Assembly (NCBI GenBank): GCA_012729695.1
Contig: JAAYCP010000027.1
Coordinates: 50,857 to 114,856, forward strand
DNA: 64,000 nucleotides
Direction: 5' to 3'
Source of the DNA: Actinomycetales bacterium
GTDB lineage: Bacteria > Actinomycetota > Actinomycetes > Actinomycetales > Dermatophilaceae
The position numbers and the translations under genes are program-made. The number at the start of each line of letters is the position of its first letter. Positions within the stretch are counted from its first letter, which is position 1. Positions 1-64,000 of the stretch are shown here, piece after piece. The notes beneath the pieces were generated by a model. It was given only the letters and a program-made list of their open reading frames with translations. It was not told the origin of the DNA and searched no databases.

Positions 1-1763
1 TGCTCGTCACGGTCGCCGTCGTCGGTGCGCTCGTCATCGGTGAGTACGTCGAGTCCTCCGTCGTGTCGTTCCTCTTCGTCTTCGGCTCCTTCCTCGAGCT
101 CCGCACGATCGAGAAGACCCGTCGTTCCCTGCGGGACCTGATCGACCTCGCACCCCAGGAGGCCGAGGTCATCCGTGCCGACGGACCCGTCACCGTCCCG
201 GTCGACGAGGTCGAGGTCGGCGAGCGGGTCGTCGTCCGCACCGGGGGCAGGGTGCCTGTCGACGGCACCGTCGTCCACGGCCGCGCCTCGATCGACGAGT
301 CGGCCGTCACCGGTGAGCCGCTCGCCGTCGTCAAGGACGTCGGCGACCAGGTCTGGTCCGGCACGGTCCTCGAGGGCGGATACCTCGAGCTCACCGCTGA
401 CCGCGTCGGCGAGGACACCACCTTCGCCCAGATCATCGAGCTCGTCGAGGAGGCGCAGGACTCCAAGGCGAGGACCCAGAGGTTCCTCGACCGCTTCGCC
501 TCCTGGTACACCCCGATGATCGTCGTAGCGGCGGTCGTGGCACTCCTCGTCACCCAGGACCTCAGGTTCGCCCTGACCTTCCTGGTCATCGCCTGCCCCG
601 GCGCGCTGGTCATCTCGACCCCGGTCTCACTCGTGGCCGGTATGGGTAACGCAGCCCGGCATGGCGCCCTCATCAAGGGTGGCGAGGCGCTCGAGCGGCT
701 CGCGCGGGTCGACACCCTCGTCCTGGACAAGACCGGCACGATCACCGAGGGACGGCCGGAGGTGAGCCACGTCCTCACTGCCGGCGACGCATACTCCTCT
801 GCGGATGTCCTGCGGCTCGTCGGATCGCTGGAGCAGGCGTCGGAGCACCCGCTCGGGCGCACCCTGGTCCGGGCTGCCCAGGAGCGGGACCTCACCCTCA
901 GCCCGTCACCGGCGGGCGTGGAGGTCATCACCGGCAGCGGGATCCGCGGCCTGGTCGATGACGGCGGGACGGACCGCGCCGTCGCGGTCGGCAGCGATCG
1001 CCTGCTCAGCGACGGTGGGTATGCCGTGCCCGCCGATCTCGCAGCGAAGGCCCAGGCGCTCGAGCAGGCCGGCAGCACCGTCTCCTGGGTCGTCGTCGAC
1101 GGCACCGTCGCCGGACTGGTCGCCGTCACCGACCAGGCCCGTCCGGACGCTCGTGAGGCGCTGGCAGTGTTGCGCCGCAAGGGAATCGACCGGATCGTGA
1201 TGCTGACGGGCGACAACGCCCACACCGCGCGCGCCGTCGCCGACCAGGTGGGGATCGACGGGCCACAGGACGTCGTCTCCGCTCAGCTGCTCCCCCAGGA
1301 CAAGGTGGCGGAGGTCAGGCGCCTGCGCGACGCGGGGCACCGCGTCGCGATGATCGGCGACGGCGTCAACGACGCCCCGGCCATCGCGACGGCCGATGTC
1401 GGCCTGGCCATGGGCGGCGGCACGGACGTCTCGCTGCAGACGGCGGACGTCGTCCTCGTCGGCAACCGGTTCGACCAGCTGATCCAGGCCCGCTCGATCG
1501 CCCGCGCGACTCTGTGGAACATGGCGCAGAACACCGCCATCGCGCTGGCGACCGTCGCCGTCCTGCTCGCAGGCGTCGTGGGCGGAGTCGTCACGATGGC
1601 GAGCGGCATGCTCGTCCACGAGCTCTCGGTGCTCGCGGTCATCCTCAACGCCATGCGGCTGGTCCGTCGCCGGGACAAGGATGCCGCTCAACTTGCCCGA
1701 GCGCGCCCGGCTGCGGCCTCACCCGTCGCCGGCGAGCAGCGTGAGCCCGTCCAGGTCGGATAG
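1..1763 (+). CDS. Heavy-metal translocating P-type ATPase (Cd/Zn/Co type), 5' truncated by window start
   Basis: Frame open to the window edge; DKTGTITEG phosphorylation motif, TGEPL, MLTGDN, GDGVNDAPA; ACPGAL (CPx-like transmembrane motif). Confidence 0.93.
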   Translation, partial: LVTVAVVGALVIGEYVESSVVSFLFVFGSFLELRTIEKTRRSLRDLIDLAPQEAEVIRADGPVTVPVDEVEVGERVVVRTGGRVPVDGTVVHGRASIDESAVTGEPLAVVKDVGDQVWSGTVLEGGYLELTADRVGEDTTFAQIIELVEEAQDSKARTQRFLDRFASWYTPMIVVAAVVALLVTQDLRFALTFLVIACPGALVISTPVSLVAGMGNAARHGALIKGGEALERLARVDTLVLDKTGTITEGRPEVSHVLTAGDAYSSADVLRLVGSLEQASEHPLGRTLVRAAQERDLTLSPSPAGVEVITGSGIRGLVDDGGTDRAVAVGSDRLLSDGGYAVPADLAAKAQALEQAGSTVSWVVVDGTVAGLVAVTDQARPDAREALAVLRRKGIDRIVMLTGDNAHTARAVADQVGIDGPQDVVSAQLLPQDKVAEVRRLRDAGHRVAMIGDGVNDAPAIATADVGLAMGGGTDVSLQTADVVLVGNRFDQLIQARSIARATLWNMAQNTAIALATVAVLLAGVVGGVVTMASGMLVHELSVLAVILNAMRLVRRRDKDAAQLARARPAAASPVAGEQREPVQVG

Positions 1764-2426
1764 GACGATGTGACGTGCCCCGCGCCGGCTGATCATTCCG
1801 GAGTCGCTGAGCCGCCGCAGTGCGCGGCTCAGCGACTCCGGCGTGGTGTCCAGGAGTGAGGCGATGTCCTTCTTGGTCATCGGCAGGGTCACCTCGACGG
1901 CCCCGTCGACGTGCCGACCGGGCAGGGTGAGCAGATAGTCCGCCAGTCGCGCGGAGACCTCGGTGGACGTCACCGCGGCGAGCCGTGCCTCCGTCTCGTT
2001 GAGCCGTGCACTGAGCGTCCGGAGCATCCGCACAGCGATGGACGGGTGGGCGGCGACGAGCCGGGCGAGATCGGCATGGCGGAACACGCAGACGTTGGTC
2101 GGTTCCAGCGCGGTGATCGTGTGGTCCGGGCGTGCGCCGGTGAGGAAGGCCGACTCTCCGACGAACTCGCCGGGACCGAGAACCCGGACCAGGCGCTCCT
2201 GCCCCTCCGCAGTGGACCGGGTGAGCTTGAGCCGACCCGTGTGGACGACGAGGAGGTTGGAGACGTCGCTGCCCGCCGCATACGCGATCTCGTCGCGGGC
2301 CAGGTGCGCCGGGGTGGCGACCGAGGCGACCTGGAGCTGGTCGGCGCGACGCAGGCCCTGGAACACGGGGACCAGGGCGACACACAGGTCGGAGTCCTCG
2401 GAGGCGTCCTGATCGGCCATGGTCAT
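1719..2426 (-). CDS. Crp/Fnr family transcriptional regulator
   Basis: Cyclic-nucleotide-binding-like beta-roll plus C-terminal HTH (MTKKDIASLLDTTPESLSRALRRLSDSGMI). Confidence 0.85.
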   Translation of the reverse strand: MTMADQDASEDSDLCVALVPVFQGLRRADQLQVASVATPAHLARDEIAYAAGSDVSNLLVVHTGRLKLTRSTAEGQERLVRVLGPGEFVGESAFLTGARPDHTITALEPTNVCVFRHADLARLVAAHPSIAVRMLRTLSARLNETEARLAAVTSTEVSARLADYLLTLPGRHVDGAVEVTLPMTKKDIASLLDTTPESLSRALRRLSDSGMISRRGARHIVLSDLDGLTLLAGDG

Positions 2427-2429
2427 GGA

Positions 2430-3410
2430 TCAGCGGGTGATGACCCGCTCCTCGATGAGCCGCTCCTGGACGATGCCGCCGAACGGCACATAGCGGCCGT
2501 TGGCAAAGTCCTTCGGGAACTCGAGGTCGACGTTGTCGGCGCCGTGCCGGTTCTTCTCGATCGAGAACACCGACCACCCGCGGTACTGCTGCATCCGCGA
2601 CAGGTCGTAGACGAGGTGCTCGCGGGAGACGATCTCCTCCTTGCTCGAGAGCACGATGATGACGTCCGCCTCGTAGGCGAGCGAGGATGCACCACGCAGG
2701 TCGTGGGCGCGCATCCGGTGCCCCGACGCCAGGCTGTCCGTCTGGGCAGCGGAGATCGCGATGATCGGACACCCCACGTCGAGCGCGAGGTCCTTGAGTG
2801 CCTCGGCGATGATGGCGACCTGCTCCTCCTCCCCGCCGGGGACGGGTACGGGAACCTTCTGGACGTAGTCGATCGCGACGATCGGCGGCTCGCCGTTCTC
2901 AGCCGTCATCTCGGCGATGATGGCCTCGATCGCTCCGAGGTCGGTCCCGGCGTTGGACTCGTGGATGGAGAGCCGATCGGCGTACTGCTCGAGAGCGAGC
3001 AGCGCCCCTGGTCCGTACGGGAGATGGCTCATCGCCGTGCGCATGCTCGACGGGGTGCCCTGCTGCTCCTCGAGGACCCGGCGGATGCCGTGCACCCCGG
3101 GTGCGAGACCGGGACTCTCCGCGAGCTCCGCGGCCTCGAGCGCGAGGAGACGCTCGAGCAGCGTGCCTGACTCGTGCTCGTACGAGAACATGATGGCCTG
3201 CCGCCCGGAGAGGGCGGCGGTGCGCAGGGCCTGGACGACGAACGTCGTCTTGCCCTGGCCCTGGGCGCCGGCGACGACGACCAGCTCACCGGAGCGCAGA
3301 CCTCCGGACAGGGCCCGGTCGAGGACGTCGAAGCCGGTGGGCCACACCTCCGCGGCCGGACTGAGGCCCTTGCGCAGGGCATCGTCGGCCTCGGTGAGGA
3401 CGGTGGACAT
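2430..3410 (-). CDS. Orphan DnaB C-terminal/RecA-like ATPase domain protein
   Basis: Walker A GAQGQGKTT, Walker B-like PPIVAIDYVQ, DnaB-C style SLAYEADVIIVLSS; no DnaB N-terminal domain. Start chosen at MSTVLTEADD; longer ORF to 3455 possible. Confidence 0.75.
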   Translation of the reverse strand: MSTVLTEADDALRKGLSPAAEVWPTGFDVLDRALSGGLRSGELVVVAGAQGQGKTTFVVQALRTAALSGRQAIMFSYEHESGTLLERLLALEAAELAESPGLAPGVHGIRRVLEEQQGTPSSMRTAMSHLPYGPGALLALEQYADRLSIHESNAGTDLGAIEAIIAEMTAENGEPPIVAIDYVQKVPVPVPGGEEEQVAIIAEALKDLALDVGCPIIAISAAQTDSLASGHRMRAHDLRGASSLAYEADVIIVLSSKEEIVSREHLVYDLSRMQQYRGWSVFSIEKNRHGADNVDLEFPKDFANGRYVPFGGIVQERLIEERVITR

Positions 3411-3511
3411 GGTCCGCCGGCGGCGGCTCTGGATCACGGTGGCGCGTTCACTCACAGGGTCATCCCACCAGGTTCGGCCGGCATCAGGGGCCAGCGGTCC
3501 ATGTGTTGTCC

Positions 3512-3549
3512 GTTCGTCCAGTCACACAGTGTTCGTCGAGTCACACCAT
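3512..3549. repeat. 19 bp direct repeat x2 (GTTCGTCCAGTCACACAGT / GTTCGTCGAGTCACACCAT)
   Basis: Read directly. Confidence 0.8.
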
Positions 3550-3566
3550 GCGCTTCCGACCAGGCG

Positions 3567-3626
3567 ATGCTCTTCCCACACATGCTCTTCCCACACATGG
3601 TCTTCCCACACATGGTCCTCCCACAC
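3567..3626. repeat. 15 bp tandem repeat x4 (ATGCTCTTCCCACAC-like)
   Basis: ATGCTCTTCCCACAC ATGCTCTTCCCACAC ATGGTCTTCCCACAC ATGGTCCTCCCACAC. Confidence 0.95.
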
Positions 3627-3647
3627 GATGGCGTCAGGAGGCCGTCT

Positions 3648-5108
3648 CTACAGTGCGATCCCGACGTACTTGACCTCGAGGTACTCGTCGATCCCCTCGA
3701 AGCCGCCCTCCCGGCCGAAGCCGGAGTGCTTCACGCCGCCGAAGGGCGCCGCCGGGTTGGAGACGATGCCGGTGTTGACGCCGATCATCCCGAACTCCAG
3801 CGCCTCGGCGACCCGGATGACCCGGGCGTAGTCGCGCGTGAAGACGTAGCCGACGAGGCCGTACTCGCTCGCGTTGGCCTTGGCGATGACATCCTCCTCG
3901 TCACTGAAGGTGGTCACCGGCGCCACCGGGCCGAAGATCTCCTCCGAGAAGACGCGCGCGTCGGTCGGCACGTCGGCGAGCACGGTCGGCTGGTAGAAGA
4001 ACCCGCGGCCGGCCTGCGGGGCGCCACCGACCAGCGCCTTTGCCCCGCGCGAGATCGCGTCCTGGACCAGCTCGTCGACCCCGTCGCGCGCCTTGGCCGT
4101 GATGAGCGGGCCGACGTCGACGCCCTTCTTGGTGCCCTTCCCCAGGGTGAGCGCGCCCATCCGGGCAGCGAGCCTGCTGGTGAACTCCTCGGCGACCGAC
4201 TCGTGTGCGAAGAACCGGTTCGCGGCCGTGCAGGCCTCACCGATGTTGCGCATCTTGGCCAGCATCGCGCCCTCGACGGCCGCGTCGACATCGGCGTCCT
4301 CGAAGACGATGAACGGAGCGTTGCCGCCGAGCTCCATCGACACCCGCAGCAGCTGCTCGGAGGACTGCTTGACGAGGACCTTGCCGACCGCCGTCGAGCC
4401 GGTGAAGGTCAGCTTGCGCAGCCGCGGGTCGCGGATGATGGGCTCACTCACCTCCGAGGAGCGCGAGGTCGTGACGACGTTGACGACACCCTTCGGCACT
4501 CCGACCTGCTCGAGGATCTCCGCTAGCGCGAGCATCGTCAGGGGCGTCTCGTGGGCGGGCTTGACCACCATGGTGCACCCCGCGGCCAGCGCCGGCCCGA
4601 TCTTGCGAGTTCCCATGGCCAGTGGGAAGTTCCACGGCGTGATCATGAAGGTCGGACCCACCGGCTGCTTCATCGTCAGCAACCTCGTCGCCCCGTTCGG
4701 CGCCACGGAGTACCGTCCGTGCACACGGACGGCCTCTTCGCTGAACCAACGGAAGAACTCGGCGCCGTAGGCCACCTCACCGCGCGCCTCGGCGAGCGGC
4801 TTGCCCATCTCGAGAGTCATCAGGGTCGCGAGCTCCTCGGTCCGCTCGACGACGGCGAGGTATGCGGCGCGCAGCAGCTCGGCCCGGTCACGGGGAGCGG
4901 ATCTCGCCCAGTCCCGCTGGGCCTCCACTGCGGCGTCCAGCGCGGCCATACCGTCCTCGACCGAAGCGTCGGCGACGCTCGTGAGCACCGCTCCGGTCGC
5001 CGGGTCGTGGACGTCGAATCGCGCGTTGCCCGAGGCCTGTCGCCACTCCCCCGCAATGAACAGGTTGGTCGGGACCGATGCCAAGAGGGACTTCTGTGTC
5101 ACAGCCAT
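3648..5108 (-). CDS. NAD(P)-dependent aldehyde dehydrogenase, succinate-semialdehyde dehydrogenase type
   Basis: ALDH fold motifs: FTGSTAVGK, MELGGNAPFIVFEDAD, GEACTAANR, FSEEIFGPVAPV; C-terminus FGGVKHSGFGREGG typical of SSADH/GabD-like. Confidence 0.88.
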   Translation of the reverse strand: MAVTQKSLLASVPTNLFIAGEWRQASGNARFDVHDPATGAVLTSVADASVEDGMAALDAAVEAQRDWARSAPRDRAELLRAAYLAVVERTEELATLMTLEMGKPLAEARGEVAYGAEFFRWFSEEAVRVHGRYSVAPNGATRLLTMKQPVGPTFMITPWNFPLAMGTRKIGPALAAGCTMVVKPAHETPLTMLALAEILEQVGVPKGVVNVVTTSRSSEVSEPIIRDPRLRKLTFTGSTAVGKVLVKQSSEQLLRVSMELGGNAPFIVFEDADVDAAVEGAMLAKMRNIGEACTAANRFFAHESVAEEFTSRLAARMGALTLGKGTKKGVDVGPLITAKARDGVDELVQDAISRGAKALVGGAPQAGRGFFYQPTVLADVPTDARVFSEEIFGPVAPVTTFSDEEDVIAKANASEYGLVGYVFTRDYARVIRVAEALEFGMIGVNTGIVSNPAAPFGGVKHSGFGREGGFEGIDEYLEVKYVGIAL

Positions 5109-5143
5109 GTGCACAGCGTAGGGGTCGGTGCCGACGGCGTGGG

Positions 5144-5184
5144 GAGACCCTTGTCAACGCTACGGGGATAGGCCAAGGTATGAC
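5144..5184. promoter_or_regulatory. Putative shared operator/promoter block A (GAGACCCTTGTCAACGCTACGGGGATAGGCCAAGGTATGAC)
   Basis: Three blocks GAGACCC / TCAACG / GCCAAGGTA recur in the same order at 21583-21620; located in a divergent intergenic region. Confidence 0.5.
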
Positions 5185-5252
5185 CCACGACACACTCCCC
5201 CCGGGCCCGGCCTGAGCCGGCCGTGGCCGGGCTGTCCCACATGAGGAGCGGC

Positions 5253-5777
5253 ATGGTTTCGGTCAGTGTCACTGTGGACGGCGTCAGACGGACAGCCGAT
5301 GTGGAGCCGCGAACGCTCCTGGTCCATCTCCTGCGCGAGCAGTTCGGCAGGGTCGGCACCGTCATCGGGTGCGAGACGAGCAACTGCGGGGCCTGCACGG
5401 TCCTGCTCGACGGCGTGAGCGTGAAGTCTTGCTCGGTCCTGGCGGTGCAGGCCGACGGAGCCACCGTCGACACGATCCAGGGACTGGCGGCGCCGGACGG
5501 CACCCTGCACCCGATCCAGCAGGCCTTCCACGAGAACCACGGTCTGCAGTGCGGCTACTGCACCCCCGGCATGGTCATGCGCACCGTCTCCCTTCTCCAG
5601 GAGAATCCCGACCCGACCGAGGACGAGGTCCGTGCAGGCCTCAAGGGCAACCTGTGTCGCTGCACCGGCTACCAGGGGATCGTCAAGGCGGTCCAGGCGG
5701 CAGCGGCGGCGTTGTCCACGAGCGCAACGTCGACCAGCGCAGAACGCACCCACGCGGCCTCGGAGGTGACCTCATGA
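5253..5777 (+). CDS. (2Fe-2S)-binding small subunit of molybdenum hydroxylase (CoxS/XDH type)
   Basis: [11 protein letters not shown] and CGYCTPGM...[12 protein letters not shown]; start at [10 protein letters not shown] preferred over 5223. Confidence 0.9.
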
Positions 5778-8197
5778 CGACCGCCCCCGAGATCGCACCG
5801 GAGCAGACCCCCGAGCGCGAGGTCGGCAAGGCACGGCTGCGTAAGGAGGACCACCGCCTCCTCACCGGTCGGACCCGGTGGACCGACAACCTCAACCTGC
5901 CCGGCATGGTCCACCTGGCCCTCGTCCGCTCCCCCTTCGCCCACGCCCGCATCGTCTCGATCGACACCAGCCAGGCGACCGCCGCGGACGGCGTCGTCGG
6001 GGTGTGGACCGGCGAGGACCTCCCTGAGCAGGGCGCGATGCCGATCGCCTGGACCGTCAGCGAGGACCTCAAGGTGCCGTCCTTGCTGCCGCTCTCGGTC
6101 GGCTCGGTCAAGCACGTCGGAGACGTGGTCGCGGTCGTCGCGGCCACCACCCAGGCCGCCGCCCTCGACGCCGCGGAGCTCGTCGACGTCGACTACGAGG
6201 AGCTGCCCGCCGTCGTCGACCCGCTGGCCGCCCTCGAGGAGGGGTCGCCGCTCGTGCACCCCGACCTGGGGACGAACGTCTGCGCGACGTGGGGCATGGA
6301 CTCGGTCACCCTGGGCACCGGTGGCAACGTGGAGGAGGCCATCTCCGCCGCCGAGAACGACCCGGACCAAGTCGTCATCCGCCGGACCCTGCGGCAGAAC
6401 CGGATCACCCCGGGCTTCATCGAGCCGCGCTCGATCGTCGTGGACCCGACCGCGGAGCAGGTCACGATGTGGTCGGCGACCCAGGTCCCGCACATCCTGC
6501 GCATCCTGCTCGCCATGACCCAGCCCATCGAGGAGCACCGGCTGAGGGTCATCGCGCCCGACGTCGGCGGGGGCTTCGGTGGCAAGCTGCAGGCGACCGC
6601 CGAGGAGGCCCTCGTCCTCCTCATCGCGCTGCGGCTGCAGACGCCGGTGAAGTACACCGAGACGCGCAACGAGTCGATGCAGTCGGCACACCACGCCCGT
6701 GACCAGATCCAGCGGCTCACCCTGGCGGCGCGCCGGGACGGCACGATCACCGCGTTCGACGTCGACCTCATCGCCGACATGGGTGCCTACCTCGGCATCC
6801 TCACGGCCGGCATCCCGCTCCTCGGCGGCTTCATGTTCAACGGGATCTACAAGATCCCCGCCTACCGCTTCTTCTGCACCGACGTCTTCACGAACAAGGT
6901 GATGACGGACGCATACCGCGGTGCCGGCAAGCCCGAGGCGACCTTCGGGATCGAGCGGATGATGGACGAGCTCGCCGCCGAGCTCGGGATGGATCCCATC
7001 GAGGTCCGCCGGCGGAACTGGATCAAGCCGGGGGAGTTCCCGTACGCCACCGTCGCGGGTCTGACCTACGACTCGGGCAACTACGACCAGGCCACCGACA
7101 CGGCACTGGAGATGTTCCGCTACGAGGAGCTCAGGGCCGAGCAGGCCCGCCGCCGGGAGTCGAACGACCCGGTGCAGCTCGGCATCGGCGTGTGCACGTT
7201 CGTCGAGCTCTCCGGCCTGGCGCCGAGCCGGGTCCTGGGTTCGCTCAACTACGGCTCCGGCGGATGGGAGCATGCGAGCATCCGGATGCTCCCGACCGGC
7301 AAGGTCGAGGTCGTCTCCGGAGCGACTCCACACGGACAGGGCCACGCGACGGCCTTCGCCCAGCTCGTCTCTGACGAGCTCGGGGTGCCGTTCGAGGACA
7401 TCATCCTCATCGCGGGCGACACCGCCTCCTCCCACAAGGGCATGGACACCTACGGCTCGCGCTCCCTCGTCGTCGGCGGGATGGCGATCGTCGGCGCGGC
7501 CCGCAAGGTCGTCGCCAAGGCGCTCCCCATCGCCGCGCACCTGCTCGAGGCGAGCCCGGAGGACGTCGAGTTCCGCACCGGCCGCTTCGAGGTCAAGGGC
7601 ACGGACTCGTCGGTGTCGATGACCGAGGTCATGCTCCACACCTGGCTCTGTCACAACCTGCCGGACGGTCTGGAGCCGAACCTCGACTCCGACTACACCT
7701 TCGACCCGGAGAACTTCTCGTTCCCCACAGGCACCCACCTCGCCGCTGTCGAGGTCGACACCGAGACGGGACGGGTCCACGTGCGCGACTACGTCTGCGT
7801 CCAGGACGTCGGCGTCATCGTCAACCCGCTCATCGTGGACGGTCAGGTGCAGGGCGGCTTGAGCCAGGGCATCGGCCAGGCACTCTTCGAGGAGATCCTC
7901 TACGACGAGGACGGTCAGCTCAAGAGTGGCACCCTCGCCGACTACTACCTGCCGAGCGCCGTCGATGTGCCGCACTACCGCACGGCGTACACCGTCACCG
8001 AGGCGACGACCAACACCCTCGGAGTGAAGGCCGTCGGCGAGACCGGGACGACTGCGGCTCCGCCGGCGATCGTCAATGGTGTCCTCGACGCCCTTCGCCC
8101 CCTCGGCGTCCCGGACGTGACCATGCCCCTCACACCGGTGAAGGTGTGGTCCGCCATCCAGCAAGCTCGCGGCTCTCAGGAGGAGGTGACCGGATGA
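5774..8197 (+). CDS. Molybdopterin-binding large subunit of xanthine dehydrogenase/CoxL family
   Basis: [61 protein letters not shown] overlap with the small subunit. Confidence 0.92.
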
Positions 8198-9051
8198 GGC
8201 CCGTCGACTTCGACTACGCCGCTCCAGAGGACATCGCCGGGGTGGTCCAGGCCCTCGTCGACGGCGGCGACGACGCGAAGATCATCAGCGGTGGGCAGTC
8301 ACTCATGCCGGTTCTGCGTATGCGCATGGCCGCCCCTGAGCTCCTCGTCGACCTCCGCAAGGTCGACGGTCTTCGCGAGATCCGCCAGGAGGGAAGCGAA
8401 CTCGTCATCGGGGCGATGGTCACCCACCACACGCTCGCGACCGACCCCCTCGTCGCAGAGCACGCCGGCCTCCTGGCCCAGGCGGCAGCGACCATCGGCG
8501 ACGCCCAGATCCGCTACCGCGGGACGATCGGTGGCGCACTGGCCCACGCCGACCCCGCCGGCGACCTCGGTGCCGCCGTCCTCGCCCTCGACGGGTCGGT
8601 GGACATCGTGGGCCCGGCCGGGGAGCGCACGGTCGGTGCTGCCGAGTTCTTCCAGGACTACTTCACCACCGCCGTCGGTGAGGACGACGTGGCCGTCGCC
8701 GTGCGCATACCGAGTCATGCCGGCTGGGGCAGCTGCTACGAGAAGTTCACCGTGGTCGCCCAGGCGTGGGCGGTCGTCGCGGTCGGTGCGACCCTCCGGA
8801 TCGCCGACGGTGTCATCCAGGAGGCGAAGGTCGCGATGGCCAACATGGGGCCCACTCCCCTGCGGGCCTCCCAGGTCGAGGCAGCGCTCGCCGGCGCCGC
8901 CGTCGACGCGGGCACCCTCGACGCCGCCGGCTCCCGCGCCGGTGAGGGCACCAACCCGCCGGAGGACAGCGCAGGAACTCCCGAGTACCGTCGCCATCTC
9001 GCCGGGGTGCTCGCCCGCCGGGCACTGCGGTCCGCAGCCGGCGTGGAGTGA
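8194..9051 (+). CDS. FAD-binding medium subunit (CoxM/XdhB type)
   Basis: GGQSLMPVLRMRMA and TIGDAQIRYRGTIGGALAHADPAGD; ATGA overlap with large subunit. Confidence 0.92.
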   Translation: MRPVDFDYAAPEDIAGVVQALVDGGDDAKIISGGQSLMPVLRMRMAAPELLVDLRKVDGLREIRQEGSELVIGAMVTHHTLATDPLVAEHAGLLAQAAATIGDAQIRYRGTIGGALAHADPAGDLGAAVLALDGSVDIVGPAGERTVGAAEFFQDYFTTAVGEDDVAVAVRIPSHAGWGSCYEKFTVVAQAWAVVAVGATLRIADGVIQEAKVAMANMGPTPLRASQVEAALAGAAVDAGTLDAAGSRAGEGTNPPEDSAGTPEYRRHLAGVLARRALRSAAGVE

Positions 9052-9065
9052 CCGGAGGAGTGCCG

Positions 9066-9797
9066 ATGAGAGTCTCGATCAACTCCGACATGGGCGAGTC
9101 CGTGGGGATCCACTCGTTCGGACACGACGACGCCCTCCTCGGGCTCATCGACACCGCGAACGTCGCCTGCGGCTTCCATGCGGGCGACCCGAGCGGAATC
9201 GCGGAGACCGTCCGCAAGGCCGCTGCGGCCGGGGTGACCATCGGTGCCCACCCCGGACTGCCGGACCTCATCGGATTCGGCCGTCGGGAGATGAAGCTCC
9301 TGCCCGACGAGGTGCGGGACATCGTGCGCTACCAGGTCGGGGCCCTCGTCGGCTTCCTCGACGCCGAGGGGGTGCCGCTGGACCACATCAAGCCGCACGG
9401 CTCGCTCTACGGCATGGTCGCCCGCGACGAGGAGCTCATGGAGGCCGTCTGCGACGTCGCCGAGCAGTATGAGGTGGGCGTCTTCGGCATGACCGGCACC
9501 GCCCACGAGCGGGTCGCGTCGCGACGCGGCCTGCCGTTCACCTCGGAGTTCTACGTCGACCTGGGCTACCGCGCCGACGGCTCCCTCATCATCGCCCGGA
9601 GGCCCCAGGCCACTCCGGTCGAGATCGCCACCGAGCGCGCGAAGCGCGCCCTCACCGAAGGGGTCGCGATCGCCGACACCGGGGAGCGTCTCCCCATGAC
9701 GTTCACGAGCATCTGCGTCCACTCCGACACCCCCAACGCCACCGACGTTGCACGGGCCATCCGGGCGGTCGTCGACGAGCACCGGGAAGAGCCCTGA
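9066..9797 (+). CDS. LamB/YcsF family protein (5-oxoprolinase subunit A-like)
   Basis: INSDMGE, ANVACGFHAGDP, GAHPGLPDLIGFGRR, IKPHGSLY; SD GGAGGAG upstream of ATG 9066. Confidence 0.92.
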   Translation: MRVSINSDMGESVGIHSFGHDDALLGLIDTANVACGFHAGDPSGIAETVRKAAAAGVTIGAHPGLPDLIGFGRREMKLLPDEVRDIVRYQVGALVGFLDAEGVPLDHIKPHGSLYGMVARDEELMEAVCDVAEQYEVGVFGMTGTAHERVASRRGLPFTSEFYVDLGYRADGSLIIARRPQATPVEIATERAKRALTEGVAIADTGERLPMTFTSICVHSDTPNATDVARAIRAVVDEHREEP

Positions 9798-9869
9798 GAA
9801 CCACCCAGCACCACCCCCGAAGCCACCCACCCGAGACAACGAACAGATAGTCGACGAGAGCGAGCCCTC

Positions 9870-10115
9870 ATGGCAGAGCACCAGGTCCAGTCCCCGCTGC
9901 CCGGCATCTTCTACCGCCGCCCGGCCCCCGACCAGCCGGCCTTCGTGGAGGAAGGCGACGCGGTGACGGCCGACCAGACGATCGGGCTGGTCGAGGTCAT
10001 GAAGCAGTTCTCCGAGGTCAAGGCGGGGGCCTCCGGCACTCTCGTGTCGTTCACCGCGGAGAACGAGGGGCTCCTCGGACCTGGGGACGTCATCGCCACG
10101 ATCGAGACGGACTGA
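9870..10115 (+). CDS. Biotin carboxyl carrier domain protein (81 aa)
   Basis: Biotinyl site EVMKQF in a compact hairpin domain. Confidence 0.88.
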   Translation: MAEHQVQSPLPGIFYRRPAPDQPAFVEEGDAVTADQTIGLVEVMKQFSEVKAGASGTLVSFTAENEGLLGPGDVIATIETD

Positions 10116-10123
10116 CGAATCCC

Positions 10124-11485
10124 ATGCGTCGGCTCCTCATCGCGAACCGCGGCGAGATCGCGACCCGGATCATCCGGGCCGCCCGCGAGTTCGGGATCGA
10201 GTCCGTGGCCGTCTGCAGTGAGGCCGACGTCGGCGCCCTGCACGTGCGCATGGCCGACGCGCATGTCGTGGTGGGGCCGGCGCCCGCCGCGAAGAGCTAC
10301 CTCAACACCGAGGCGTTGCTCGCTGCGGCAGCGCAGGTCGAAGCCGACGCTGTCCACCCCGGCTACGGGTTCCTCGCCGAGAACGCCCGGTTCGCCCAGG
10401 CCGTCATCGACGCGGGACTGACCTGGGTCGGGCCGACTCCGGACGCCATCAGTCTCATGGGCGACAAGCTCGGGGCCCGGGCCACCGCTCAGGCGGCGGG
10501 GGTGCGGACGGTCCCCGGCACCGTCGACCCGCTCCCCGACGCGGCCGCTGCCGTCGAGGCAGCCAAGGACATCGGCTTCCCGGTCGCGCTCAAGGCGTCT
10601 GCGGGTGGCGGCGGTCGAGGCATCCGGGTCGTCACGACGCCGGAGGAGCTCGCTGCCCAGTACCCGGTCGCGCAGGCCGAGGCGCAGGCTGCCTTCGGTG
10701 ACGGAACGGTCTACCTCGAGCGGCTCGTCGAGCCGGCCCAGCACATCGAGGTGCAGGTCTTCGGCGACGGCGAGTCGGTCATCCACCTCGGTGAGCGAGC
10801 CTGCTCAATGCAGCGTCGGCGGCAGAAGGTCATCGAGGAGGCACCCGCACCCGGGCTTCCCGATCAGGTCCGAGCAGCCATGTGCGAGGCGGCGGTCGCG
10901 CTCGCCCAGCAGGTCCACTACCGGGGCGCCGGGACCGTCGAGTTCCTCTACGACCCGCAGTCCCAGGAGTTCTTCTTCCTGGAGATGAACACCCGGATCC
11001 AGGTCGAGCACCCGGTGACCGAGATGGTCTACGGCGTCGACCTCGTCCGTGAGCAGCTCCAGGTGGCCCGGGGCGAGCCGTTGTCGATCAGCCAGGAGGA
11101 GGTCGACCCGCGCGGGCACGCCATCGAGGTGCGTCTCACGGCCGAGAACCCTGCGTTCAACTTCCTGCCCAGCCCCGGAGTCCTCACCCGTTTCCGGATG
11201 CCCGGTGGACCGTTCGTGCGCGTCGACAGCGGCTTCGAGGAGGGCTCCCAGATCAGCCCGTACTACGACTCGTTGGTGGCCAAGATCATCACCTGGGGCC
11301 GCAACCGCGACATCGCCCGCACCCGGATGATCCGAGCCCTCGAGGAGGCCGACATAGGCGGGATCGAGACCACGGCGCAGTTCCTCCGCGACCTCGTCGA
11401 CGTCCCCGAGTTCCGCTCCGGCGAGTACCACACGATGTTCCTCGAGCAGTACCTCGCCAGACCCGAGTCAGCAACCGCCCAGTGA
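10124..11485 (+). CDS. Biotin carboxylase subunit (AccC family)
   Basis: LIANRGEIATRIIRAARE, KASAGGGGRGIR, FFFLEMNTRIQVEHPVTE. Confidence 0.95.
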   Translation: MRRLLIANRGEIATRIIRAAREFGIESVAVCSEADVGALHVRMADAHVVVGPAPAAKSYLNTEALLAAAAQVEADAVHPGYGFLAENARFAQAVIDAGLTWVGPTPDAISLMGDKLGARATAQAAGVRTVPGTVDPLPDAAAAVEAAKDIGFPVALKASAGGGGRGIRVVTTPEELAAQYPVAQAEAQAAFGDGTVYLERLVEPAQHIEVQVFGDGESVIHLGERACSMQRRRQKVIEEAPAPGLPDQVRAAMCEAAVALAQQVHYRGAGTVEFLYDPQSQEFFFLEMNTRIQVEHPVTEMVYGVDLVREQLQVARGEPLSISQEEVDPRGHAIEVRLTAENPAFNFLPSPGVLTRFRMPGGPFVRVDSGFEEGSQISPYYDSLVAKIITWGRNRDIARTRMIRALEEADIGGIETTAQFLRDLVDVPEFRSGEYHTMFLEQYLARPESATAQ

Positions 11486-12387
11486 GTCAAGGAGGCACCG
11501 TGACGACCCAGTCCAGTCGGTACACCTGGGGTGCCGATGAGCACCTCGTCGTGCAGATCTCGGAGGAGATGAGCCTGCCGGCGAACTTCACCGCGATGGC
11601 GATGAGTCGAGGGATCGAGGAGCGGGGGCTGACCGGGGTCACCGACATCTGCCCGTCCAACGCCTCCCTCCTCGTCCGCTTCGACCCCGACCTCATCGCC
11701 CCGCAGGCCCTCGAGGAGGCGGTGCGCGAGGTGGAGGCAGAGGTGGCGCACGACCCGCACCTGAGCCTGGAGACCCGGATCGTCGAGATCCCGGTCTGGT
11801 ACAACGACCCCTACACCAACGAGACCGGGGCCAGGTTCCGCGACCGCCACCAGCGTCCAGAGGGCAACGACCTCGACTTCGCCGCGATCGAGAACGGGCT
11901 GGATTCCGCCGAGGCCTTCATCGAGGCCCACTCGTCCGCTCCCTGGATCACGTCAATGGTCGGGTTCGTCGCAGGCCTGCCCTTCCTGTTCCAGATGGTC
12001 GACCGCGACCGCCAGCTCGAGGTCCCGAAGTACCTTCGCCCGCGCACCGACACCCCGGAACGGACCATCGGACACGGGGGTTGCTTCTCCTGCATCTACT
12101 CGGTGCGCGGTGCGGGCGGCTACCAGATGTTCGGTATCACGCCGGTCCCGATCTTCGACCCCAAGCAGCGGCTGGCCGACTTCAGCGAGTTCATGGTCTT
12201 CTTCCGGCCCGGTGACATCGTGAAGTTCCGGGCCATCGACGAGGCGGAGTACTCCAGCATCCGGAGCGAGGTCGAGGCCGGCACCTTCCGTGGCCGGTAT
12301 GCGCCGGTGGACTTCGTCCTCCAGGACTTCCTCGACGATCCCGATACGTACAACTCGCGTCTGCTGGAGGTGCTCGATGCCCATTGA
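11482..12387 (+). CDS. CT_C_D / KipI-like carboxyltransferase subunit (PxpB-like, extended)
   Basis: GFVAGLPFLFQM, LRPRTDTPERTIGHGGCFSCIYSVRGAGGYQMFGITPVPIF; longer than typical KipI/PxpB; ATGA overlap with upstream gene. Confidence 0.82.
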   Translation: MSQGGTVTTQSSRYTWGADEHLVVQISEEMSLPANFTAMAMSRGIEERGLTGVTDICPSNASLLVRFDPDLIAPQALEEAVREVEAEVAHDPHLSLETRIVEIPVWYNDPYTNETGARFRDRHQRPEGNDLDFAAIENGLDSAEAFIEAHSSAPWITSMVGFVAGLPFLFQMVDRDRQLEVPKYLRPRTDTPERTIGHGGCFSCIYSVRGAGGYQMFGITPVPIFDPKQRLADFSEFMVFFRPGDIVKFRAIDEAEYSSIRSEVEAGTFRGRYAPVDFVLQDFLDDPDTYNSRLLEVLDAH

Positions 12388-13342
12388 GATCATCGAGCCG
12401 GGGCTCGGTAGCACCATTCAGGACCTCGGCCGGCCCGGCTACTACCGCTACGGCATCCCGCCGGGCGGCGCCGTCGACCTGTACTCCGCCCGCGCCGCCA
12501 ACCTCCTCGTGGGCAACGACGAGGGGGCTGCCCTCATCGAGTCCCCGTACCTCGGCCCGAAGCTTCGCGCGACCGAGGACACCGTCATCGCGGTCACCGG
12601 TGCCCAGATGGAGCTCCAGGTCAACGGAGCCGGTGCACCGTCCTGGGAGGCAGTGCCGCTCAGCGCAGGGGACGTCGTCTCCTTCGGCTTCCTCACCGCC
12701 GGTGCCCGGATCTACATCGCGGTGGCCGGGGGCATCGACGTCCCCGAGGTCCTCGGCAGTCGCTCGACGTATGCGATCGGCAGCTTCGGCGGCTTCGAGG
12801 GCCGGGCCCTGCTGGCAGGCGACGTGCTGCCGACCGGCTCGGGCGGCGCCCGGCCGGGCCGATCCGTGCCGGAGGACCTGCGCCCGTCCTTCTCACGGAG
12901 TATCGAGGTCCGTGTCGTCATGGGCCTGTACGACTACCGGCTCTCGGAGGCCGGACTGCGGGCCTTCCTCGACGAGGAGTGGACGTTGAGTCCGGTGGCC
13001 GACCGGATGGGCTTCCGCTACAGCGGGCCCACGCTGGAGTGGATCGAACGGGAGCAGCCCTTCGGAGCCGGGTCGGACCCTTCCAACATCGTCGACGCCG
13101 GCTACCCGGTCGGCTCGATCCAGGTCCCCGGTGGCCTGGAGCCGATCATCCTGCACCGCGACGCCGTCTCCGGTGGTGGGTATGCGATGGTCGCCACCGT
13201 CATCAGCGCCGACATGGATCTCGTCGGGCAGTCCTCCCCCGGCGCGCGGACCCGCTTCCGGGCGGTCTCCCTCGATGACGCCCTGGCCGCACGGAGGGAG
13301 CGGGACGACCTGGTCGACGCGCTACGCGCTGCGCTCAGCTGA
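12377..13342 (+). CDS. CT_A_B / KipA-like carboxyltransferase subunit (PxpC-like)
   Basis: IIEPGLGSTIQDLGRPGYYRYGIPPGGAVDLYSARAAN, SRSTYAIGSFGG. Confidence 0.9.
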   Translation: MPIEIIEPGLGSTIQDLGRPGYYRYGIPPGGAVDLYSARAANLLVGNDEGAALIESPYLGPKLRATEDTVIAVTGAQMELQVNGAGAPSWEAVPLSAGDVVSFGFLTAGARIYIAVAGGIDVPEVLGSRSTYAIGSFGGFEGRALLAGDVLPTGSGGARPGRSVPEDLRPSFSRSIEVRVVMGLYDYRLSEAGLRAFLDEEWTLSPVADRMGFRYSGPTLEWIEREQPFGAGSDPSNIVDAGYPVGSIQVPGGLEPIILHRDAVSGGGYAMVATVISADMDLVGQSSPGARTRFRAVSLDDALAARRERDDLVDALRAALS

Positions 13343-13380
13343 GCGCACCACGATCTGCGGATGGGGCGTGGCAGCCCCCT

Positions 13381-13401
13381 GCGACAGGAACGTCCTGTCG
13401 C
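13381..13401. terminator. Hairpin between convergent genes (GCGACAGGA-ACG-TCCTGTCGC)
   Basis: Perfect 9 bp stem, 3 nt loop; no clear T-tract. Confidence 0.55.
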
Positions 13402-13417
13402 GCCCCGGCCCGCCTGA

Positions 13418-14452
13418 TCAGCGGCCGTCGAGCAGGGGCCGGCTCGGGTCCCAGGTCGTCCCGTCCCGCTGATCCTGACGCCGTCGGGCGATGGCCGAAA
13501 GAGCCTCGAGCGCAACGCGGTTCGCGAGCGCGGCGGTGATGTCGGCGTGGTCGTATGGCGGACTGACCTCGACGATGTCGATCCCGACCACGGGCAGCTC
13601 GAGGCAGATGCGGCGCACCGAGTCGAGGAGCTGACGGGCGGTGAGACCCCCGGGCTCGGGTGTGCCCGTCCCGGGTGCGTGGCCGGGGTCGCACACGTCG
13701 ATGTCGACCGAGAGGAAGACGCCCTCGCACTCGTCGGTGGCGATGTCGAAGGCCTCGCTGAGGCAGTCCGCCAGCCCGCGGTGGACGATCTCGGTCATCT
13801 CGTACGACCGCATCCGCTGCTGGGCCATCCAGTCGAGGGTCTCCGGTCCCGGCCAGTAGCCGCGTAGCCCTACCTGGAGGAAGCGGTCTCCACGCAGCGC
13901 GCCCGACTCGATGAGGCGCCGCATCGGCTGACCGTGGCCCCAGAGGGAGCCGAACTCGATGTCGCCGGTGTCGGCGTGGGCGTCGAAGTGGATCATCGAG
14001 ACCCGACCGTGGCCGAGAACGTTCGCGACACCCTTGGCATCCGGGTAGGCGATGGAGTGGTCGCCACCGAGGACGAGCGGAATCGCTCCCGAGCGGGTGA
14101 TCGTCTCCACCGCCGACTCGATCCGACCCAGGGTCGTCTCGATATCGCCCGGCGGCAGCTCGACGTCACCCGCGTCGACGACCTTGAGATCCTTCAGACC
14201 GTCGGTGCGCAGGGCGAGCGACGGGCGCGATCCGTCGTGGGCCAGGTAGTCCGTTCCCCGGATCGCCATGGGTCCGAACCGCGTGCCTGGCCGGTGTGAG
14301 GTGCCCCCGTCGAAAGGTGCGCCGAGGATGACGACGTCGGCCCCCGCATACGACTCCGGCTCGCCGAGGTCGCAGGCCGGCACCCCGAGGAAGGTGAAGT
14401 CGGGGCCGAACTGCTGGCCGTAGCGGCCAGGGAACGCGGCGGTGCCGCTCAC
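13418..14452 (-). CDS. Agmatinase/ureohydrolase (arginase) family protein
   Basis: GGDHSIAYP, HFDAHADTGD, SVDIDVCDPGHAPGTGTPEPGG metal-binding motifs; GTG start overlapping upstream stop. Confidence 0.92.
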   Translation of the reverse strand: MSGTAAFPGRYGQQFGPDFTFLGVPACDLGEPESYAGADVVILGAPFDGGTSHRPGTRFGPMAIRGTDYLAHDGSRPSLALRTDGLKDLKVVDAGDVELPPGDIETTLGRIESAVETITRSGAIPLVLGGDHSIAYPDAKGVANVLGHGRVSMIHFDAHADTGDIEFGSLWGHGQPMRRLIESGALRGDRFLQVGLRGYWPGPETLDWMAQQRMRSYEMTEIVHRGLADCLSEAFDIATDECEGVFLSVDIDVCDPGHAPGTGTPEPGGLTARQLLDSVRRICLELPVVGIDIVEVSPPYDHADITAALANRVALEALSAIARRRQDQRDGTTWDPSRPLLDGR

Positions 14453-15714
14453 CGCTCCTCCATCCCCCAGGGCGAGCCGTAGCCCTCGGGCTTGGGCGCC
14501 TTGAGCAGCTCGAGGAACGGCACGGGGTCGAACGCCTCGGGCCCGAGGATCCCCGCGCCCTGCCAGGTGCCGTTCGCCAGGAGCTCGAGGGCGATGACGG
14601 GGTTGATGGCCGTCTGCCACACGACGCACTGCGCACCGTAGTCCCGCATCGTGTCGGCGTTGTCGCTCACGTGGTAGAGGTACACAGCCCGGGGCTGACC
14701 ATCCTTGCCGGTGCCGGTGACATAGACGCCCGCGCAGGTCTTGCCCTCCATCCGGGGACCGATGGTGGCCGGGTCCGGCAGCACGGCGGCCACGACGTCG
14801 CGCGGACTGACCGACACGCCCTTGACCTCGACCGGGTCCGTCCGGTCCAGGCCGAGCGCGTGCAGGGTCTTGAGCATGCCGATCATCTCGGCGCCGAGGC
14901 CGTACTTGAAGGTGACCCGGTCGGCGTCGATCCAGCGCGGCATGAGGAGCACCTCCTCGTGCTCGACGTGCACGCACTCGACCGGGCCGATCCCCTCGGG
15001 GAAGTCGAAGACCTCCGACTCACTGAACGGAGGAAGCGTGAACCACCCCTGGTCCTCCTCGAACTCCCTGGCCCGCTCCCAGACCACGGGAGGGTTGAGG
15101 CACTCCTCGATGATGGTCCACATCGAGAAGCCTGGCGCGAACACCTCGTTGCCATCCTCGTCGCGGACGACGAGGTTGGCGCCGTCACGGACACCGAGCT
15201 CGTCGATGTGCGAGAACACGTGGTCCGCGGCGTACCGGGCGAACACGTCGGACAGACCCGGCTCGACGCCGATCCCGAGGAGGGCCAGTCGGCCGGCCTC
15301 CTCCCATGCCTGCTCCTGAGCGAACTGCTCGTCGCCGAGCTTGACGCCGACCTTGGCGTAGGGCTCGCTCGGGTGCGGTCGTGACAGGCTCATGGCCATG
15401 TCGAGGTAGTCGGCACCGGCAGCGAAGGCACCGTTGAAGATCGGCATGACGAAGCGCGGATCCACGGCGTTGAACACGTGGGTGGCCCGGTGCTCCCGGG
15501 CGAGTGCCGCGACGGCGGCCTCGTCGCTCGCGTCCACCTGCGCGGCCACGAACCGGCCCTCGCCGGCCCGCCGGGCCTGGGCCGCCTCGACGGTGGCCTG
15601 GGCCCGTCCCAGGTCGTAGTCGGCCACCACCCAGGCCTCGAAGAAGTCCCGCTCCACGGCGATCTTCACGGCCGCGTCGCCGACCCCGCCGGCACCGATC
15701 ATCAGTACGCGCAT
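14449..15714 (-). CDS. Saccharopine dehydrogenase family protein
   Basis: N-terminal VLMIGAGGVGDAAVKIA Rossmann motif; overall architecture of the saccharopine/carboxynorspermidine dehydrogenase family. Confidence 0.8.
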   Translation of the reverse strand: MRVLMIGAGGVGDAAVKIAVERDFFEAWVVADYDLGRAQATVEAAQARRAGEGRFVAAQVDASDEAAVAALAREHRATHVFNAVDPRFVMPIFNGAFAAGADYLDMAMSLSRPHPSEPYAKVGVKLGDEQFAQEQAWEEAGRLALLGIGVEPGLSDVFARYAADHVFSHIDELGVRDGANLVVRDEDGNEVFAPGFSMWTIIEECLNPPVVWERAREFEEDQGWFTLPPFSESEVFDFPEGIGPVECVHVEHEEVLLMPRWIDADRVTFKYGLGAEMIGMLKTLHALGLDRTDPVEVKGVSVSPRDVVAAVLPDPATIGPRMEGKTCAGVYVTGTGKDGQPRAVYLYHVSDNADTMRDYGAQCVVWQTAINPVIALELLANGTWQGAGILGPEAFDPVPFLELLKAPKPEGYGSPWGMEER

Positions 15715-15718
15715 GGGC

Positions 15719-16510
15719 TCATGCCTGCCGTTCGCGCCTGGCGCTGAGGATCTGGCCGATGATGACGATGAACAGGGCGAGGAGGAACATCACCGTGCCG
15801 ACCACGAAGATCTCCACCGGGGTGCCGCGCTGCGCAGCGCCCCAGACGTACATCGGGAAGGTGATGGAGGACGGGCTCGCGTTGAAGTTGGTGATGATGT
15901 AGTCGTCGAAGGACAGCGAGAACGCGAGCAGAGCGCCCGCCGCGATCCCCGGCGCCGCGAGCGGCAGAGTCACCCGGAGGAACGTCTGCAGCGGTGTGGC
16001 ACCGAGGTCCGCCGCCGCTTCCTCGAGCCGGGGGTCGAGGGAGCTCACCCTTGCCTTGACCGCGACGACGACGAAGGACAGGCAGAACATGATGTGCGCG
16101 ATCGTGATGTTCATCGCGCCGGAGGGAATGCCGGCCATGACGAAGAGGGTGAGCAGGCTCGAACCCATGACGACCTCAGGGGTCGCCATCGGCATGAAGA
16201 TGAGCAGGTTCGTCGCCGAGCGGCCGCGGAACCGGTGCCGCCCGAGCGCGAAGGCGACCAGGGTGCCCAGGATGGTCGCGACGAGCGAGGCGGTGAACCC
16301 GATCCGCAGGCTCAGGCCCAGGGCCTCGCAGATCCCCGGGTTGCCGCACGGGTTCAGCCACGCGTCGATCGAGAACTCGTTCCACTCGTAGTTGTAGCGA
16401 CCACGGGGCTTGTTGAACGAGAAGATCGCGACGATGAGGTTGGGGATGAGCAGGTACCCGAGGACCACCAGCGCGGCGAAGAGGAGGAGATGCTTCCTGA
16501 TCCAGGCCAT
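15719..16510 (-). CDS. ABC transporter permease (PotC-like)
   Basis: Multiple TM segments; EEAAADLGATPLQTFLRVTLPLAAPGI EAA loop. Confidence 0.88.
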   Translation of the reverse strand: MAWIRKHLLLFAALVVLGYLLIPNLIVAIFSFNKPRGRYNYEWNEFSIDAWLNPCGNPGICEALGLSLRIGFTASLVATILGTLVAFALGRHRFRGRSATNLLIFMPMATPEVVMGSSLLTLFVMAGIPSGAMNITIAHIMFCLSFVVVAVKARVSSLDPRLEEAAADLGATPLQTFLRVTLPLAAPGIAAGALLAFSLSFDDYIITNFNASPSSITFPMYVWGAAQRGTPVEIFVVGTVMFLLALFIVIIGQILSARRERQA

Positions 16511-16575
16511 GGCTACCGAACCTCCACCGTAGCTCGCCGGACGGGGACGTTGATCAGCTGGGTCGTCGACATGGG

Positions 16576-17493
16576 CTACACCAGTTCCTCGGTTCCGGCT
16601 CGCCGCACGTAGATACCGACGAGGGTGACGATCATGACGAGGAGGATGAACGAGAGCGCTGCCGCCTTGGGGAAGTCGAGGACCCGCAGGAACAGGCTGT
16701 CGATGACCTGACCGATCATCACGGTCTGGGTGTTCCCGAGCAGCCGGCTGTTGATGTAGTCACCGGTCGCGGGGATGAACGTCAGGAGCGTGCCGGCCAC
16801 GACACCGGGCAGCGAGAGCGGGAAGATGACGTGCCGGAAGGTCTCCCAGCCCGACGCATACAGGTCCCGGGCCGCTTCCATGAGCCGGGGGTCCAGGCGT
16901 TCGAGTGCGGCGTAAAGCGGGAGGATCATGAACGGGAGGAAGTTGTAGGTCAGACCCGCCATGACGGCGAACTTGCTGTTGAGCAGCGTGCCGCCCTGCG
17001 TCAGCCCCATGATGTCCAGGAGGTTGATCAGTCCGGTCGTGTGCACGATGTCGGACACGACACCGCCGTCGCTGAGGATGATCCGCCAGGCGAGGGTGCG
17101 GATGAGGAAGCTCGTGAAGAACGGCGCGATGACGAGGATGAGCATGATGTTCTTCCACCGCCCCGCCTTCTGCGCCATGTAGTACGCGAGCGGGTACGCC
17201 AGGACCAGTCCCGCGATCGTCGCCGAGGCGGCATAGCCGAGGGAGCGGAGCAGGTGCGGCCAGTACTCCGAGAGCGCCTCGGGGTAGATCCCGACGTTCC
17301 CGGTGAGGACGTAGCCGTCATAGACGTTGCCCTCTTGCAGGGACTGCGAGCCCAGGGTGAACATCGGCGCCGCGTAGAACACCGCGAGCCACAGAAGTCC
17401 GGGCAGGAGCAGGGCGTAGGGAACCCAGTTGCGGCGCGTCGGCCGGGCTGCCGGGGCCGGGGTCCCGCCGACGGCGACCGCCATGTTAGCCAT
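16576..17493 (-). CDS. ABC transporter permease (PotB-like)
   Basis: TM segments; EAARDLYASGWETFRHVIFPLSLPGV EAA loop; start overlaps ATPase stop. Confidence 0.88.
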   Translation of the reverse strand: MANMAVAVGGTPAPAARPTRRNWVPYALLLPGLLWLAVFYAAPMFTLGSQSLQEGNVYDGYVLTGNVGIYPEALSEYWPHLLRSLGYAASATIAGLVLAYPLAYYMAQKAGRWKNIMLILVIAPFFTSFLIRTLAWRIILSDGGVVSDIVHTTGLINLLDIMGLTQGGTLLNSKFAVMAGLTYNFLPFMILPLYAALERLDPRLMEAARDLYASGWETFRHVIFPLSLPGVVAGTLLTFIPATGDYINSRLLGNTQTVMIGQVIDSLFLRVLDFPKAAALSFILLVMIVTLVGIYVRRAGTEELV

Positions 17494-18604
17494 GGCGGAT
17501 CTCCTCATCGAGAAGACCTGCATCCTCGTCCTGGCGGGCGTCGAGGACGAACTCGCTGCCCGGGTCCCACGAGATGTCGACCTTCTCACCGACCTTCGCG
17601 CGGGGTGAGCCGTCGTTGGGCTGGACCACGGTCACCTCGAAGCCCCACGGCAGCTGGACCAGGTAGTGCGTCGACACCCCGGTGAAGGAGTCATCGGTGA
17701 TGGTGCCGGTGAGCTGGTTCGCGCCGGTGTGCCCGATCCGGAGCTTCTCGGGTCGGACCCCGACGAAGACGTCCCGCACGCCGGCCGGAACGTGTGCGGC
17801 GGCGATTCTGATCGGGTAGCCATGGCAGTCCACGTCGAGCAGCCCCTCCCCTGCGTCACCGACGATGCGTGACGTGAGCAGGTTCGACTGGCCGAGGAAG
17901 TTCGCCACGAAGGTCGAGGCCGGGTGGTCGTAGAGCTCGGTCGGCGTCCCGACCTGCTCGAGACGGCCGGCATTCATGACCGCGACTTCGTCGGCCATTG
18001 TCATGGCCTCTTCCTGGTCATGGGTGACGTGGACGAAGGTAATGCCGACATCGAGCTGGATCCGCTTGAGCTCGATCTGCATCTGGCGACGCAGCTTCAG
18101 GTCAAGGGCGCCGAGGGGCTCATCGAGGAGGAGGACGTCCGGACGGTTGACCAGGGCCCGGGCGAGCGCGACTCGCTGCTGCATGCCACCGGAGAGCTGG
18201 TTCGGCTTCTGCTTGGCCCGGTGTCCCAGCTCGACGAGGTCCAGGGCCTCCTGGGCCTTCTTCATCGCCTCCTTGTCGCCGCGTCGCTTCAGACCGAAGG
18301 CCACGTTCTCGATGATCGTCATGTGCGGGAAGAGCGCATAGCTCTGGAAGACCGTGTTGACGTTGCGACGGTAGGCCTTCGTGTGGGTGATGTCGGTGTC
18401 GCCGATGAAGATCGAGCCGCCCGTGGGCTCCTCGAGCCCGGCGATCATCCGCAGGGTCGTCGTCTTGCCGCAGCCCGAGGGGCCGAGCAGCGCGAAGAAC
18501 GACCCCTGCGGAATCGTCAGGTCGAGCGGGTGGCACGCCGTGAAGTCGGCGAACTGCTTGCTCAGCTGGACCAGGCGCAGGTCGCCCGACGGATTCTCTG
18601 CCAC
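17486..18604 (-). CDS. ABC transporter ATP-binding protein (PotA-like)
   Basis: [44 protein letters not shown]-terminal TOBE-like region. Confidence 0.93.
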
Positions 18605-18659
18605 GTCTCTCTCCTCTGGCTGTTGGGCGTCTTGCTCGTCGCGCTCTCGGCAGCCCTGC

Positions 18660-19880
18660 TCAGCCGACCACGATGGACTGGAAGCGGGCGGTGAAGTCCG
18701 ACTCCTCGGCGTCGGTCAGACCGCGGAAGACCTGGGCCCTGGAGAGCACCTCGTCGGTGGGGACGATCAGCTCGTTCTCGGCGAGCTCCGGGTCGAGCGC
18801 GACGAGCGCCTCGGTGGTCCCCTGGACCGGCGGGATGTAGTTGACCCACGCCGCGACCTCAGCCATGACCTCCGGGTCGTAGTAGTGGTTGATGAGCAGC
18901 TCGGCGTTCTTCTTGTGCTTGGCCATGTTGGGGATGACGAAGTTGTCCGACCAGATGGTGAAGCCCTTGGGGGGAAGCGCATACCCCAGGTCCGGGTTGT
19001 CGAACTGGAGCTGGACGACGTCACCGGTCCAGGCGATGCAGGCGGCGATGTCGCCGGATGCGAGCGGCTGCGTGTACTCGTTGCCGGTGAAGCCCTGGAG
19101 CTGACCACGGTCCTTCGCGTCCTGGATGACCGCGAGCGCCTCGTCGAAGTCCTCGGCGGTGAAGCTCGTGATGTCCTTGCCGAGCTCGAGGAGGATGAGG
19201 CCGACGGTGTCGCGCATCTCCGTCAGCAGGGTGACCCGACCCTTGATCGCCGGGTCGTTCAGGAGCTGGTCGATGGACTCGATCCGCTTACCGCCGGTCG
19301 AGGCAGGGTTCCAGGCGATGCCGGCGAAGCCCGACTGCCACGGGAGGGAGAACTTGCGGCCCGGGTCGAACTCCACGTCCGAGAGCGAGTCGACGACGTT
19401 GCTGCCGTTGGGGATGTTGTCGTAGTCGAGCTCCTGCACGAAGCCCTGCCGGATGAGGCGGGCGACCATCCAGTCGGTGCTGCACCACACGTCGCGGCCG
19501 GTGTCCTGCCCTGCCTCGAGGAGAGGTCGCACCTTGGCGTAGAACTCGTCGTTGTCGTTGTAGTCCTCGGTGTAGTTGACCGCGATGCCGGTCGCTGCCG
19601 CGAACGCGTCGATCGAGGGGCGGTTGCCGTCGTCGTCGACGTCGATGTACTCCGGCCAGTTGGACCAGTTGACGACCTTCTCGCTGTCCGAGAGGTCCTC
19701 GGCGCTGGCCCCGCCTGTTGCCGTGCCGTTGGAGCCCTGGTTGCGGCCGGCGCTCCCGCAGGCGGACAGCGCGGCGACGCCCAGTCCGGCCATGCCGAGC
19801 ATGGCGGTGCGACGGCTCACGAGACCGCGGCCGAGCGCGGCGCGGAACGCGAGACTGTTCAGGTCGGGGTTGGAGCTCAT
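18660..19880 (-). CDS. Spermidine/putrescine-type extracellular solute-binding lipoprotein (PotD-like)
   Basis: Twin-Arg-like SRRTAMLGM plus lipobox LSAC; NWSNWPEYIDVDDD, KFSLPWQSGFAGIAWN. Confidence 0.88.
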   Translation of the reverse strand: MSSNPDLNSLAFRAALGRGLVSRRTAMLGMAGLGVAALSACGSAGRNQGSNGTATGGASAEDLSDSEKVVNWSNWPEYIDVDDDGNRPSIDAFAAATGIAVNYTEDYNDNDEFYAKVRPLLEAGQDTGRDVWCSTDWMVARLIRQGFVQELDYDNIPNGSNVVDSLSDVEFDPGRKFSLPWQSGFAGIAWNPASTGGKRIESIDQLLNDPAIKGRVTLLTEMRDTVGLILLELGKDITSFTAEDFDEALAVIQDAKDRGQLQGFTGNEYTQPLASGDIAACIAWTGDVVQLQFDNPDLGYALPPKGFTIWSDNFVIPNMAKHKKNAELLINHYYDPEVMAEVAAWVNYIPPVQGTTEALVALDPELAENELIVPTDEVLSRAQVFRGLTDAEESDFTARFQSIVVG

Positions 19881-20055
19881 GAGAATCTCACGCCCTTCTG
19901 TGGGATGTGGCAGGGGTTCGGACGGTCGGCACGGCGTCGGGCCGACCTGCAGGGGGTTGCAGGGTATGCGTCACGGCCGGGGCGGAAAAGGATCTGCCCA
20001 GGTGGTGGTCACCGGTCGGTCGGGCGCACATGGGTCGGAGGTTATCGCGGCCGGT

Positions 20056-21501
20056 TCAGCCCTCGATGTTGGCCATGACGTGCTTGATCCGGGTGTAGTC
20101 CTCGAGGCCGTACATCGACAGGTCCTTGCCGTAGCCGGAGTGCTTGAAGCCACCGTGGGGCATCTCGGCCACGAGGGGGATGTGGGTGTTGATCCAGACG
20201 CAGCCGAAGTCGAGGGCCTTGCTCATCCGCAGGCCTCGGGCGAGGTCCTTGGTCCACACCGAGGAGGCCAGTCCGTACTGCACGCCGTTGGCGTAGGCGA
20301 GGGCCTCCGCCTCGTCGCTGAAGCGCTGCACGGTGATGACCGGGCCGAAGATCTCGTTCTGGATGACCTCGTCGTCCTGGCGCAGTCCGGACACGACAGT
20401 CGGCTGGAGGTAGAACCCGTCGCCGAGCTCGGAGATCCGGGAGCCGCCGGCCTGGACCGAGGCGTGGCTCGGGAGGCGCTCGAGGAAACCCGTCACGCGC
20501 TCGAGCTGGTTCGCGTTGTTGACCGGACCGAGGAGCGCATCCTCGTCGTCGGGGAGGCCGACCTTGGCCTGGGTGGAGGCGTACTCCGCCAGCGCAGCGA
20601 CAAAGTCGTCGTGGATGCCGTCGGCCACGAGCACCCGGGTCGCCGCGGTGCAGTCCTGACCGGCATTGAAGTAGCCCGCGACCGCGATGCCCTCGACGGC
20701 AGCCTCGATGTCCGCGTCGTCGAAGACGATGACGGGAGCCTTCCCACCGAGCTCGAGGTGGACGCGCTTGAGCTGGCGGGACGCGCTCTCCGCGACCTGC
20801 ATGCCGGCTCGGACCGAGCCGGTGATCGCAACGAGGTCGGCCCTCGGGTGCTCGACGAGCGCGCGGCCGGTCTCCCGGTCACCGGTGATGACGTTGAGGG
20901 CGCCGGCGGGCAGGTGCTTGCCCGCGATCTCCGCGAGCAGCAGTGTGGTCTCCGGCGTGGTGTCGCTGGGCTTGAGCACGACGGTGTTGCCCGCCGCCAG
21001 AGCCGGGGCGAACTTCCAGACGGCCATCATCATCGGGTAGTTCCACGGCGTCACCTGGCCGACGACCCCGATCGGCTCGCGCCGGATCCAGCTCGTGTGG
21101 CCGCTCATGTACTCCCCGGCCGACTTGCCCTCGAGCACCCGCGCGGCGCCGGCGAAGAAGCGGATCTGGTCCACCATCGGGGGGATCTCCTCCGAGGCGG
21201 TGAGCGCATAGGGCTTGCCGGTGTTCTCCGCCTCGAGGTGGATGAGCTCCTCGGCGCGCGCCTCGATGTCGTCGGCGATCTTCAGCAGGGCCTGCTGCCG
21301 CTCACTCGGCGTGGTCTGGCCCCACTCCGCGAACGCGGCTGACGCGGCGGTGTAGGCGGCGTCGACGTCCTCCGCCGAGCTGACCGGAGCCGTGGCCACG
21401 ACGGCACCGGTGGCCGGGTTGACCAGCTCGGACGTGGTCTCGCTGCGCGCGTCGACGAACTCCCCACCGATGTAGTTCTGCAGGGAACGGGGGCTGCTCA
21501 T
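20056..21501 (-). CDS. Aldehyde dehydrogenase, gamma-aminobutyraldehyde dehydrogenase type
   Basis: ITGSVRAGMQV, HLELGGKAPVIVFDDAD, NAGQDCTAATR, EIFGPVITVQRF; context next to Pot transporter. Confidence 0.85.
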   Translation of the reverse strand: MSSPRSLQNYIGGEFVDARSETTSELVNPATGAVVATAPVSSAEDVDAAYTAASAAFAEWGQTTPSERQQALLKIADDIEARAEELIHLEAENTGKPYALTASEEIPPMVDQIRFFAGAARVLEGKSAGEYMSGHTSWIRREPIGVVGQVTPWNYPMMMAVWKFAPALAAGNTVVLKPSDTTPETTLLLAEIAGKHLPAGALNVITGDRETGRALVEHPRADLVAITGSVRAGMQVAESASRQLKRVHLELGGKAPVIVFDDADIEAAVEGIAVAGYFNAGQDCTAATRVLVADGIHDDFVAALAEYASTQAKVGLPDDEDALLGPVNNANQLERVTGFLERLPSHASVQAGGSRISELGDGFYLQPTVVSGLRQDDEVIQNEIFGPVITVQRFSDEAEALAYANGVQYGLASSVWTKDLARGLRMSKALDFGCVWINTHIPLVAEMPHGGFKHSGYGKDLSMYGLEDYTRIKHVMANIEG

Positions 21502-21582
21502 GTCAGATGGGCCTTTCCTGTCACATGTCATCCGGGACCCACGGGGTCGCCGGGCACGATCGGATGTGGTCACACGATAGAC

Positions 21583-21620
21583 GAGACCCTCAACGATTTC
21601 GGGTGAGCCAAGGTAACAAT
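21583..21620. promoter_or_regulatory. Putative shared operator/promoter block B (GAGACCCTCAACGATTTCGGGTGAGCCAAGGTAACAAT)
   Basis: Matches 5144-5184 in three ordered blocks; located in a divergent intergenic region. Confidence 0.5.
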
Positions 21621-21704
21621 CTTGTGTAAAGCGCTCCCCGCGTGACCTCCCCACGACGGATTCCTGCGCGTCCACCTCGCAAGCCCACGAGAACGTGTGC
21701 CACG

Positions 21705-22211
21705 ATGAGCCGTATGCGTAGCCCGTCCAGAGGATTCCGCTCGACGCAGCGTTCCACGGCCGATCCCCGCCTGGACGAGATCTCGAAGTCGATCATCGAG
21801 GTGCTCCAGGTCGATGGCCGGGCCTCGTATGCCGCGATCGCCAAGGAGGTCGGCCTCTCGGAGGCCGCGGTCCGCCAGCGCGTCCAGCGACTGCTCGACG
21901 CGGGAATCATGCAGATCGTCGCCGTCACCGACCCCATCCAGGTGGGCTTCCGACGGCAGGCGATGATCGGTCTGCGGGTGCAGGGCGACCTCAGCGTGGT
22001 CGGTGACGCTCTCTCCGAGATGCCCGAGGTCGACTACGTCGTCACCACTGCGGGCAGCTTCGACATCCTCGCCGAGGTCGTCTGTGAGGACGACGAGCAG
22101 CTGCTCGAGCTGCTGTCGACCCGGATCCGTCAGCTCCCCGGCGTCCTGAGCACCGAGACCTTCGTCTACCTCAAGCTCAACAAGCAGCACTACAACTGGG
22201 GCACCCGCTGA
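21705..22211 (+). CDS. Lrp/AsnC family transcriptional regulator
   Basis: LDEISKSIIEVLQVDGRASYAAIAKEVGLSEAAVRQRVQRLLDAGIM HTH and C-terminal RAM-like domain. Confidence 0.92.
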   Translation: MSRMRSPSRGFRSTQRSTADPRLDEISKSIIEVLQVDGRASYAAIAKEVGLSEAAVRQRVQRLLDAGIMQIVAVTDPIQVGFRRQAMIGLRVQGDLSVVGDALSEMPEVDYVVTTAGSFDILAEVVCEDDEQLLELLSTRIRQLPGVLSTETFVYLKLNKQHYNWGTR

Positions 22212-22241
22212 GCCCGCCCCCCTCCCGAGGAACCGATTGAG

Positions 22242-23675
22242 ATGACCGAACCCACGCATACCTCCGCGACGATGTCCGGCGTGACCCCCGCCGGCACGGG
22301 CTACCACGAGGCGGCCCGCGACCACCTGTGGATGCACTTCACCCGCCACTCCACCTTCGAGCCGGCCGCCGTCGGCGGTGCCGACCAGCGCGTGCCGGTC
22401 ATCGTGCGCGGCGAGGGCCACCGCATCTGGGACGACCAGGGCCGGGAGTACATCGACGGCCTGGCCGGACTCTTCGTCAACCAGGTCGGGCACGGCCGCA
22501 CCGAGATCGCCGAGGCGATGGCCAAGCAGGCCGGCGAGCTCGCGTTCTTCCCGCTGTGGTCGTTCGCCCACCCGCGCGCGATCGAGCTCGCCGAGCGACT
22601 CGCGGGCGAGGCGCCGGGCGACCTCAACCGGGTCTTCTTCACCACCGGGGGCGGCGAGGCGGTCGAGACGGCCTGGAAGCTCGCCAAGCAGTACTTCAAG
22701 CTGGTCGGGAAGCCGACGAAGCACAAGGTCATCTCCCGGTCGGTCGCCTACCACGGCACCCCCCAGGGTGCACTCTCGATCACCGGTATCCCCGAGGCGA
22801 AGAAGGCCTTCGAGCCGCTCGTCCCGGGGGCCTTCAAGGTCCCCAACACGAACCTGTACCGCGCCCCCGAGCACCTGCGCGACGACGAGAAGGCCTTCGG
22901 GCAGTGGGCTGCGGACCGGATCGCCGAGGCGATCGAGTTCGAGGGCCCGGACACGGTCGCCGCCGTCTTCCTGGAGCCGGTGCAGAACTCGGGCGGCTGC
23001 TTCCCTCCCCCGCCCGGGTACTTCGAGCGGGTCCGCGAGATCTGCGACGAGTACGACGTCCTCCTCGTCTCGGACGAGGTGATCTGTGCGTTCGGACGGA
23101 TCGGGTCGATGTTCGCGTGCGACGACTTCGGCTACCAGCCCGACATCATCACCACCGCCAAGGGGGTCACGAGCGGATATGCGCCGCTCGGCCTGATGGT
23201 CGCGAGCGAGCGCCTCTTCGAGCCGTTCCGCAAGGACCACACCGTCTTCGCCCACGGCTACACCTGGGGCGGCCACCCTGTGTCGTGCGCCGCCGCCATG
23301 GCGAACCTCGACATCTTCGAGCGCGAGGGGCTGACCGACCACGTGAAGCAGCACGCGGGCGACTTCCGTGCCGCGCTGGACACCCTGGCGGATCTGCCCA
23401 TCGTCGGTGACGTCCGCGGGGCCGGCTTCTTCTACGGCATCGAGCTCGTCAAGGACAAGGACACCCGCGAGACCTTCGACGACGACGAGTGCGAGCGACT
23501 GCTGCGCGGCTACCTCTCGCCGGCGCTGTTCGACGCCGGGATCTACTGCCGCGCGGACGACCGTGGCGACCCGGTCATCCAGCTCGCTCCCCCGCTGACC
23601 ATCGGCCCCGCCGAGTTCACCGACATCGCCTCGCGGCTGCGGTCCGTCCTCAGCGACGCGGCGAAGCACCTGTGA
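22242..23675 (+). CDS. Class III aminotransferase (PLP, putrescine/beta-alanine:pyruvate type)
   Basis: GEGHRIWDDQGREYIDGLAGL, FFTTGGGEAVETAWKLA, LLVSDEVICAFGRIG, TTAKGVTSGYAPLG. Confidence 0.92.
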   Translation: MTEPTHTSATMSGVTPAGTGYHEAARDHLWMHFTRHSTFEPAAVGGADQRVPVIVRGEGHRIWDDQGREYIDGLAGLFVNQVGHGRTEIAEAMAKQAGELAFFPLWSFAHPRAIELAERLAGEAPGDLNRVFFTTGGGEAVETAWKLAKQYFKLVGKPTKHKVISRSVAYHGTPQGALSITGIPEAKKAFEPLVPGAFKVPNTNLYRAPEHLRDDEKAFGQWAADRIAEAIEFEGPDTVAAVFLEPVQNSGGCFPPPPGYFERVREICDEYDVLLVSDEVICAFGRIGSMFACDDFGYQPDIITTAKGVTSGYAPLGLMVASERLFEPFRKDHTVFAHGYTWGGHPVSCAAAMANLDIFEREGLTDHVKQHAGDFRAALDTLADLPIVGDVRGAGFFYGIELVKDKDTRETFDDDECERLLRGYLSPALFDAGIYCRADDRGDPVIQLAPPLTIGPAEFTDIASRLRSVLSDAAKHL

Positions 23676-23741
23676 CGTCGAAGCACGTGTGACGTCGAGA
23701 AGCACTGATGTTCGAGAAGCACGGATGACGTCGAGAAGCAC
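23663..23741. repeat. GAAGCAC-anchored direct repeat x5 with alternating 17/19 bp spacing
   Basis: GAAGCAC at 23663, 23680, 23699, 23716, 23735; most copies followed by TGTGACGTCGA / GGATGACGTCGA. Confidence 0.9.
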
Positions 23742-23760
23742 GGATGAGGTTCTGACACCG

Positions 23761-25161
23761 ATGCCGACACAAGCGCTCTCAGGCGAGGGCAGCACGCACA
23801 GCGGGTCGCCGGTGCGTGCGCCACTGTGGTGGGACACCGCGGGCACGGCGCCGTCCTACACCGGCGAGATTCCCCAGACCGTCGATGTCCTGATCGCCGG
23901 GGCGGGCTTCACGGGTCTGTGGACCGCCTACTACCTCCTCGAGCACCGGCCCGACCTGTCCGTGCTCATCCTCGAGGCCGAGCACGTCGGCTTCGGGGCC
24001 TCCGGCCGCAACGGAGGGTGGGTCTCGTCGTTCTGGCCGGTCGAGCCCGACCGGATCGCCGCCTCCCACGGCAGGGACGCGACGATGGACTTCATCGCCG
24101 CGGTGCGCGAGACCATCGACGAGGTGGGCGCGGTCTGCGGCGCCGAGGAGATCGACGCGGGGTTCGTCAAGGGCGGCGCTCTCTCCCTCGTGCGGTCACC
24201 GGCGCAGCAGGTGCGAGCCCGCGAGGAGGTGGGCCACGGGCAGCAGTGGGGTCTGGACACCCGCTGGCTCGACCGTGACGAGGCCCGCGAACGGCTGCAC
24301 GGCCAGGACGTCCTCGGCGCGACCTTCAACCCGCACTGCGCGCGGGTGCACCCGCGCCGACTCGTCAACGGTCTGGCTGCTGCGGTGCACCGGCGCGGCG
24401 GGATGATCCGCGAGCGCACTCCCGTCGCGCGGCTCACCCGGAAGGTCGTCGTCCTCGGGGACGGCCGACGCATCAGCGCCAAGCATGTACTGCGTGCCAC
24501 GGAGGCATGGACCTCGCACCTGCCCGGTCAGGAGCGGGACATCGCACCCGTGTACTCCCTCATGCTCGCCACGGCGCCGCTGACGGCCGAGCAGTGGGCG
24601 ACGATCGGCCTCGCCGAGCGGGAGGTCTGGGGCGACCACGGGCACGTCGTCATCTACGGGCAGCGCACCGTCGATGACCGGATGGCGTTCGGTGGACGAG
24701 GGGCGCCCTACCACTTCGGATCGGCGATCCGGCCCGAGTTCGACCAGGACCAGCGGGTCTTCGACGACCTCGCCCGCGTGCTCCGCACGATCCTGCCGCA
24801 GCTCGAGGAGGTGCCCATCACGCATACCTGGGGCGGCCCGCTCGGGATCGCCCGCGACTGGCACCCGTCGGTGGGGTATGCGGACGGGTTCGGCTGGGCC
24901 GGAGGGTATGTCGGTGACGGCGTGGCCGCGACCAACCTCGCCGGCCGCACCCTCGCTGACCTCGTCCTGGACCGGCGCACGGCACTGACCCGCCTCCCGT
25001 GGGTCGGTCACCGCTCCCCCCGCTGGGAACCGGAGCCCTTGCGTTGGCTCGGGGTGAATGCGGGACTGCGGCTGGCGCACCTGGCCGACGCCGAGGAGGC
25101 CCGGACCGGCTCGCCGGCGAAGCTCGGGTCGGTCGTCGACCGGCTCACCGGAGGGCACTGA
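23761..25161 (+). CDS. FAD-dependent oxidoreductase (DAO family, PuuB-like)
   Basis: DVLIAGAGFTGLWTAYYLLE, GASGRNGGWVSSFWP, HTWGGPLGIARDWHPSVGY; start ambiguous (23689 or 23761). Confidence 0.88.
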   Translation: MPTQALSGEGSTHSGSPVRAPLWWDTAGTAPSYTGEIPQTVDVLIAGAGFTGLWTAYYLLEHRPDLSVLILEAEHVGFGASGRNGGWVSSFWPVEPDRIAASHGRDATMDFIAAVRETIDEVGAVCGAEEIDAGFVKGGALSLVRSPAQQVRAREEVGHGQQWGLDTRWLDRDEARERLHGQDVLGATFNPHCARVHPRRLVNGLAAAVHRRGGMIRERTPVARLTRKVVVLGDGRRISAKHVLRATEAWTSHLPGQERDIAPVYSLMLATAPLTAEQWATIGLAEREVWGDHGHVVIYGQRTVDDRMAFGGRGAPYHFGSAIRPEFDQDQRVFDDLARVLRTILPQLEEVPITHTWGGPLGIARDWHPSVGYADGFGWAGGYVGDGVAATNLAGRTLADLVLDRRTALTRLPWVGHRSPRWEPEPLRWLGVNAGLRLAHLADAEEARTGSPAKLGSVVDRLTGGH

Positions 25162-25236
25162 GCCGACCAGCTGCCGTGGCGTGGGCGGCGCGTGAGCGCC
25201 TTGCGCATGAGCGCTATCTCTCAGGTGGCTTCGTCA

Positions 25237-25281
25237 AGTGCTTCGCCTATGAGTGCTTCGTCTATGAGTGCTTCGTCCGGA
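25237..25281. repeat. 15 bp tandem repeat x3 (AGTGCTTCGTCTATG-like)
   Basis: AGTGCTTCGCCTATG AGTGCTTCGTCTATG AGTGCTTCGTCCGGA. Confidence 0.9.
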
Positions 25282-25347
25282 TTGCCTGGCCCGTGAGCGC
25301 TATGTCTGTGACTGTGATCGCCCTGTCGGCCGACTAGCGTTGACCCA

Positions 25348-26466
25348 ATGCAGGAGATCCGTACGCACGAGGACTTCCAAGCGGCACTGGATGCCGGCGT
25401 GCCGCTGACCCAGCTCCGCATCCAGGCGCTCGACCTCGGCCCGTTCGAGGAGCAGCTCTACGCCCGGACGGATCTCGAGGGTCTCGTCGTGCTGGGCGGG
25501 TCGATCCCACCGAAGCTCGACACGCACCTGCGCAAGTACGGGGCGATCATCTTCCCCCGCCATCCGAGCGCACCCGTAGCGGTCTACCGCGACCGGCTCT
25601 ACCACCCGGCCGAGCTCTACAACGGGATCACGCACGGGTACGAGGAGACCCCGGACGCACGGGCCTACCGGTGGGCGCAGGACAGCGAGCTCGGCAAGGA
25701 CACCTACGTCTCGATGCTCAAGGCCATCCACGACGATGCCATGAGCGACGCCGTCTCGGACCTGCTCGCGGGGCGTCGGGTCGCCGGCGTGATGGGTGGG
25801 CACAACCTGGCCCGCGGGTCAGCGGGGTACCGCGCCGCCGCCGAGCTCGGGCACGCGCTCGCGCAGGCCGGCTATCTCGTCATCACCGGCGGAGGTCCGG
25901 GAGCGATGGAGGCCGCGAACCTCGGGGCGTTCACCCGGTCGGCCGAGCAGCTCGAGTACGCCCTCGAACGACTCGCCGCCGTCCCCTACTTCCACCCGAG
26001 CATCGACGACTGGGCACGGCTCGCCTTCGAGGTGCGCCGCGACATCGCCAACGGTCAGGAGCGCGACGAGCTCCCGCACAGTCTCGGGATCCCCACGTGG
26101 TTCTACGGTCACGAACCGCCCAACGTGTTCTGCCACGGCGTCGCGAAGTACTTCTCCAACGCCGAGCGCGAGGACGGGCTCATCGCCGCGGCCAACGCCG
26201 GCATCGTCGTCCTCCCCGGTGCCGCCGGGACGGTCCAGGAAATCTTCCAGGCGTGCACGCCGCTGTACTACCACGACGAGTCCCGCCCCGGACACGACCT
26301 TCCCCGCCTGGTCCTCCTCGGCGTGGAGCACTGGACCGAGGTCCTTCCTGCCTGGCCGCTCGTCAAGGCACTCGCCGCGGGCCGGCCGATGGCCGAGCAC
26401 ATCCATCTCGTCGACGACGTCCCGGCGGCGATGGAGTTCTTCGAGCCCGCGACGGTCCCCGGCTAG
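25348..26466 (+). CDS. LOG family (TIGR00730-like / Rossmann-fold) protein
   Basis: VITGGGPGAMEAANLGA and VVLPGAAGTVQEIFQ, resembling PGGxGTxxE of LOG family. Confidence 0.8.
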   Translation: MQEIRTHEDFQAALDAGVPLTQLRIQALDLGPFEEQLYARTDLEGLVVLGGSIPPKLDTHLRKYGAIIFPRHPSAPVAVYRDRLYHPAELYNGITHGYEETPDARAYRWAQDSELGKDTYVSMLKAIHDDAMSDAVSDLLAGRRVAGVMGGHNLARGSAGYRAAAELGHALAQAGYLVITGGGPGAMEAANLGAFTRSAEQLEYALERLAAVPYFHPSIDDWARLAFEVRRDIANGQERDELPHSLGIPTWFYGHEPPNVFCHGVAKYFSNAEREDGLIAAANAGIVVLPGAAGTVQEIFQACTPLYYHDESRPGHDLPRLVLLGVEHWTEVLPAWPLVKALAAGRPMAEHIHLVDDVPAAMEFFEPATVPG

Positions 26467-26510
26467 GCCGAAGTGGCCGGTCGGTGGTGTGGGGTCGCGC
26501 GCACTACTAA

Positions 26511-26755
26511 GCACGCGGGGGCACCCACAAGCAGCTGGCGAAAACAACGGGTGCTTGTCCGCGCGCGGCAACGCACGCGGGGGCACCCACCAGCAGCGGG
26601 CCAGAACAACGGGTGCTCGTGCGCGCGCAGCAACGCACGCAACACCACCCACACGCTGCGCTGCGCGCGACAACAGGTGCTTGTGTGCGCACAGCAACGC
26701 ACGCAACACCGCCCACACGCTGCGCTGCGCGACAACGGGCGGCCGTCCGCGCTGA
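26511..26755. repeat. Four-copy tandem array of ~62-64 bp imperfect repeats with hairpin potential
   Basis: Units about 26511-26572, 26573-26634, 26635-26698, 26699-26755; conserved ACAACgGGTGCTtGT...GCAACGCACGC. Confidence 0.9.
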
Positions 26756-26816
26756 TCAGCCCCGTGCGCCGAAAAGGGGGTGAGCCCTGTCGGAGCACGG
26801 CACTAGCATCGCGCGG

Positions 26817-27794
26817 GTGACCTACATCTACGCTCAAGACCTGCGTAAGACCTACCGATCACGGTCAGGGGAGGTCCACGCCCTGGCCGGCCTGAGCCTG
26901 AGCGTGCCGCAGGGGACCGTGAAGGGGCTGCTCGGACCGAACGGTGCCGGGAAGACGACCACAGTCAAGGTGCTCAACACCCTCATCGAGCCAGACTCCG
27001 GCACCGCCTCGGTGGCCGGAATCGACGTCCTCGCCGACCCGGGAGGGGTCCGTAGGGTGATCGGCGCCAGCGGGCAGTACGCCGCGGTTGACGAGAACCT
27101 CACCGGCCTGGAGAACCTCGAGATGGTCGGCCGGCTCTACCACCTCGGCGCGCGGCGGGCCAAGGCACGGGCGCAGGAGCTCATCGAGGCCTTCGACCTC
27201 ACGGATGCCGGGGACCGCCAGGTCAAGGGCTTCTCCGGCGGTATGCGCAGACGCATCGACCTGGCCTGCGCCCTCGTGAACACTCCCCCGGTCCTCTTCC
27301 TCGACGAGCCGACGACCGGCCTGGACCCGCGCAGCCGCATCGGGATGTGGGACGTGATCCTGGGCCTGGTGCGGGAGGGCACGACGGTGCTGCTGACGAC
27401 GCAGTACCTCGAGGAGGCCGACTACCTCGCCGACCACATCAGCGTCGTCGACCACGGGGTCGTCATCGCCGAGGGCACCGCCGATGAGCTCAAGGCCGAG
27501 GTGGGCGGCCACAGAGTTGTGATCACCCTGGTCCACGAGGCCGACGCCGACACCGCACGGGCTGTCCTCGCCCGGCACGGCTCCGGGGAGGTCCGGACCC
27601 ACACCTCGGGGCGCACTCTGGACGTTGCCGTGGAGGAGGGACCACCCAGCCTGCAGCGGGTGCTCGCCGCACTCGAGCAGGCGAGCATCCCTCTGCACGA
27701 CGCCGGCATCCGTCGCCCCACGCTGGACGACGTCTTCCTGACCCTCACCGGCCACGACAGTGGTGCGGAGAATGAGAGCGAGCTGAGCGCATGA
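26817..27794 (+). CDS. ABC transporter ATP-binding protein (DrrA-like)
   Basis: GPNGAGKTTTVKVL, FSGGMRRRIDLACAL, LFLDEPTTGLDPRSR. Confidence 0.92.
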   Translation: MTYIYAQDLRKTYRSRSGEVHALAGLSLSVPQGTVKGLLGPNGAGKTTTVKVLNTLIEPDSGTASVAGIDVLADPGGVRRVIGASGQYAAVDENLTGLENLEMVGRLYHLGARRAKARAQELIEAFDLTDAGDRQVKGFSGGMRRRIDLACALVNTPPVLFLDEPTTGLDPRSRIGMWDVILGLVREGTTVLLTTQYLEEADYLADHISVVDHGVVIAEGTADELKAEVGGHRVVITLVHEADADTARAVLARHGSGEVRTHTSGRTLDVAVEEGPPSLQRVLAALEQASIPLHDAGIRRPTLDDVFLTLTGHDSGAENESELSA

Positions 27795-28645
27795 CCACCA
27801 CCGCGACCCCGTTGCAGACCCGCGAGCCCGCCCAGGACGCGCCCGTAGGCCCGCTCGCCACCTGGCTGTCGGACGGTTGGACCGTCACGTGGCGCAATCT
27901 CCTCAAGCTGCGCCGGAACCCCGAGATGCTCGGCTTTGCCGTACTCCAGCCGATCATGTTCGTGCTGCTGTTCTCGCAGGTCTACGGCGGATCGATCCAG
28001 ATCGACGGAGGCGACTACACCGACTACCTCATGGCCGGCATCTTCGGTCAGACGGTGCTATTCGGCTCGACCTTCTCGGGCTACCAGATGGCGCAGGACC
28101 TCAAGGAGGGTCTGATCGACCGCTTCCGAACGCTGCCGATGCACACGTCAGCCGTGCTCGTGGGCCGCACCAATGCCGACCTCGTGCTCAACACCATCTC
28201 GATGGTCATCATGATGCTGACCGGAGCGGTCGTCGGCTGGCGCTACACGAACGGCACCTTGCAGTTCCTCGCCGGCGTGGCGCTGCTCCTGCTGTTCAGC
28301 TATGCCTTCAGCTGGGTCATGGCCCTGCTCGGGATCATGGTCCGCTCACCCGAGGTGATCAACAACGCCGCCTTCATGGTCCTGTTCCCACTGACGTTCA
28401 TCTCGAACGCCTTCGTGCAGGCCTCTCGCCTACCGGGCCCTCTCGAGTTCATCGCGAACTGGAATCCGGTCTCGGCGCTGGTCCAGGCAGCGCGTGAGCT
28501 GTTCGGCAACACCGGCACGGTGCCTCCGGCGGACACCTTCCCGATGCAGCATCCCGTCCTGACGGTCATCGGCGGCTCGATCGTCATGCTCGCGGTCTTC
28601 GTCCCCTTGGCCGTCTCCCGCTTCCGGCACGTGTCCTCGCGCTAG
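27791..28645 (+). CDS. ABC-2 type permease (DrrB-like)
   Basis: Six-TM ABC-2 pattern, NPVSALVQAARELFG; ATGA overlap with ATPase. Confidence 0.88.
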   Translation: MTTTATPLQTREPAQDAPVGPLATWLSDGWTVTWRNLLKLRRNPEMLGFAVLQPIMFVLLFSQVYGGSIQIDGGDYTDYLMAGIFGQTVLFGSTFSGYQMAQDLKEGLIDRFRTLPMHTSAVLVGRTNADLVLNTISMVIMMLTGAVVGWRYTNGTLQFLAGVALLLLFSYAFSWVMALLGIMVRSPEVINNAAFMVLFPLTFISNAFVQASRLPGPLEFIANWNPVSALVQAARELFGNTGTVPPADTFPMQHPVLTVIGGSIVMLAVFVPLAVSRFRHVSSR

Positions 28646-28752
28646 GCCTGCAGGCGCACGGGCTCTCCACGACAGATCCCACGAGAACCGGCCGACCTGG
28701 GGCGGGACCGGTCGCAGGGCTCCGGTCGCAGACATCACCCGGCGGCTGGAAG

Positions 28753-28772
28753 GGGGCGCACAAGGGCGCCCC
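28753..28772. terminator. Hairpin between convergent drrB-like and rlmN (GGGGCGC-ACAAGG-GCGCCCC)
   Basis: 7 bp GC stem in a convergent intergenic region. Confidence 0.5.
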
Positions 28773-28778
28773 ATCGGC

Positions 28779-29954
28779 TCAGGGGGTGGCTTCGCGGGGT
28801 GGCTGGCCGGCGGCGAGCTGGCCACAGGCCCCGTCGATGTCCGAGCCCCGGGTGTCGCGCACGGTCGTCGGAATGCCGTGCGCCCGCAGCCGCTCGACGA
28901 ACTGCTGCTGCACCCCGGGCCGTGAAGCCGTCCACTTCGAGCCGGGCGTCGGGTTGAGGGGGATGGGGTTGACGTGCACCCACCCCTTGCCGCGAGCAGC
29001 GAGCTTCTCGCCCAGCAGATCGGCGCGCCAGGCCTGGTCGTTGATGTCCCTGATCAGCGCATACTCGATCGAGACCCGACGTCCGGTGGTGTCGAAGTAT
29101 CGGCGGGCGGCATCGAGGGCCTCATCGACCTTCCACCGGGTGTTGATGGGGACGAGCTCGTCGCGCAGCTCGTCGTCCGGGGCATGCAGCGACAGTGCAA
29201 GGGTCACCGGAATGCCTTCGGCGGCGAGCCGGTCGATCCCCGGGACCAGCCCGACGGTCGACATCGTCACGCCTCGTGCCGACATCCCGAGCCCGTCGGG
29301 CGCCGGGTCGACGAGGCGGCGGATCGCCCCGACCGCTGCGCGGTAGTTCGCCAGCGCCTCCCCCATACCCATGAAGACGACGTTCGAGACCCGCAGCGGA
29401 GCCGCCCGGTCGTCCGCCGAGACCCCGGGAACCTTGCCCTGCCGAAGCAGGCGGGCGGCATGGACGACCTGCTCGACGATCTCTGCGGTCGAGAGGTTGC
29501 GCGTGAGTCCGGTCTGTCCGGTCGCGCAGAAGGGGCAGTTCATGCCGCAGCCGGCCTGGCTCGAGATGCACATCGTCACCCGGTCCGGGTAGCGCATGAG
29601 CACAGACTCGACGAGGGCGCCGTCGTGCAGACGCATGACGGACTTCACCGTCATGCCGTCATCGGTCGTGATCGTGTGGATCGGGGTGAGCAACTGCGGC
29701 ATCGCCGTGGTGACGAGCGTCTCCCGCTCACTCTTGGGCAGGTCTGTCATTTCCTCCGGGTCGATCACCAGCCGGTCGAAGTAGTGCACAGACAGCTGTC
29801 GGGCGCGGAACCCCTTGAACCCGAGGGACTCCACGAACTCCTTGCGCTGCGCCATGGGCAGGTCGACGAGGTGGGTCGGTGGCTTGCCGCGACGGGGCGC
29901 GGTGAACACCAGCTGGCCCGGGCGGGGCCGGGGGGTGGGGAGGGATTCGGTCAT
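28779..29954 (-). CDS. rlmN: 23S rRNA (adenine(2503)-C(2))-methyltransferase, radical SAM
   Basis: [20 protein letters not shown] radical SAM CxxxCxx[11 protein letters not shown]. Confidence 0.96.
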
Positions 29955-29963
29955 GGCAGCTCG

Positions 29964-30851
29964 TCAGGCGATCGGGACCACGAAGGAGAGGCTGATCCAC
30001 AGCAGCGGAGCCGTCATCACGAGGCTGTCGATCCGGTCCATGACGCCACCGTGTCCAGGCAGGAGGTTGCCCATGTCCTTGACCCCCAGGTCGCGCTTGA
30101 TCGAGCTCTCGATGAAGTCGCCGATCGTCGCCACCGCGGCCGAGAGGGCACCGATCACCGCTCCGTGCCACCAGGTGGCCTCCGGCCAGAACTGCCACAT
30201 GGCGACCCCGCCGATGATCGCGCAGGTCAGCACCGACCCGGCGAAGCCCTCCCAGGACTTCTTCGGGCTCACGGAGGGGGCCATGGGGTGCTTGCCGAAG
30301 AGGACGCCGACGGCATAGCCGCCGATATCGCTGAACACGGTCACGAGGATGAAGAAGATGATTCGCAGCTGGCCGTCGGGAGCGGCCAGGAGCAGGGAGA
30401 CGAAGGCGCCGAGGAAGCATGGGTACAGCGCAGTGAAGGCGCCGGCACCCACGTCACGAAGCGCTCCGGTCACCCCGTCCGCCACCCGGTAGACCATCAC
30501 CCCCACGACGGTGAGCCCGAGAGCGATGAGCTGCGCCTCGGCTCCCTGGTAGTAGGACACGACGATCATTCCGCCGCCGCCGATGAGCACCGGGGGCAGC
30601 GGAACGCGGGCCCCCACCGACTGCAGCGCGCGCGAGAGCTCCCAGACCCCGATCCACATCACGACGAGGACGAGGACGAGGAAGAGCTGCTTGACGAACA
30701 GGAGGGAGCTCAGCGCGACGACCGCGAGCAGGACGCCGACGGTGATGGCGGCCTTGAGGTCTCGGCCCGCCTTTCCGGCCGGCGGGGTCGCTTCGGCTCG
30801 GCGGCGGCTGCGAGCCGGAGGCTCGGGCGTCGGGGTGGGGCCGGTCGTCAT
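29964..30851 (-). CDS. cdsA: Phosphatidate cytidylyltransferase
   Basis: C-terminal SxxKRDxGVKDMGNLLPGHGGVMDRIDS signature. Confidence 0.95.
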   Translation of the reverse strand: MTTGPTPTPEPPARSRRRAEATPPAGKAGRDLKAAITVGVLLAVVALSSLLFVKQLFLVLVLVVMWIGVWELSRALQSVGARVPLPPVLIGGGGMIVVSYYQGAEAQLIALGLTVVGVMVYRVADGVTGALRDVGAGAFTALYPCFLGAFVSLLLAAPDGQLRIIFFILVTVFSDIGGYAVGVLFGKHPMAPSVSPKKSWEGFAGSVLTCAIIGGVAMWQFWPEATWWHGAVIGALSAAVATIGDFIESSIKRDLGVKDMGNLLPGHGGVMDRIDSLVMTAPLLWISLSFVVPIA

Positions 30852-30893
30852 CTGGATGCTCGCGTAGGCGGGTAGGGCGATTCGTGGTATCGC

Positions 30894-31475
30894 CTAGACC
30901 TCGAGCAGATCCGCTTCCTTGAGCTTGAGCGCCTCGTCGATGGCCTCCACGTACTTCTTGGTGAGTGCCTCGAGCTCCTTCTCGGCGCGGGTCCCCTCGT
31001 CCTCGCCGATGTCGCCGTCCTTGACCGCCCGCTCGATGGTGTCCTTCGCGTGGCGCCGGATGTTACGCACCGCCACCTTGCCTTCCTCGCCGGTGTGGCG
31101 GGCCATCTTGATGTACTCGCGGCGGCGCTCCTCGGTCAGCTGCGGGAGGTTGAGCCGGATGACATTGCCGTCGTTGCTGGGGTTGACACCGAGATCTGCG
31201 TCCCGCAGGGCCTTCTCGATGGCCGCCATCGAGCCCTTGTCGTAGGGGCTGACGAGAACGGTGCGTGCCTCTGGGGTCTGGAACGAGGCGAGCTGCTGGA
31301 GCGGCGTGGGAGCGCCGTAGTAGTCCACGACCACCTTGTTGAACATGCCGGGGTGGGCGCGCCCGGTGCGGATGCCGGCCAGGTCCTCCTTCGTGACCTC
31401 GAGGGCCTTCTCCATCTTCTCCTCGGCCTCGAACAATGCCTCGTCGATCATCGTGTCCTTCGTCTCTCTCGTCAC
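30894..31475 (-). CDS. frr: Ribosome recycling factor
   Basis: [41 protein letters not shown]. Confidence 0.97.
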
Positions 31476-31495
31476 GTGTGTGACGCCTCATGGGT

Positions 31496-31524
31496 GGTAT
31501 GCGAACCGGTGCCCGGCGCATACC
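31496..31524. promoter_or_regulatory. pyrH-frr intergenic hairpin GGTATGCG-AA-CCGG-TGC-CCGG-CGCATACC
   Basis: 8 bp outer and 4 bp inner stem; made from two converging copies of the GTATGCG motif. Confidence 0.6.
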
Positions 31525-31560
31525 TGCTCGGCTAAGTCTCTCAGGTGGTCCGCCTGCTGG

Positions 31561-32340
31561 TCAGGAAGAGGTGACCAGCGTGCCGATCGGCTCCCCGCGC
31601 AGCGCCCGCGTGATGTTGCCGTCGCCCTCCATGCCGAAGACGACCATCGGGAGCTGATTCTCCATGCACAGGCTGAAGGCGGCAGCGTCGACGACCTTGA
31701 GGTTCGCGCGCAGCGCCTCCCGGAAGGTCACCTTGTCGAGCTTCTTGGCGTCCGGGTTCGTGCGCGGATCCGAGTCGTAGACACCGTCCACCCCGCTCTT
31801 GGACATCAGGACCGCGTCGCAGTGGCACTCCAGGGCCCGCTGCGCGCTCACCGTGTCGGTCGAGAAGTAGGGCATTCCCGCACCCGCTCCGAAGATGACG
31901 ACGCGGCCCTTCTCCAGGTGCCGGATCGCGCGGCGGGGGATGTACGGCTCGGCGACCTGACCCATCGTGATCGCCGTCTGGACACGGGTGTCGATGCCCT
32001 CCTTCTCCAGGAAGTCCTGGAGAGCCAGGCAGTTCATCACCGTGCCGAGCATGCCGATGTAGTCGGCCCGGGAGCGGTCCATGCCCTTCTGCTGCAGCTC
32101 CGCACCCCGGAAGAAGTTGCCCCCACCGACAACGACCGCGACCTGGATGCCCTCCTCGACCGCGGCGGCGATCTGGCTCGCGATGCCCTTGACCACGTCC
32201 GGGTCGACCCCGATCCGGCCGCCACCGAAGACCTCACCAGAGAGCTTGAGAAGGACGCGGCGGGGCCGCTGGGAGGCAGGCTGGGTCACAGGCGAGCTCC
32301 TGGCTGAGGGCGGATAGGCGGTCGATTGATCCTGCCACAT
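31561..32340 (-). CDS. pyrH: UMP kinase
   Basis: [44 protein letters not shown]; start approximate. Confidence 0.95.
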
Positions 32341-32407
32341 GCCAGGCGTGGAACGCTCATCGGCAGGCGTCTCACCGGCAGTGACGCGGGCCTGATGACC
32401 AATGGCG

Positions 32408-32441
32408 ACGCCCCGCACACCGGAACTGGTGTGCGGGGCGT
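32408..32441. terminator. Hairpin downstream of tsf (ACGCCCCGCACACC-GGAACT-GGTGTGCGGGGCGT)
   Basis: Perfect 14 bp stem, 6 nt loop; no T-tract. Confidence 0.7.
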
Positions 32442-32460
32442 ACGAGCCGGGACGCGAGGA

Positions 32461-33291
32461 TCAGCCGCCGACGCGGAAGCGGGCGAAGCCGAGCGCCTTG
32501 GCGCCGGCCTCCTCGAGCACCTTGCCGACGGTCTTCTTGGCGTCCTTGGCGAAGGGCTGCTCCAGCAGGACGTTCTCCTTGAAGAAGCCGTTGACCCGGC
32601 CCTCGACGATCTTCGGCAGGGCCGCCTCGGGCTTGCCCTCCTCACGAGCCGTCGCCTCGGCGACCCGACGCTCGTTCTCGACGACCTCCGCGTCGATCTC
32701 GGAGCGGTCGAGGACGGTGGGGCTGAAGGCCGCGATGTGCATCGCGATGTCGCGGGCCGTGGCCTCGTCGCCACCCTCGACGGCCACGAGAACGCCGATC
32801 TGGGCAGGCAGGTCCGGGCTGGTCTTGTGCAGGTAGGAGACCACCCGCTCGCCCTCGAGACGGGCAACCCGCTTGACCTCGATCTTCTCGCCGATGGCGG
32901 CGTTGGCCTCGTCCAGGAGCTCCCGAACGGTCTTGCCCTCGGACGTCTGCGCATTGAGCAGGGACTCGGCGTCGGTGGCCTTGGACTCGATCGCGGTGGT
33001 GAGGACCTCGTCGGCCAGCGAGCCGAAGCGCTCGCCCTTGGCGACGAAGTCGGTCTCGCACAGGACCTCGACGAGGGTGCCGGAGCCGCCCTCGGCCTTG
33101 GCCGTCACGAGTCCGTTGGACGCGGTGCGTCCCTCACGCTTGGTGACGCCCTTGAGGCCCTTGACGCGAAGGATCTCCTCCGCGGCAGCCATGTCGCCGT
33201 CAGCCTCGTCGAGAGCCTTCTTGACGTCCATCATGCCGGCGGCGGTCTTCTCGCGAAGTGCCTTGATGTCAGCGGCGGTGTAGTTCGCCAT
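32461..33291 (-). CDS. tsf: Translation elongation factor Ts
   Basis: YTAADIKALREKTAAGMMDVKKAL, ETDFVAKGERF. Confidence 0.97.
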   Translation of the reverse strand: MANYTAADIKALREKTAAGMMDVKKALDEADGDMAAAEEILRVKGLKGVTKREGRTASNGLVTAKAEGGSGTLVEVLCETDFVAKGERFGSLADEVLTTAIESKATDAESLLNAQTSEGKTVRELLDEANAAIGEKIEVKRVARLEGERVVSYLHKTSPDLPAQIGVLVAVEGGDEATARDIAMHIAAFSPTVLDRSEIDAEVVENERRVAEATAREEGKPEAALPKIVEGRVNGFFKENVLLEQPFAKDAKKTVGKVLEEAGAKALGFARFRVGG

Positions 33292-33341
33292 TACCTGTCT
33301 TCCTTGAGCTCGATGACCCAGTTGGGTGATGAAGGTGGGGT

Positions 33342-33367
33342 GTGCAGTCCCACCGATGGGACTGCAC
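33342..33367. terminator. Hairpin 2 in rpsB-tsf intergenic (GTGCAGTCCCA-CCGA-TGGGACTGCAC)
   Basis: Perfect 11 bp stem, 4 nt loop. Confidence 0.6.
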
Positions 33368-33388
33368 GTGGGTAGGTGGTCTGCTGGC

Positions 33389-33417
33389 GTGGGGCCGGCC
33401 CGTTGGACCGGCCCCAC
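33389..33417. terminator. Hairpin 1 in rpsB-tsf intergenic (GTGGGGCCGG...CCGGCCCCAC)
   Basis: Perfect 10 bp stem. Confidence 0.6.
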
Positions 33418-33438
33418 CTCGCAGAGAGTGAACTGACC

Positions 33439-34407
33439 TCAGGCCTGGTCGGCGGCCGGGGCCGTCTCGTCGCCGGCCTCGACGGGAGCCTCGGCGGCGG
33501 GGGCCTCGGCATCGGGAGCCTCAGCCTCGACGGCCGGAGCCTCGACGGCGGGAGCGTCAGCGGCTGCGGCGTCGGCAACCTCGGCCTCGGCGGCCGGGGC
33601 CTCGGCGGCCGGGGCCTCGACCGCGGCCTGCTCGACGGCCAGGAGCTCGCGCTCCCACTCGGCGAGCGGCTCGTCGGCGGCCACACCGGCGTCGGCCTCG
33701 GCGCCGGAGCGGCCGCTGCTGCGCGCGACCAGGCCCTCGGCGACGGCGTCGGCGATGACGCGGGTGAGGAGGGTCACCGAACGGATGGCGTCGTCGTTGC
33801 CGGGGATCTTGTAGTCGACCTCGTCGGGGTCGCAGTTGGTGTCGAGGATTGCGATGACCGGCAGGTTGAGCTTGCGGGCCTCGTCGACGGCGAGGTGCTC
33901 CTTCTTGGTGTCCACGATCCACACGGCCGAGGGGACCTTGCTCATGTCCCGGATACCGCCCAGGGTCTTCTCGAGCTTGTCCTTCTCACGCTTGAGGATG
34001 AGGAGCTCCTTCTTGGTGAAGCTCGATCCGGCCACGTCGTCGAAGTTGATCTCCTCGAGCTCCTTCAGGCGCGAGAGCCGCTTGGAGATCGTCTGGAAGT
34101 TGGTGAGCATGCCACCGAGCCAGCGGTGGTTGACGTACGGCATGCCGACGCGGGTCGCCTGCTCGGCGATCGCCTCCTGGGCCTGCTTCTTCGTGCCGAC
34201 GAACAGGATGGTGCCACCGTGGGCGACGGTCTCGCGGACGAACTCGTAGGCGCTGTTGATGTAGTCGACCGACTGCTGCAGGTCGATGATGTAGATGCCA
34301 TTGCGCTCGGTCATGATGAAGCGCTTCATCTTCGGGTTCCAGCGACGGGTCTGGTGCCCGAAGTGGACGCCGCTCTCGAGGAGCTGGCGCATGGTAACGA
34401 CGGCCAT
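33439..34407 (-). CDS. rpsB: 30S ribosomal protein S2 with Ala/Glu/Pro-rich C-terminal tail
   Basis: [40 protein letters not shown]. Confidence 0.97.
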
Positions 34408-34680
34408 GCCGTGTCTCCTTGTGCTGTTGTGGTTCACGTCGGTGGGCCGCGGGGATGCGGTCCACCTGCCTGGCGTCTGACGCGGAGCCCGCCCTCGGTA
34501 GAGGGACCAGTGGGCCGTGCGCCGCCGCTTCATGGAGGAATCCAGTCAGAGGCGCTAGACGCGCGAAGTCAGCCGATCGAGACCGGCTGCGGGCTCCATT
34601 CTACGGGATCCGCACCCGTGCTCCGGCCAGCCGCGATGTCGCGTGAGCGGGCGTGAACGACATCCTGGAGGAGACCTGCG

Positions 34681-36105
34681 TCAGTCCCCCTCCGGGGCGG
34701 TCTCGGCCCGCGGCGGCAGGGGCCAGCGGCCTCCGCGCTGGGAGCGCTCGAGCTGGGCGGCCAGCGCGAGGAGCAGGTCCTCCCGGCCTCTCCGGGCCAT
34801 CAGCTGGACCCCGACGGGGACCCCGTTGCTGTCCAACCCAGCCGGCAGGGAGATCGCCGGGTGCCCGGTGACGTTGGCCAGCGTGGTGTTCGTCGTGAGT
34901 GGCAGCGAGGCGATCATCGAGGCGATCCCGCCTTTGTCCCCGGCTGCACCGACCTTGGGCACCGGCACGGGCAGGACGGGAAGAGCCACGACGTCCGCGG
35001 AACCGAGCACGTGGCGGTCGACGGCCTCGGCGATCTGCTCCCCCCGTCGCAGGGCCCGCTCGACGACCCGCTCGCCGGCCCAGCCGGAGAGCCGGACGAC
35101 GTCCTTGGTGCGCCTCTCGAGGCGATCGGGGTGCTCGACGAGTCCGGCCTCGACCCGCATCCCGGCGAAGTACTGCGGGACGAATGCGTCGAGCAGCAGC
35201 GGAAAGCGCGGCGAGCCGTCCCGCACATCGTGTCCGAGCGCTGCGAGATCCGACATGAACGCAGCCGTGGCACGGGCGACGTCCGGGTGCGTGCGTACGC
35301 CTGGTTGGACGGGATCGGTGGTCCAGCCGATGCGCACGGGCCCCGGGTCACGCTCGACGGACCGGACGAAGAGTTCCTCGGGGTCCGGCAGCTGCCACCT
35401 GTCGGAGGGCAGAGACCCAGCCAGCACGTCGAGGAGGACAGCCGAGTCCTGCACCGTACCGGTCAGGCCCCCGAGGACGACCAGCGCATACCAGTGCTGG
35501 CCGAGTGGAGCGAGACTGATCCGACCCCGCGTCGGCTTGAGGCCGACGAGCCCGCACGCCGCGGCAGGGATGCGGATCGACCCTCCTCCGTCGGCGCCGA
35601 GAGCGATCGGCACGATGCCGGCCGAGACAACCGCCGCACTCCCTCCGGAGGACCCGCCCGGTCCGACATCGAGGTTCCACGGGTTGCGCGTCAGCCCGGT
35701 GGCGTCGGACTCGGTGAGCGGGATCTGTCCGAACTCGGGCATCGTCGTCTTGCCGATGATCACGGCACCTGCGGCCCGCAGGCGCCGGATGGCCTCGGAG
35801 TCCTTCGCTGCCGGCGTGGAGTTCCCCCGTCCGCCCAGCGTCGTCACGAGCCCAGCGACGTCGTACTCCTCCTTGACGGCCACGGGTACGCCGGCGAGCG
35901 GTCCGTCCGCTCCCGATCCCCCGGCATCGATGGCGTCGGCCTCGGCCAGAGCGTCGTCGGCACGCAGCACGGTGAAGGCCCCGAGGAGGGGGTCGAGCCG
36001 CTCGGCCCGCTCGAGCGCAGCCGAGACCGCCTCGCGGGCAGTCATCCGCCCCTCACGAACCGCAGCGGCGGTCTCGACGGCACTCAGTGGTCGCATGCGG
36101 ACCAA
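34681..36105 (-). CDS. Amidase (amidase signature family)
   Basis: NPWNLDVGPGGSSGGSAAVVSAGIVPIALGADGGGSIRIPAAACGLVGLKPTRGR. Confidence 0.93.
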   Translation of the reverse strand: MVRMRPLSAVETAAAVREGRMTAREAVSAALERAERLDPLLGAFTVLRADDALAEADAIDAGGSGADGPLAGVPVAVKEEYDVAGLVTTLGGRGNSTPAAKDSEAIRRLRAAGAVIIGKTTMPEFGQIPLTESDATGLTRNPWNLDVGPGGSSGGSAAVVSAGIVPIALGADGGGSIRIPAAACGLVGLKPTRGRISLAPLGQHWYALVVLGGLTGTVQDSAVLLDVLAGSLPSDRWQLPDPEELFVRSVERDPGPVRIGWTTDPVQPGVRTHPDVARATAAFMSDLAALGHDVRDGSPRFPLLLDAFVPQYFAGMRVEAGLVEHPDRLERRTKDVVRLSGWAGERVVERALRRGEQIAEAVDRHVLGSADVVALPVLPVPVPKVGAAGDKGGIASMIASLPLTTNTTLANVTGHPAISLPAGLDSNGVPVGVQLMARRGREDLLLALAAQLERSQRGGRWPLPPRAETAPEGD

Positions 36106-36173
36106 TGTAGGCGGCGAGGAGCGACCACGGCGCCGAGGAGTCCGGGGCCGGTGCCGGTCCTAGGAGGTCCAGG

Positions 36174-38255
36174 CTAGGAGGTCCAGGCCCGCCAGAGAGC
36201 GGCGTACTCGCCGCCGGCGGCGATCAGCTCGTCGTGGCTGCCGAGCTCGACGATGCGCCCCTCGTCGACCACCGCGATCCGGTCCGCATCGTGCGCCGTG
36301 TGCAGGCGGTGGGCGATGGCAACGACCGTGCGTCCGGTGAGGAGGGCACTCATCGACCCCTCGAGGTGGCGGGCCGTGCGCGGGTCGATGAGCGAGGTCG
36401 CCTCGTCGAGGACGAGAGTGTGCGGGTCGGCGAGGATGAGCCTCGCCAACGCCACCTGCTGGGCCTGAGCCGGTGTGAGGACGAAGTTCCCGGCGCCGAG
36501 CACCGTGTCGATCCCCTCGGGAAGGGCCTCCACCCAACCAAGGGCATCGACGGTCCGCAGGGCAGTGATGACCTCGTCTTCGCGTGCGTCCTCCCGGCCG
36601 AGGGCGACGTTGTCACGCACCGACCCCCGGAACACGTGATGCTCCTGGGTCACGAGCGCGACCTCGCGCCGCAGCACCGTGAGCGGGAGCTCGAGCAATT
36701 CGACGCCGCCGACCGACACCGAGCCCGTCCGAGGTCCGTGAATCCCGGAGAGCAGGCGGCCGAGGGTCGACTTGCCCGACCCGGAGGGCCCGACGATGGC
36801 CAGTCGCTCCCCTGTCCGCAACCGCAGGTCGATCCCGTGGAGGACGTCGTGGCCGGGACGGTATGCGTAGCGCAGGTCGGTCCCGATGAGCTCGCGGCCG
36901 TGCGGGAGGCTCTCCCCGGGGCTGCGGTCGGGCGGCACGATGGCGATCCCGAGCAGACGGGTCGTCGAAGCGGCGCCCACCTGGAGGCGGTCGACCATGG
37001 ACACGAGCCGGTCGAAGGGCGCGTAGAACATCTCCATGTAGAGCATGGCCGCCGTCACCTGGCCGAGAGAGACCAGGCCACGCCAGTACGCCCACGATCC
37101 GAGGGCGAGAACGAGGACCCGCGGCAGGCTGAAGGCCATGTCCATGACCCCGAAGAGCAGGTTGCGCAACGTCATTCCGTAGCGCTCCGCCTGGGCGGAC
37201 ACGGCGATGTCGTCCTCGGACCTACGTCGACGCTGCTCCTCCAGCCCCAGCGCCTCGACCGTGCGGGCACCTTCGACCGTCTCGGCGAGCGTCGTGTTGA
37301 TCGCGCTGTAGGTGGCGCCCTCGGTCACGTAGGCGGCCGGCGCCCGGCGCAGGTAGCGGGCGACGTGCGGCAGGGCCAGGAGCATGAGCACGAGGGCCGG
37401 CAGCGCGAGCAGCCAGCTGTTGACGAGCATCGCGACGAGCGAGAGCAAGACCGTGATGGTCCCGATGATGAACTCGGGGATCGCGAAGCGCACACTCTCG
37501 CTCATCGCCCCGACGTCGCGGGTGACCCTGGTGACCAGATCGCCCGTGCTCGCGCTCTCGACGCGGCCGAGCGGCAGTCGGAGGACCGCACGGATGACCG
37601 TCTCACGAGCCTCTGCGAGGGCACCGTGGCCGAGAACGGCCGCGAGCGCCTTGGCGATGAAGGTGAACACTGTCTGCGCGACGACCACGCCGATCACGAC
37701 GAGCGTGAGCGTGCGGATCGACATCCCTCCCACATCGCCATCGCCTGTGACGGTGGCGTCGACGAGCCGGCCGAGGATCATCGGCACCGCGAGCCCGGCA
37801 CCCGCGGCGAGCGCGTTGGCGAGGACCACGGCCAGGACGAGGCCGATCCGCCGCTTGAGCAGTCCGCCGACGAACTCGACGACGTGCTTCGGCTGTGCCA
37901 CCGGCAGCCCCTGCTTCGGGGACTGCGCGGCAGCGAGCGTCGACTCGGCTCGCTGCCTGCGCAGCGCATGCCGACGCCAGAGCGCCCGATAGCGGGCACG
38001 CAGGCCGAGCGTGCGGTCGACGACGAGCTCGTCCGGGATGGGTGAGACGGGTCGGCGGTCCTCGCGCCACGTGGCAGCCGAGTCGGCGAGGGAGCCTTCG
38101 AGTCCGAGCATGGCCACCCGTCCGGCCCCATCCACGGCGGTTGCCACCGCGGATGAGGTGTCCGTGAATGAGGTGTCCGTGGATGAGGTGTCGCGGCTGT
38201 CGGGGCGGAGGGCGTCGCCGGCGGAGCCGAGGTCCTGGAGCTGGTTGTCCGTCAT
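36174..38255 (-). CDS. ABC exporter half-transporter (TMD-NBD) with canonical Walker A/B and degenerate signature
   Basis: GPSGSGKSTLGRLL; LTPAQAQQVALARLI instead of LSGGQ; TLVLDEATSLIDPRT; IAHRL. Confidence 0.9.
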   Translation of the reverse strand: MTDNQLQDLGSAGDALRPDSRDTSSTDTSFTDTSSAVATAVDGAGRVAMLGLEGSLADSAATWREDRRPVSPIPDELVVDRTLGLRARYRALWRRHALRRQRAESTLAAAQSPKQGLPVAQPKHVVEFVGGLLKRRIGLVLAVVLANALAAGAGLAVPMILGRLVDATVTGDGDVGGMSIRTLTLVVIGVVVAQTVFTFIAKALAAVLGHGALAEARETVIRAVLRLPLGRVESASTGDLVTRVTRDVGAMSESVRFAIPEFIIGTITVLLSLVAMLVNSWLLALPALVLMLLALPHVARYLRRAPAAYVTEGATYSAINTTLAETVEGARTVEALGLEEQRRRRSEDDIAVSAQAERYGMTLRNLLFGVMDMAFSLPRVLVLALGSWAYWRGLVSLGQVTAAMLYMEMFYAPFDRLVSMVDRLQVGAASTTRLLGIAIVPPDRSPGESLPHGRELIGTDLRYAYRPGHDVLHGIDLRLRTGERLAIVGPSGSGKSTLGRLLSGIHGPRTGSVSVGGVELLELPLTVLRREVALVTQEHHVFRGSVRDNVALGREDAREDEVITALRTVDALGWVEALPEGIDTVLGAGNFVLTPAQAQQVALARLILADPHTLVLDEATSLIDPRTARHLEGSMSALLTGRTVVAIAHRLHTAHDADRIAVVDEGRIVELGSHDELIAAGGEYAALWRAWTS
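38152..38196. repeat. 15 bp in-frame tandem repeat x3 (GATGAGGTGTCCGTG-like)
   Basis: Encodes the SSTDTSFTDTSS stretch at the N-terminus of the 36174-38255 protein. Confidence 0.9.
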
Positions 38256-40318
38256 GACCTCACCTCCACATGCTCCGCGTCCGGCGCCCGCTCGCCGTCC
38301 TGCGGCTCGCGACCGTGCGCATACTCGTCGTCGTCCTGTGCTCGATGGTCCTGTGCTCGATCGTCCTGTGCTCGATGGTCCGGGGACCGACGAAGCACCC
38401 CGTTCCGGGCGCCCTTCATCGGTTCCTCGCCGACCGGGTCGGGTGCTGAGGCGGACTCCTCCCCGCGGAGCACCACGTCACGGTAGGCCGCGTTCCTCGC
38501 CACGAGGTCCTCGTGCCGACCTGTGTCGGCGACGACGCCGTCGACGAGGAAGACGACCTCGTCGGCATGGTGCAGCAGCAGGGGGGAGGCGGACATCACG
38601 ACCGTGGTCCTCCCCCGCCGGTGCGCTCCGAGTCGCTCCGCGATACGTGCCTCGGTGTGGGCATCCACGGCAGAGGTGGGCTCGACGAGGACGAGAACCG
38701 GTGGGTCCTGCGCCAGGGCGCGAGCGAGGACCAGTCGCTGGCGCTGCCCGCCGCTCAGACCACGCCCACGCTCGTCGAGCACGCCCTGCCAACCGCCGGG
38801 CGTGATGTCGTAGACGTCCTCCGCCGACGCGGCCCGCAGGGCAGCCTCGGCCTGCTCCCGCGTGCACACCCCGTGCGGGTCGATGGCGTCCTGGAGCGTC
38901 CCGGCGAAGACGAAGGCGCTGGTGTCGCTGACCAGGATGGTCCGCCGCACCTCGGCGAGGTCGACCTGAGCGAGGTCGATGCTGCCGACCGTCACACCCC
39001 AGGTGTCCGCTGCGCGCTCGGTGTCACGACGCTCGATGGCCTCCCGCTGCTCCTTCGCCCGGCGGCGGGCGAGCGCCGCCTGGCGGCCGCGTGCGTCCTC
39101 GTCGCCATCCATCTCGGGCGGGTCCGACTCGCGCGGGAGGTACCGCCCGAGACGGTCAGCGAGCGCGGCCGAGTCGTCGGGGGACGCAGAGACGACGAGC
39201 GTGAGCGAGCCCGGCCGGATCTGCACACCGGACTGCTCGTCGGTGATCGGCTGATCCGGGTCGAGGTAGGCGTTCCTGTCCTGCGGCCACGGCGCGGCCT
39301 GCCCCAGCACGCTGGCCGTCTTCCGTGCCGAGACGATTGCCCGGGTCGACTTCTGCGCGAGGAAGAAGAAGGACCGGATCGGCTGGAGCAGGAAGAGCGC
39401 GTATCCGAGGAACATGATGAGCTCCCCGATCTGGAGGTCTCCGGAGCGCACCTCACGGATCCCGAGCCACATGAGCGCGACGACGAACATCCCTGAGAGC
39501 AGGACGCCCATCGCCTCCACGAGTGCCTGCCAGGCTCCCGCGCGGACCCCTGCCTCGCGCACCCGCTGGGACTGGCGGGCGTAGTTGTCGCCGAAGATGC
39601 GCTCGCCGCCAATGCCACGCAGGATCCGCAGACCGGCCACGATGTCGGTCGCCCGCCCGGTCAGCTCGGAGTCACGGGTGCGCTCCCGCGTCTGGGCATT
39701 GCCCATCGGCCGCAGGAGCGGGGCGGAGGTGAGCACGAGCAGCGGCGCCACCAGAAGGATCACGAGACCCAGCTCGAGGTTGATGCGCAGGACGATGACG
39801 GCGATGGCGATGTATGCGATGAGCTGGCCGATCGTGTGTGTCACGATCTCGAGGAAGCCGCCGAACTGGTCACTGTCGCTCCCCGCGACCGAGAGCACCT
39901 CGCCCGTGGGGACCCGCCGGGGCAGCACATGGCCGAGGATCACGCTCTTGTGGGTGACGAGGGAGACCGTGCCGTAGAGCGCGACGAGCCAGGAGCGCAC
40001 GACAGCCGTGTGGTAGAGCACACCGCTGCCGGCCCCGATGACGGTGACGCCGAGAAGGACGAGCACCCACAGCGTCAGTCGGCCCGTGTCGGCGGGGACG
40101 ATGCCCTCGTCGACGGCCTTGCCGAGGACCCACGGAGATGCTGCCGCCGGGAGCACCCAGGCCAGGCTCAGCAGGCTGCAGGCCACGAAGAGCAGGCCCT
40201 GGTTGCGGACGAACCACCACAACAACCGCCCCGGCGATCTGGTGTCCGGAACGGTGCGGTCGGTGCTCCCCGTGGACCGTTCGGTCCACGCGGTGACGAG
40301 GGGTGGAAAGTCGCGCAT
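38252..40318 (-). CDS. ABC exporter half-transporter with degenerate Walker A/B/H-loop and canonical signature
   Basis: P-loop position reads VVSASPDDSAAL; LSGGQRQRLVLARAL intact; VLVLVEPTSAVD; charged insert after P-loop position; ATGA overlap with partner. Confidence 0.88.
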   Translation of the reverse strand: MRDFPPLVTAWTERSTGSTDRTVPDTRSPGRLLWWFVRNQGLLFVACSLLSLAWVLPAAASPWVLGKAVDEGIVPADTGRLTLWVLVLLGVTVIGAGSGVLYHTAVVRSWLVALYGTVSLVTHKSVILGHVLPRRVPTGEVLSVAGSDSDQFGGFLEIVTHTIGQLIAYIAIAVIVLRINLELGLVILLVAPLLVLTSAPLLRPMGNAQTRERTRDSELTGRATDIVAGLRILRGIGGERIFGDNYARQSQRVREAGVRAGAWQALVEAMGVLLSGMFVVALMWLGIREVRSGDLQIGELIMFLGYALFLLQPIRSFFFLAQKSTRAIVSARKTASVLGQAAPWPQDRNAYLDPDQPITDEQSGVQIRPGSLTLVVSASPDDSAALADRLGRYLPRESDPPEMDGDEDARGRQAALARRRAKEQREAIERRDTERAADTWGVTVGSIDLAQVDLAEVRRTILVSDTSAFVFAGTLQDAIDPHGVCTREQAEAALRAASAEDVYDITPGGWQGVLDERGRGLSGGQRQRLVLARALAQDPPVLVLVEPTSAVDAHTEARIAERLGAHRRGRTTVVMSASPLLLHHADEVVFLVDGVVADTGRHEDLVARNAAYRDVVLRGEESASAPDPVGEEPMKGARNGVLRRSPDHRAQDDRAQDHRAQDDDEYAHGREPQDGERAPDAEHVEVRS
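38333..38377. repeat. 15 bp in-frame tandem repeat x3 (GTCCTGTGCTCGATG)
   Basis: Encodes DHRAQDDRAQDHRAQDD near the C-terminus of the 38252-40318 protein. Confidence 0.93.
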
Positions 40319-40561
40319 GGCCGGATCAGCGTACGTCCGCTGACCGACAACTCACGAACCGTTTTCCCGCTCCCGCTGCCCCATAAGGCTGCGTTCCCGG
40401 CGCCTCCGCGGCGCTCATCCACCGACCCCGGGGCCCTCCCCCAGCCGCTCCGCGGCCGACGATCGGGACGGTCTTCCCGCCGCCGACGCTGTCCACCTCT
40501 CGCGGCCGACCCGCCCTCCGCAGCAGATCCGCGCAGGGCGGGCGCCGCATACAGTTTCGGC

Positions 40562-41728
40562 ATGAGCAGAGCACCCGGTCACCCCGCCCTTGCGCCGTTC
40601 GGGACGACCATCTTCTCGGAGATGTCAGCCCTCGCGCGCGAGCACGGTGCGATCAACCTCGGCCAGGGGTTCCCCGACACCGACGGTCCACAGGAGATCC
40701 TCGATGCCGCGCGACAGGCGATCGCGGACGGCCGGAACCAGTACCCACCATTCCCAGGCGACCCGGCGCTCCTCGAGGCGATCGCGGCGCACCAGGCGCG
40801 CTTCTACGGACTGGGCATCGATCCGCGCGATCAGATCCTCGTGACCGTCGGCGCCACCGAGGCCATCGCCGTGGCCATGCTCGCCATGGTCCAGCCGGGT
40901 GACGAGGTCGTGACCTTCGAGCCCTACTACGACTCCTACGCCGCCACGATCGCGCTCGCCGGCGGCGTCCGGCGCACCAGTGCGCTGCGGTTCCCCGACT
41001 TCGCGCTCGACGGGGAGTCGCTCCGGGCGGCCTTCTCGGAGCGGACCCGCCTCGTGCTGCTCAACACGCCGCACAACCCAACCGGAAAGGTGTTCACCCT
41101 CGAGGAGCTGACGCTGATCTGCGATCTGGCGAAGGAGTTCGACGCGTGGGTCGTGACCGACGAGGTCTACGAGCACCTCGTCTTCGACGGCCGTGAGCAC
41201 ATCCCGGTCGCCAGCCTGCCGGGGATGGCCGAGCGCACCCTCACGATCTCCTCGGCGGGCAAGACGTTCTCCACGACCGGCTGGAAGGTGGGCTGGGTGA
41301 GCGGACCGGCCGAGGCGATCTCTGCACTGCGGGCGGTCAAGCAGTTCGTCTCCTTCTCGGCCTCCGGCCCGTTCCAGCCCGCCGTGGCGGTCGGGCTGGG
41401 TCTGGGTGATGAGGTGTATGCGTCGCTCGCCTCGGGCCTGGAGAGCAAGCGTGACCTGCTGGTCGAGGGCCTTCGCAGCGCCGGTCTGCGCGTCGCTGTG
41501 CCGGCGGGGACCTACTTCGTCGTCGCGGACGCCAGTCCCCTGGGTGGTGCCGATGGACTGGCCTTCGCCCGCTCCTTGCCGGCCCGCGCCGGCGTCGCCT
41601 GTGTCCCGGTCTCGGTGTTCTGCGACGACGTCGACTCCGCTCGGTCCCTCGTGCGCTTCGCGTTCTGCAAGGAGGACGACGTCCTCCGCGAAGGCGTTGC
41701 GCGGTTGAGCGCGCTGGCCGGCGCGTAG
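40562..41728 (+). CDS. Class I/II pyridoxal-phosphate aminotransferase
   Basis: INLGQGFPDTDGP, NTPHNPTGKVFTLEEL, TISSAGKTFSTTGWKVGW. Confidence 0.93.
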   Translation: MSRAPGHPALAPFGTTIFSEMSALAREHGAINLGQGFPDTDGPQEILDAARQAIADGRNQYPPFPGDPALLEAIAAHQARFYGLGIDPRDQILVTVGATEAIAVAMLAMVQPGDEVVTFEPYYDSYAATIALAGGVRRTSALRFPDFALDGESLRAAFSERTRLVLLNTPHNPTGKVFTLEELTLICDLAKEFDAWVVTDEVYEHLVFDGREHIPVASLPGMAERTLTISSAGKTFSTTGWKVGWVSGPAEAISALRAVKQFVSFSASGPFQPAVAVGLGLGDEVYASLASGLESKRDLLVEGLRSAGLRVAVPAGTYFVVADASPLGGADGLAFARSLPARAGVACVPVSVFCDDVDSARSLVRFAFCKEDDVLREGVARLSALAGA

Positions 41729-41821
41729 TCGTCGTCCACGGACGAGGCCCTCGCCGGGCATGTCGTCCACAACCGACGGCGAGGCATCGCCCCGACCTCG
41801 ACCGGGAGGTCAGGCTGGGGC

Positions 41822-42385
41822 ATGGCCATCACGACCCCGCACCGTCGACGCAGCGCGCTGAGTCGGTCGCTCGTCGCAGTGGCGGTGTGGTTGGCGGTCC
41901 TGTCCGGCTCGCTCGTCCTCATGCCTGCGGACGTGGCAGGGTCACCCTCTGGCGCGGAGGCGCCGTGGCGGTGGCCCCTGGCACCGGTACCGCGAGTAGA
42001 GCAACCCTTCGAGAGGCCGGCCACGGCGTACGGCCGGGGGCACCGCGGAATCGACCTGTCCGCCGAGGAGGGCCAACCTGTCCTCGCGGTCGCCGATGGC
42101 GTCGTGACGCACAGCGGCATGGTGGCCGGCCGAGGGACGGTGACCGTGCGGCACAGCGGAGGTGTCGCGAGCACGTATGAGCCACTGGACGATCGGATCG
42201 CCGAGGGCACGGAAGTGGGAGCAGGAGTGACGCTCGGACGGATCGGAAGCGGCAGTCACTGCGAAGAACCGTGCCTCCATCTCGGTGCGCGCCTGGGTGA
42301 GGAGTACCTCGATCCCCTGCTCCTCCTCACCCGGGTGCGCATCGTCCTCCTGCCCCTGCTGCCAGGAACGGCAAGGACCCCATGA
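41822..42385 (+). CDS. M23-family (LytM-like) murein peptidase, secreted
   Basis: N-terminal signal; GRGHRGIDLSAEEGQPVLAVADGVV and CLHLGARLGEEYLDPL. Confidence 0.85.
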   Translation: MAITTPHRRRSALSRSLVAVAVWLAVLSGSLVLMPADVAGSPSGAEAPWRWPLAPVPRVEQPFERPATAYGRGHRGIDLSAEEGQPVLAVADGVVTHSGMVAGRGTVTVRHSGGVASTYEPLDDRIAEGTEVGAGVTLGRIGSGSHCEEPCLHLGARLGEEYLDPLLLLTRVRIVLLPLLPGTARTP

Positions 42386-42437
42386 GCCCCGGCGCAGGTG
42401 CGCGCCTCCCCTGTGGACGACGACCTTCGCGCCTACG

Positions 42438-43160
42438 ATGACAGCCATGGACTGGGCCGCCTACGACGCAGTGTTGTTCGACCTGGACGGTGTGCTCACC
42501 CCGACCGCGGAGGTGCACATGCGGGCGTGGGAGGAGATGTTCAACAGCTTCCTCACATCGCTCGGCGGTCAGGAGCCGTACACGAGGGAGGACTACTTCA
42601 CCTACGTGGACGGCAAACCGCGCTACGAGGGCGTGCGGTCCTTCCTGGAGTCGCGGGGCATCGACCTGCCCGAGGGCGACCCCGCCGACGGGCCCGATGC
42701 GCTGACGGTCTGCGGACTCGGCAACCGGAAGAACGCCGCGTTCAACACCATCCTGGACAGGGACGGGGTGACGCCGTTCCCCGGCTCGGTCCGGCTCCTC
42801 GACGCCCTGGGCGGCCTTGGGCTGTCGATGGCCGTGGTCTCGTCGTCGAAGAACGCCGTCGCGGTCCTCAAGGCAGCCCGGCTGGCTGACCGGTTCCCTG
42901 TGGTCGTCGACGGCACCGTCGCGCTCGAGAAGGGACTGGCCGGGAAGCCATCCCCCGACACCTTCCTGTACGCCGCTGCCGAGCTGGCGGTGCCCCCGTC
43001 ATCTGCGGTCGTCGTGGAGGATGCCGTCTCGGGAGTGCAGGCCGGCGCCGCCGGCGGCTTCGGGTGCGTTCTCGGTGTCGACCGGGGCGCGGGCGCCGAG
43101 ACGCTCCGGGCAGCGGGGGCCGACATCGTCGTCACCGATCTGGAGGAGGTGCTGCCATGA
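42438..43160 (+). CDS. HAD hydrolase, beta-phosphoglucomutase type
   Basis: VLFDLDGVLTPTAEVH, VVSSSKNA, KPSPDTFLYAA, VVVEDAVSGVQAG; upstream of and overlapping a GH65 gene. Confidence 0.88.
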   Translation: MTAMDWAAYDAVLFDLDGVLTPTAEVHMRAWEEMFNSFLTSLGGQEPYTREDYFTYVDGKPRYEGVRSFLESRGIDLPEGDPADGPDALTVCGLGNRKNAAFNTILDRDGVTPFPGSVRLLDALGGLGLSMAVVSSSKNAVAVLKAARLADRFPVVVDGTVALEKGLAGKPSPDTFLYAAAELAVPPSSAVVVEDAVSGVQAGAAGGFGCVLGVDRGAGAETLRAAGADIVVTDLEEVLP

Positions 43161-45661
43161 CCTTCGCAGAGCTGCCCGAGGACCCGCTGAACCGGTTCCG
43201 CTTCCCGGTGGACGAGTGGCGTCTCGTCGAGACGCGGCCGTCCACCTCCGACCTCGGCGTCACCGAGTCCCTCTTCGCCGTCGGCAACGGCTACCTAGGG
43301 ATGAGAGGAAATCCCGAGGAAGGCCGCGACGCGCACACCCACGGCACGTACATCAACGGCTTCCACGAGACCTGGCCGATCAGCCACGCCGAAGCCGCCT
43401 ACGGCCTGGCGACGACCGGCCAGACCATCGTCAACGCACCCGACACGAAGATCATGAAGATCTACGTCGACGACGAGCCGCTCATCATCTCCATCGCGGA
43501 CCTCGTTGAGTACGAACGCATCCTCGACTTCCGGGACGGGATCCTCTACCGCGACCTGGTGTGGCGGACCCCGTCGGGGAAGCGCGTGCGGGTGCGGACG
43601 ACGCGGATGGTGAGCTTCACTGACCGCCATCTCGCGGTCATGACCGTCGAGCTCACGATGCTCCGCGGGTCGGCGCCCGTGGTCATCTCGTCCCAGATCC
43701 TCAACCGCCAGGACCTCAGCGACGAGTACCGGACGTCGGAGGCCGTCCCGGGGGTGGGCTTCGACCCCCGGCAGGCGAGTGCCTTCGAGCACCGGGTGCT
43801 GGAGCCCGCGCTGCAGTGGCGGACTCCGCGACGGATGACCTTGGGCTACCGCTGCGCCAACTCACGCATGACCATCGCGGTCGGGGCCGACCACGAGCTC
43901 GTCACCGACAACCCCTACGAGGTCCGCTACAGCCTGGAGCAGGACCTGGCCAAGCAAGTCTTCCGGATCACTGCGCAGGAGGGCGTTCCGGTCCGGCTCA
44001 CCAAGACGGTCGCCTACCACACCTCACGCAGCGTCCCGGTCGCCGAGCTCTCGGACCGGGTGCGTCGCACCCTGGACCGGGTCCGGGTGGACGGCGTCGA
44101 GAAGGTGCACGCGGCTCAACGAGCCTGGCTGGACGAGTACTGGGAGCGCTCCGACGTCCGGATCGAGCGCCAGCCGCACCTCCAGCAGGCCACGCGATGG
44201 TGCCTGTTCCATCTCGCCCAGGCTGCTGCCCGCGCCGACCAGCACGGCATCGCGGCGAAGGGCGTCACGGGATCCGGGTACGAGGGTCACTACTTCTGGG
44301 ACACCGAGATCTACGTCGTGCCGTTCCTCGCCTACACGAACCCGGTGATGGCGCGTAATGCCCTGCGCTTCCGGGTGAGCCTGCTCGATGCCGCCCGACG
44401 TCGCGCCGCCGAGATGTCGCTGCGTGGGGCCCTCTACCCTTGGCGCACGATCAACGGCGAGGAGGCGTCCGCCTACTACGCGGCGGGAACGGCGCAGTAC
44501 CACATCGACGGTGACATCGCGTTCGCGCTGTGCACCTACGCCGAGGTGACCGGCGACCGTGAGTTCATGCTCAACGACGGCGTGCTCGTCCTCATCGAGA
44601 CCGCGCGGATGTGGGCCGACCTCGGGTTCTGGCGGAACAACGGAGAGCCTGAGTTCCACATCCACGGGGTCACCGGCCCCGATGAGTACACGACGGTGGT
44701 CAACAACAACCTCTTCACCAACCTCATGGCGCGCGCCAACCTGCGAAGCGCCGCAGCCGTGGTGCGTGAGCTGCGCGAGCGGAATCCGCGGCGCTACGCG
44801 GAGATCTGTGCCGATCTGGAGCTGGACGAGCAGGAGGTCGAGGACTGGGAGCGCTGCGCGGACGGCATGGTCATCCCCTTCGACGAGACCCTGGGTATCC
44901 ATCCGCAGGCTGAGCACTTCCTCGACCGGGAGCTGTGGGACCTGGACAACACCCCCGCGGACAAGCGACCGCTCCTGCTGCACTACCACCCGCTCGTCAT
45001 CTACCGGTTCCAGGTGCTCAAGCAGGCTGATGTCGTCCTGGCACTCTTCCTCCACGGCGACGAGTTCACGCCCGAGGAGAAGCGGGCGGACTTCGAGTAC
45101 TACGACCCCATCACCACAGGGGACTCGAGCCTCTCCGCCGTCGTGCAATCGATCATGGCGGCCGAGGTGGGCTATCCCGGCCTGGCCCTGCACTACTTCC
45201 GGGAGGGGCTCTTCGTCGACCTGATCGACCTGCACGGCAACGCCGCGGACGGTGTGCACATCGCGTCCGCCGGCGGAGTCTGGAACGTCCTCACCCACGG
45301 ATTCGGCGGGCTGCGCAACCGCTCAGGTGTGATCACGTTCGACCCGCGTCTGCCTGTGCAGTGGGAAGCCCTGGAGTTTCCTCTCCAGGTCCGGTCAACC
45401 CGCTTCGTCGTGCGGGTGGAGCAGGAGTCGATCTCCTTCGCCCACGTCGAGGGTCCGGAGGTCGAGGTCGTTGTCCGCGGTACGGCGGTGACGGTGGCGC
45501 CCGGGGACCCCGTCGTCGTGCCTCTCGACGGGCACGGGCGACGAGACACCTGGCGACCGTCGGTAGCGAGTCTCGTGGGCGACCAGCGCGCAGACGGCAG
45601 CCGGCTCCGTGCCGAGGTGCCTCCCCATGCCGGAGCATGGCACGCCCCGTTCGGCGACTGA
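43157..45661 (+). CDS. Glycoside hydrolase family 65 (disaccharide phosphorylase)
   Basis: FAVGNGYLGMRGNPEEG, GYEGHYFWDTEIYVVPF, HIHGVTGPDEYTTVVNNN, QADVVLALFL. Confidence 0.93.
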   Translation: MTFAELPEDPLNRFRFPVDEWRLVETRPSTSDLGVTESLFAVGNGYLGMRGNPEEGRDAHTHGTYINGFHETWPISHAEAAYGLATTGQTIVNAPDTKIMKIYVDDEPLIISIADLVEYERILDFRDGILYRDLVWRTPSGKRVRVRTTRMVSFTDRHLAVMTVELTMLRGSAPVVISSQILNRQDLSDEYRTSEAVPGVGFDPRQASAFEHRVLEPALQWRTPRRMTLGYRCANSRMTIAVGADHELVTDNPYEVRYSLEQDLAKQVFRITAQEGVPVRLTKTVAYHTSRSVPVAELSDRVRRTLDRVRVDGVEKVHAAQRAWLDEYWERSDVRIERQPHLQQATRWCLFHLAQAAARADQHGIAAKGVTGSGYEGHYFWDTEIYVVPFLAYTNPVMARNALRFRVSLLDAARRRAAEMSLRGALYPWRTINGEEASAYYAAGTAQYHIDGDIAFALCTYAEVTGDREFMLNDGVLVLIETARMWADLGFWRNNGEPEFHIHGVTGPDEYTTVVNNNLFTNLMARANLRSAAAVVRELRERNPRRYAEICADLELDEQEVEDWERCADGMVIPFDETLGIHPQAEHFLDRELWDLDNTPADKRPLLLHYHPLVIYRFQVLKQADVVLALFLHGDEFTPEEKRADFEYYDPITTGDSSLSAVVQSIMAAEVGYPGLALHYFREGLFVDLIDLHGNAADGVHIASAGGVWNVLTHGFGGLRNRSGVITFDPRLPVQWEALEFPLQVRSTRFVVRVEQESISFAHVEGPEVEVVVRGTAVTVAPGDPVVVPLDGHGRRDTWRPSVASLVGDQRADGSRLRAEVPPHAGAWHAPFGD

Positions 45662-45788
45662 TCGACGACGTGGACTGCCCGCCTCGGGTGGCCGGCGCAC
45701 GGAGGTCTGGGGCGTCAGGGATGGGTGTTTGGGGTGGGGTGCCGGCCTGATGCAAGCCACCGTGTGGCACCTGGAGAGAGTGCGGGAG

Positions 45789-46784
45789 CTAGGCGCGGGG
45801 GTGGGCCTGGCGGTAGGAGTCGCGAAGCCTGTCGATCGAGACGTGGGTGTATATCTGGGTGGCCGCGAGCGAGGCATGCCCGAGGAGCTCCTGGACGACG
45901 CGCAGATCGGCCCCGCCCTCGAGGAGATGGGTCGCAGCGCTGTGGCGCAGTCCGTGGGGGCCGAGGTCCGGCGCGTCCTCGACGTGCTCGAGCATGCGGT
46001 GCACCACCTCCCGGACCTGGCGCTGATCGATCCGACGTCCGCGTCGACCGAGGAAGAGGGCCGGGCCGCTGCCGGCGCGGGCCAGCTGTGGCCGCCCGAT
46101 GCGCAGCCACTGCTCGAGGGCCTCTCGGGCGGGCAGGCCGTAGGGCACCCTGCGCTCCTTGTTCCCCTTGCCGATGACCCGCACCACCCGGCGCCCGTCG
46201 TCGAGGTCGTCCACGTCCAGGGCCGTCAGCTCGCCGACTCGGATCCCGGTCGCGTAGAGGAGCTCGAGCATGGCGCGGTCCCGGATGTGGACCGGGTCCT
46301 CGTCGTCGCTGGCCACCGCGGCGACCTCGAGCAGCTCGCCGGCGTCCGACGCGCTGAGGACCTCAGGCAGCCGTGCATGACGCCGAGGCGCCACCAGACG
46401 CAGGCTCGGGTCCTGCTCGAGCCACCCTGCTCGGGTCGCCCAACGGCAGAACGTCCGTACCGCGGCCGCACGTCGCGCCAACGTCGAGCGCGCGACACCG
46501 CCCGCGGCCTGCGCCCCCAACCAACCGCGCAGATCGGACAAGCTGGCCTCGAGCAGCTGGACACCGCGTTCGCTCAGGTAGTCCTCGAGCTGGTCGAGGT
46601 CGGCGAGGTACGCGCGGACCGTGTGTGGCGAGCGGTTCCGCTCCTGTCGCAGATGGGCCTCGAAGTCGGGACGCACCCCGGTCGACCGGGCACCCTCGGC
46701 CAGCGATGCACGCTCTCCCAGCGGCTCCGCAGGCGCGTCGGCGGAGGGCACAGCCGCGCGGGAGGAGGGGACAGGGGTCGTCAC
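45789..46784 (-). CDS. xerC: Tyrosine recombinase XerC
   Basis: RNRSPHTVRAYLADL, GIRVGELTALDVDDLD, HGLRHSAATHLLEGGADLRVVQELLGHASLAATQIYTHV; GTG start. Confidence 0.93.
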   Translation of the reverse strand: MTTPVPSSRAAVPSADAPAEPLGERASLAEGARSTGVRPDFEAHLRQERNRSPHTVRAYLADLDQLEDYLSERGVQLLEASLSDLRGWLGAQAAGGVARSTLARRAAAVRTFCRWATRAGWLEQDPSLRLVAPRRHARLPEVLSASDAGELLEVAAVASDDEDPVHIRDRAMLELLYATGIRVGELTALDVDDLDDGRRVVRVIGKGNKERRVPYGLPAREALEQWLRIGRPQLARAGSGPALFLGRRGRRIDQRQVREVVHRMLEHVEDAPDLGPHGLRHSAATHLLEGGADLRVVQELLGHASLAATQIYTHVSIDRLRDSYRQAHPRA

Positions 46785-46882
46785 TCCCCCACCGTCGCAA
46801 AAGGTGCAGGCTCGATCAACGACCTGAACCCGATCACGCGCTGCGTGTTGCCCGTTGCGGGCATGGAGGCGCCGCCTGGCAG

Positions 46883-48013
46883 TCATCGGGACTTGCGCCA
46901 TCTGTCCAGCCCGTCCGTCGTTGCCAGACCACGGAGCTCGAGACGTCCGAGCCCGGCCCGCGCCTGTCTGATCGTCTGCCCCACGGCTCGACTCAGGGCC
47001 TCGACGTCGTAGTGGCTGCGCATCGGAAGCGCCTCGAACAGCGCCCGGTCCTCGGGCTCGAGCGAGTCGATGGGTCGAGTCCGTCCGCGCTTCGTCGGTG
47101 CCAGGTCGAGTCCCAGCTGACCCATGAGGTCGGCCACCTCTGCGACATCCGTGACGACCACGGCACCCTTCTCGCGGATGAGCTGGTGGCAACCGGCGGA
47201 CTGCATCGAGGTGATCGGGCCGGGGACGGCGCCGACCGGTCGAAGGATCTCCGTCGCGTGGGTCGCGGTGTTCAGCGAGCCGGAACGAAGGGATGCCTCG
47301 ACCACCACGGTCCCGCAGGAGATGGCTGCGATGATGCGGTTGCGCTTGAGGAAGCGGCTTCCGATCGGCGCTACCCCTGGAGGTTGCTCGCTGATGACGG
47401 CTCCGGTGTCGGCGATGGCGGTGAGCAGCTGAGCGTGACTCGACGGGTAGAGGCGGTCGACCCCGCCGGCGAGCACAGCGACGGTGCAGGCGTCGACAGC
47501 GAGAGCCCCACGGTGTGCGGCGGCGTCGATCCCGAACGCCGCACCCGAGACGATCGCGAACCCCCGCTGCCCCAGACCAGCCGCGAGGTCGGCTGCGACC
47601 TGCGTTCCGTACGTTGTCGCGCTGCGTGCCCCGACGATCGAGACACTCCTCCCGGATACCTCGTCCAGGTCTGCGGGACCGCGGACCCAGAGGCAGAGCG
47701 GCGGCTGTGGAAGGTCGTCGAGCAGGCGGGGCCACTCGCCGTCGCCCGGAATCACCACCCGGGCCCCGAGTCGCTCAGTGTGCTCGAGATCCTCCTCGAG
47801 CCGCTCGTACGAGTAGTGCTCGGGGACCGAGCCACGCACCGTCACCCCTCCGCGGACCAGTCGCTCCAAGGCCTCCACCGCGCCGTGCGCTGCAACGATC
47901 TCCGCGATCCCTGCACCGCCCGGCTCACCGACCCGGCTCAGCGCCACCCGTGCCTTACGCTCGTCCTCCGGCAGCCTGCTCTGCGGTCCGGCTCCCATGG
48001 CCCCCGTGCTCAC
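46883..48013 (-). CDS. dprA: DNA-processing protein DprA
   Basis: VSIVGARSATTYGTQVAADLAAGL, VSGAAFGIDAAAHRGAL, FLKRNRIIAAIS. Confidence 0.93.
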   Translation of the reverse strand: MSTGAMGAGPQSRLPEDERKARVALSRVGEPGGAGIAEIVAAHGAVEALERLVRGGVTVRGSVPEHYSYERLEEDLEHTERLGARVVIPGDGEWPRLLDDLPQPPLCLWVRGPADLDEVSGRSVSIVGARSATTYGTQVAADLAAGLGQRGFAIVSGAAFGIDAAAHRGALAVDACTVAVLAGGVDRLYPSSHAQLLTAIADTGAVISEQPPGVAPIGSRFLKRNRIIAAISCGTVVVEASLRSGSLNTATHATEILRPVGAVPGPITSMQSAGCHQLIREKGAVVVTDVAEVADLMGQLGLDLAPTKRGRTRPIDSLEPEDRALFEALPMRSHYDVEALSRAVGQTIRQARAGLGRLELRGLATTDGLDRWRKSR

Positions 48014-48077
48014 GTGACCACCGCCCTTCTCGTCCCCGGGCAGCGTGCACACCCGTCGAGCCCCCATCTGCCGGCGA

Positions 48078-49619
48078 TCATGCCGCCACCGCCCCTCGTC
48101 CACGCAATCCGACCGCGATCCCGATGTCGTCGCGACCGGGTGTGACTGCGCCTCGGAGATCGGCGAGCGTCCACGCCAGCCGCAGACACCTGTCGAGGCC
48201 TCGCAAAGTCAGCCAGCCTCGGTCGAGAGCCTGGTGCAGCTCGGTCAGCTGCTCGGCCGGTAGCGCGAAGCGACCCCGTCGCAGCACCCGGCCGGGCACT
48301 TCTGCATTGAGCGCGAACCCGAGAGACCTCCAGCGCTCCCGCTGGGTCTCTCGCGCCTCGAGAACCCGGCCTGCGACCACGGCAGAGGTCTCCCCTGGCG
48401 CGGCGTTGAGGGTGGCCAGGCTCACCGGCGCGACCTGGATCTGCAGATCGACGCGGTCGGTCAGCGGACCGCCGATCCGACCGAGGTAGTTCCGGACCTC
48501 GCGCGGCTGACACCGACACTCGAGCCCCTTGCCGTAGGCCATGCCGCACGGGCACGGGTTCGCCGCAAGGACGAGCTGGAAACGAGCCGGGAAGGTCACC
48601 GTCTCCTTGGCCCTGGCCACGACGACCCGACCGGACTCCAGCGGCTGACGTAGCGACTGCAGGACGTCCTTCTTGAACTCCGGCGCCTCATCCAGGAAGA
48701 GAACTCCCCTATCGGCCCGGGACACCGCGCCCGGGCGGATGTGGGAACCGCCGCCTCCTCCGATCATGGCCGCCATGGACGCGCTGTGGTGCGGTGCGAC
48801 GAAGGGAGGGGTGATGTCGAGGCCCACCTCGCGACCCACCTCGCCGAGGACGGACCGAACGGAGAGGACGCCCAGCGCATCGTCCCGGCTCAGGGTCGGG
48901 AGCACCGTGACGAGTCGCTCCGCGAGCATCGTCTTCCCGGCCCCGGGCGGGCCTGTGAGCATGAGGTGGTGGCCACCGGCCGCGGCGATCTCCAGAGCGA
49001 GCCGAGCCGGCTCCTGACCGACCACATCGGCGAGATCGCCATGGCTACGGGTGAGCGAGCCCTCGGCGGCGCCCACAACCACCTCCGGGAACCGCTCGAC
49101 CGGCCCGCTGCGATAGGCATCGATGAGCTCCCGCAAGGTGGAAAACGCATGGACCCGGATGTCGCGCACGAGACTCGCCTCCGCAGCATTGCCCACCGGG
49201 ACGACCACCCGCTCCACCCCTGCACGGGCAGCGGCCACGACGACCGGGAGGACGCCGGGAACCTCCCGGATCGTCCCGTCCAGTCCGAGCTCGCCGACGT
49301 GCACCACTGCCTCGGTAGCCGCTCGCGGGATCACACCCTGGGCGGCCAACAGCGAGCAGGCGATCGGGACGTCGAATCCACTGCCCCGCTTCGGGATGGA
49401 GGAGGGTGAGAGGTTGACCGTCACCCTGTCGTTCGGGATCGGACTGTCCGCGACCAGGGCGGCTGCCCGGATGCGGCTCGGCGACTGGGCGCAGGCGGCG
49501 TCGGGAAGCCCACTGATGGCGAAGGCCGGAAGCCCCGGAGCGACATGCGCCTCGACGCGGACCACCGTGCCGGACAGCCCGCTCAGCGCAACCGACAGGG
49601 TCGAGCCGAGCCGCATCAC
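48078..49619 (-). CDS. comM: YifB/ComM family Mg chelatase-like AAA ATPase
   Basis: MLTGPPGAGKTMLAERL, GVLFLDEAPEFKKDVLQSLRQPLE, NPCPCG. Confidence 0.94.
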   Translation of the reverse strand: MMRLGSTLSVALSGLSGTVVRVEAHVAPGLPAFAISGLPDAACAQSPSRIRAAALVADSPIPNDRVTVNLSPSSIPKRGSGFDVPIACSLLAAQGVIPRAATEAVVHVGELGLDGTIREVPGVLPVVVAAARAGVERVVVPVGNAAEASLVRDIRVHAFSTLRELIDAYRSGPVERFPEVVVGAAEGSLTRSHGDLADVVGQEPARLALEIAAAGGHHLMLTGPPGAGKTMLAERLVTVLPTLSRDDALGVLSVRSVLGEVGREVGLDITPPFVAPHHSASMAAMIGGGGGSHIRPGAVSRADRGVLFLDEAPEFKKDVLQSLRQPLESGRVVVARAKETVTFPARFQLVLAANPCPCGMAYGKGLECRCQPREVRNYLGRIGGPLTDRVDLQIQVAPVSLATLNAAPGETSAVVAGRVLEARETQRERWRSLGFALNAEVPGRVLRRGRFALPAEQLTELHQALDRGWLTLRGLDRCLRLAWTLADLRGAVTPGRDDIGIAVGLRGRGAVAA

Positions 49620-50062
49620 CCCACTCCCGTCACATGACGGAGCCGGACCGGCTCATCCGGCCTGATGAGGACGCCGACGACGTCCAGTCGTAGGTCACTG
49701 ACCTCCACGCCGGGATGGGCGCTCCGCCACGACGCGAGAAGGCGACGCAGTCGGCGAAGCTTGCGTGGCGTGACCGCTTCGACGGGCTCACCGAAGCCGA
49801 GGCCACGTCGGGTCTTGACCTCCACCCCGACCAGGACGCCATCAGGCTCCTGCACGACGAGGTCGATCTCCCCCTGCCGACAGTGCCAGTTGCGGTCCAG
49901 GACGGTGGCTCCCCGATCCCGGAAGTACCTCGTGGCGAGCTCCTCCCCCATCTCCCCGAGGGTGTGCCGAGGATCGGCTCTCCCAGGCGTCACCTCCTGG
50001 GGGTTGCCCTGTGGAGGATCGTGAGCCGCGTCCGAACCGGTGTCGTCTGCCAGTGCCGTCAT
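49616..50062 (-). CDS. YraN family (UPF0102) endonuclease-like protein
   Basis: GEELATRYFRDRGATVLDRNWHCRQGEIDLVV...EVKTRRG. Confidence 0.92.
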   Translation of the reverse strand: MTALADDTGSDAAHDPPQGNPQEVTPGRADPRHTLGEMGEELATRYFRDRGATVLDRNWHCRQGEIDLVVQEPDGVLVGVEVKTRRGLGFGEPVEAVTPRKLRRLRRLLASWRSAHPGVEVSDLRLDVVGVLIRPDEPVRLRHVTGVG

Positions 50063-50172
50063 GACGACAAGGCTGGCGGCGCATACCTCGTGCTCACCAG
50101 AGGATGCGGTGCGCTGGGGACGACCTGCCCGAGAGACCGCCGTGTTGTGGACGAGGCGCGGGCGCCGACCCG

Positions 50173-50487
50173 TCAGAACCCGGGCTTGGGCACCTCGAGG
50201 TCGGGAGTGGCCAGCTCCTCGACGTTGACGTCCTTGAACGTGACGACCCTGACCTGCTTGGCGAACCGGGCAGGCCGGTAGATGTCCCACACCCACGCGT
50301 CGTGCATCGTCACGTCGAAGTAGACCTCGGCGCCCTCGCCGCACACCTTCACGTCCACCGAGTTGCAGAGGTAGAAGCGGCGCTCGGTCTCGACGACGTG
50401 GCTGAAGAGGCCGACGACGTCGCGGTACTCGCGATAGAGGGCGAGCTCCATCTCGGTCTCGTACTTCTCGAGGTCCTCAGAGCTCAT
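50173..50487 (-). CDS. DUF2469-type actinobacterial conserved protein
   Basis: MSSEDLEKYETEMELALYREYRDVVGLFSHVVETERRFYLCN; position next to rnhB. Confidence 0.85.
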   Translation of the reverse strand: MSSEDLEKYETEMELALYREYRDVVGLFSHVVETERRFYLCNSVDVKVCGEGAEVYFDVTMHDAWVWDIYRPARFAKQVRVVTFKDVNVEELATPDLEVPKPGF

Positions 50488-50537
50488 GCCACTGTCCTAT
50501 CACGCCGCCGACCGTGTCGTGGTCAGCACCGACCGCG

Positions 50538-51353
50538 TCAGCGCCTGGTCATCTCCGCAACGGCGGCAGCCTCAGGGTAGCTGGGCCCCTCCACGACGCC
50601 CTCGTCGCCGGCCCACTCGGCCACATCCGCAGCGACCGCGGCCGGGACCTCGAGGGCCGAGTGCCCGTGACCAGGAAGGTTCCAGGAGCGGCGGTGGTAC
50701 TCGCAGGGTCCGTGCACCCGCAGTGCCTCCATGTGCTCCGGAGCGCTGTAGCCCTTGTTCTCGGCCCAGCCGTAGAACGGGAACTCCTCCGACCGCTCGA
50801 CGACGAGCCGGTCCCGCGCCACCTTGGCCAGGACGGAGGCGGCAGCGACCGAGGAGCAGCGCAGGTCGGCCTTGATCATCGTCCGCACAGGCGGCGTCGA
50901 CGGACCGGCCTGGCCGCCTGCGAAGGCGAGCAGCCCGACCTCCTCAGGCGCCGTGAGCCAGTCGTGGTTGCCGTCGAGGATGATCAGGTCGGGGACCACG
51001 CCGAGCAGGTCGAGGGCACGCAGGCCGGCGAGCCGCAGGGCACCCATGATGCCGATGTCGTCGATCTCCGTCGGGCTCGCGTGGCCGACACCGTATGCGA
51101 CGCACCAGCGCTCGATCCGGGGCACCATCCGCTCACGGGCGGCCGGCGTGAGGAGCTTGCTGTCCTTCACGCCGGTCGGCGCGGACCGGCAGGCCTCGTC
51201 GATGACGACCACGCCGACCGTCACGGGGCCGGCCAGCGCACCGCGGCCCACCTCGTCCATCCCGGCGAGCAACGGGTAGCCCTCGCGCTGCAGCACCCGC
51301 TCCGTACGCAGCGAGGGCTTGCGCGAGGCCGGGGTGCGAGGACGAGGAGGCAT
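50538..51353 (-). CDS. rnhB: Ribonuclease HII
   Basis: [35 protein letters not shown]. Confidence 0.96.
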
Positions 51354-51443
51354 CTGTCGGATCCGCTGGGTGAGAGGTGGTCAGGGACGGCTGTCAGGGA
51401 GTCAGGTCAGGGAGCGAAGTCGTAGAACATGGCGCGCGGTCGG

Positions 51444-52202
51444 TCAGGGAGCAGGGACGTGGGCGAATACCTGAGGATAGTTCGACAAGGTCCCGAAGCT
51501 GCTGAGGGGCCATACCGTGGCGACCGAGCGCCCGATGACGAGGTCGAGCGGGACCGAGCCCTCGATACCGTCGCCATTGCGGGGGTGGTAGCGCGAGTCC
51601 TGGGAGTCCGAGCGGTGGTCCCCCATGACCCAGACCCGACCGTGCGGGACGGTGATGTCGAAGGTCATCTGGGACGCCGCGTCACCGGGGTGGACGTATG
51701 GCTCCTCGATCGGGGCGCCGTTGACCGTGATGCGGTTCTCCGCGTCGCAGCACACGACGTGGTCCCCACCGACCCCGATGACCCGCTTGATGAGGTGCTC
51801 GTCCGCCGGATCGGGCAGCAGCCCGACGAAGGTCAGCGCGGCCTGCACCTTGCCGACGAGCTCGTTGCGGGATTCGACCGCCTGCGCCGGAGGCAGCCAG
51901 TTGCCAGGGTCCTTGAACACGACGATGTCCCCGCGGTTGACGTCCCCGAAGCGGGTGTGCAGCTTGCTCACCATGACCCGGTCTCCGACCTGGAGGGTGT
52001 CCTCCATCGACCCCGAGGGGATGAAGAAGGCCTGGGCGATCCACGTCTTGACGACCAGGGAGAGGACCACCGCCATGGTGACGACGATGACCGTCTCGCG
52101 CACCGCATACCCGATGCCAGCGAGGATCCCGCGGCCCTCGTCCACGGGTGGGGTGTTCCTCGGCGGGCGTGGGGCAGCCTTCCGGGGCGGGATGTCCGTC
52201 AC
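51444..52202 (-). CDS. lepB: Signal peptidase I (copy 2 in transcription order)
   Basis: IPSGSMEDTLQVGDRVMVSKL, VKRVIGVGGDHV-like, VMGDHRSDSQDSR; GTG start. Confidence 0.93.
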   Translation of the reverse strand: MTDIPPRKAAPRPPRNTPPVDEGRGILAGIGYAVRETVIVVTMAVVLSLVVKTWIAQAFFIPSGSMEDTLQVGDRVMVSKLHTRFGDVNRGDIVVFKDPGNWLPPAQAVESRNELVGKVQAALTFVGLLPDPADEHLIKRVIGVGGDHVVCCDAENRITVNGAPIEEPYVHPGDAASQMTFDITVPHGRVWVMGDHRSDSQDSRYHPRNGDGIEGSVPLDLVIGRSVATVWPLSSFGTLSNYPQVFAHVPAP

Positions 52203-52231
52203 GGCTGGCTCCTGGTGGTTCGGGTGGTGAC

Positions 52232-52893
52232 TCACGGCCGGGATCCCGGGCCGCTGCTGCTCACGGAAGTATCCCCCACCAGCCTGACGACGGCGGCATC
52301 GGCGCGCGCGGGATCGACGGTCGCACTCTCGATCGGCCCGATGCGGCCGGTCGGCCAGTAGCGCCACACCACCTCACCGACGACGTCGCTCGCCCGGAGC
52401 ATCCCGCCGCCGGGGCGGCCGAGCGCGCTGCGCGAGTCGGCACTGTCGGTGCGGTTGTCGCCGAGCACCCAGTAGCGGTCGGCCGGCACGGTGACGTCGA
52501 AGGTGACCTGGTCGGTCGGTCCGGCGAGGAACGGCTCGTCGGCGGGCTCTCCGTTGACGACCAGGCGCCCCTCCGTGCAGCAGACGACGTGGTCGCCGGG
52601 CACGCCGACCACCCGCTTGACGTATGCGGTGCCCGGGGTGCCGAGGAGGTGCTCACCATCGAAGACAACCAGGTCGCCGCGCTCGATGCTGCTCGTCCGC
52701 AGCACGACGAGGCGGTCGCCGTTGTGCAACGTGGGGATCATCGAGTCGGCGACGACCGTGTAGGTCTGGACGACCTGGGTCCACAGCACGACGAGCACAA
52801 GCACCGCGACCCCCGCCGCCACCAGGAAGTACCTGCGTGGCGAGCGGGGGTCGACGGGGTTGTTCGCGGAGCTCAGCGTGGCCTCGGCAGGCT
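52232..52893 (-). CDS. lepB: Signal peptidase I (copy 1 in transcription order)
   Basis: ADSMIPTLHNGDRLVVLR, YVKRVVGVPGDHV, VLGDNRTDSADSR; 5' boundary approximate, ORF open to 53002 overlapping rplS. Confidence 0.88.
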
Positions 52894-52910
52894 GCGCAGG
52901 GCTCGGCGGA

Positions 52911-53267
52911 TCACTTCGCGGGGGTGTCGCGAAGCTCCTTGATCTTGGCGGCCTTGCCGCGGCGACCGCGGAGGTAGTAGAGCTTCGCCCGGCGGACGTC
53001 ACCGCGGGTCACGACCTCGATCTTGTCGATGATCGGGGTGTGGAGCGGGAAGGTCCGCTCGACGCCGACGCCGAAGGACATCTTGCGGACCGTGAAGGTC
53101 TCGCCGACACCGCCGCCGTGGCGGCGGATGACCACGCCCTGGAAGACCTGGATACGGGAGCGGGTGCCCTCGACGACCTTCACGTGCACCTTGACGGTGT
53201 CACCGGCGCGGAAGGCGGGGATGTCCTCTCGGATCGACGCCTTGTCGAGCTCGTCGAAACGCTGCAT
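52911..53267 (-). CDS. rplS: 50S ribosomal protein L19
   Basis: [48 protein letters not shown]. Confidence 0.97.
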
Positions 53268-53313
53268 GACTGCTTCGCATTCTGCACATGCCACAGGTCA
53301 GGTGCGGTTCGTG

Positions 53314-53343
53314 TTCGGTACGTAGTGATTCGGTACGTAGTGA
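53314..53343. repeat. 15 bp tandem repeat x2 (TTCGGTACGTAGTGA) in rplS leader
   Basis: Two exact copies read directly. Confidence 0.9.
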
Positions 53344-53577
53344 TGGGGCTGAGCTGGCCGCGTTCTCGACTCGCGCGATGAACTCCCCCTGTGGCAGGGG
53401 CCAGGTCATCTCAGTCCAAGGGGCAATCTTGCCAGAGAGCACCGTCCCTCGAGAAATCGCCCGAGAGATCCGCTCGAGGACTCAGCACGGGGAATCGGCA
53501 CCGTGACACGAGCCGTCCCCGGACGCGCCGGTGCCGCAGCCCGGAAAGCTGCGGCACCGCCAGAGAACCGTCGACGA

Positions 53578-54831
53578 CTACGCGGGCGCCTCCGCCTCCT
53601 TGCGCTTGGCCCGCTCCAGGGCGCGCTTGCGGTCCTCTTCACTCTCGGCGGCGATCCGCTTGGCCTCCTCCTCGTTGCGCGTGAGGTTGTCCCCGTTCTC
53701 CGGGTCGAACACGTGCATGAGCTTCGGGTCGAAGAAGAAGCGGGCACGCTCGCCCTCGCGGACCCGGGAGCGGGCCTCCAGGTTGACCACCATCTGGGTG
53801 CGCATGCCCTCCCCGTCCAGGTCGCGGTCCAGCTCGTCGAGCTTGGCGCGGACGGCCTCGTCGGACTCGAAGGGGATGTACGCATACAGCTCGTTGCCCA
53901 GCCACTCCGTGACGTCGACGTCGGCCTCGAACTCGACGGCCCCCGGCACCGGGTCCTGGATCTCGGCATCCTTGACGAACTCGGGCCGCAGGCCGACGAT
54001 CACGAGGTCCTTGCCCTTGACCTTGTCGGCGAACTCCTCGCCGAACGGGACCTCACAGAAGGGCAGCCTGAGGGAGCGGTCCTCGACGCGGGCCGGCAGG
54101 AAGTTCATGGGCGGCGACCCGATGAAGCCGGCGACGAACAGGTTGACCGGCTGCTCGTAGAGCTCACGCGGTGAGGCGATCTGCTGCACGACCCCCTTCT
54201 TCAGGACGGTGACGCGGTCGCCCAGGGTCATCGCCTCGGTCTGGTCATGCGTGACGTAGACCGTCGTCACGCCCAACCGGCGCTGCATCCGCGCGATCTC
54301 GGTGCGCATCTGCCCGCGCAGCTTCGCGTCCAGGTTGGACAGCGGCTCGTCGAAGAGGAACGCGTCGGCGTCCCGGACGATCGCGCGCCCCATGGCCACC
54401 CGCTGGCGCTGACCACCCGAGAGGTTGGCCGGCTTGCGCTCCAGATGGTCGTTGAGCTCGAGCATCTCCGCCGCGTCGCCGACCCGCTTCTTCACCTCCT
54501 CATCGCTGATCCCGCCCTTGTTGAGGCGCAGCGGGAAGGCGATGTTCTCGTACACGGACAGGTGCGGGTAGAGCGCGTAGTTCTGGAACACCATGGACAG
54601 GTTGCGCTCCCGGGGCGCGAGCTCGTTGACGCGCTTGCCGTCGATCATCAGGTCGCCGGAGGTGATGTCCTCCAGGCCGACGATCATCCGCAGCAGCGTG
54701 GACTTGCCGCACCCTGAGGGGCCGACGAGGATCATGAACTCGCCGTCGGCGATGTCCATGCTGACCTTCTTGACCGCCTCGTAGCCGTCTGCATAGACCT
54801 TGCTGATCTCTTTGAGCTGGATCTGTGACAT
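53578..54831 (-). CDS. Sugar ABC transporter ATP-binding protein (UgpC/MsmK type)
   Basis: GPSGCGKSTLLRMIVG, LSGGQRQRVAMGRAI, LFDEPLSNLDAKLR. Confidence 0.95.
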   Translation of the reverse strand: MSQIQLKEISKVYADGYEAVKKVSMDIADGEFMILVGPSGCGKSTLLRMIVGLEDITSGDLMIDGKRVNELAPRERNLSMVFQNYALYPHLSVYENIAFPLRLNKGGISDEEVKKRVGDAAEMLELNDHLERKPANLSGGQRQRVAMGRAIVRDADAFLFDEPLSNLDAKLRGQMRTEIARMQRRLGVTTVYVTHDQTEAMTLGDRVTVLKKGVVQQIASPRELYEQPVNLFVAGFIGSPPMNFLPARVEDRSLRLPFCEVPFGEEFADKVKGKDLVIVGLRPEFVKDAEIQDPVPGAVEFEADVDVTEWLGNELYAYIPFESDEAVRAKLDELDRDLDGEGMRTQMVVNLEARSRVREGERARFFFDPKLMHVFDPENGDNLTRNEEEAKRIAAESEEDRKRALERAKRKEAEAPA

Positions 54832-54860
54832 GTGCAGGTTCTCCTTGGGTTGAGCGGGCC

Positions 54861-55697
54861 TCAGCCCTTGACGGCGCCGGAGGTCAACCCGGCCACGATG
54901 CGCTTCTGGAAGATGAGCACCAGGATCACGACGGGGATGGTGACGATGACCGCGGCCGCGGAGATCGCCCCGGTCGGTTGCTCGAACTGGCTTGCACCGG
55001 TGAAGAACGCGAGCGCCGCGGGCACGGTCCTCGCGTTGTCCGACGTCAGCGAGATCGCGAAGACGAAGTCGTTCCATGCGGTGAAGAACGTGATGATGGC
55101 GGTGGTGAAGACTCCTGGCGCTGCCAGCGGCACGATCACCTTGCGGAAGGCCTGCCAGCTCGTTGCCCCGTCGACCTGCGCGGCCTGCTCCATCTCCCAG
55201 GGGATCTGCTGGAAGAAGGCCGACAGCACCCAGATCGACAACGGCAGGGTGAGCGAGAGGTAGGGGATCACGAGACCGGGGATCGTGTCGAACAGCCCGA
55301 TGTTGCGCCAGAGGTCGAACAGCGGCGTGACGAGCGAGATCACCGGGAAGAAGGAGACCCCCAGAGCGACCAGGAGGATCATCTTCTTGCCCGGAAAGTC
55401 CAGCCGCGCGATCGCGTAGGCGCAGAACATCGCCAGGACCACGCTGATCAGCGTGGCGAGCAGACAGACGATGATCGAGTTGCGCAGGGCGGGGAGGAAG
55501 AGGTCGCTGGCACCACCGGTGAGGATGAGCCGGAAGTTGTCCCAGGTGATCTCGCGCGGGACGTACTTGCCGTCCGCCTGGATCGAGCTCGGCTTGACGG
55601 CCAGCGAGAAGATCCAGAAGAGCGGGATCAGGGTCCACAGCATGACCGGGATGGAGACGGCGAAGAGGCTCCACTTCTGCTTCGGTGTTGCGTCCAT
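54861..55697 (-). CDS. Carbohydrate ABC transporter permease (MalG-like)
   Basis: EQAAQVDGATSWQAFRKVIVPLAAPG EAA loop, TM segments. Confidence 0.93.
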   Translation of the reverse strand: MDATPKQKWSLFAVSIPVMLWTLIPLFWIFSLAVKPSSIQADGKYVPREITWDNFRLILTGGASDLFLPALRNSIIVCLLATLISVVLAMFCAYAIARLDFPGKKMILLVALGVSFFPVISLVTPLFDLWRNIGLFDTIPGLVIPYLSLTLPLSIWVLSAFFQQIPWEMEQAAQVDGATSWQAFRKVIVPLAAPGVFTTAIITFFTAWNDFVFAISLTSDNARTVPAALAFFTGASQFEQPTGAISAAAVIVTIPVVILVLIFQKRIVAGLTSGAVKG

Positions 55698-55708
55698 GTC
55701 AGCCTCCT

Positions 55709-56662
55709 CTACTTCCTCGACCCGGCAAGGTCGACGTTGAAGCCCTTGATGAAGATCAGGGCGATGGCGAAGACCATGAGGAACAGGACGACCGACAGCG
55801 CCGACCCCATTCCGATCTCGACCCGGTCGATCGTCTGTTTGTAGGCCAGGGTGGAGAGGGTCTCGGTGTCGTTCGCTCCGCGCGTCATGATGAAGACGTT
55901 GTCGAAGATGCGGAACGCGTCGAGTGTGCGGAACAGGACGGCCACCATGATCGCGGCCTTCATGTTCGGCAGGATCACCTTGAAGAGGCGCTGCCAGAAG
56001 GTCGCACCGTCCACCTTGGCGGCCTCTTCCATCGCGCCGTCGATCTGGGCCAGCCCGGCCAGCAGGAGCAGCGACATGAAGGGCGTGGTCTTCCAGATCT
56101 CGGAGACCATGATCACCGACATGGCCGGAGCCCAGCTGCCGAACCAGTCGAAGGCGCTGTCCCACGCACCGAACGTGATCGTGTTGAGCCAGTGGTTGAC
56201 GTAGCCGGTGTCGGTGCGGAAGGAGTAGAGCCACGCGAACGCCGACACGACGGTGATGATCGAGTACGGGATCAGCACGATGGTGCGCAGCGTGCGCCGC
56301 GGCAGCACGACGCGGTGCATGAGCATGGCGATCGCGAAGCCGAGGACGAGCTCGACGGCCACGGTCACGACGGTGATGAGCAGGGTGTTGCGCAGCGCCT
56401 GGTAGAAGACCGGGTCGGTGAAGATCACCGAGTAGTTCCCGAGGAAGACGAACTCACGGGCGTCCGGGTCGGTCAGCCGGTAGCGGAAGAAGGACAGCCA
56501 GATCGCCTGCAGGATCGGCCAGGCGGTGACGGCCACCATGACGATGAAGGCGGGTCCGGCGAGCTTCCAGCCGAGCCGGCGCTCCGCCTTCGCGCGGTTG
56601 GACAGGAGCGCCTTGTCCTTGGATGGGGTCTTGGTCTCGGCGGGTGCCGTCGCGGTGCTCAC
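55709..56662 (-). CDS. Carbohydrate ABC transporter permease (MalF-like)
   Basis: EEAAKVDGATFWQRLFKVILPNMK EAA loop, TM segments. Confidence 0.93.
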   Translation of the reverse strand: MSTATAPAETKTPSKDKALLSNRAKAERRLGWKLAGPAFIVMVAVTAWPILQAIWLSFFRYRLTDPDAREFVFLGNYSVIFTDPVFYQALRNTLLITVVTVAVELVLGFAIAMLMHRVVLPRRTLRTIVLIPYSIITVVSAFAWLYSFRTDTGYVNHWLNTITFGAWDSAFDWFGSWAPAMSVIMVSEIWKTTPFMSLLLLAGLAQIDGAMEEAAKVDGATFWQRLFKVILPNMKAAIMVAVLFRTLDAFRIFDNVFIMTRGANDTETLSTLAYKQTIDRVEIGMGSALSVVLFLMVFAIALIFIKGFNVDLAGSRK

Positions 56663-57966
56663 AGCAGGGCCTCCCCTCTCAGCACGTCCATGATGAGCTC
56701 GGCCGATCGGGCCGGTGTGGCGTCAGGATCGACTCCGTTCGGAGGGCTCCACACGCGTTGGATGGCGGTCGACAGGTCGCCGTAGTACTGCGTCTGCGGC
56801 CGGGGGACGGCGACCTCGAGGGAGTCGCGGATGACGTCTGCCATCGGGAACTGCTCGACCACCTCGGCCTCGTCGAAGACCGAGGCACGGGAGGCGGGGT
56901 TGCCCGTCCCGACCATGTAGAGCAGCTGGTGCTCGTGGCTCGTGATGCACTCGGCGGCCTCGTAGGCCAGGTCCGGGTGCTCGCTGAAGGCACCCACCCC
57001 GATGGAGATGCCGCCGTAGGGAGGAGCCGGGTCTCCCTCGTCGTTGGTCGCCGGGTACATCGCCCATCCGATGTCGTCGATGAACTCGACGCCGTTCGCC
57101 GGGAAGGCGGCCCACACATACGGCCAGTTGACGAGGAAGCCGCTGGTGTCGGGATCCTGGAAGAGGTTCAGCGCCACGGTCTCGTCCGAGGTGCTCATCG
57201 ACGGACCGCCGACCCGGGCATCGGCGACGGACCGCACGATCGCCGCCGCCTCCCGGCCCGCGTCGGAGTCGAGTCCGAGCTCGATGTCCTCGAGGGCCGG
57301 GCCCGGATTGACGAGGATCTCCCCGCCAGCCCCGGCGATGAGAGCGTTGATCCAGACCGTGTACCCCTCATAGCGGTTGGCCTGGACGCCGATCGTGACG
57401 TCCTGGGAGTCAGCGGCCTCGACGAGCTGCTCCCACGTGACGTTGCCGCCCTCGAGGTCCAGCCCGGCGGCCTCGGCAACGCTCTTGCGGTACCAGAGCA
57501 GCTGGGTGTTGGCCCAGAAGGGAACCGTGACCAGCTTGCCGTCCCACTCCGAGGCCGTGACGGCCGACTCGACCCGGTCCTCGGTGAAGGCCTCGACCAT
57601 GTCCTCCGGCACCGGAGCCAGATAGCCGGCCTGGGCGAACTCGGGGATGAACGGCGGGTCCAGACTCATCAGGTCCACGCCCGAGTCACCGCCGGCGAGC
57701 CGCCGGAGCAGCTGCTGGCGCTGGTCGCTCGCGGAGTTGGGGAGCAGCTGGATCTCGATGGAGTATGCGCCGCCCGCCGCCTCCGTGCACTGGGCCGCGA
57801 TCTGCGCCTGGCCTCCGCCCTCGGGGTTCGACCCGCCGCCATCAGGATTGATGTACCAGGTCAGGCGTGCGCTGTCCTCGGTGCTCGAGCAGGCCGCGAG
57901 ACCCACAGTCAACGTGACGGCGCTGAGCACCATCGCCACGCTGGAGCGACGTCTGTGACTCTTCAC
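56659..57966 (-). CDS. Extracellular sugar-binding lipoprotein
   Basis: Signal with lipobox LAAC; SBP_bac family pattern (VPFWANTQLLWYRKSVAEAAG); GTG start. Confidence 0.9.
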   Translation of the reverse strand: MKSHRRRSSVAMVLSAVTLTVGLAACSSTEDSARLTWYINPDGGGSNPEGGGQAQIAAQCTEAAGGAYSIEIQLLPNSASDQRQQLLRRLAGGDSGVDLMSLDPPFIPEFAQAGYLAPVPEDMVEAFTEDRVESAVTASEWDGKLVTVPFWANTQLLWYRKSVAEAAGLDLEGGNVTWEQLVEAADSQDVTIGVQANRYEGYTVWINALIAGAGGEILVNPGPALEDIELGLDSDAGREAAAIVRSVADARVGGPSMSTSDETVALNLFQDPDTSGFLVNWPYVWAAFPANGVEFIDDIGWAMYPATNDEGDPAPPYGGISIGVGAFSEHPDLAYEAAECITSHEHQLLYMVGTGNPASRASVFDEAEVVEQFPMADVIRDSLEVAVPRPQTQYYGDLSTAIQRVWSPPNGVDPDATPARSAELIMDVLRGEALL

Positions 57967-58195
57967 ATCAGGCTCCTTCGCCAGTCCTCCGTGCCCCACC
58001 GCAGGTCCGTGGTCTCGGCTGAGACCGCGACTGAACACCTGGATGAACGCGCCTGGCGCCCATCGGCGAGAACACTGCTGCCTCCCCATCCAACACGTTG
58101 TACTGTGATGCGCGCCACTAAAGGCGGCGAAAACTGCCCCGGGCGAGGCAGATCGGGCCGACCTCAGGGCCGCCTTCCGCGGACGCGGGATGGCG

Positions 58196-59401
58196 TCAGC
58201 GGCGGGGCTTGCGCAGGTCGACCGTCATCGGGTGGACCTCGCTCTCGCCGGGGATGACCCGGTAGCCGGCCTTGCGGTAGAACCGCTGGTTGCGCGTCCG
58301 ACTGCGGCCGGTGTTGAGCCAGAACTCCGTGACGTCCTCGGGCGCCTGGCCCTCGGCGAACGCCAACAGCGCCCGCCCGAGGCCCTCCCCTGCGAGGTCC
58401 GGAGCGACCATGAGCCGACCGATCCACCACCGGTGCGGCTCCCCCGGCTTGCGCCGGGCCCGCACCGAGCCGATGAGGCGCCCGTGCGACCGGACCACCC
58501 AGGTCCTCCACTCCCGCAGGTCGGCCGTATGCTCGGCGACCGTCTCCACCGGACCCGCCCAGTGCGGGGCGACCTCGGCGACCTCCTCGATCCAGCAGGC
58601 GCGGGTCAGGACCATGAGCTCCGGCACGTCGGCCGGGGTGGCGAGGCGCAGGTCCAGGTCCCCCAGGCCCTCGACGACGAGCGACGGGTGGAGCAGGTCG
58701 GGCCGGCGCTGGGCCGTGCGGGCCAGTCGCTGCTCGTGCCGCCAGCGCGCGATGGCCGCGTGGTCGCCCGAGAGCAGCACCGGCGGTACCTCGCGGACCA
58801 CGGACCCGTCGTCCCAGGACGCGGGCTTGGTGTAGACGGGGTACTCGAGCAGCCCGTCCTCGTGGGACTCCTCGACGAGGCTCTCCGGGTTGCCCACGAC
58901 GCCGGGCACGAGGCGACCGATCGCCTCGACCATGGCGAGGACGGCGACCTCCCCGCCGTTGAGCACGTAGTCCCCGAGGGAGACGACGTCGACCTGCCAC
59001 CCGAGGCTCTCGGAGGCGTACTCGTACACGCGCTCGTCGATGCCCTCGTACCGCCCGCACGCGAAGGCGAGCCACTCCTCCTGGGCGAGCTCGCGCGCCA
59101 GCGTCTGGTCCAGCCGTCGCCCGGAGGGGCCAGGCACGATGAGTCTCGGCCGCATACCCTCTCCGCCGTCCGCAGCGGCGCCGAGCGCGTCGAGGGCCTC
59201 CTTCCACGGCTGCGGCTTCATGACCATCCCCGCGCCACCGCCGAAGGGGGTGTCGTCAACGGTGCGGTGCCGGTCATGGGTGAAGTCGCGCAGGTCGTGG
59301 ACCCGCACGTCGAGGACCCCGTCGCGACGCGCCTTGCCGATGAGTGAGAGCTCGAGCGGCGCGAGGTAGTCAGGGAAGATCGTGATGACGTCGATGCGCA
59401 T
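58196..59401 (-). CDS. trmD: tRNA (guanine-N1)-methyltransferase TrmD fused to C-terminal GNAT acetyltransferase domain
   Basis: [47 protein letters not shown]-terminal [14 protein letters not shown]...[21 protein letters not shown]...[10 protein letters not shown]. Confidence 0.93.
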
Positions 59402-59410
59402 CGGCTTCCG

Positions 59411-59947
59411 CTACTCCCGCGCCAGGTCGAGCAGACCGGGGGGCGGGTCCATGACGACGCGGCCACCCTCGACATCGACCTCGAGCACGATCGCGGCGAC
59501 GAAGGGCACCATCGCCTCGGCGCCGTCCTCGAGCCCGACGACGAGGAGGTCCTGCGCGGCACCCGTGACGAGGCCCGTCACCTCTCCCAGACGGCCTCCG
59601 GCCGGGTCGTATGCGGTGAGCCCCACGAGCTCGTCCTCGTACCAGGACTCCTCGTCGGCTTCTGCGGCGACCTGCTCCTCGTCGAGGTGCAAGGTGGTGC
59701 CGCGAAGACCCTCGGCGCCCGTGCGGTCGGGGATCTCCTCGAACTGCAGCAGCCAGATGTCACGGTGGAGTCGGGCCGCGGCGAGGGTCAGCGCGCGGGG
59801 CACGCCCGAGCCGGTCGGTGCCTGCGTCGTGAAGACCGCGCCGGGCGCGAAGCGCGACTCGGGGTCGTCGGTGTGCACCTGCACCGTCACCTCCCCACGG
59901 GTCCCGTGGGGCTTGCCGATGCGGGCGATGAGTCGATCGGTGGTCAC
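59411..59947 (-). CDS. rimM: Ribosome maturation factor RimM
   Basis: IARIGKPHGTRGEVTV, VGLEDGAEAMVPFVAAIV; GTG start. Confidence 0.94.
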   Translation of the reverse strand: MTTDRLIARIGKPHGTRGEVTVQVHTDDPESRFAPGAVFTTQAPTGSGVPRALTLAAARLHRDIWLLQFEEIPDRTGAEGLRGTTLHLDEEQVAAEADEESWYEDELVGLTAYDPAGGRLGEVTGLVTGAAQDLLVVGLEDGAEAMVPFVAAIVLEVDVEGGRVVMDPPPGLLDLARE

Positions 59948-60051
59948 GCGGTCATCCTTCCGTATGCGTCGCCCCAGGCTCGCGCGGCGCCTCTGCAGCT
60001 TGGGTGTGCGGTGGCAGGCCGGGCGAGCGCTGACTCCCAAAGACCTGACGG

Positions 60052-60096
60052 ACGACGAACGGCGGGCATGCGATGCGCATACCCGCCGTTCGTCGT
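60052..60096. terminator. Long hairpin between KH-protein gene and rimM (15 bp perfect stem, 15 nt loop)
   Basis: ACGACGAACGGCGGG / CCCGCCGTTCGTCGT. Confidence 0.7.
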
Positions 60097-60116
60097 GTGG
60101 TTCGACCGAACCAGCC

Positions 60117-60362
60117 CTATCGGACGCGGTCCGTGTCGACGATGTCGATGCGGACGTTCTTGCCGCCGGCCAGTGCGCTCATGACGGTGCGCAGGGCGCT
60201 CGCCGTCCGTCCGGAGCGACCGATGACACGGCCGAGGTCGTCGGGGTGGACCCGGACCTCGAGCAGGTCACCGCCGCGGCGGAGCTCCTTGTGGCGCACG
60301 ACGACGTCGTCCTTGTGGTCGACGATGCTGGTGACGAGGTGCTCGAGAGCCTCTTCGAGCAT
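60117..60362 (-). CDS. KH-domain RNA-binding protein (KhpA-like)
   Basis: VHPDDLGRVIGRSGRTASALRTVM; between rpsP and rimM. Confidence 0.93.
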   Translation of the reverse strand: MLEEALEHLVTSIVDHKDDVVVRHKELRRGGDLLEVRVHPDDLGRVIGRSGRTASALRTVMSALAGGKNVRIDIVDTDRVR

Positions 60363-60367
60363 CAGGC

Positions 60368-60859
60368 TCAGGCCTTGTCCTCGGCGTCCGCGTCGGCCTT
60401 GACCTCGTCGACCGCGGGCTCCTCGGTGACCTCAGCCTGCTCGGCGGCGGGCTCGGCCTTCTTGGCTGCCTTCTTCCGCGGCGTGGTGGCGCGGGAGGCG
60501 TCCTCGTCGGTCTTGGCGCCGGCAGCGGCCAGCGCAGCCTCGTAGAGCTCCTTCTTGCTCTTCTTAGGCTCCTTGACCTTCAGCGTGCCCTCGGCACCGG
60601 GCTCACCCTTGAACTTCTGCCAGTCACCGGTGACCTTGAGCAGAGCAAGGACGGGCTCGGTCGGCTGGGCGCCGTTGGCGAGCCAGTACTGCGCGCGCTC
60701 GCTGTCGATGTCGATGACCGAGGGCTCCTCGGTGGGGTGGTACTTGCCGATCTCCTCGATGGCGCGGCCATCGCGCTTGGTGCGCGAGTCCATGACGACG
60801 ACGCGGTAGAACGGGGTGCGGATCTTGCCCATCCGCTTGAGACGAATCTTGACGGCCAC
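60368..60859 (-). CDS. rpsP: 30S ribosomal protein S16 with Lys/Ala/Glu-rich tail
   Basis: [39 protein letters not shown] start. Confidence 0.97.
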
Positions 60860-61024
60860 AGGTGTGGTCCCTTTCCAGATGTATGCGAGGCACGGCGAGA
60901 CCGGGTGGGGAACACACGGGGAACCTGTACCTCTGGGGTAGGCGCGCGGCGCGAGCGAGAGGGGCCCACACCACACGGGTACGAGCGACCATTCTGCCAG
61001 AGGTCGCGGGATGCTCCGAACCGG

Positions 61025-61116
61025 CGCCGACCGAGCTCGGCTCAGATCGCCGACCGACCTCGGCTCGGGTCGCCGACCGACCTCCGCATGAGTCCCCGAC
61101 CGAGCACGAGCTCGGG
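61025..61116. repeat. 23 bp tandem repeat x4 (CGCCGACCGACCTCGGCTCGGGT-like)
   Basis: Constant 23 bp period at 61025, 61048, 61071, 61094. Confidence 0.88.
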
Positions 61117-61140
61117 CGACCGACCGCGAGCGGCAGCGGC

Positions 61141-62226
61141 TCAGACCACCCGCACCCCGCGCAGGACGATCGCGACGGGATCGGACAGGGTCCGCAGGTC
61201 CTCGCGGGGATCCTCCTTGAGGATGACGAGGTCGGCGGGGTCGCCCTCATCCAGCCCGGCGTGACCGAGCCACTCGCGGGCCCGCCACGTGGCAGCGCCC
61301 AGCACGTCGATCCGGGACAGTCCGGCCCGCTCGAGCTCGAGGGCCTCCTCCGGCACCAGTCCGTGACTGATGTGGCCGCCGGCGTCGGTGCCGACGTAGA
61401 CCGGCACCCCGGCCTCGTGGGCAGCACCGATGGTCTCGTAGCGGCGGGCATGGAGGTCGAGCATGCGGTCCCGGTAGAGCGGGAACTTCTCCCCCGCCGC
61501 AGCCGCGAAGTCGGGGAAGTTGGCGATGTTGATGAGCGTGGGCACGATGGCGATCCCCTGCTCGGCGAACTGCGAGATGGTCTCGGGCTCAAGGCCGGTC
61601 GCGTGCTCGATGCAGTCGGTCCCGGCCGCGGCGAAGTCGTAGAGCACCTCCTGGCCGAAGCAGTGTGCCGTGACCCGTGCCCCCTCCTCGTGCGCGGCGG
61701 CGATGGCCTCGGTCAGCACGTCGCGTGGCCAGCACGGCTGGAGGTCTCCCGCGTCCCGGTCGATCCAGTCCCCCACGAGCTTGACCCAGCCGTCACCGGC
61801 CCGAGCCTCGGCGCGGACCCGGCTGACGAGCTGGTCGGGCTCGACCTCGTGGCCGTAGTTCCTGATGTAGCGCCGGGTCCGCGCGATGTGGCGGCCGGCG
61901 CGCACGATGCGCGGCAGGTCCTCGCGGTCGTCGATCCAGCGGGTGTCGGCAGCCGAACCGGCGTCCCGGATGAGCAGCGTTCCGTGGTCGCGGTCGGTGA
62001 GCGCCTGGGTCTCGGCCTCGGCATCCGAGACCGCCCCCTGAGGTCCCAGACCGACGTGGCAGTGGGCATCGACATACCCGGGCAGGACCCAGCCACCGAC
62101 CGAGGTGACGTCGTGGCGGCCCGCGGGCGGCGCATACGTGATGATCCCGTCGACGACCCACGCCTGGGCGCGCACGTCGTCTGGGCCGGCGAGGATCGGA
62201 CCGCGCAGGTGGAGGACGTCACTCAT
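61141..62226 (-). CDS. Amidohydrolase family protein (imidazolonepropionase-like)
   Basis: [41 protein letters not shown]. Confidence 0.9.
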
Positions 62227-62265
62227 GACACCGAACCTAGATGATGCCCGGTCGACGCGGGTGGA

Positions 62266-63120
62266 TCAGGTGCCCGAAGCCCCGTCTGCGGCCTCGTCCG
62301 AAGCGCCGCCCGCAGCCCGCTCCGGCCCGAGGATGAACCGGCGCAGCGCCTCGACGACGACCTCCGGTCGCTCCGTGTGCACCCAGTGCCCGGCCCCCTT
62401 CACCGTCACCTGGAGCGTGCGGGGGAACAGGGCGCGCATCGTCTCGGCGTCCTCCTCCCGCACGTAGCGTGACTCGCCGCCGACGAGCCACAGCACGGGG
62501 TTTGGGTACGGCTCGTAGTCCCCGGGCTGCACCGGCCAGCCACCCATGCGTGCCTCACCAGCGATGTCGCGGGCGACGAGGTCGAGGTTCGTCTGCCAGC
62601 GCCAGGAGTCCTTGTCGCGGCGCAGGTTCTGCAGGAGGAAGGCCTTGACCCCCGGGTCGGGCTCGTCGAAGAGCTCCTCGGCCTCGGCGCGCGTGGAGAT
62701 CTGATCGAGCGGGAGGCGCTGCATCTCCTCGACGTAGCCGCTGAAGCGGTCCAGGTTGCCGTAGTCGCGCGGCGCGATGTCGACGACGACGAGCCGCTCG
62801 ATGAGATCGGGCCTCTGCAGCGCCGCGATCATCGCGGTCTTGCCGCCGAGGGAGTGACCGACGAGGGTCCACCGCTCCCCCCGCGTCGCAGTCTCGAGGG
62901 TGTCGATGACCTGGGCAGCGTAGGCGTCGAAGGAGAAGTCCTTCGTCCACGACGACCGTCCGTGGTTGGGCAGGTCGAGCAGCAGCGCCTGGGTCTGGTC
63001 ACCGTTCGGACCGCTGACCGCCTTGGCGATCTGCATCCAGTTGCGGCCCTGGCCGAACAGGCCGTGGAGGTATGCGACGCGCGGCCCCGCGGACCCGGTC
63101 GCCAGCGCGAAGAGAACCAT
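62266..63120 (-). CDS. Alpha/beta hydrolase
   Basis: YLHGLFGQGRNW, LVGHSLGGKTAMIAAL, GAGHWVHTERPEVV. Confidence 0.92.
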   Translation of the reverse strand: MVLFALATGSAGPRVAYLHGLFGQGRNWMQIAKAVSGPNGDQTQALLLDLPNHGRSSWTKDFSFDAYAAQVIDTLETATRGERWTLVGHSLGGKTAMIAALQRPDLIERLVVVDIAPRDYGNLDRFSGYVEEMQRLPLDQISTRAEAEELFDEPDPGVKAFLLQNLRRDKDSWRWQTNLDLVARDIAGEARMGGWPVQPGDYEPYPNPVLWLVGGESRYVREEDAETMRALFPRTLQVTVKGAGHWVHTERPEVVVEALRRFILGPERAAGGASDEAADGASGT

Positions 63121-63412
63121 CAGCCACCGTCGCCAGCAGCACGGGCGTACCAGAACGTTCCTATTGGCACGTTGTGGTACGCGTCGCTGTCCATGACCAG
63201 GGCTCAGCCCTTACCGAGGAACTTCTCGAATACAGACGCCTTAGCGCTGTACGAGTCAGCCTCACAAGGTCGGCCCGGATGAGCGCTGTGGGTTGCATTC
63301 TTCTCGGCTAGTTCTCGCACGGGGTGAGCCTAGCCGAACCACATAAGGCGGCCCCCGCGATGCGCAAACATCCGAGGGCCTGACGACGAACCAAACCGGA
63401 AAGGGGTTCATC

Positions 63413-63730
63413 GTGGGCACAAGACTACCCATCAGCAGCGACAACACTCCACCCCCCGCAGGGCGCGTCTACAGGATGCGCAGCGGCAGCGGCCGGACCT
63501 GGCAGGTTGGCCCGACGTCCTCGGACGGATCGCCGACCACCCTCGAGCACGCGCGGCGGATCGCCTCCGAACTCGGTTTCGAGCTCGTCGAGGATCGCCC
63601 ACAATGGCGCGCGTCGTGTGAGGCGTGCGGGTGGTCGACGGCGGCACCGACCTACGCAGACGCAGGCGAGGCGGCCAGGGCGCACGCCGACGAGTGCCCT
63701 GAGGCAGCGACGCTCGTCGAGGCGGTGTGA
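63413..63730 (+). CDS. Small hypothetical protein with CxxC-H-C zinc-ribbon-like motif
   Basis: SCEACGWSTAAPTYADAGEAARAHADEC; start of a same-strand run of small genes. Confidence 0.65.
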   Translation: MGTRLPISSDNTPPPAGRVYRMRSGSGRTWQVGPTSSDGSPTTLEHARRIASELGFELVEDRPQWRASCEACGWSTAAPTYADAGEAARAHADECPEAATLVEAV

Positions 63731-63733
63731 GCC

Positions 63734-63808
63734 GTGGCTATCGCGCTAATCCTCTTCGCCCTGACCGCCCTCGCGGCCTACGCGCTCCCGATGCGGCACC
63801 AGCCATGA
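63734..63808 (+). CDS. Possible 24 aa hydrophobic peptide (VAIALILFALTALAAYALPMRHQP)
   Basis: GTG start, ATGA overlap with next ORF; very short. Confidence 0.4.
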   Translation: MAIALILFALTALAAYALPMRHQP

Positions 63809-64000
63809 GCACCGCGGCGGCCTACATGCGGCCCGTACACGACTCGCAGCGGCCTGCGCTGCCTGTCCTGCCACCGACACGCCACGAGACCGCCACGGAC
63901 GCTCTGTGCGTGCTCTGGGACCAGTTGGAGGCGATGGGCACCGACCAGGCTCGGGCGTTCCTCACCGGCCCTGCAGCGGCGTTCCTGCTCGGCCTTGACG
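63805..64000 (+). CDS. Hypothetical protein, truncated by window end
   Basis: MSTAAAYMRPVHDSQRPALPVLPPTRHETATDALCVLWDQLEAMG... open to edge. Confidence 0.5.
   Translation, partial: MSTAAAYMRPVHDSQRPALPVLPPTRHETATDALCVLWDQLEAMGTDQARAFLTGPAAAFLLGLD

Follow-up and report, generated by a model that had tools for sequence, protein, structure and literature searches.

What does a tandem array of 62-bp units do between a gene related to the LOG group and a gene for a DrrA-like transporter ATPase? A sequence-only reading of the 64-kb stretch of DNA analyzed here (the window) had described four diverging copies, held that their sequences change while pairing is kept, and proposed a structured leader/ncRNA or protein-binding array controlling the exporter genes. 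The tandem arrangement itself was confirmed by TRF (26522-26724, period 62, 3.2 copies, match 81%), by a direct-repeat search that returned four copies at spacings of 62, 62, and 64, one of which (26670-26752) reaches into a fifth unit, and by a 21-bp unit consensus with 4 matches in the 64-kb window compared to 0 in 100 shuffles. The array comprises four 62-bp units and the left half of a fifth and extends from 26487 to 26752 (Table 1). Scanning the window with R1, a sequence-only model built from 16 units, revealed no strong site besides the array. Two further statements held up: the locus is not a CRISPR, as the repeat spans the entire 62-bp unit, whose copies diverge, and there is no constant repeat with unique spacers, and its codon structure is incidental, the array being non-coding and 62 not being a multiple of 3. 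In the gap between the array and the exporter gene, TAGCAT at 26804-26809 could be the -10 element of a leaderless promoter; a promoter scan of the array region gave no consensus promoter.

Table 1 Features of the array and its neighbors in the window.
Feature	Position	Strand	Basis and remarks
Upstream gene, Rossmann-fold protein related to the LOG/TIGR00730 group; stop codon before the array	25348..26466	+	matches below curated cut-offs
Unit 1 dyad core	26487..26526		degenerate outer left half-site GTGTG; R1 match 26488-26536, 38.4 bits
Unit 2 dyad core GGGTG-N6-CGCGC-N8-GCACG-N6-CACCC	26549..26588		R1 49.1 bits; exact pattern match
Unit 3 dyad core GGGTG-N6-CGCGC-N8-GCACG-N6-CACCC	26611..26650		R1 54.1 bits; exact pattern match
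Unit 4 dyad core AGGTG ... CGCCC, lightly degenerate	26675..26714		R1 47.1 bits
Fifth unit, left half GGGCG-N6-CGCGC, eroded right half	26737..26752		boundaries approximate; partial R1 match 26728-26752, 7 bits; sequence
64-bp gap, array to GTG start	26753..26816		sequence
Downstream gene, DrrA-like ABC transporter ATPase	26817..27794	+	TIGR01188, above cut-off

The sequence-only reading had suggested searching the genome for further dispersed copies of the unit, and this search was positive. With BLAST and R1, we found the unit about 55 times, spread over about 20 loci, in the assembly from which the window derives (3.04 Mb in 310 contigs, fragmented, about 95% complete). Two contig pairs overlap (C77 end with C48 start, C239 end with C94 start); once the units they share were counted a single time, the 57 unit matches at the surveyed loci came to about 55. 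Both counts are lower bounds, nine loci touching a contig end, and the C232 array, whose units are split by an insertion sequence (IS), was counted as one locus. The GGGWG dyad pattern described below, with one mismatch allowed, matched 77 times in this genome compared to 0 times for a reversed control pattern. A plasmid collection contained no match to the array. Among viral contigs, one stretch matched in two related contigs; it lies in GTGCGC-rich sequence and was read as a chance match.

Alignment of the units defined a 40-bp dyad, GGGWG-N6-CGYGC-N8-GCRCG-N6-CACCC, followed by a 22-bp spacer. Of 30 centre-to-centre spacings, 26 were 62 bp, two 63 bp, one 61 bp, and one 64 bp. Between arrays, the half-sites are 89% identical, while the remaining core (40%) and the spacer (41%) are closer to the 30% expected from composition; within arrays, spacer similarity is 0.56. 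In 28 adjacent unit pairs, 490 of 1176 non-half-site positions differed, compared to only three length changes. Since substitutions are tolerated outside the half-sites and length changes are rare, we read the half-sites and their spacing as constrained; the constant period could in part be inherited from the duplication that founded each array. Alternating unit orientation is rare and was seen for one unit in C21 and in C10.

Gene context was assigned with a codon-usage gene caller (own script), so that gene starts are approximate. At 17 of the 18 loci with readable context, which do not include C15 and C59, two arrays that begin at contig ends, the array lies 3-82 nt behind a stop codon. Six of these 17 loci are situated between convergent genes (at one of them, the other gene ends at a distance of 547 nt) and six between co-directional genes, where the array was always closer to the 3' end of the upstream gene; at the remaining five, the other side is off the contig. 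The exception is C303, in which the array lies between divergent genes. Relative to the upstream gene, unit orientation is mixed and therefore implies no strand-specific signal.

The claim that pairing is preserved while sequences change did not survive comparison across the genome. At the 20 symmetric positions, Watson-Crick pairing was no better than expected from independent columns. In a permutation test with 44 units, we counted 498 pairs compared to 527±9 after shuffling, and 500 of 500 shuffles equalled or exceeded the observed value; a pair-counting tool gave the same picture, with 62.9% paired as opposed to 65.5±0.9% and a covariation score of 0.072 compared to 0.091. Restricting the test to the half-sites revealed no excess, and one unit per array gave 232 pairs compared to 247±5.7 in shuffles. 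The RNAalifold consensus of the units from this genome, at -2.57 kcal/mol, contained no compensated pair. The deficit may result from strand composition differences between arrays, and the sole conclusion that we draw from it is that compensation is absent at the symmetric positions. In addition, the two inner stems on which the claim had been built are not homologous, as they occupy offsets 10-14/27-31 in copy 2 and 8-12/23-27 in copy 3.

Single units fold to about -18 (plus strand) and -22 kcal/mol (minus strand), with a z-score of about -1.8. The perfect hairpins present at several other gene ends of the window are more stable, at -35 to -42 kcal/mol. The whole 350-nt array region folds better than shuffles (z of -2.5 and -3.4), for which the inverted half-sites alone could be a sufficient cause. 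Rfam returned chance-level matches only, none inside the array, and a terminator scan of 26000-27300 found no U-tract terminator-like site. Long perfect hairpins lacking T-runs, for example GCCCCGCACACCGGAACTGGTGTGCGGGGC, were noted behind genes at 32290-32460, 33292-33438, and 59948-60116 of the window; these are probable U-less actinobacterial terminators.

With respect to related genomes, the outcome was divided: the GGGWG form of the unit is missing from the closest relatives, but the same architecture occurs with altered half-sites. Allowing one mismatch, the GGGWG dyad pattern had no match in three genus mates, and in a search of 148 genomes nearly all had 0-1 matches per strand. Beyond the own genome, a version permitting CWCCC, searched exactly in 188 genomes of the family, matched only in genus g69 and, at a single site, in G241. 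In g69, three species have 1-6 sites each of the GGGWG...CWCCC pattern; these palindromes are near-perfect and mostly stand alone, their outer half-sites being GGGAG/CTCCC or GGGTG/CACCC, and those inspected lie at or near gene ends. The sibling genome G001 contains a three-unit tandem array (C206, L156:1397-1548) of the same 40-bp architecture with the outer half-site GGGAT/ATCCC; its units are at 1397, 1446, and 1509 (spacings of 49 and 63), and it is located behind a stop codon between convergent genes. Other weak single matches in relatives (E of about 1e-3 to 1e-2) showed no convincing tandem period. Between species, both outer halves have changed together, while covariation is lacking among the variable positions within the own genome. 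Both observations are accounted for by a symmetric protein site; an RNA hairpin accounts for the first alone. Palindromes of the GGGWG...CWCCC type at or near gene ends were listed for g69 (L182, L210-L217, L181, L219), with near matches in g61 (L188, L189), and the palindromes of both genera show compensating differences between sites.

G001 also harbors an unrelated dispersed dyad family of about 70 bp, GTYGACGGATGGTT...AACCATCCRTCRAC (L194:2611-2681, L233-L268), with 48 copies at 41 loci and a median distance of 20 nt from a gene 3' end. Some copies are in tandem, spaced by about 74-77 where both are complete, and the family shows no covariation. The LOG-related gene has orthologues in all three genus mates (75-77% identity), and in G001 one copy of this family follows it, in the slot of the window array. 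Similarly, the slot between sseB and infC is occupied by an array in the own genome and, in the three genus mates, by palindromes that differ from one another; the one in G003 (Nostocoides sp. F2B08, which matches L031 exactly behind the LOG gene) is essentially solitary. From these exchanges we conclude that gene-end palindromes in this genus turn over quickly. The folC slot was considered as an empty-site comparison and was unusable, as gene order differs.

The closest known counterparts are the REP and BIME elements, a class also marked by binding of gyrase, IHF, or Pol I. In E. coli, gyrase binds the tandem BIME-2 units, and REPs help Rho to terminate transcription (PMC2817692); REPs lie mostly between co-directional and convergent genes, and their palindrome bears a GTAG or CGTC tag on one end (PMC3733652). 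The present family resembles BIME-2 and REP in being extragenic, dispersed, and lineage-specific, in its imperfect dyad and regular tandem period, in its location at gene ends and between convergent genes, and in being interrupted by an IS. However, no alignment column corresponds to GTAG or CGTC, the family consensus ending in CAAC-GGGWG and CACCC-AC, and the REP-associated Y1 transposase (PF01797) is absent from the own assembly, which is about 95% complete, and from the three genus mates, with a positive E. coli control. Since tag and transposase, two defining features, are both missing, we do not class the family as a RAYT-type REP. Moreover, each arm of its 40-bp dyad is split into two half-sites, where a REP forms a compact hairpin of 20-40 bp, and the units stand head-to-tail rather than in the regular alternation of BIMEs and number about 55 rather than hundreds. 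We infer that the family may work like a BIME, yet it is not filed as a member.

Other systems share individual traits. Mycobacterial MIRUs are dispersed intergenic tandem repeats of roughly similar unit length in Actinomycetota, but they are not known to be dyad-symmetric. The eukaryotic TTF-I/Reb1 roadblock arrays of rDNA likewise place repeated short sites just behind transcription units, but they serve one gene family. A literature search revealed no comparable genome-wide tandem roadblock system in bacteria, and searches of open-licence papers gave no pertinent work on palindromic tandem repeats from Actinobacteria or Intrasporangiaceae, which is not proof of absence.

The reading we favor, and which we consider about equally likely to be right or wrong, is that the array belongs to a REP/BIME-like family of DNA elements, dispersed and lineage-specific, that sit at gene 3' ends, are bound by a dimer, and act as gene-end boundaries. 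It builds on the observed dispersal, dyad symmetry, constant period, and 3'-end placement together with the lack of RNA covariation and of a Y1 transposase; from these we infer the bound protein, its dimeric nature, and the boundary function. The element would work as double-stranded DNA, with each dyad providing a symmetric site for a putative dimeric or tetrameric DNA-binding protein, such as a host nucleoid protein or a topoisomerase. The fixed period would set successive complexes in constant register, and at gene ends these would form orientation-independent boundaries that absorb transcription-generated supercoils, as the gyrase sites of E. coli BIME-2 do, and/or stop read-through. Of the two possibilities originally offered, leader/ncRNA or protein-binding array, the RNA part finds no support, and the protein-binding part is retained on account of conserved symmetric half-sites, a variable remainder, and strict spacing. 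Some observations speak against the favored reading: the C303 array sits between divergent genes, an element with an important host function would not be expected to be nearly missing from genus mates, and the solitary near-perfect hairpins of g69 would also be explained by an RNA terminator. A more far-reaching version is a genome-wide gene-end boundary system, in which phased 62-bp arrays behind genes are covered by a fast-evolving dimeric DNA-binding protein that halts transcription or insulates supercoils and co-evolves with its sites, so that each species would have its own outer half-site (GGGTG, GGGAT, GGGAG) on a common inner CGYGC-N8-GCRCG core; it appears quite improbable to us.

Somewhat unlikely, but a possibility to be taken seriously, is that the units are selfish REP-like repeats, non-autonomous mobile or amplifying sequences without host function that spread into gene ends, where an insertion would cause little damage, and whose symmetry and constant length are what a mobilizing enzyme would recognize. 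The lineage restriction, with the GGGWG form absent from three genus mates, is in line with this, as are the unrelated 3'-end palindrome family of G001, the tandem expansion, two alleles at one locus that resemble conversion between units, and the IS inside one array, such insertions being known for REPs (PMC1525189). Yet none of the four genus genomes encodes a Y1/HUH (RAYT-type) transposase, the controls being positive, and half-sites at 89% identity amid near-random sequence need either continuing selection or very recent activity, the latter being at odds with the divergence of the spacers. The alternative that the units are RNA terminators, in which a unit hairpin ends the upstream transcript, acts bidirectionally between convergent genes, and is repeated for efficiency, strikes us as unlikely. 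The family shares with intrinsic terminators, including U-less actinobacterial hairpins, the dyad, the position behind stop codons, and a possible bidirectional use, and a terminator role would fit the arrays between convergent genes, the exchange of palindromes in the sseB-infC slot, the solitary perfect dyads of g69, and the folding of the whole region above shuffles. But the array has no T-run or U-tract terminator-like site, its pairing lies below that of shuffles without a compensated pair, its unit hairpins are weaker than the unrelated perfect hairpins that other gene ends of this genome use, and a terminator does not need a fixed tandem period of 62 bp.

That the array is a leader RNA, riboswitch, or attenuator for the DrrAB-like exporter, close to what had been proposed from the window, is now very improbable. 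Its location upstream of drrA is compatible with this role, but dispersal already contradicts it: about 20 unrelated genes are followed by such units, five or more of the loci are flanked by convergent genes, and since arrays between convergent genes have no downstream leader, the role is unsupported. Mixed orientation, the lack of an Rfam match and of covariation, and folding weaker than that of the perfect gene-end hairpins of the window likewise argue against a structured leader or ncRNA. Chance low-complexity sequence or an assembly artefact is hardly credible at all; the sequence is indeed GC-rich and partly alternating (GCGCGC), several arrays are at contig ends, and two contig pairs overlap, but roughly every second array is internal to its contig, and neither the reversed control pattern nor almost any of the 148 genomes approaches the pattern count of this genome.

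The arrays offer concrete sites for studying gene ends in high-GC bacteria with regard to termination, supercoil release, and insulation, and they raise the question of how repeats spread without a known transposase. REP/BIME-like arrays have so far mostly been found together with a RAYT transposase and outside Actinomycetota, whereas the present ones occur in Actinomycetota without one, and they have a constant 62-bp period and symmetric half-sites that co-change between species.

Some smaller observations concern individual loci. The IS inside the C232 array (L167:3463-4674) carries HTH_Tnp_1 and rve_3 pieces and separates six units of the array from the other two. C239 and C94 (L169 end, L170 start) share 246 bp and disagree only within one half-unit, where the clustered differences match the next unit; these differences look like gene conversion between units, with strain mixture or assembly error as alternatives. 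The window also contains intergenic minisatellites with a period of ~15-19 bp that are unrelated to the 62-bp unit (3567-3631, 23680-23747, 25237-25277, and 53314-53344).
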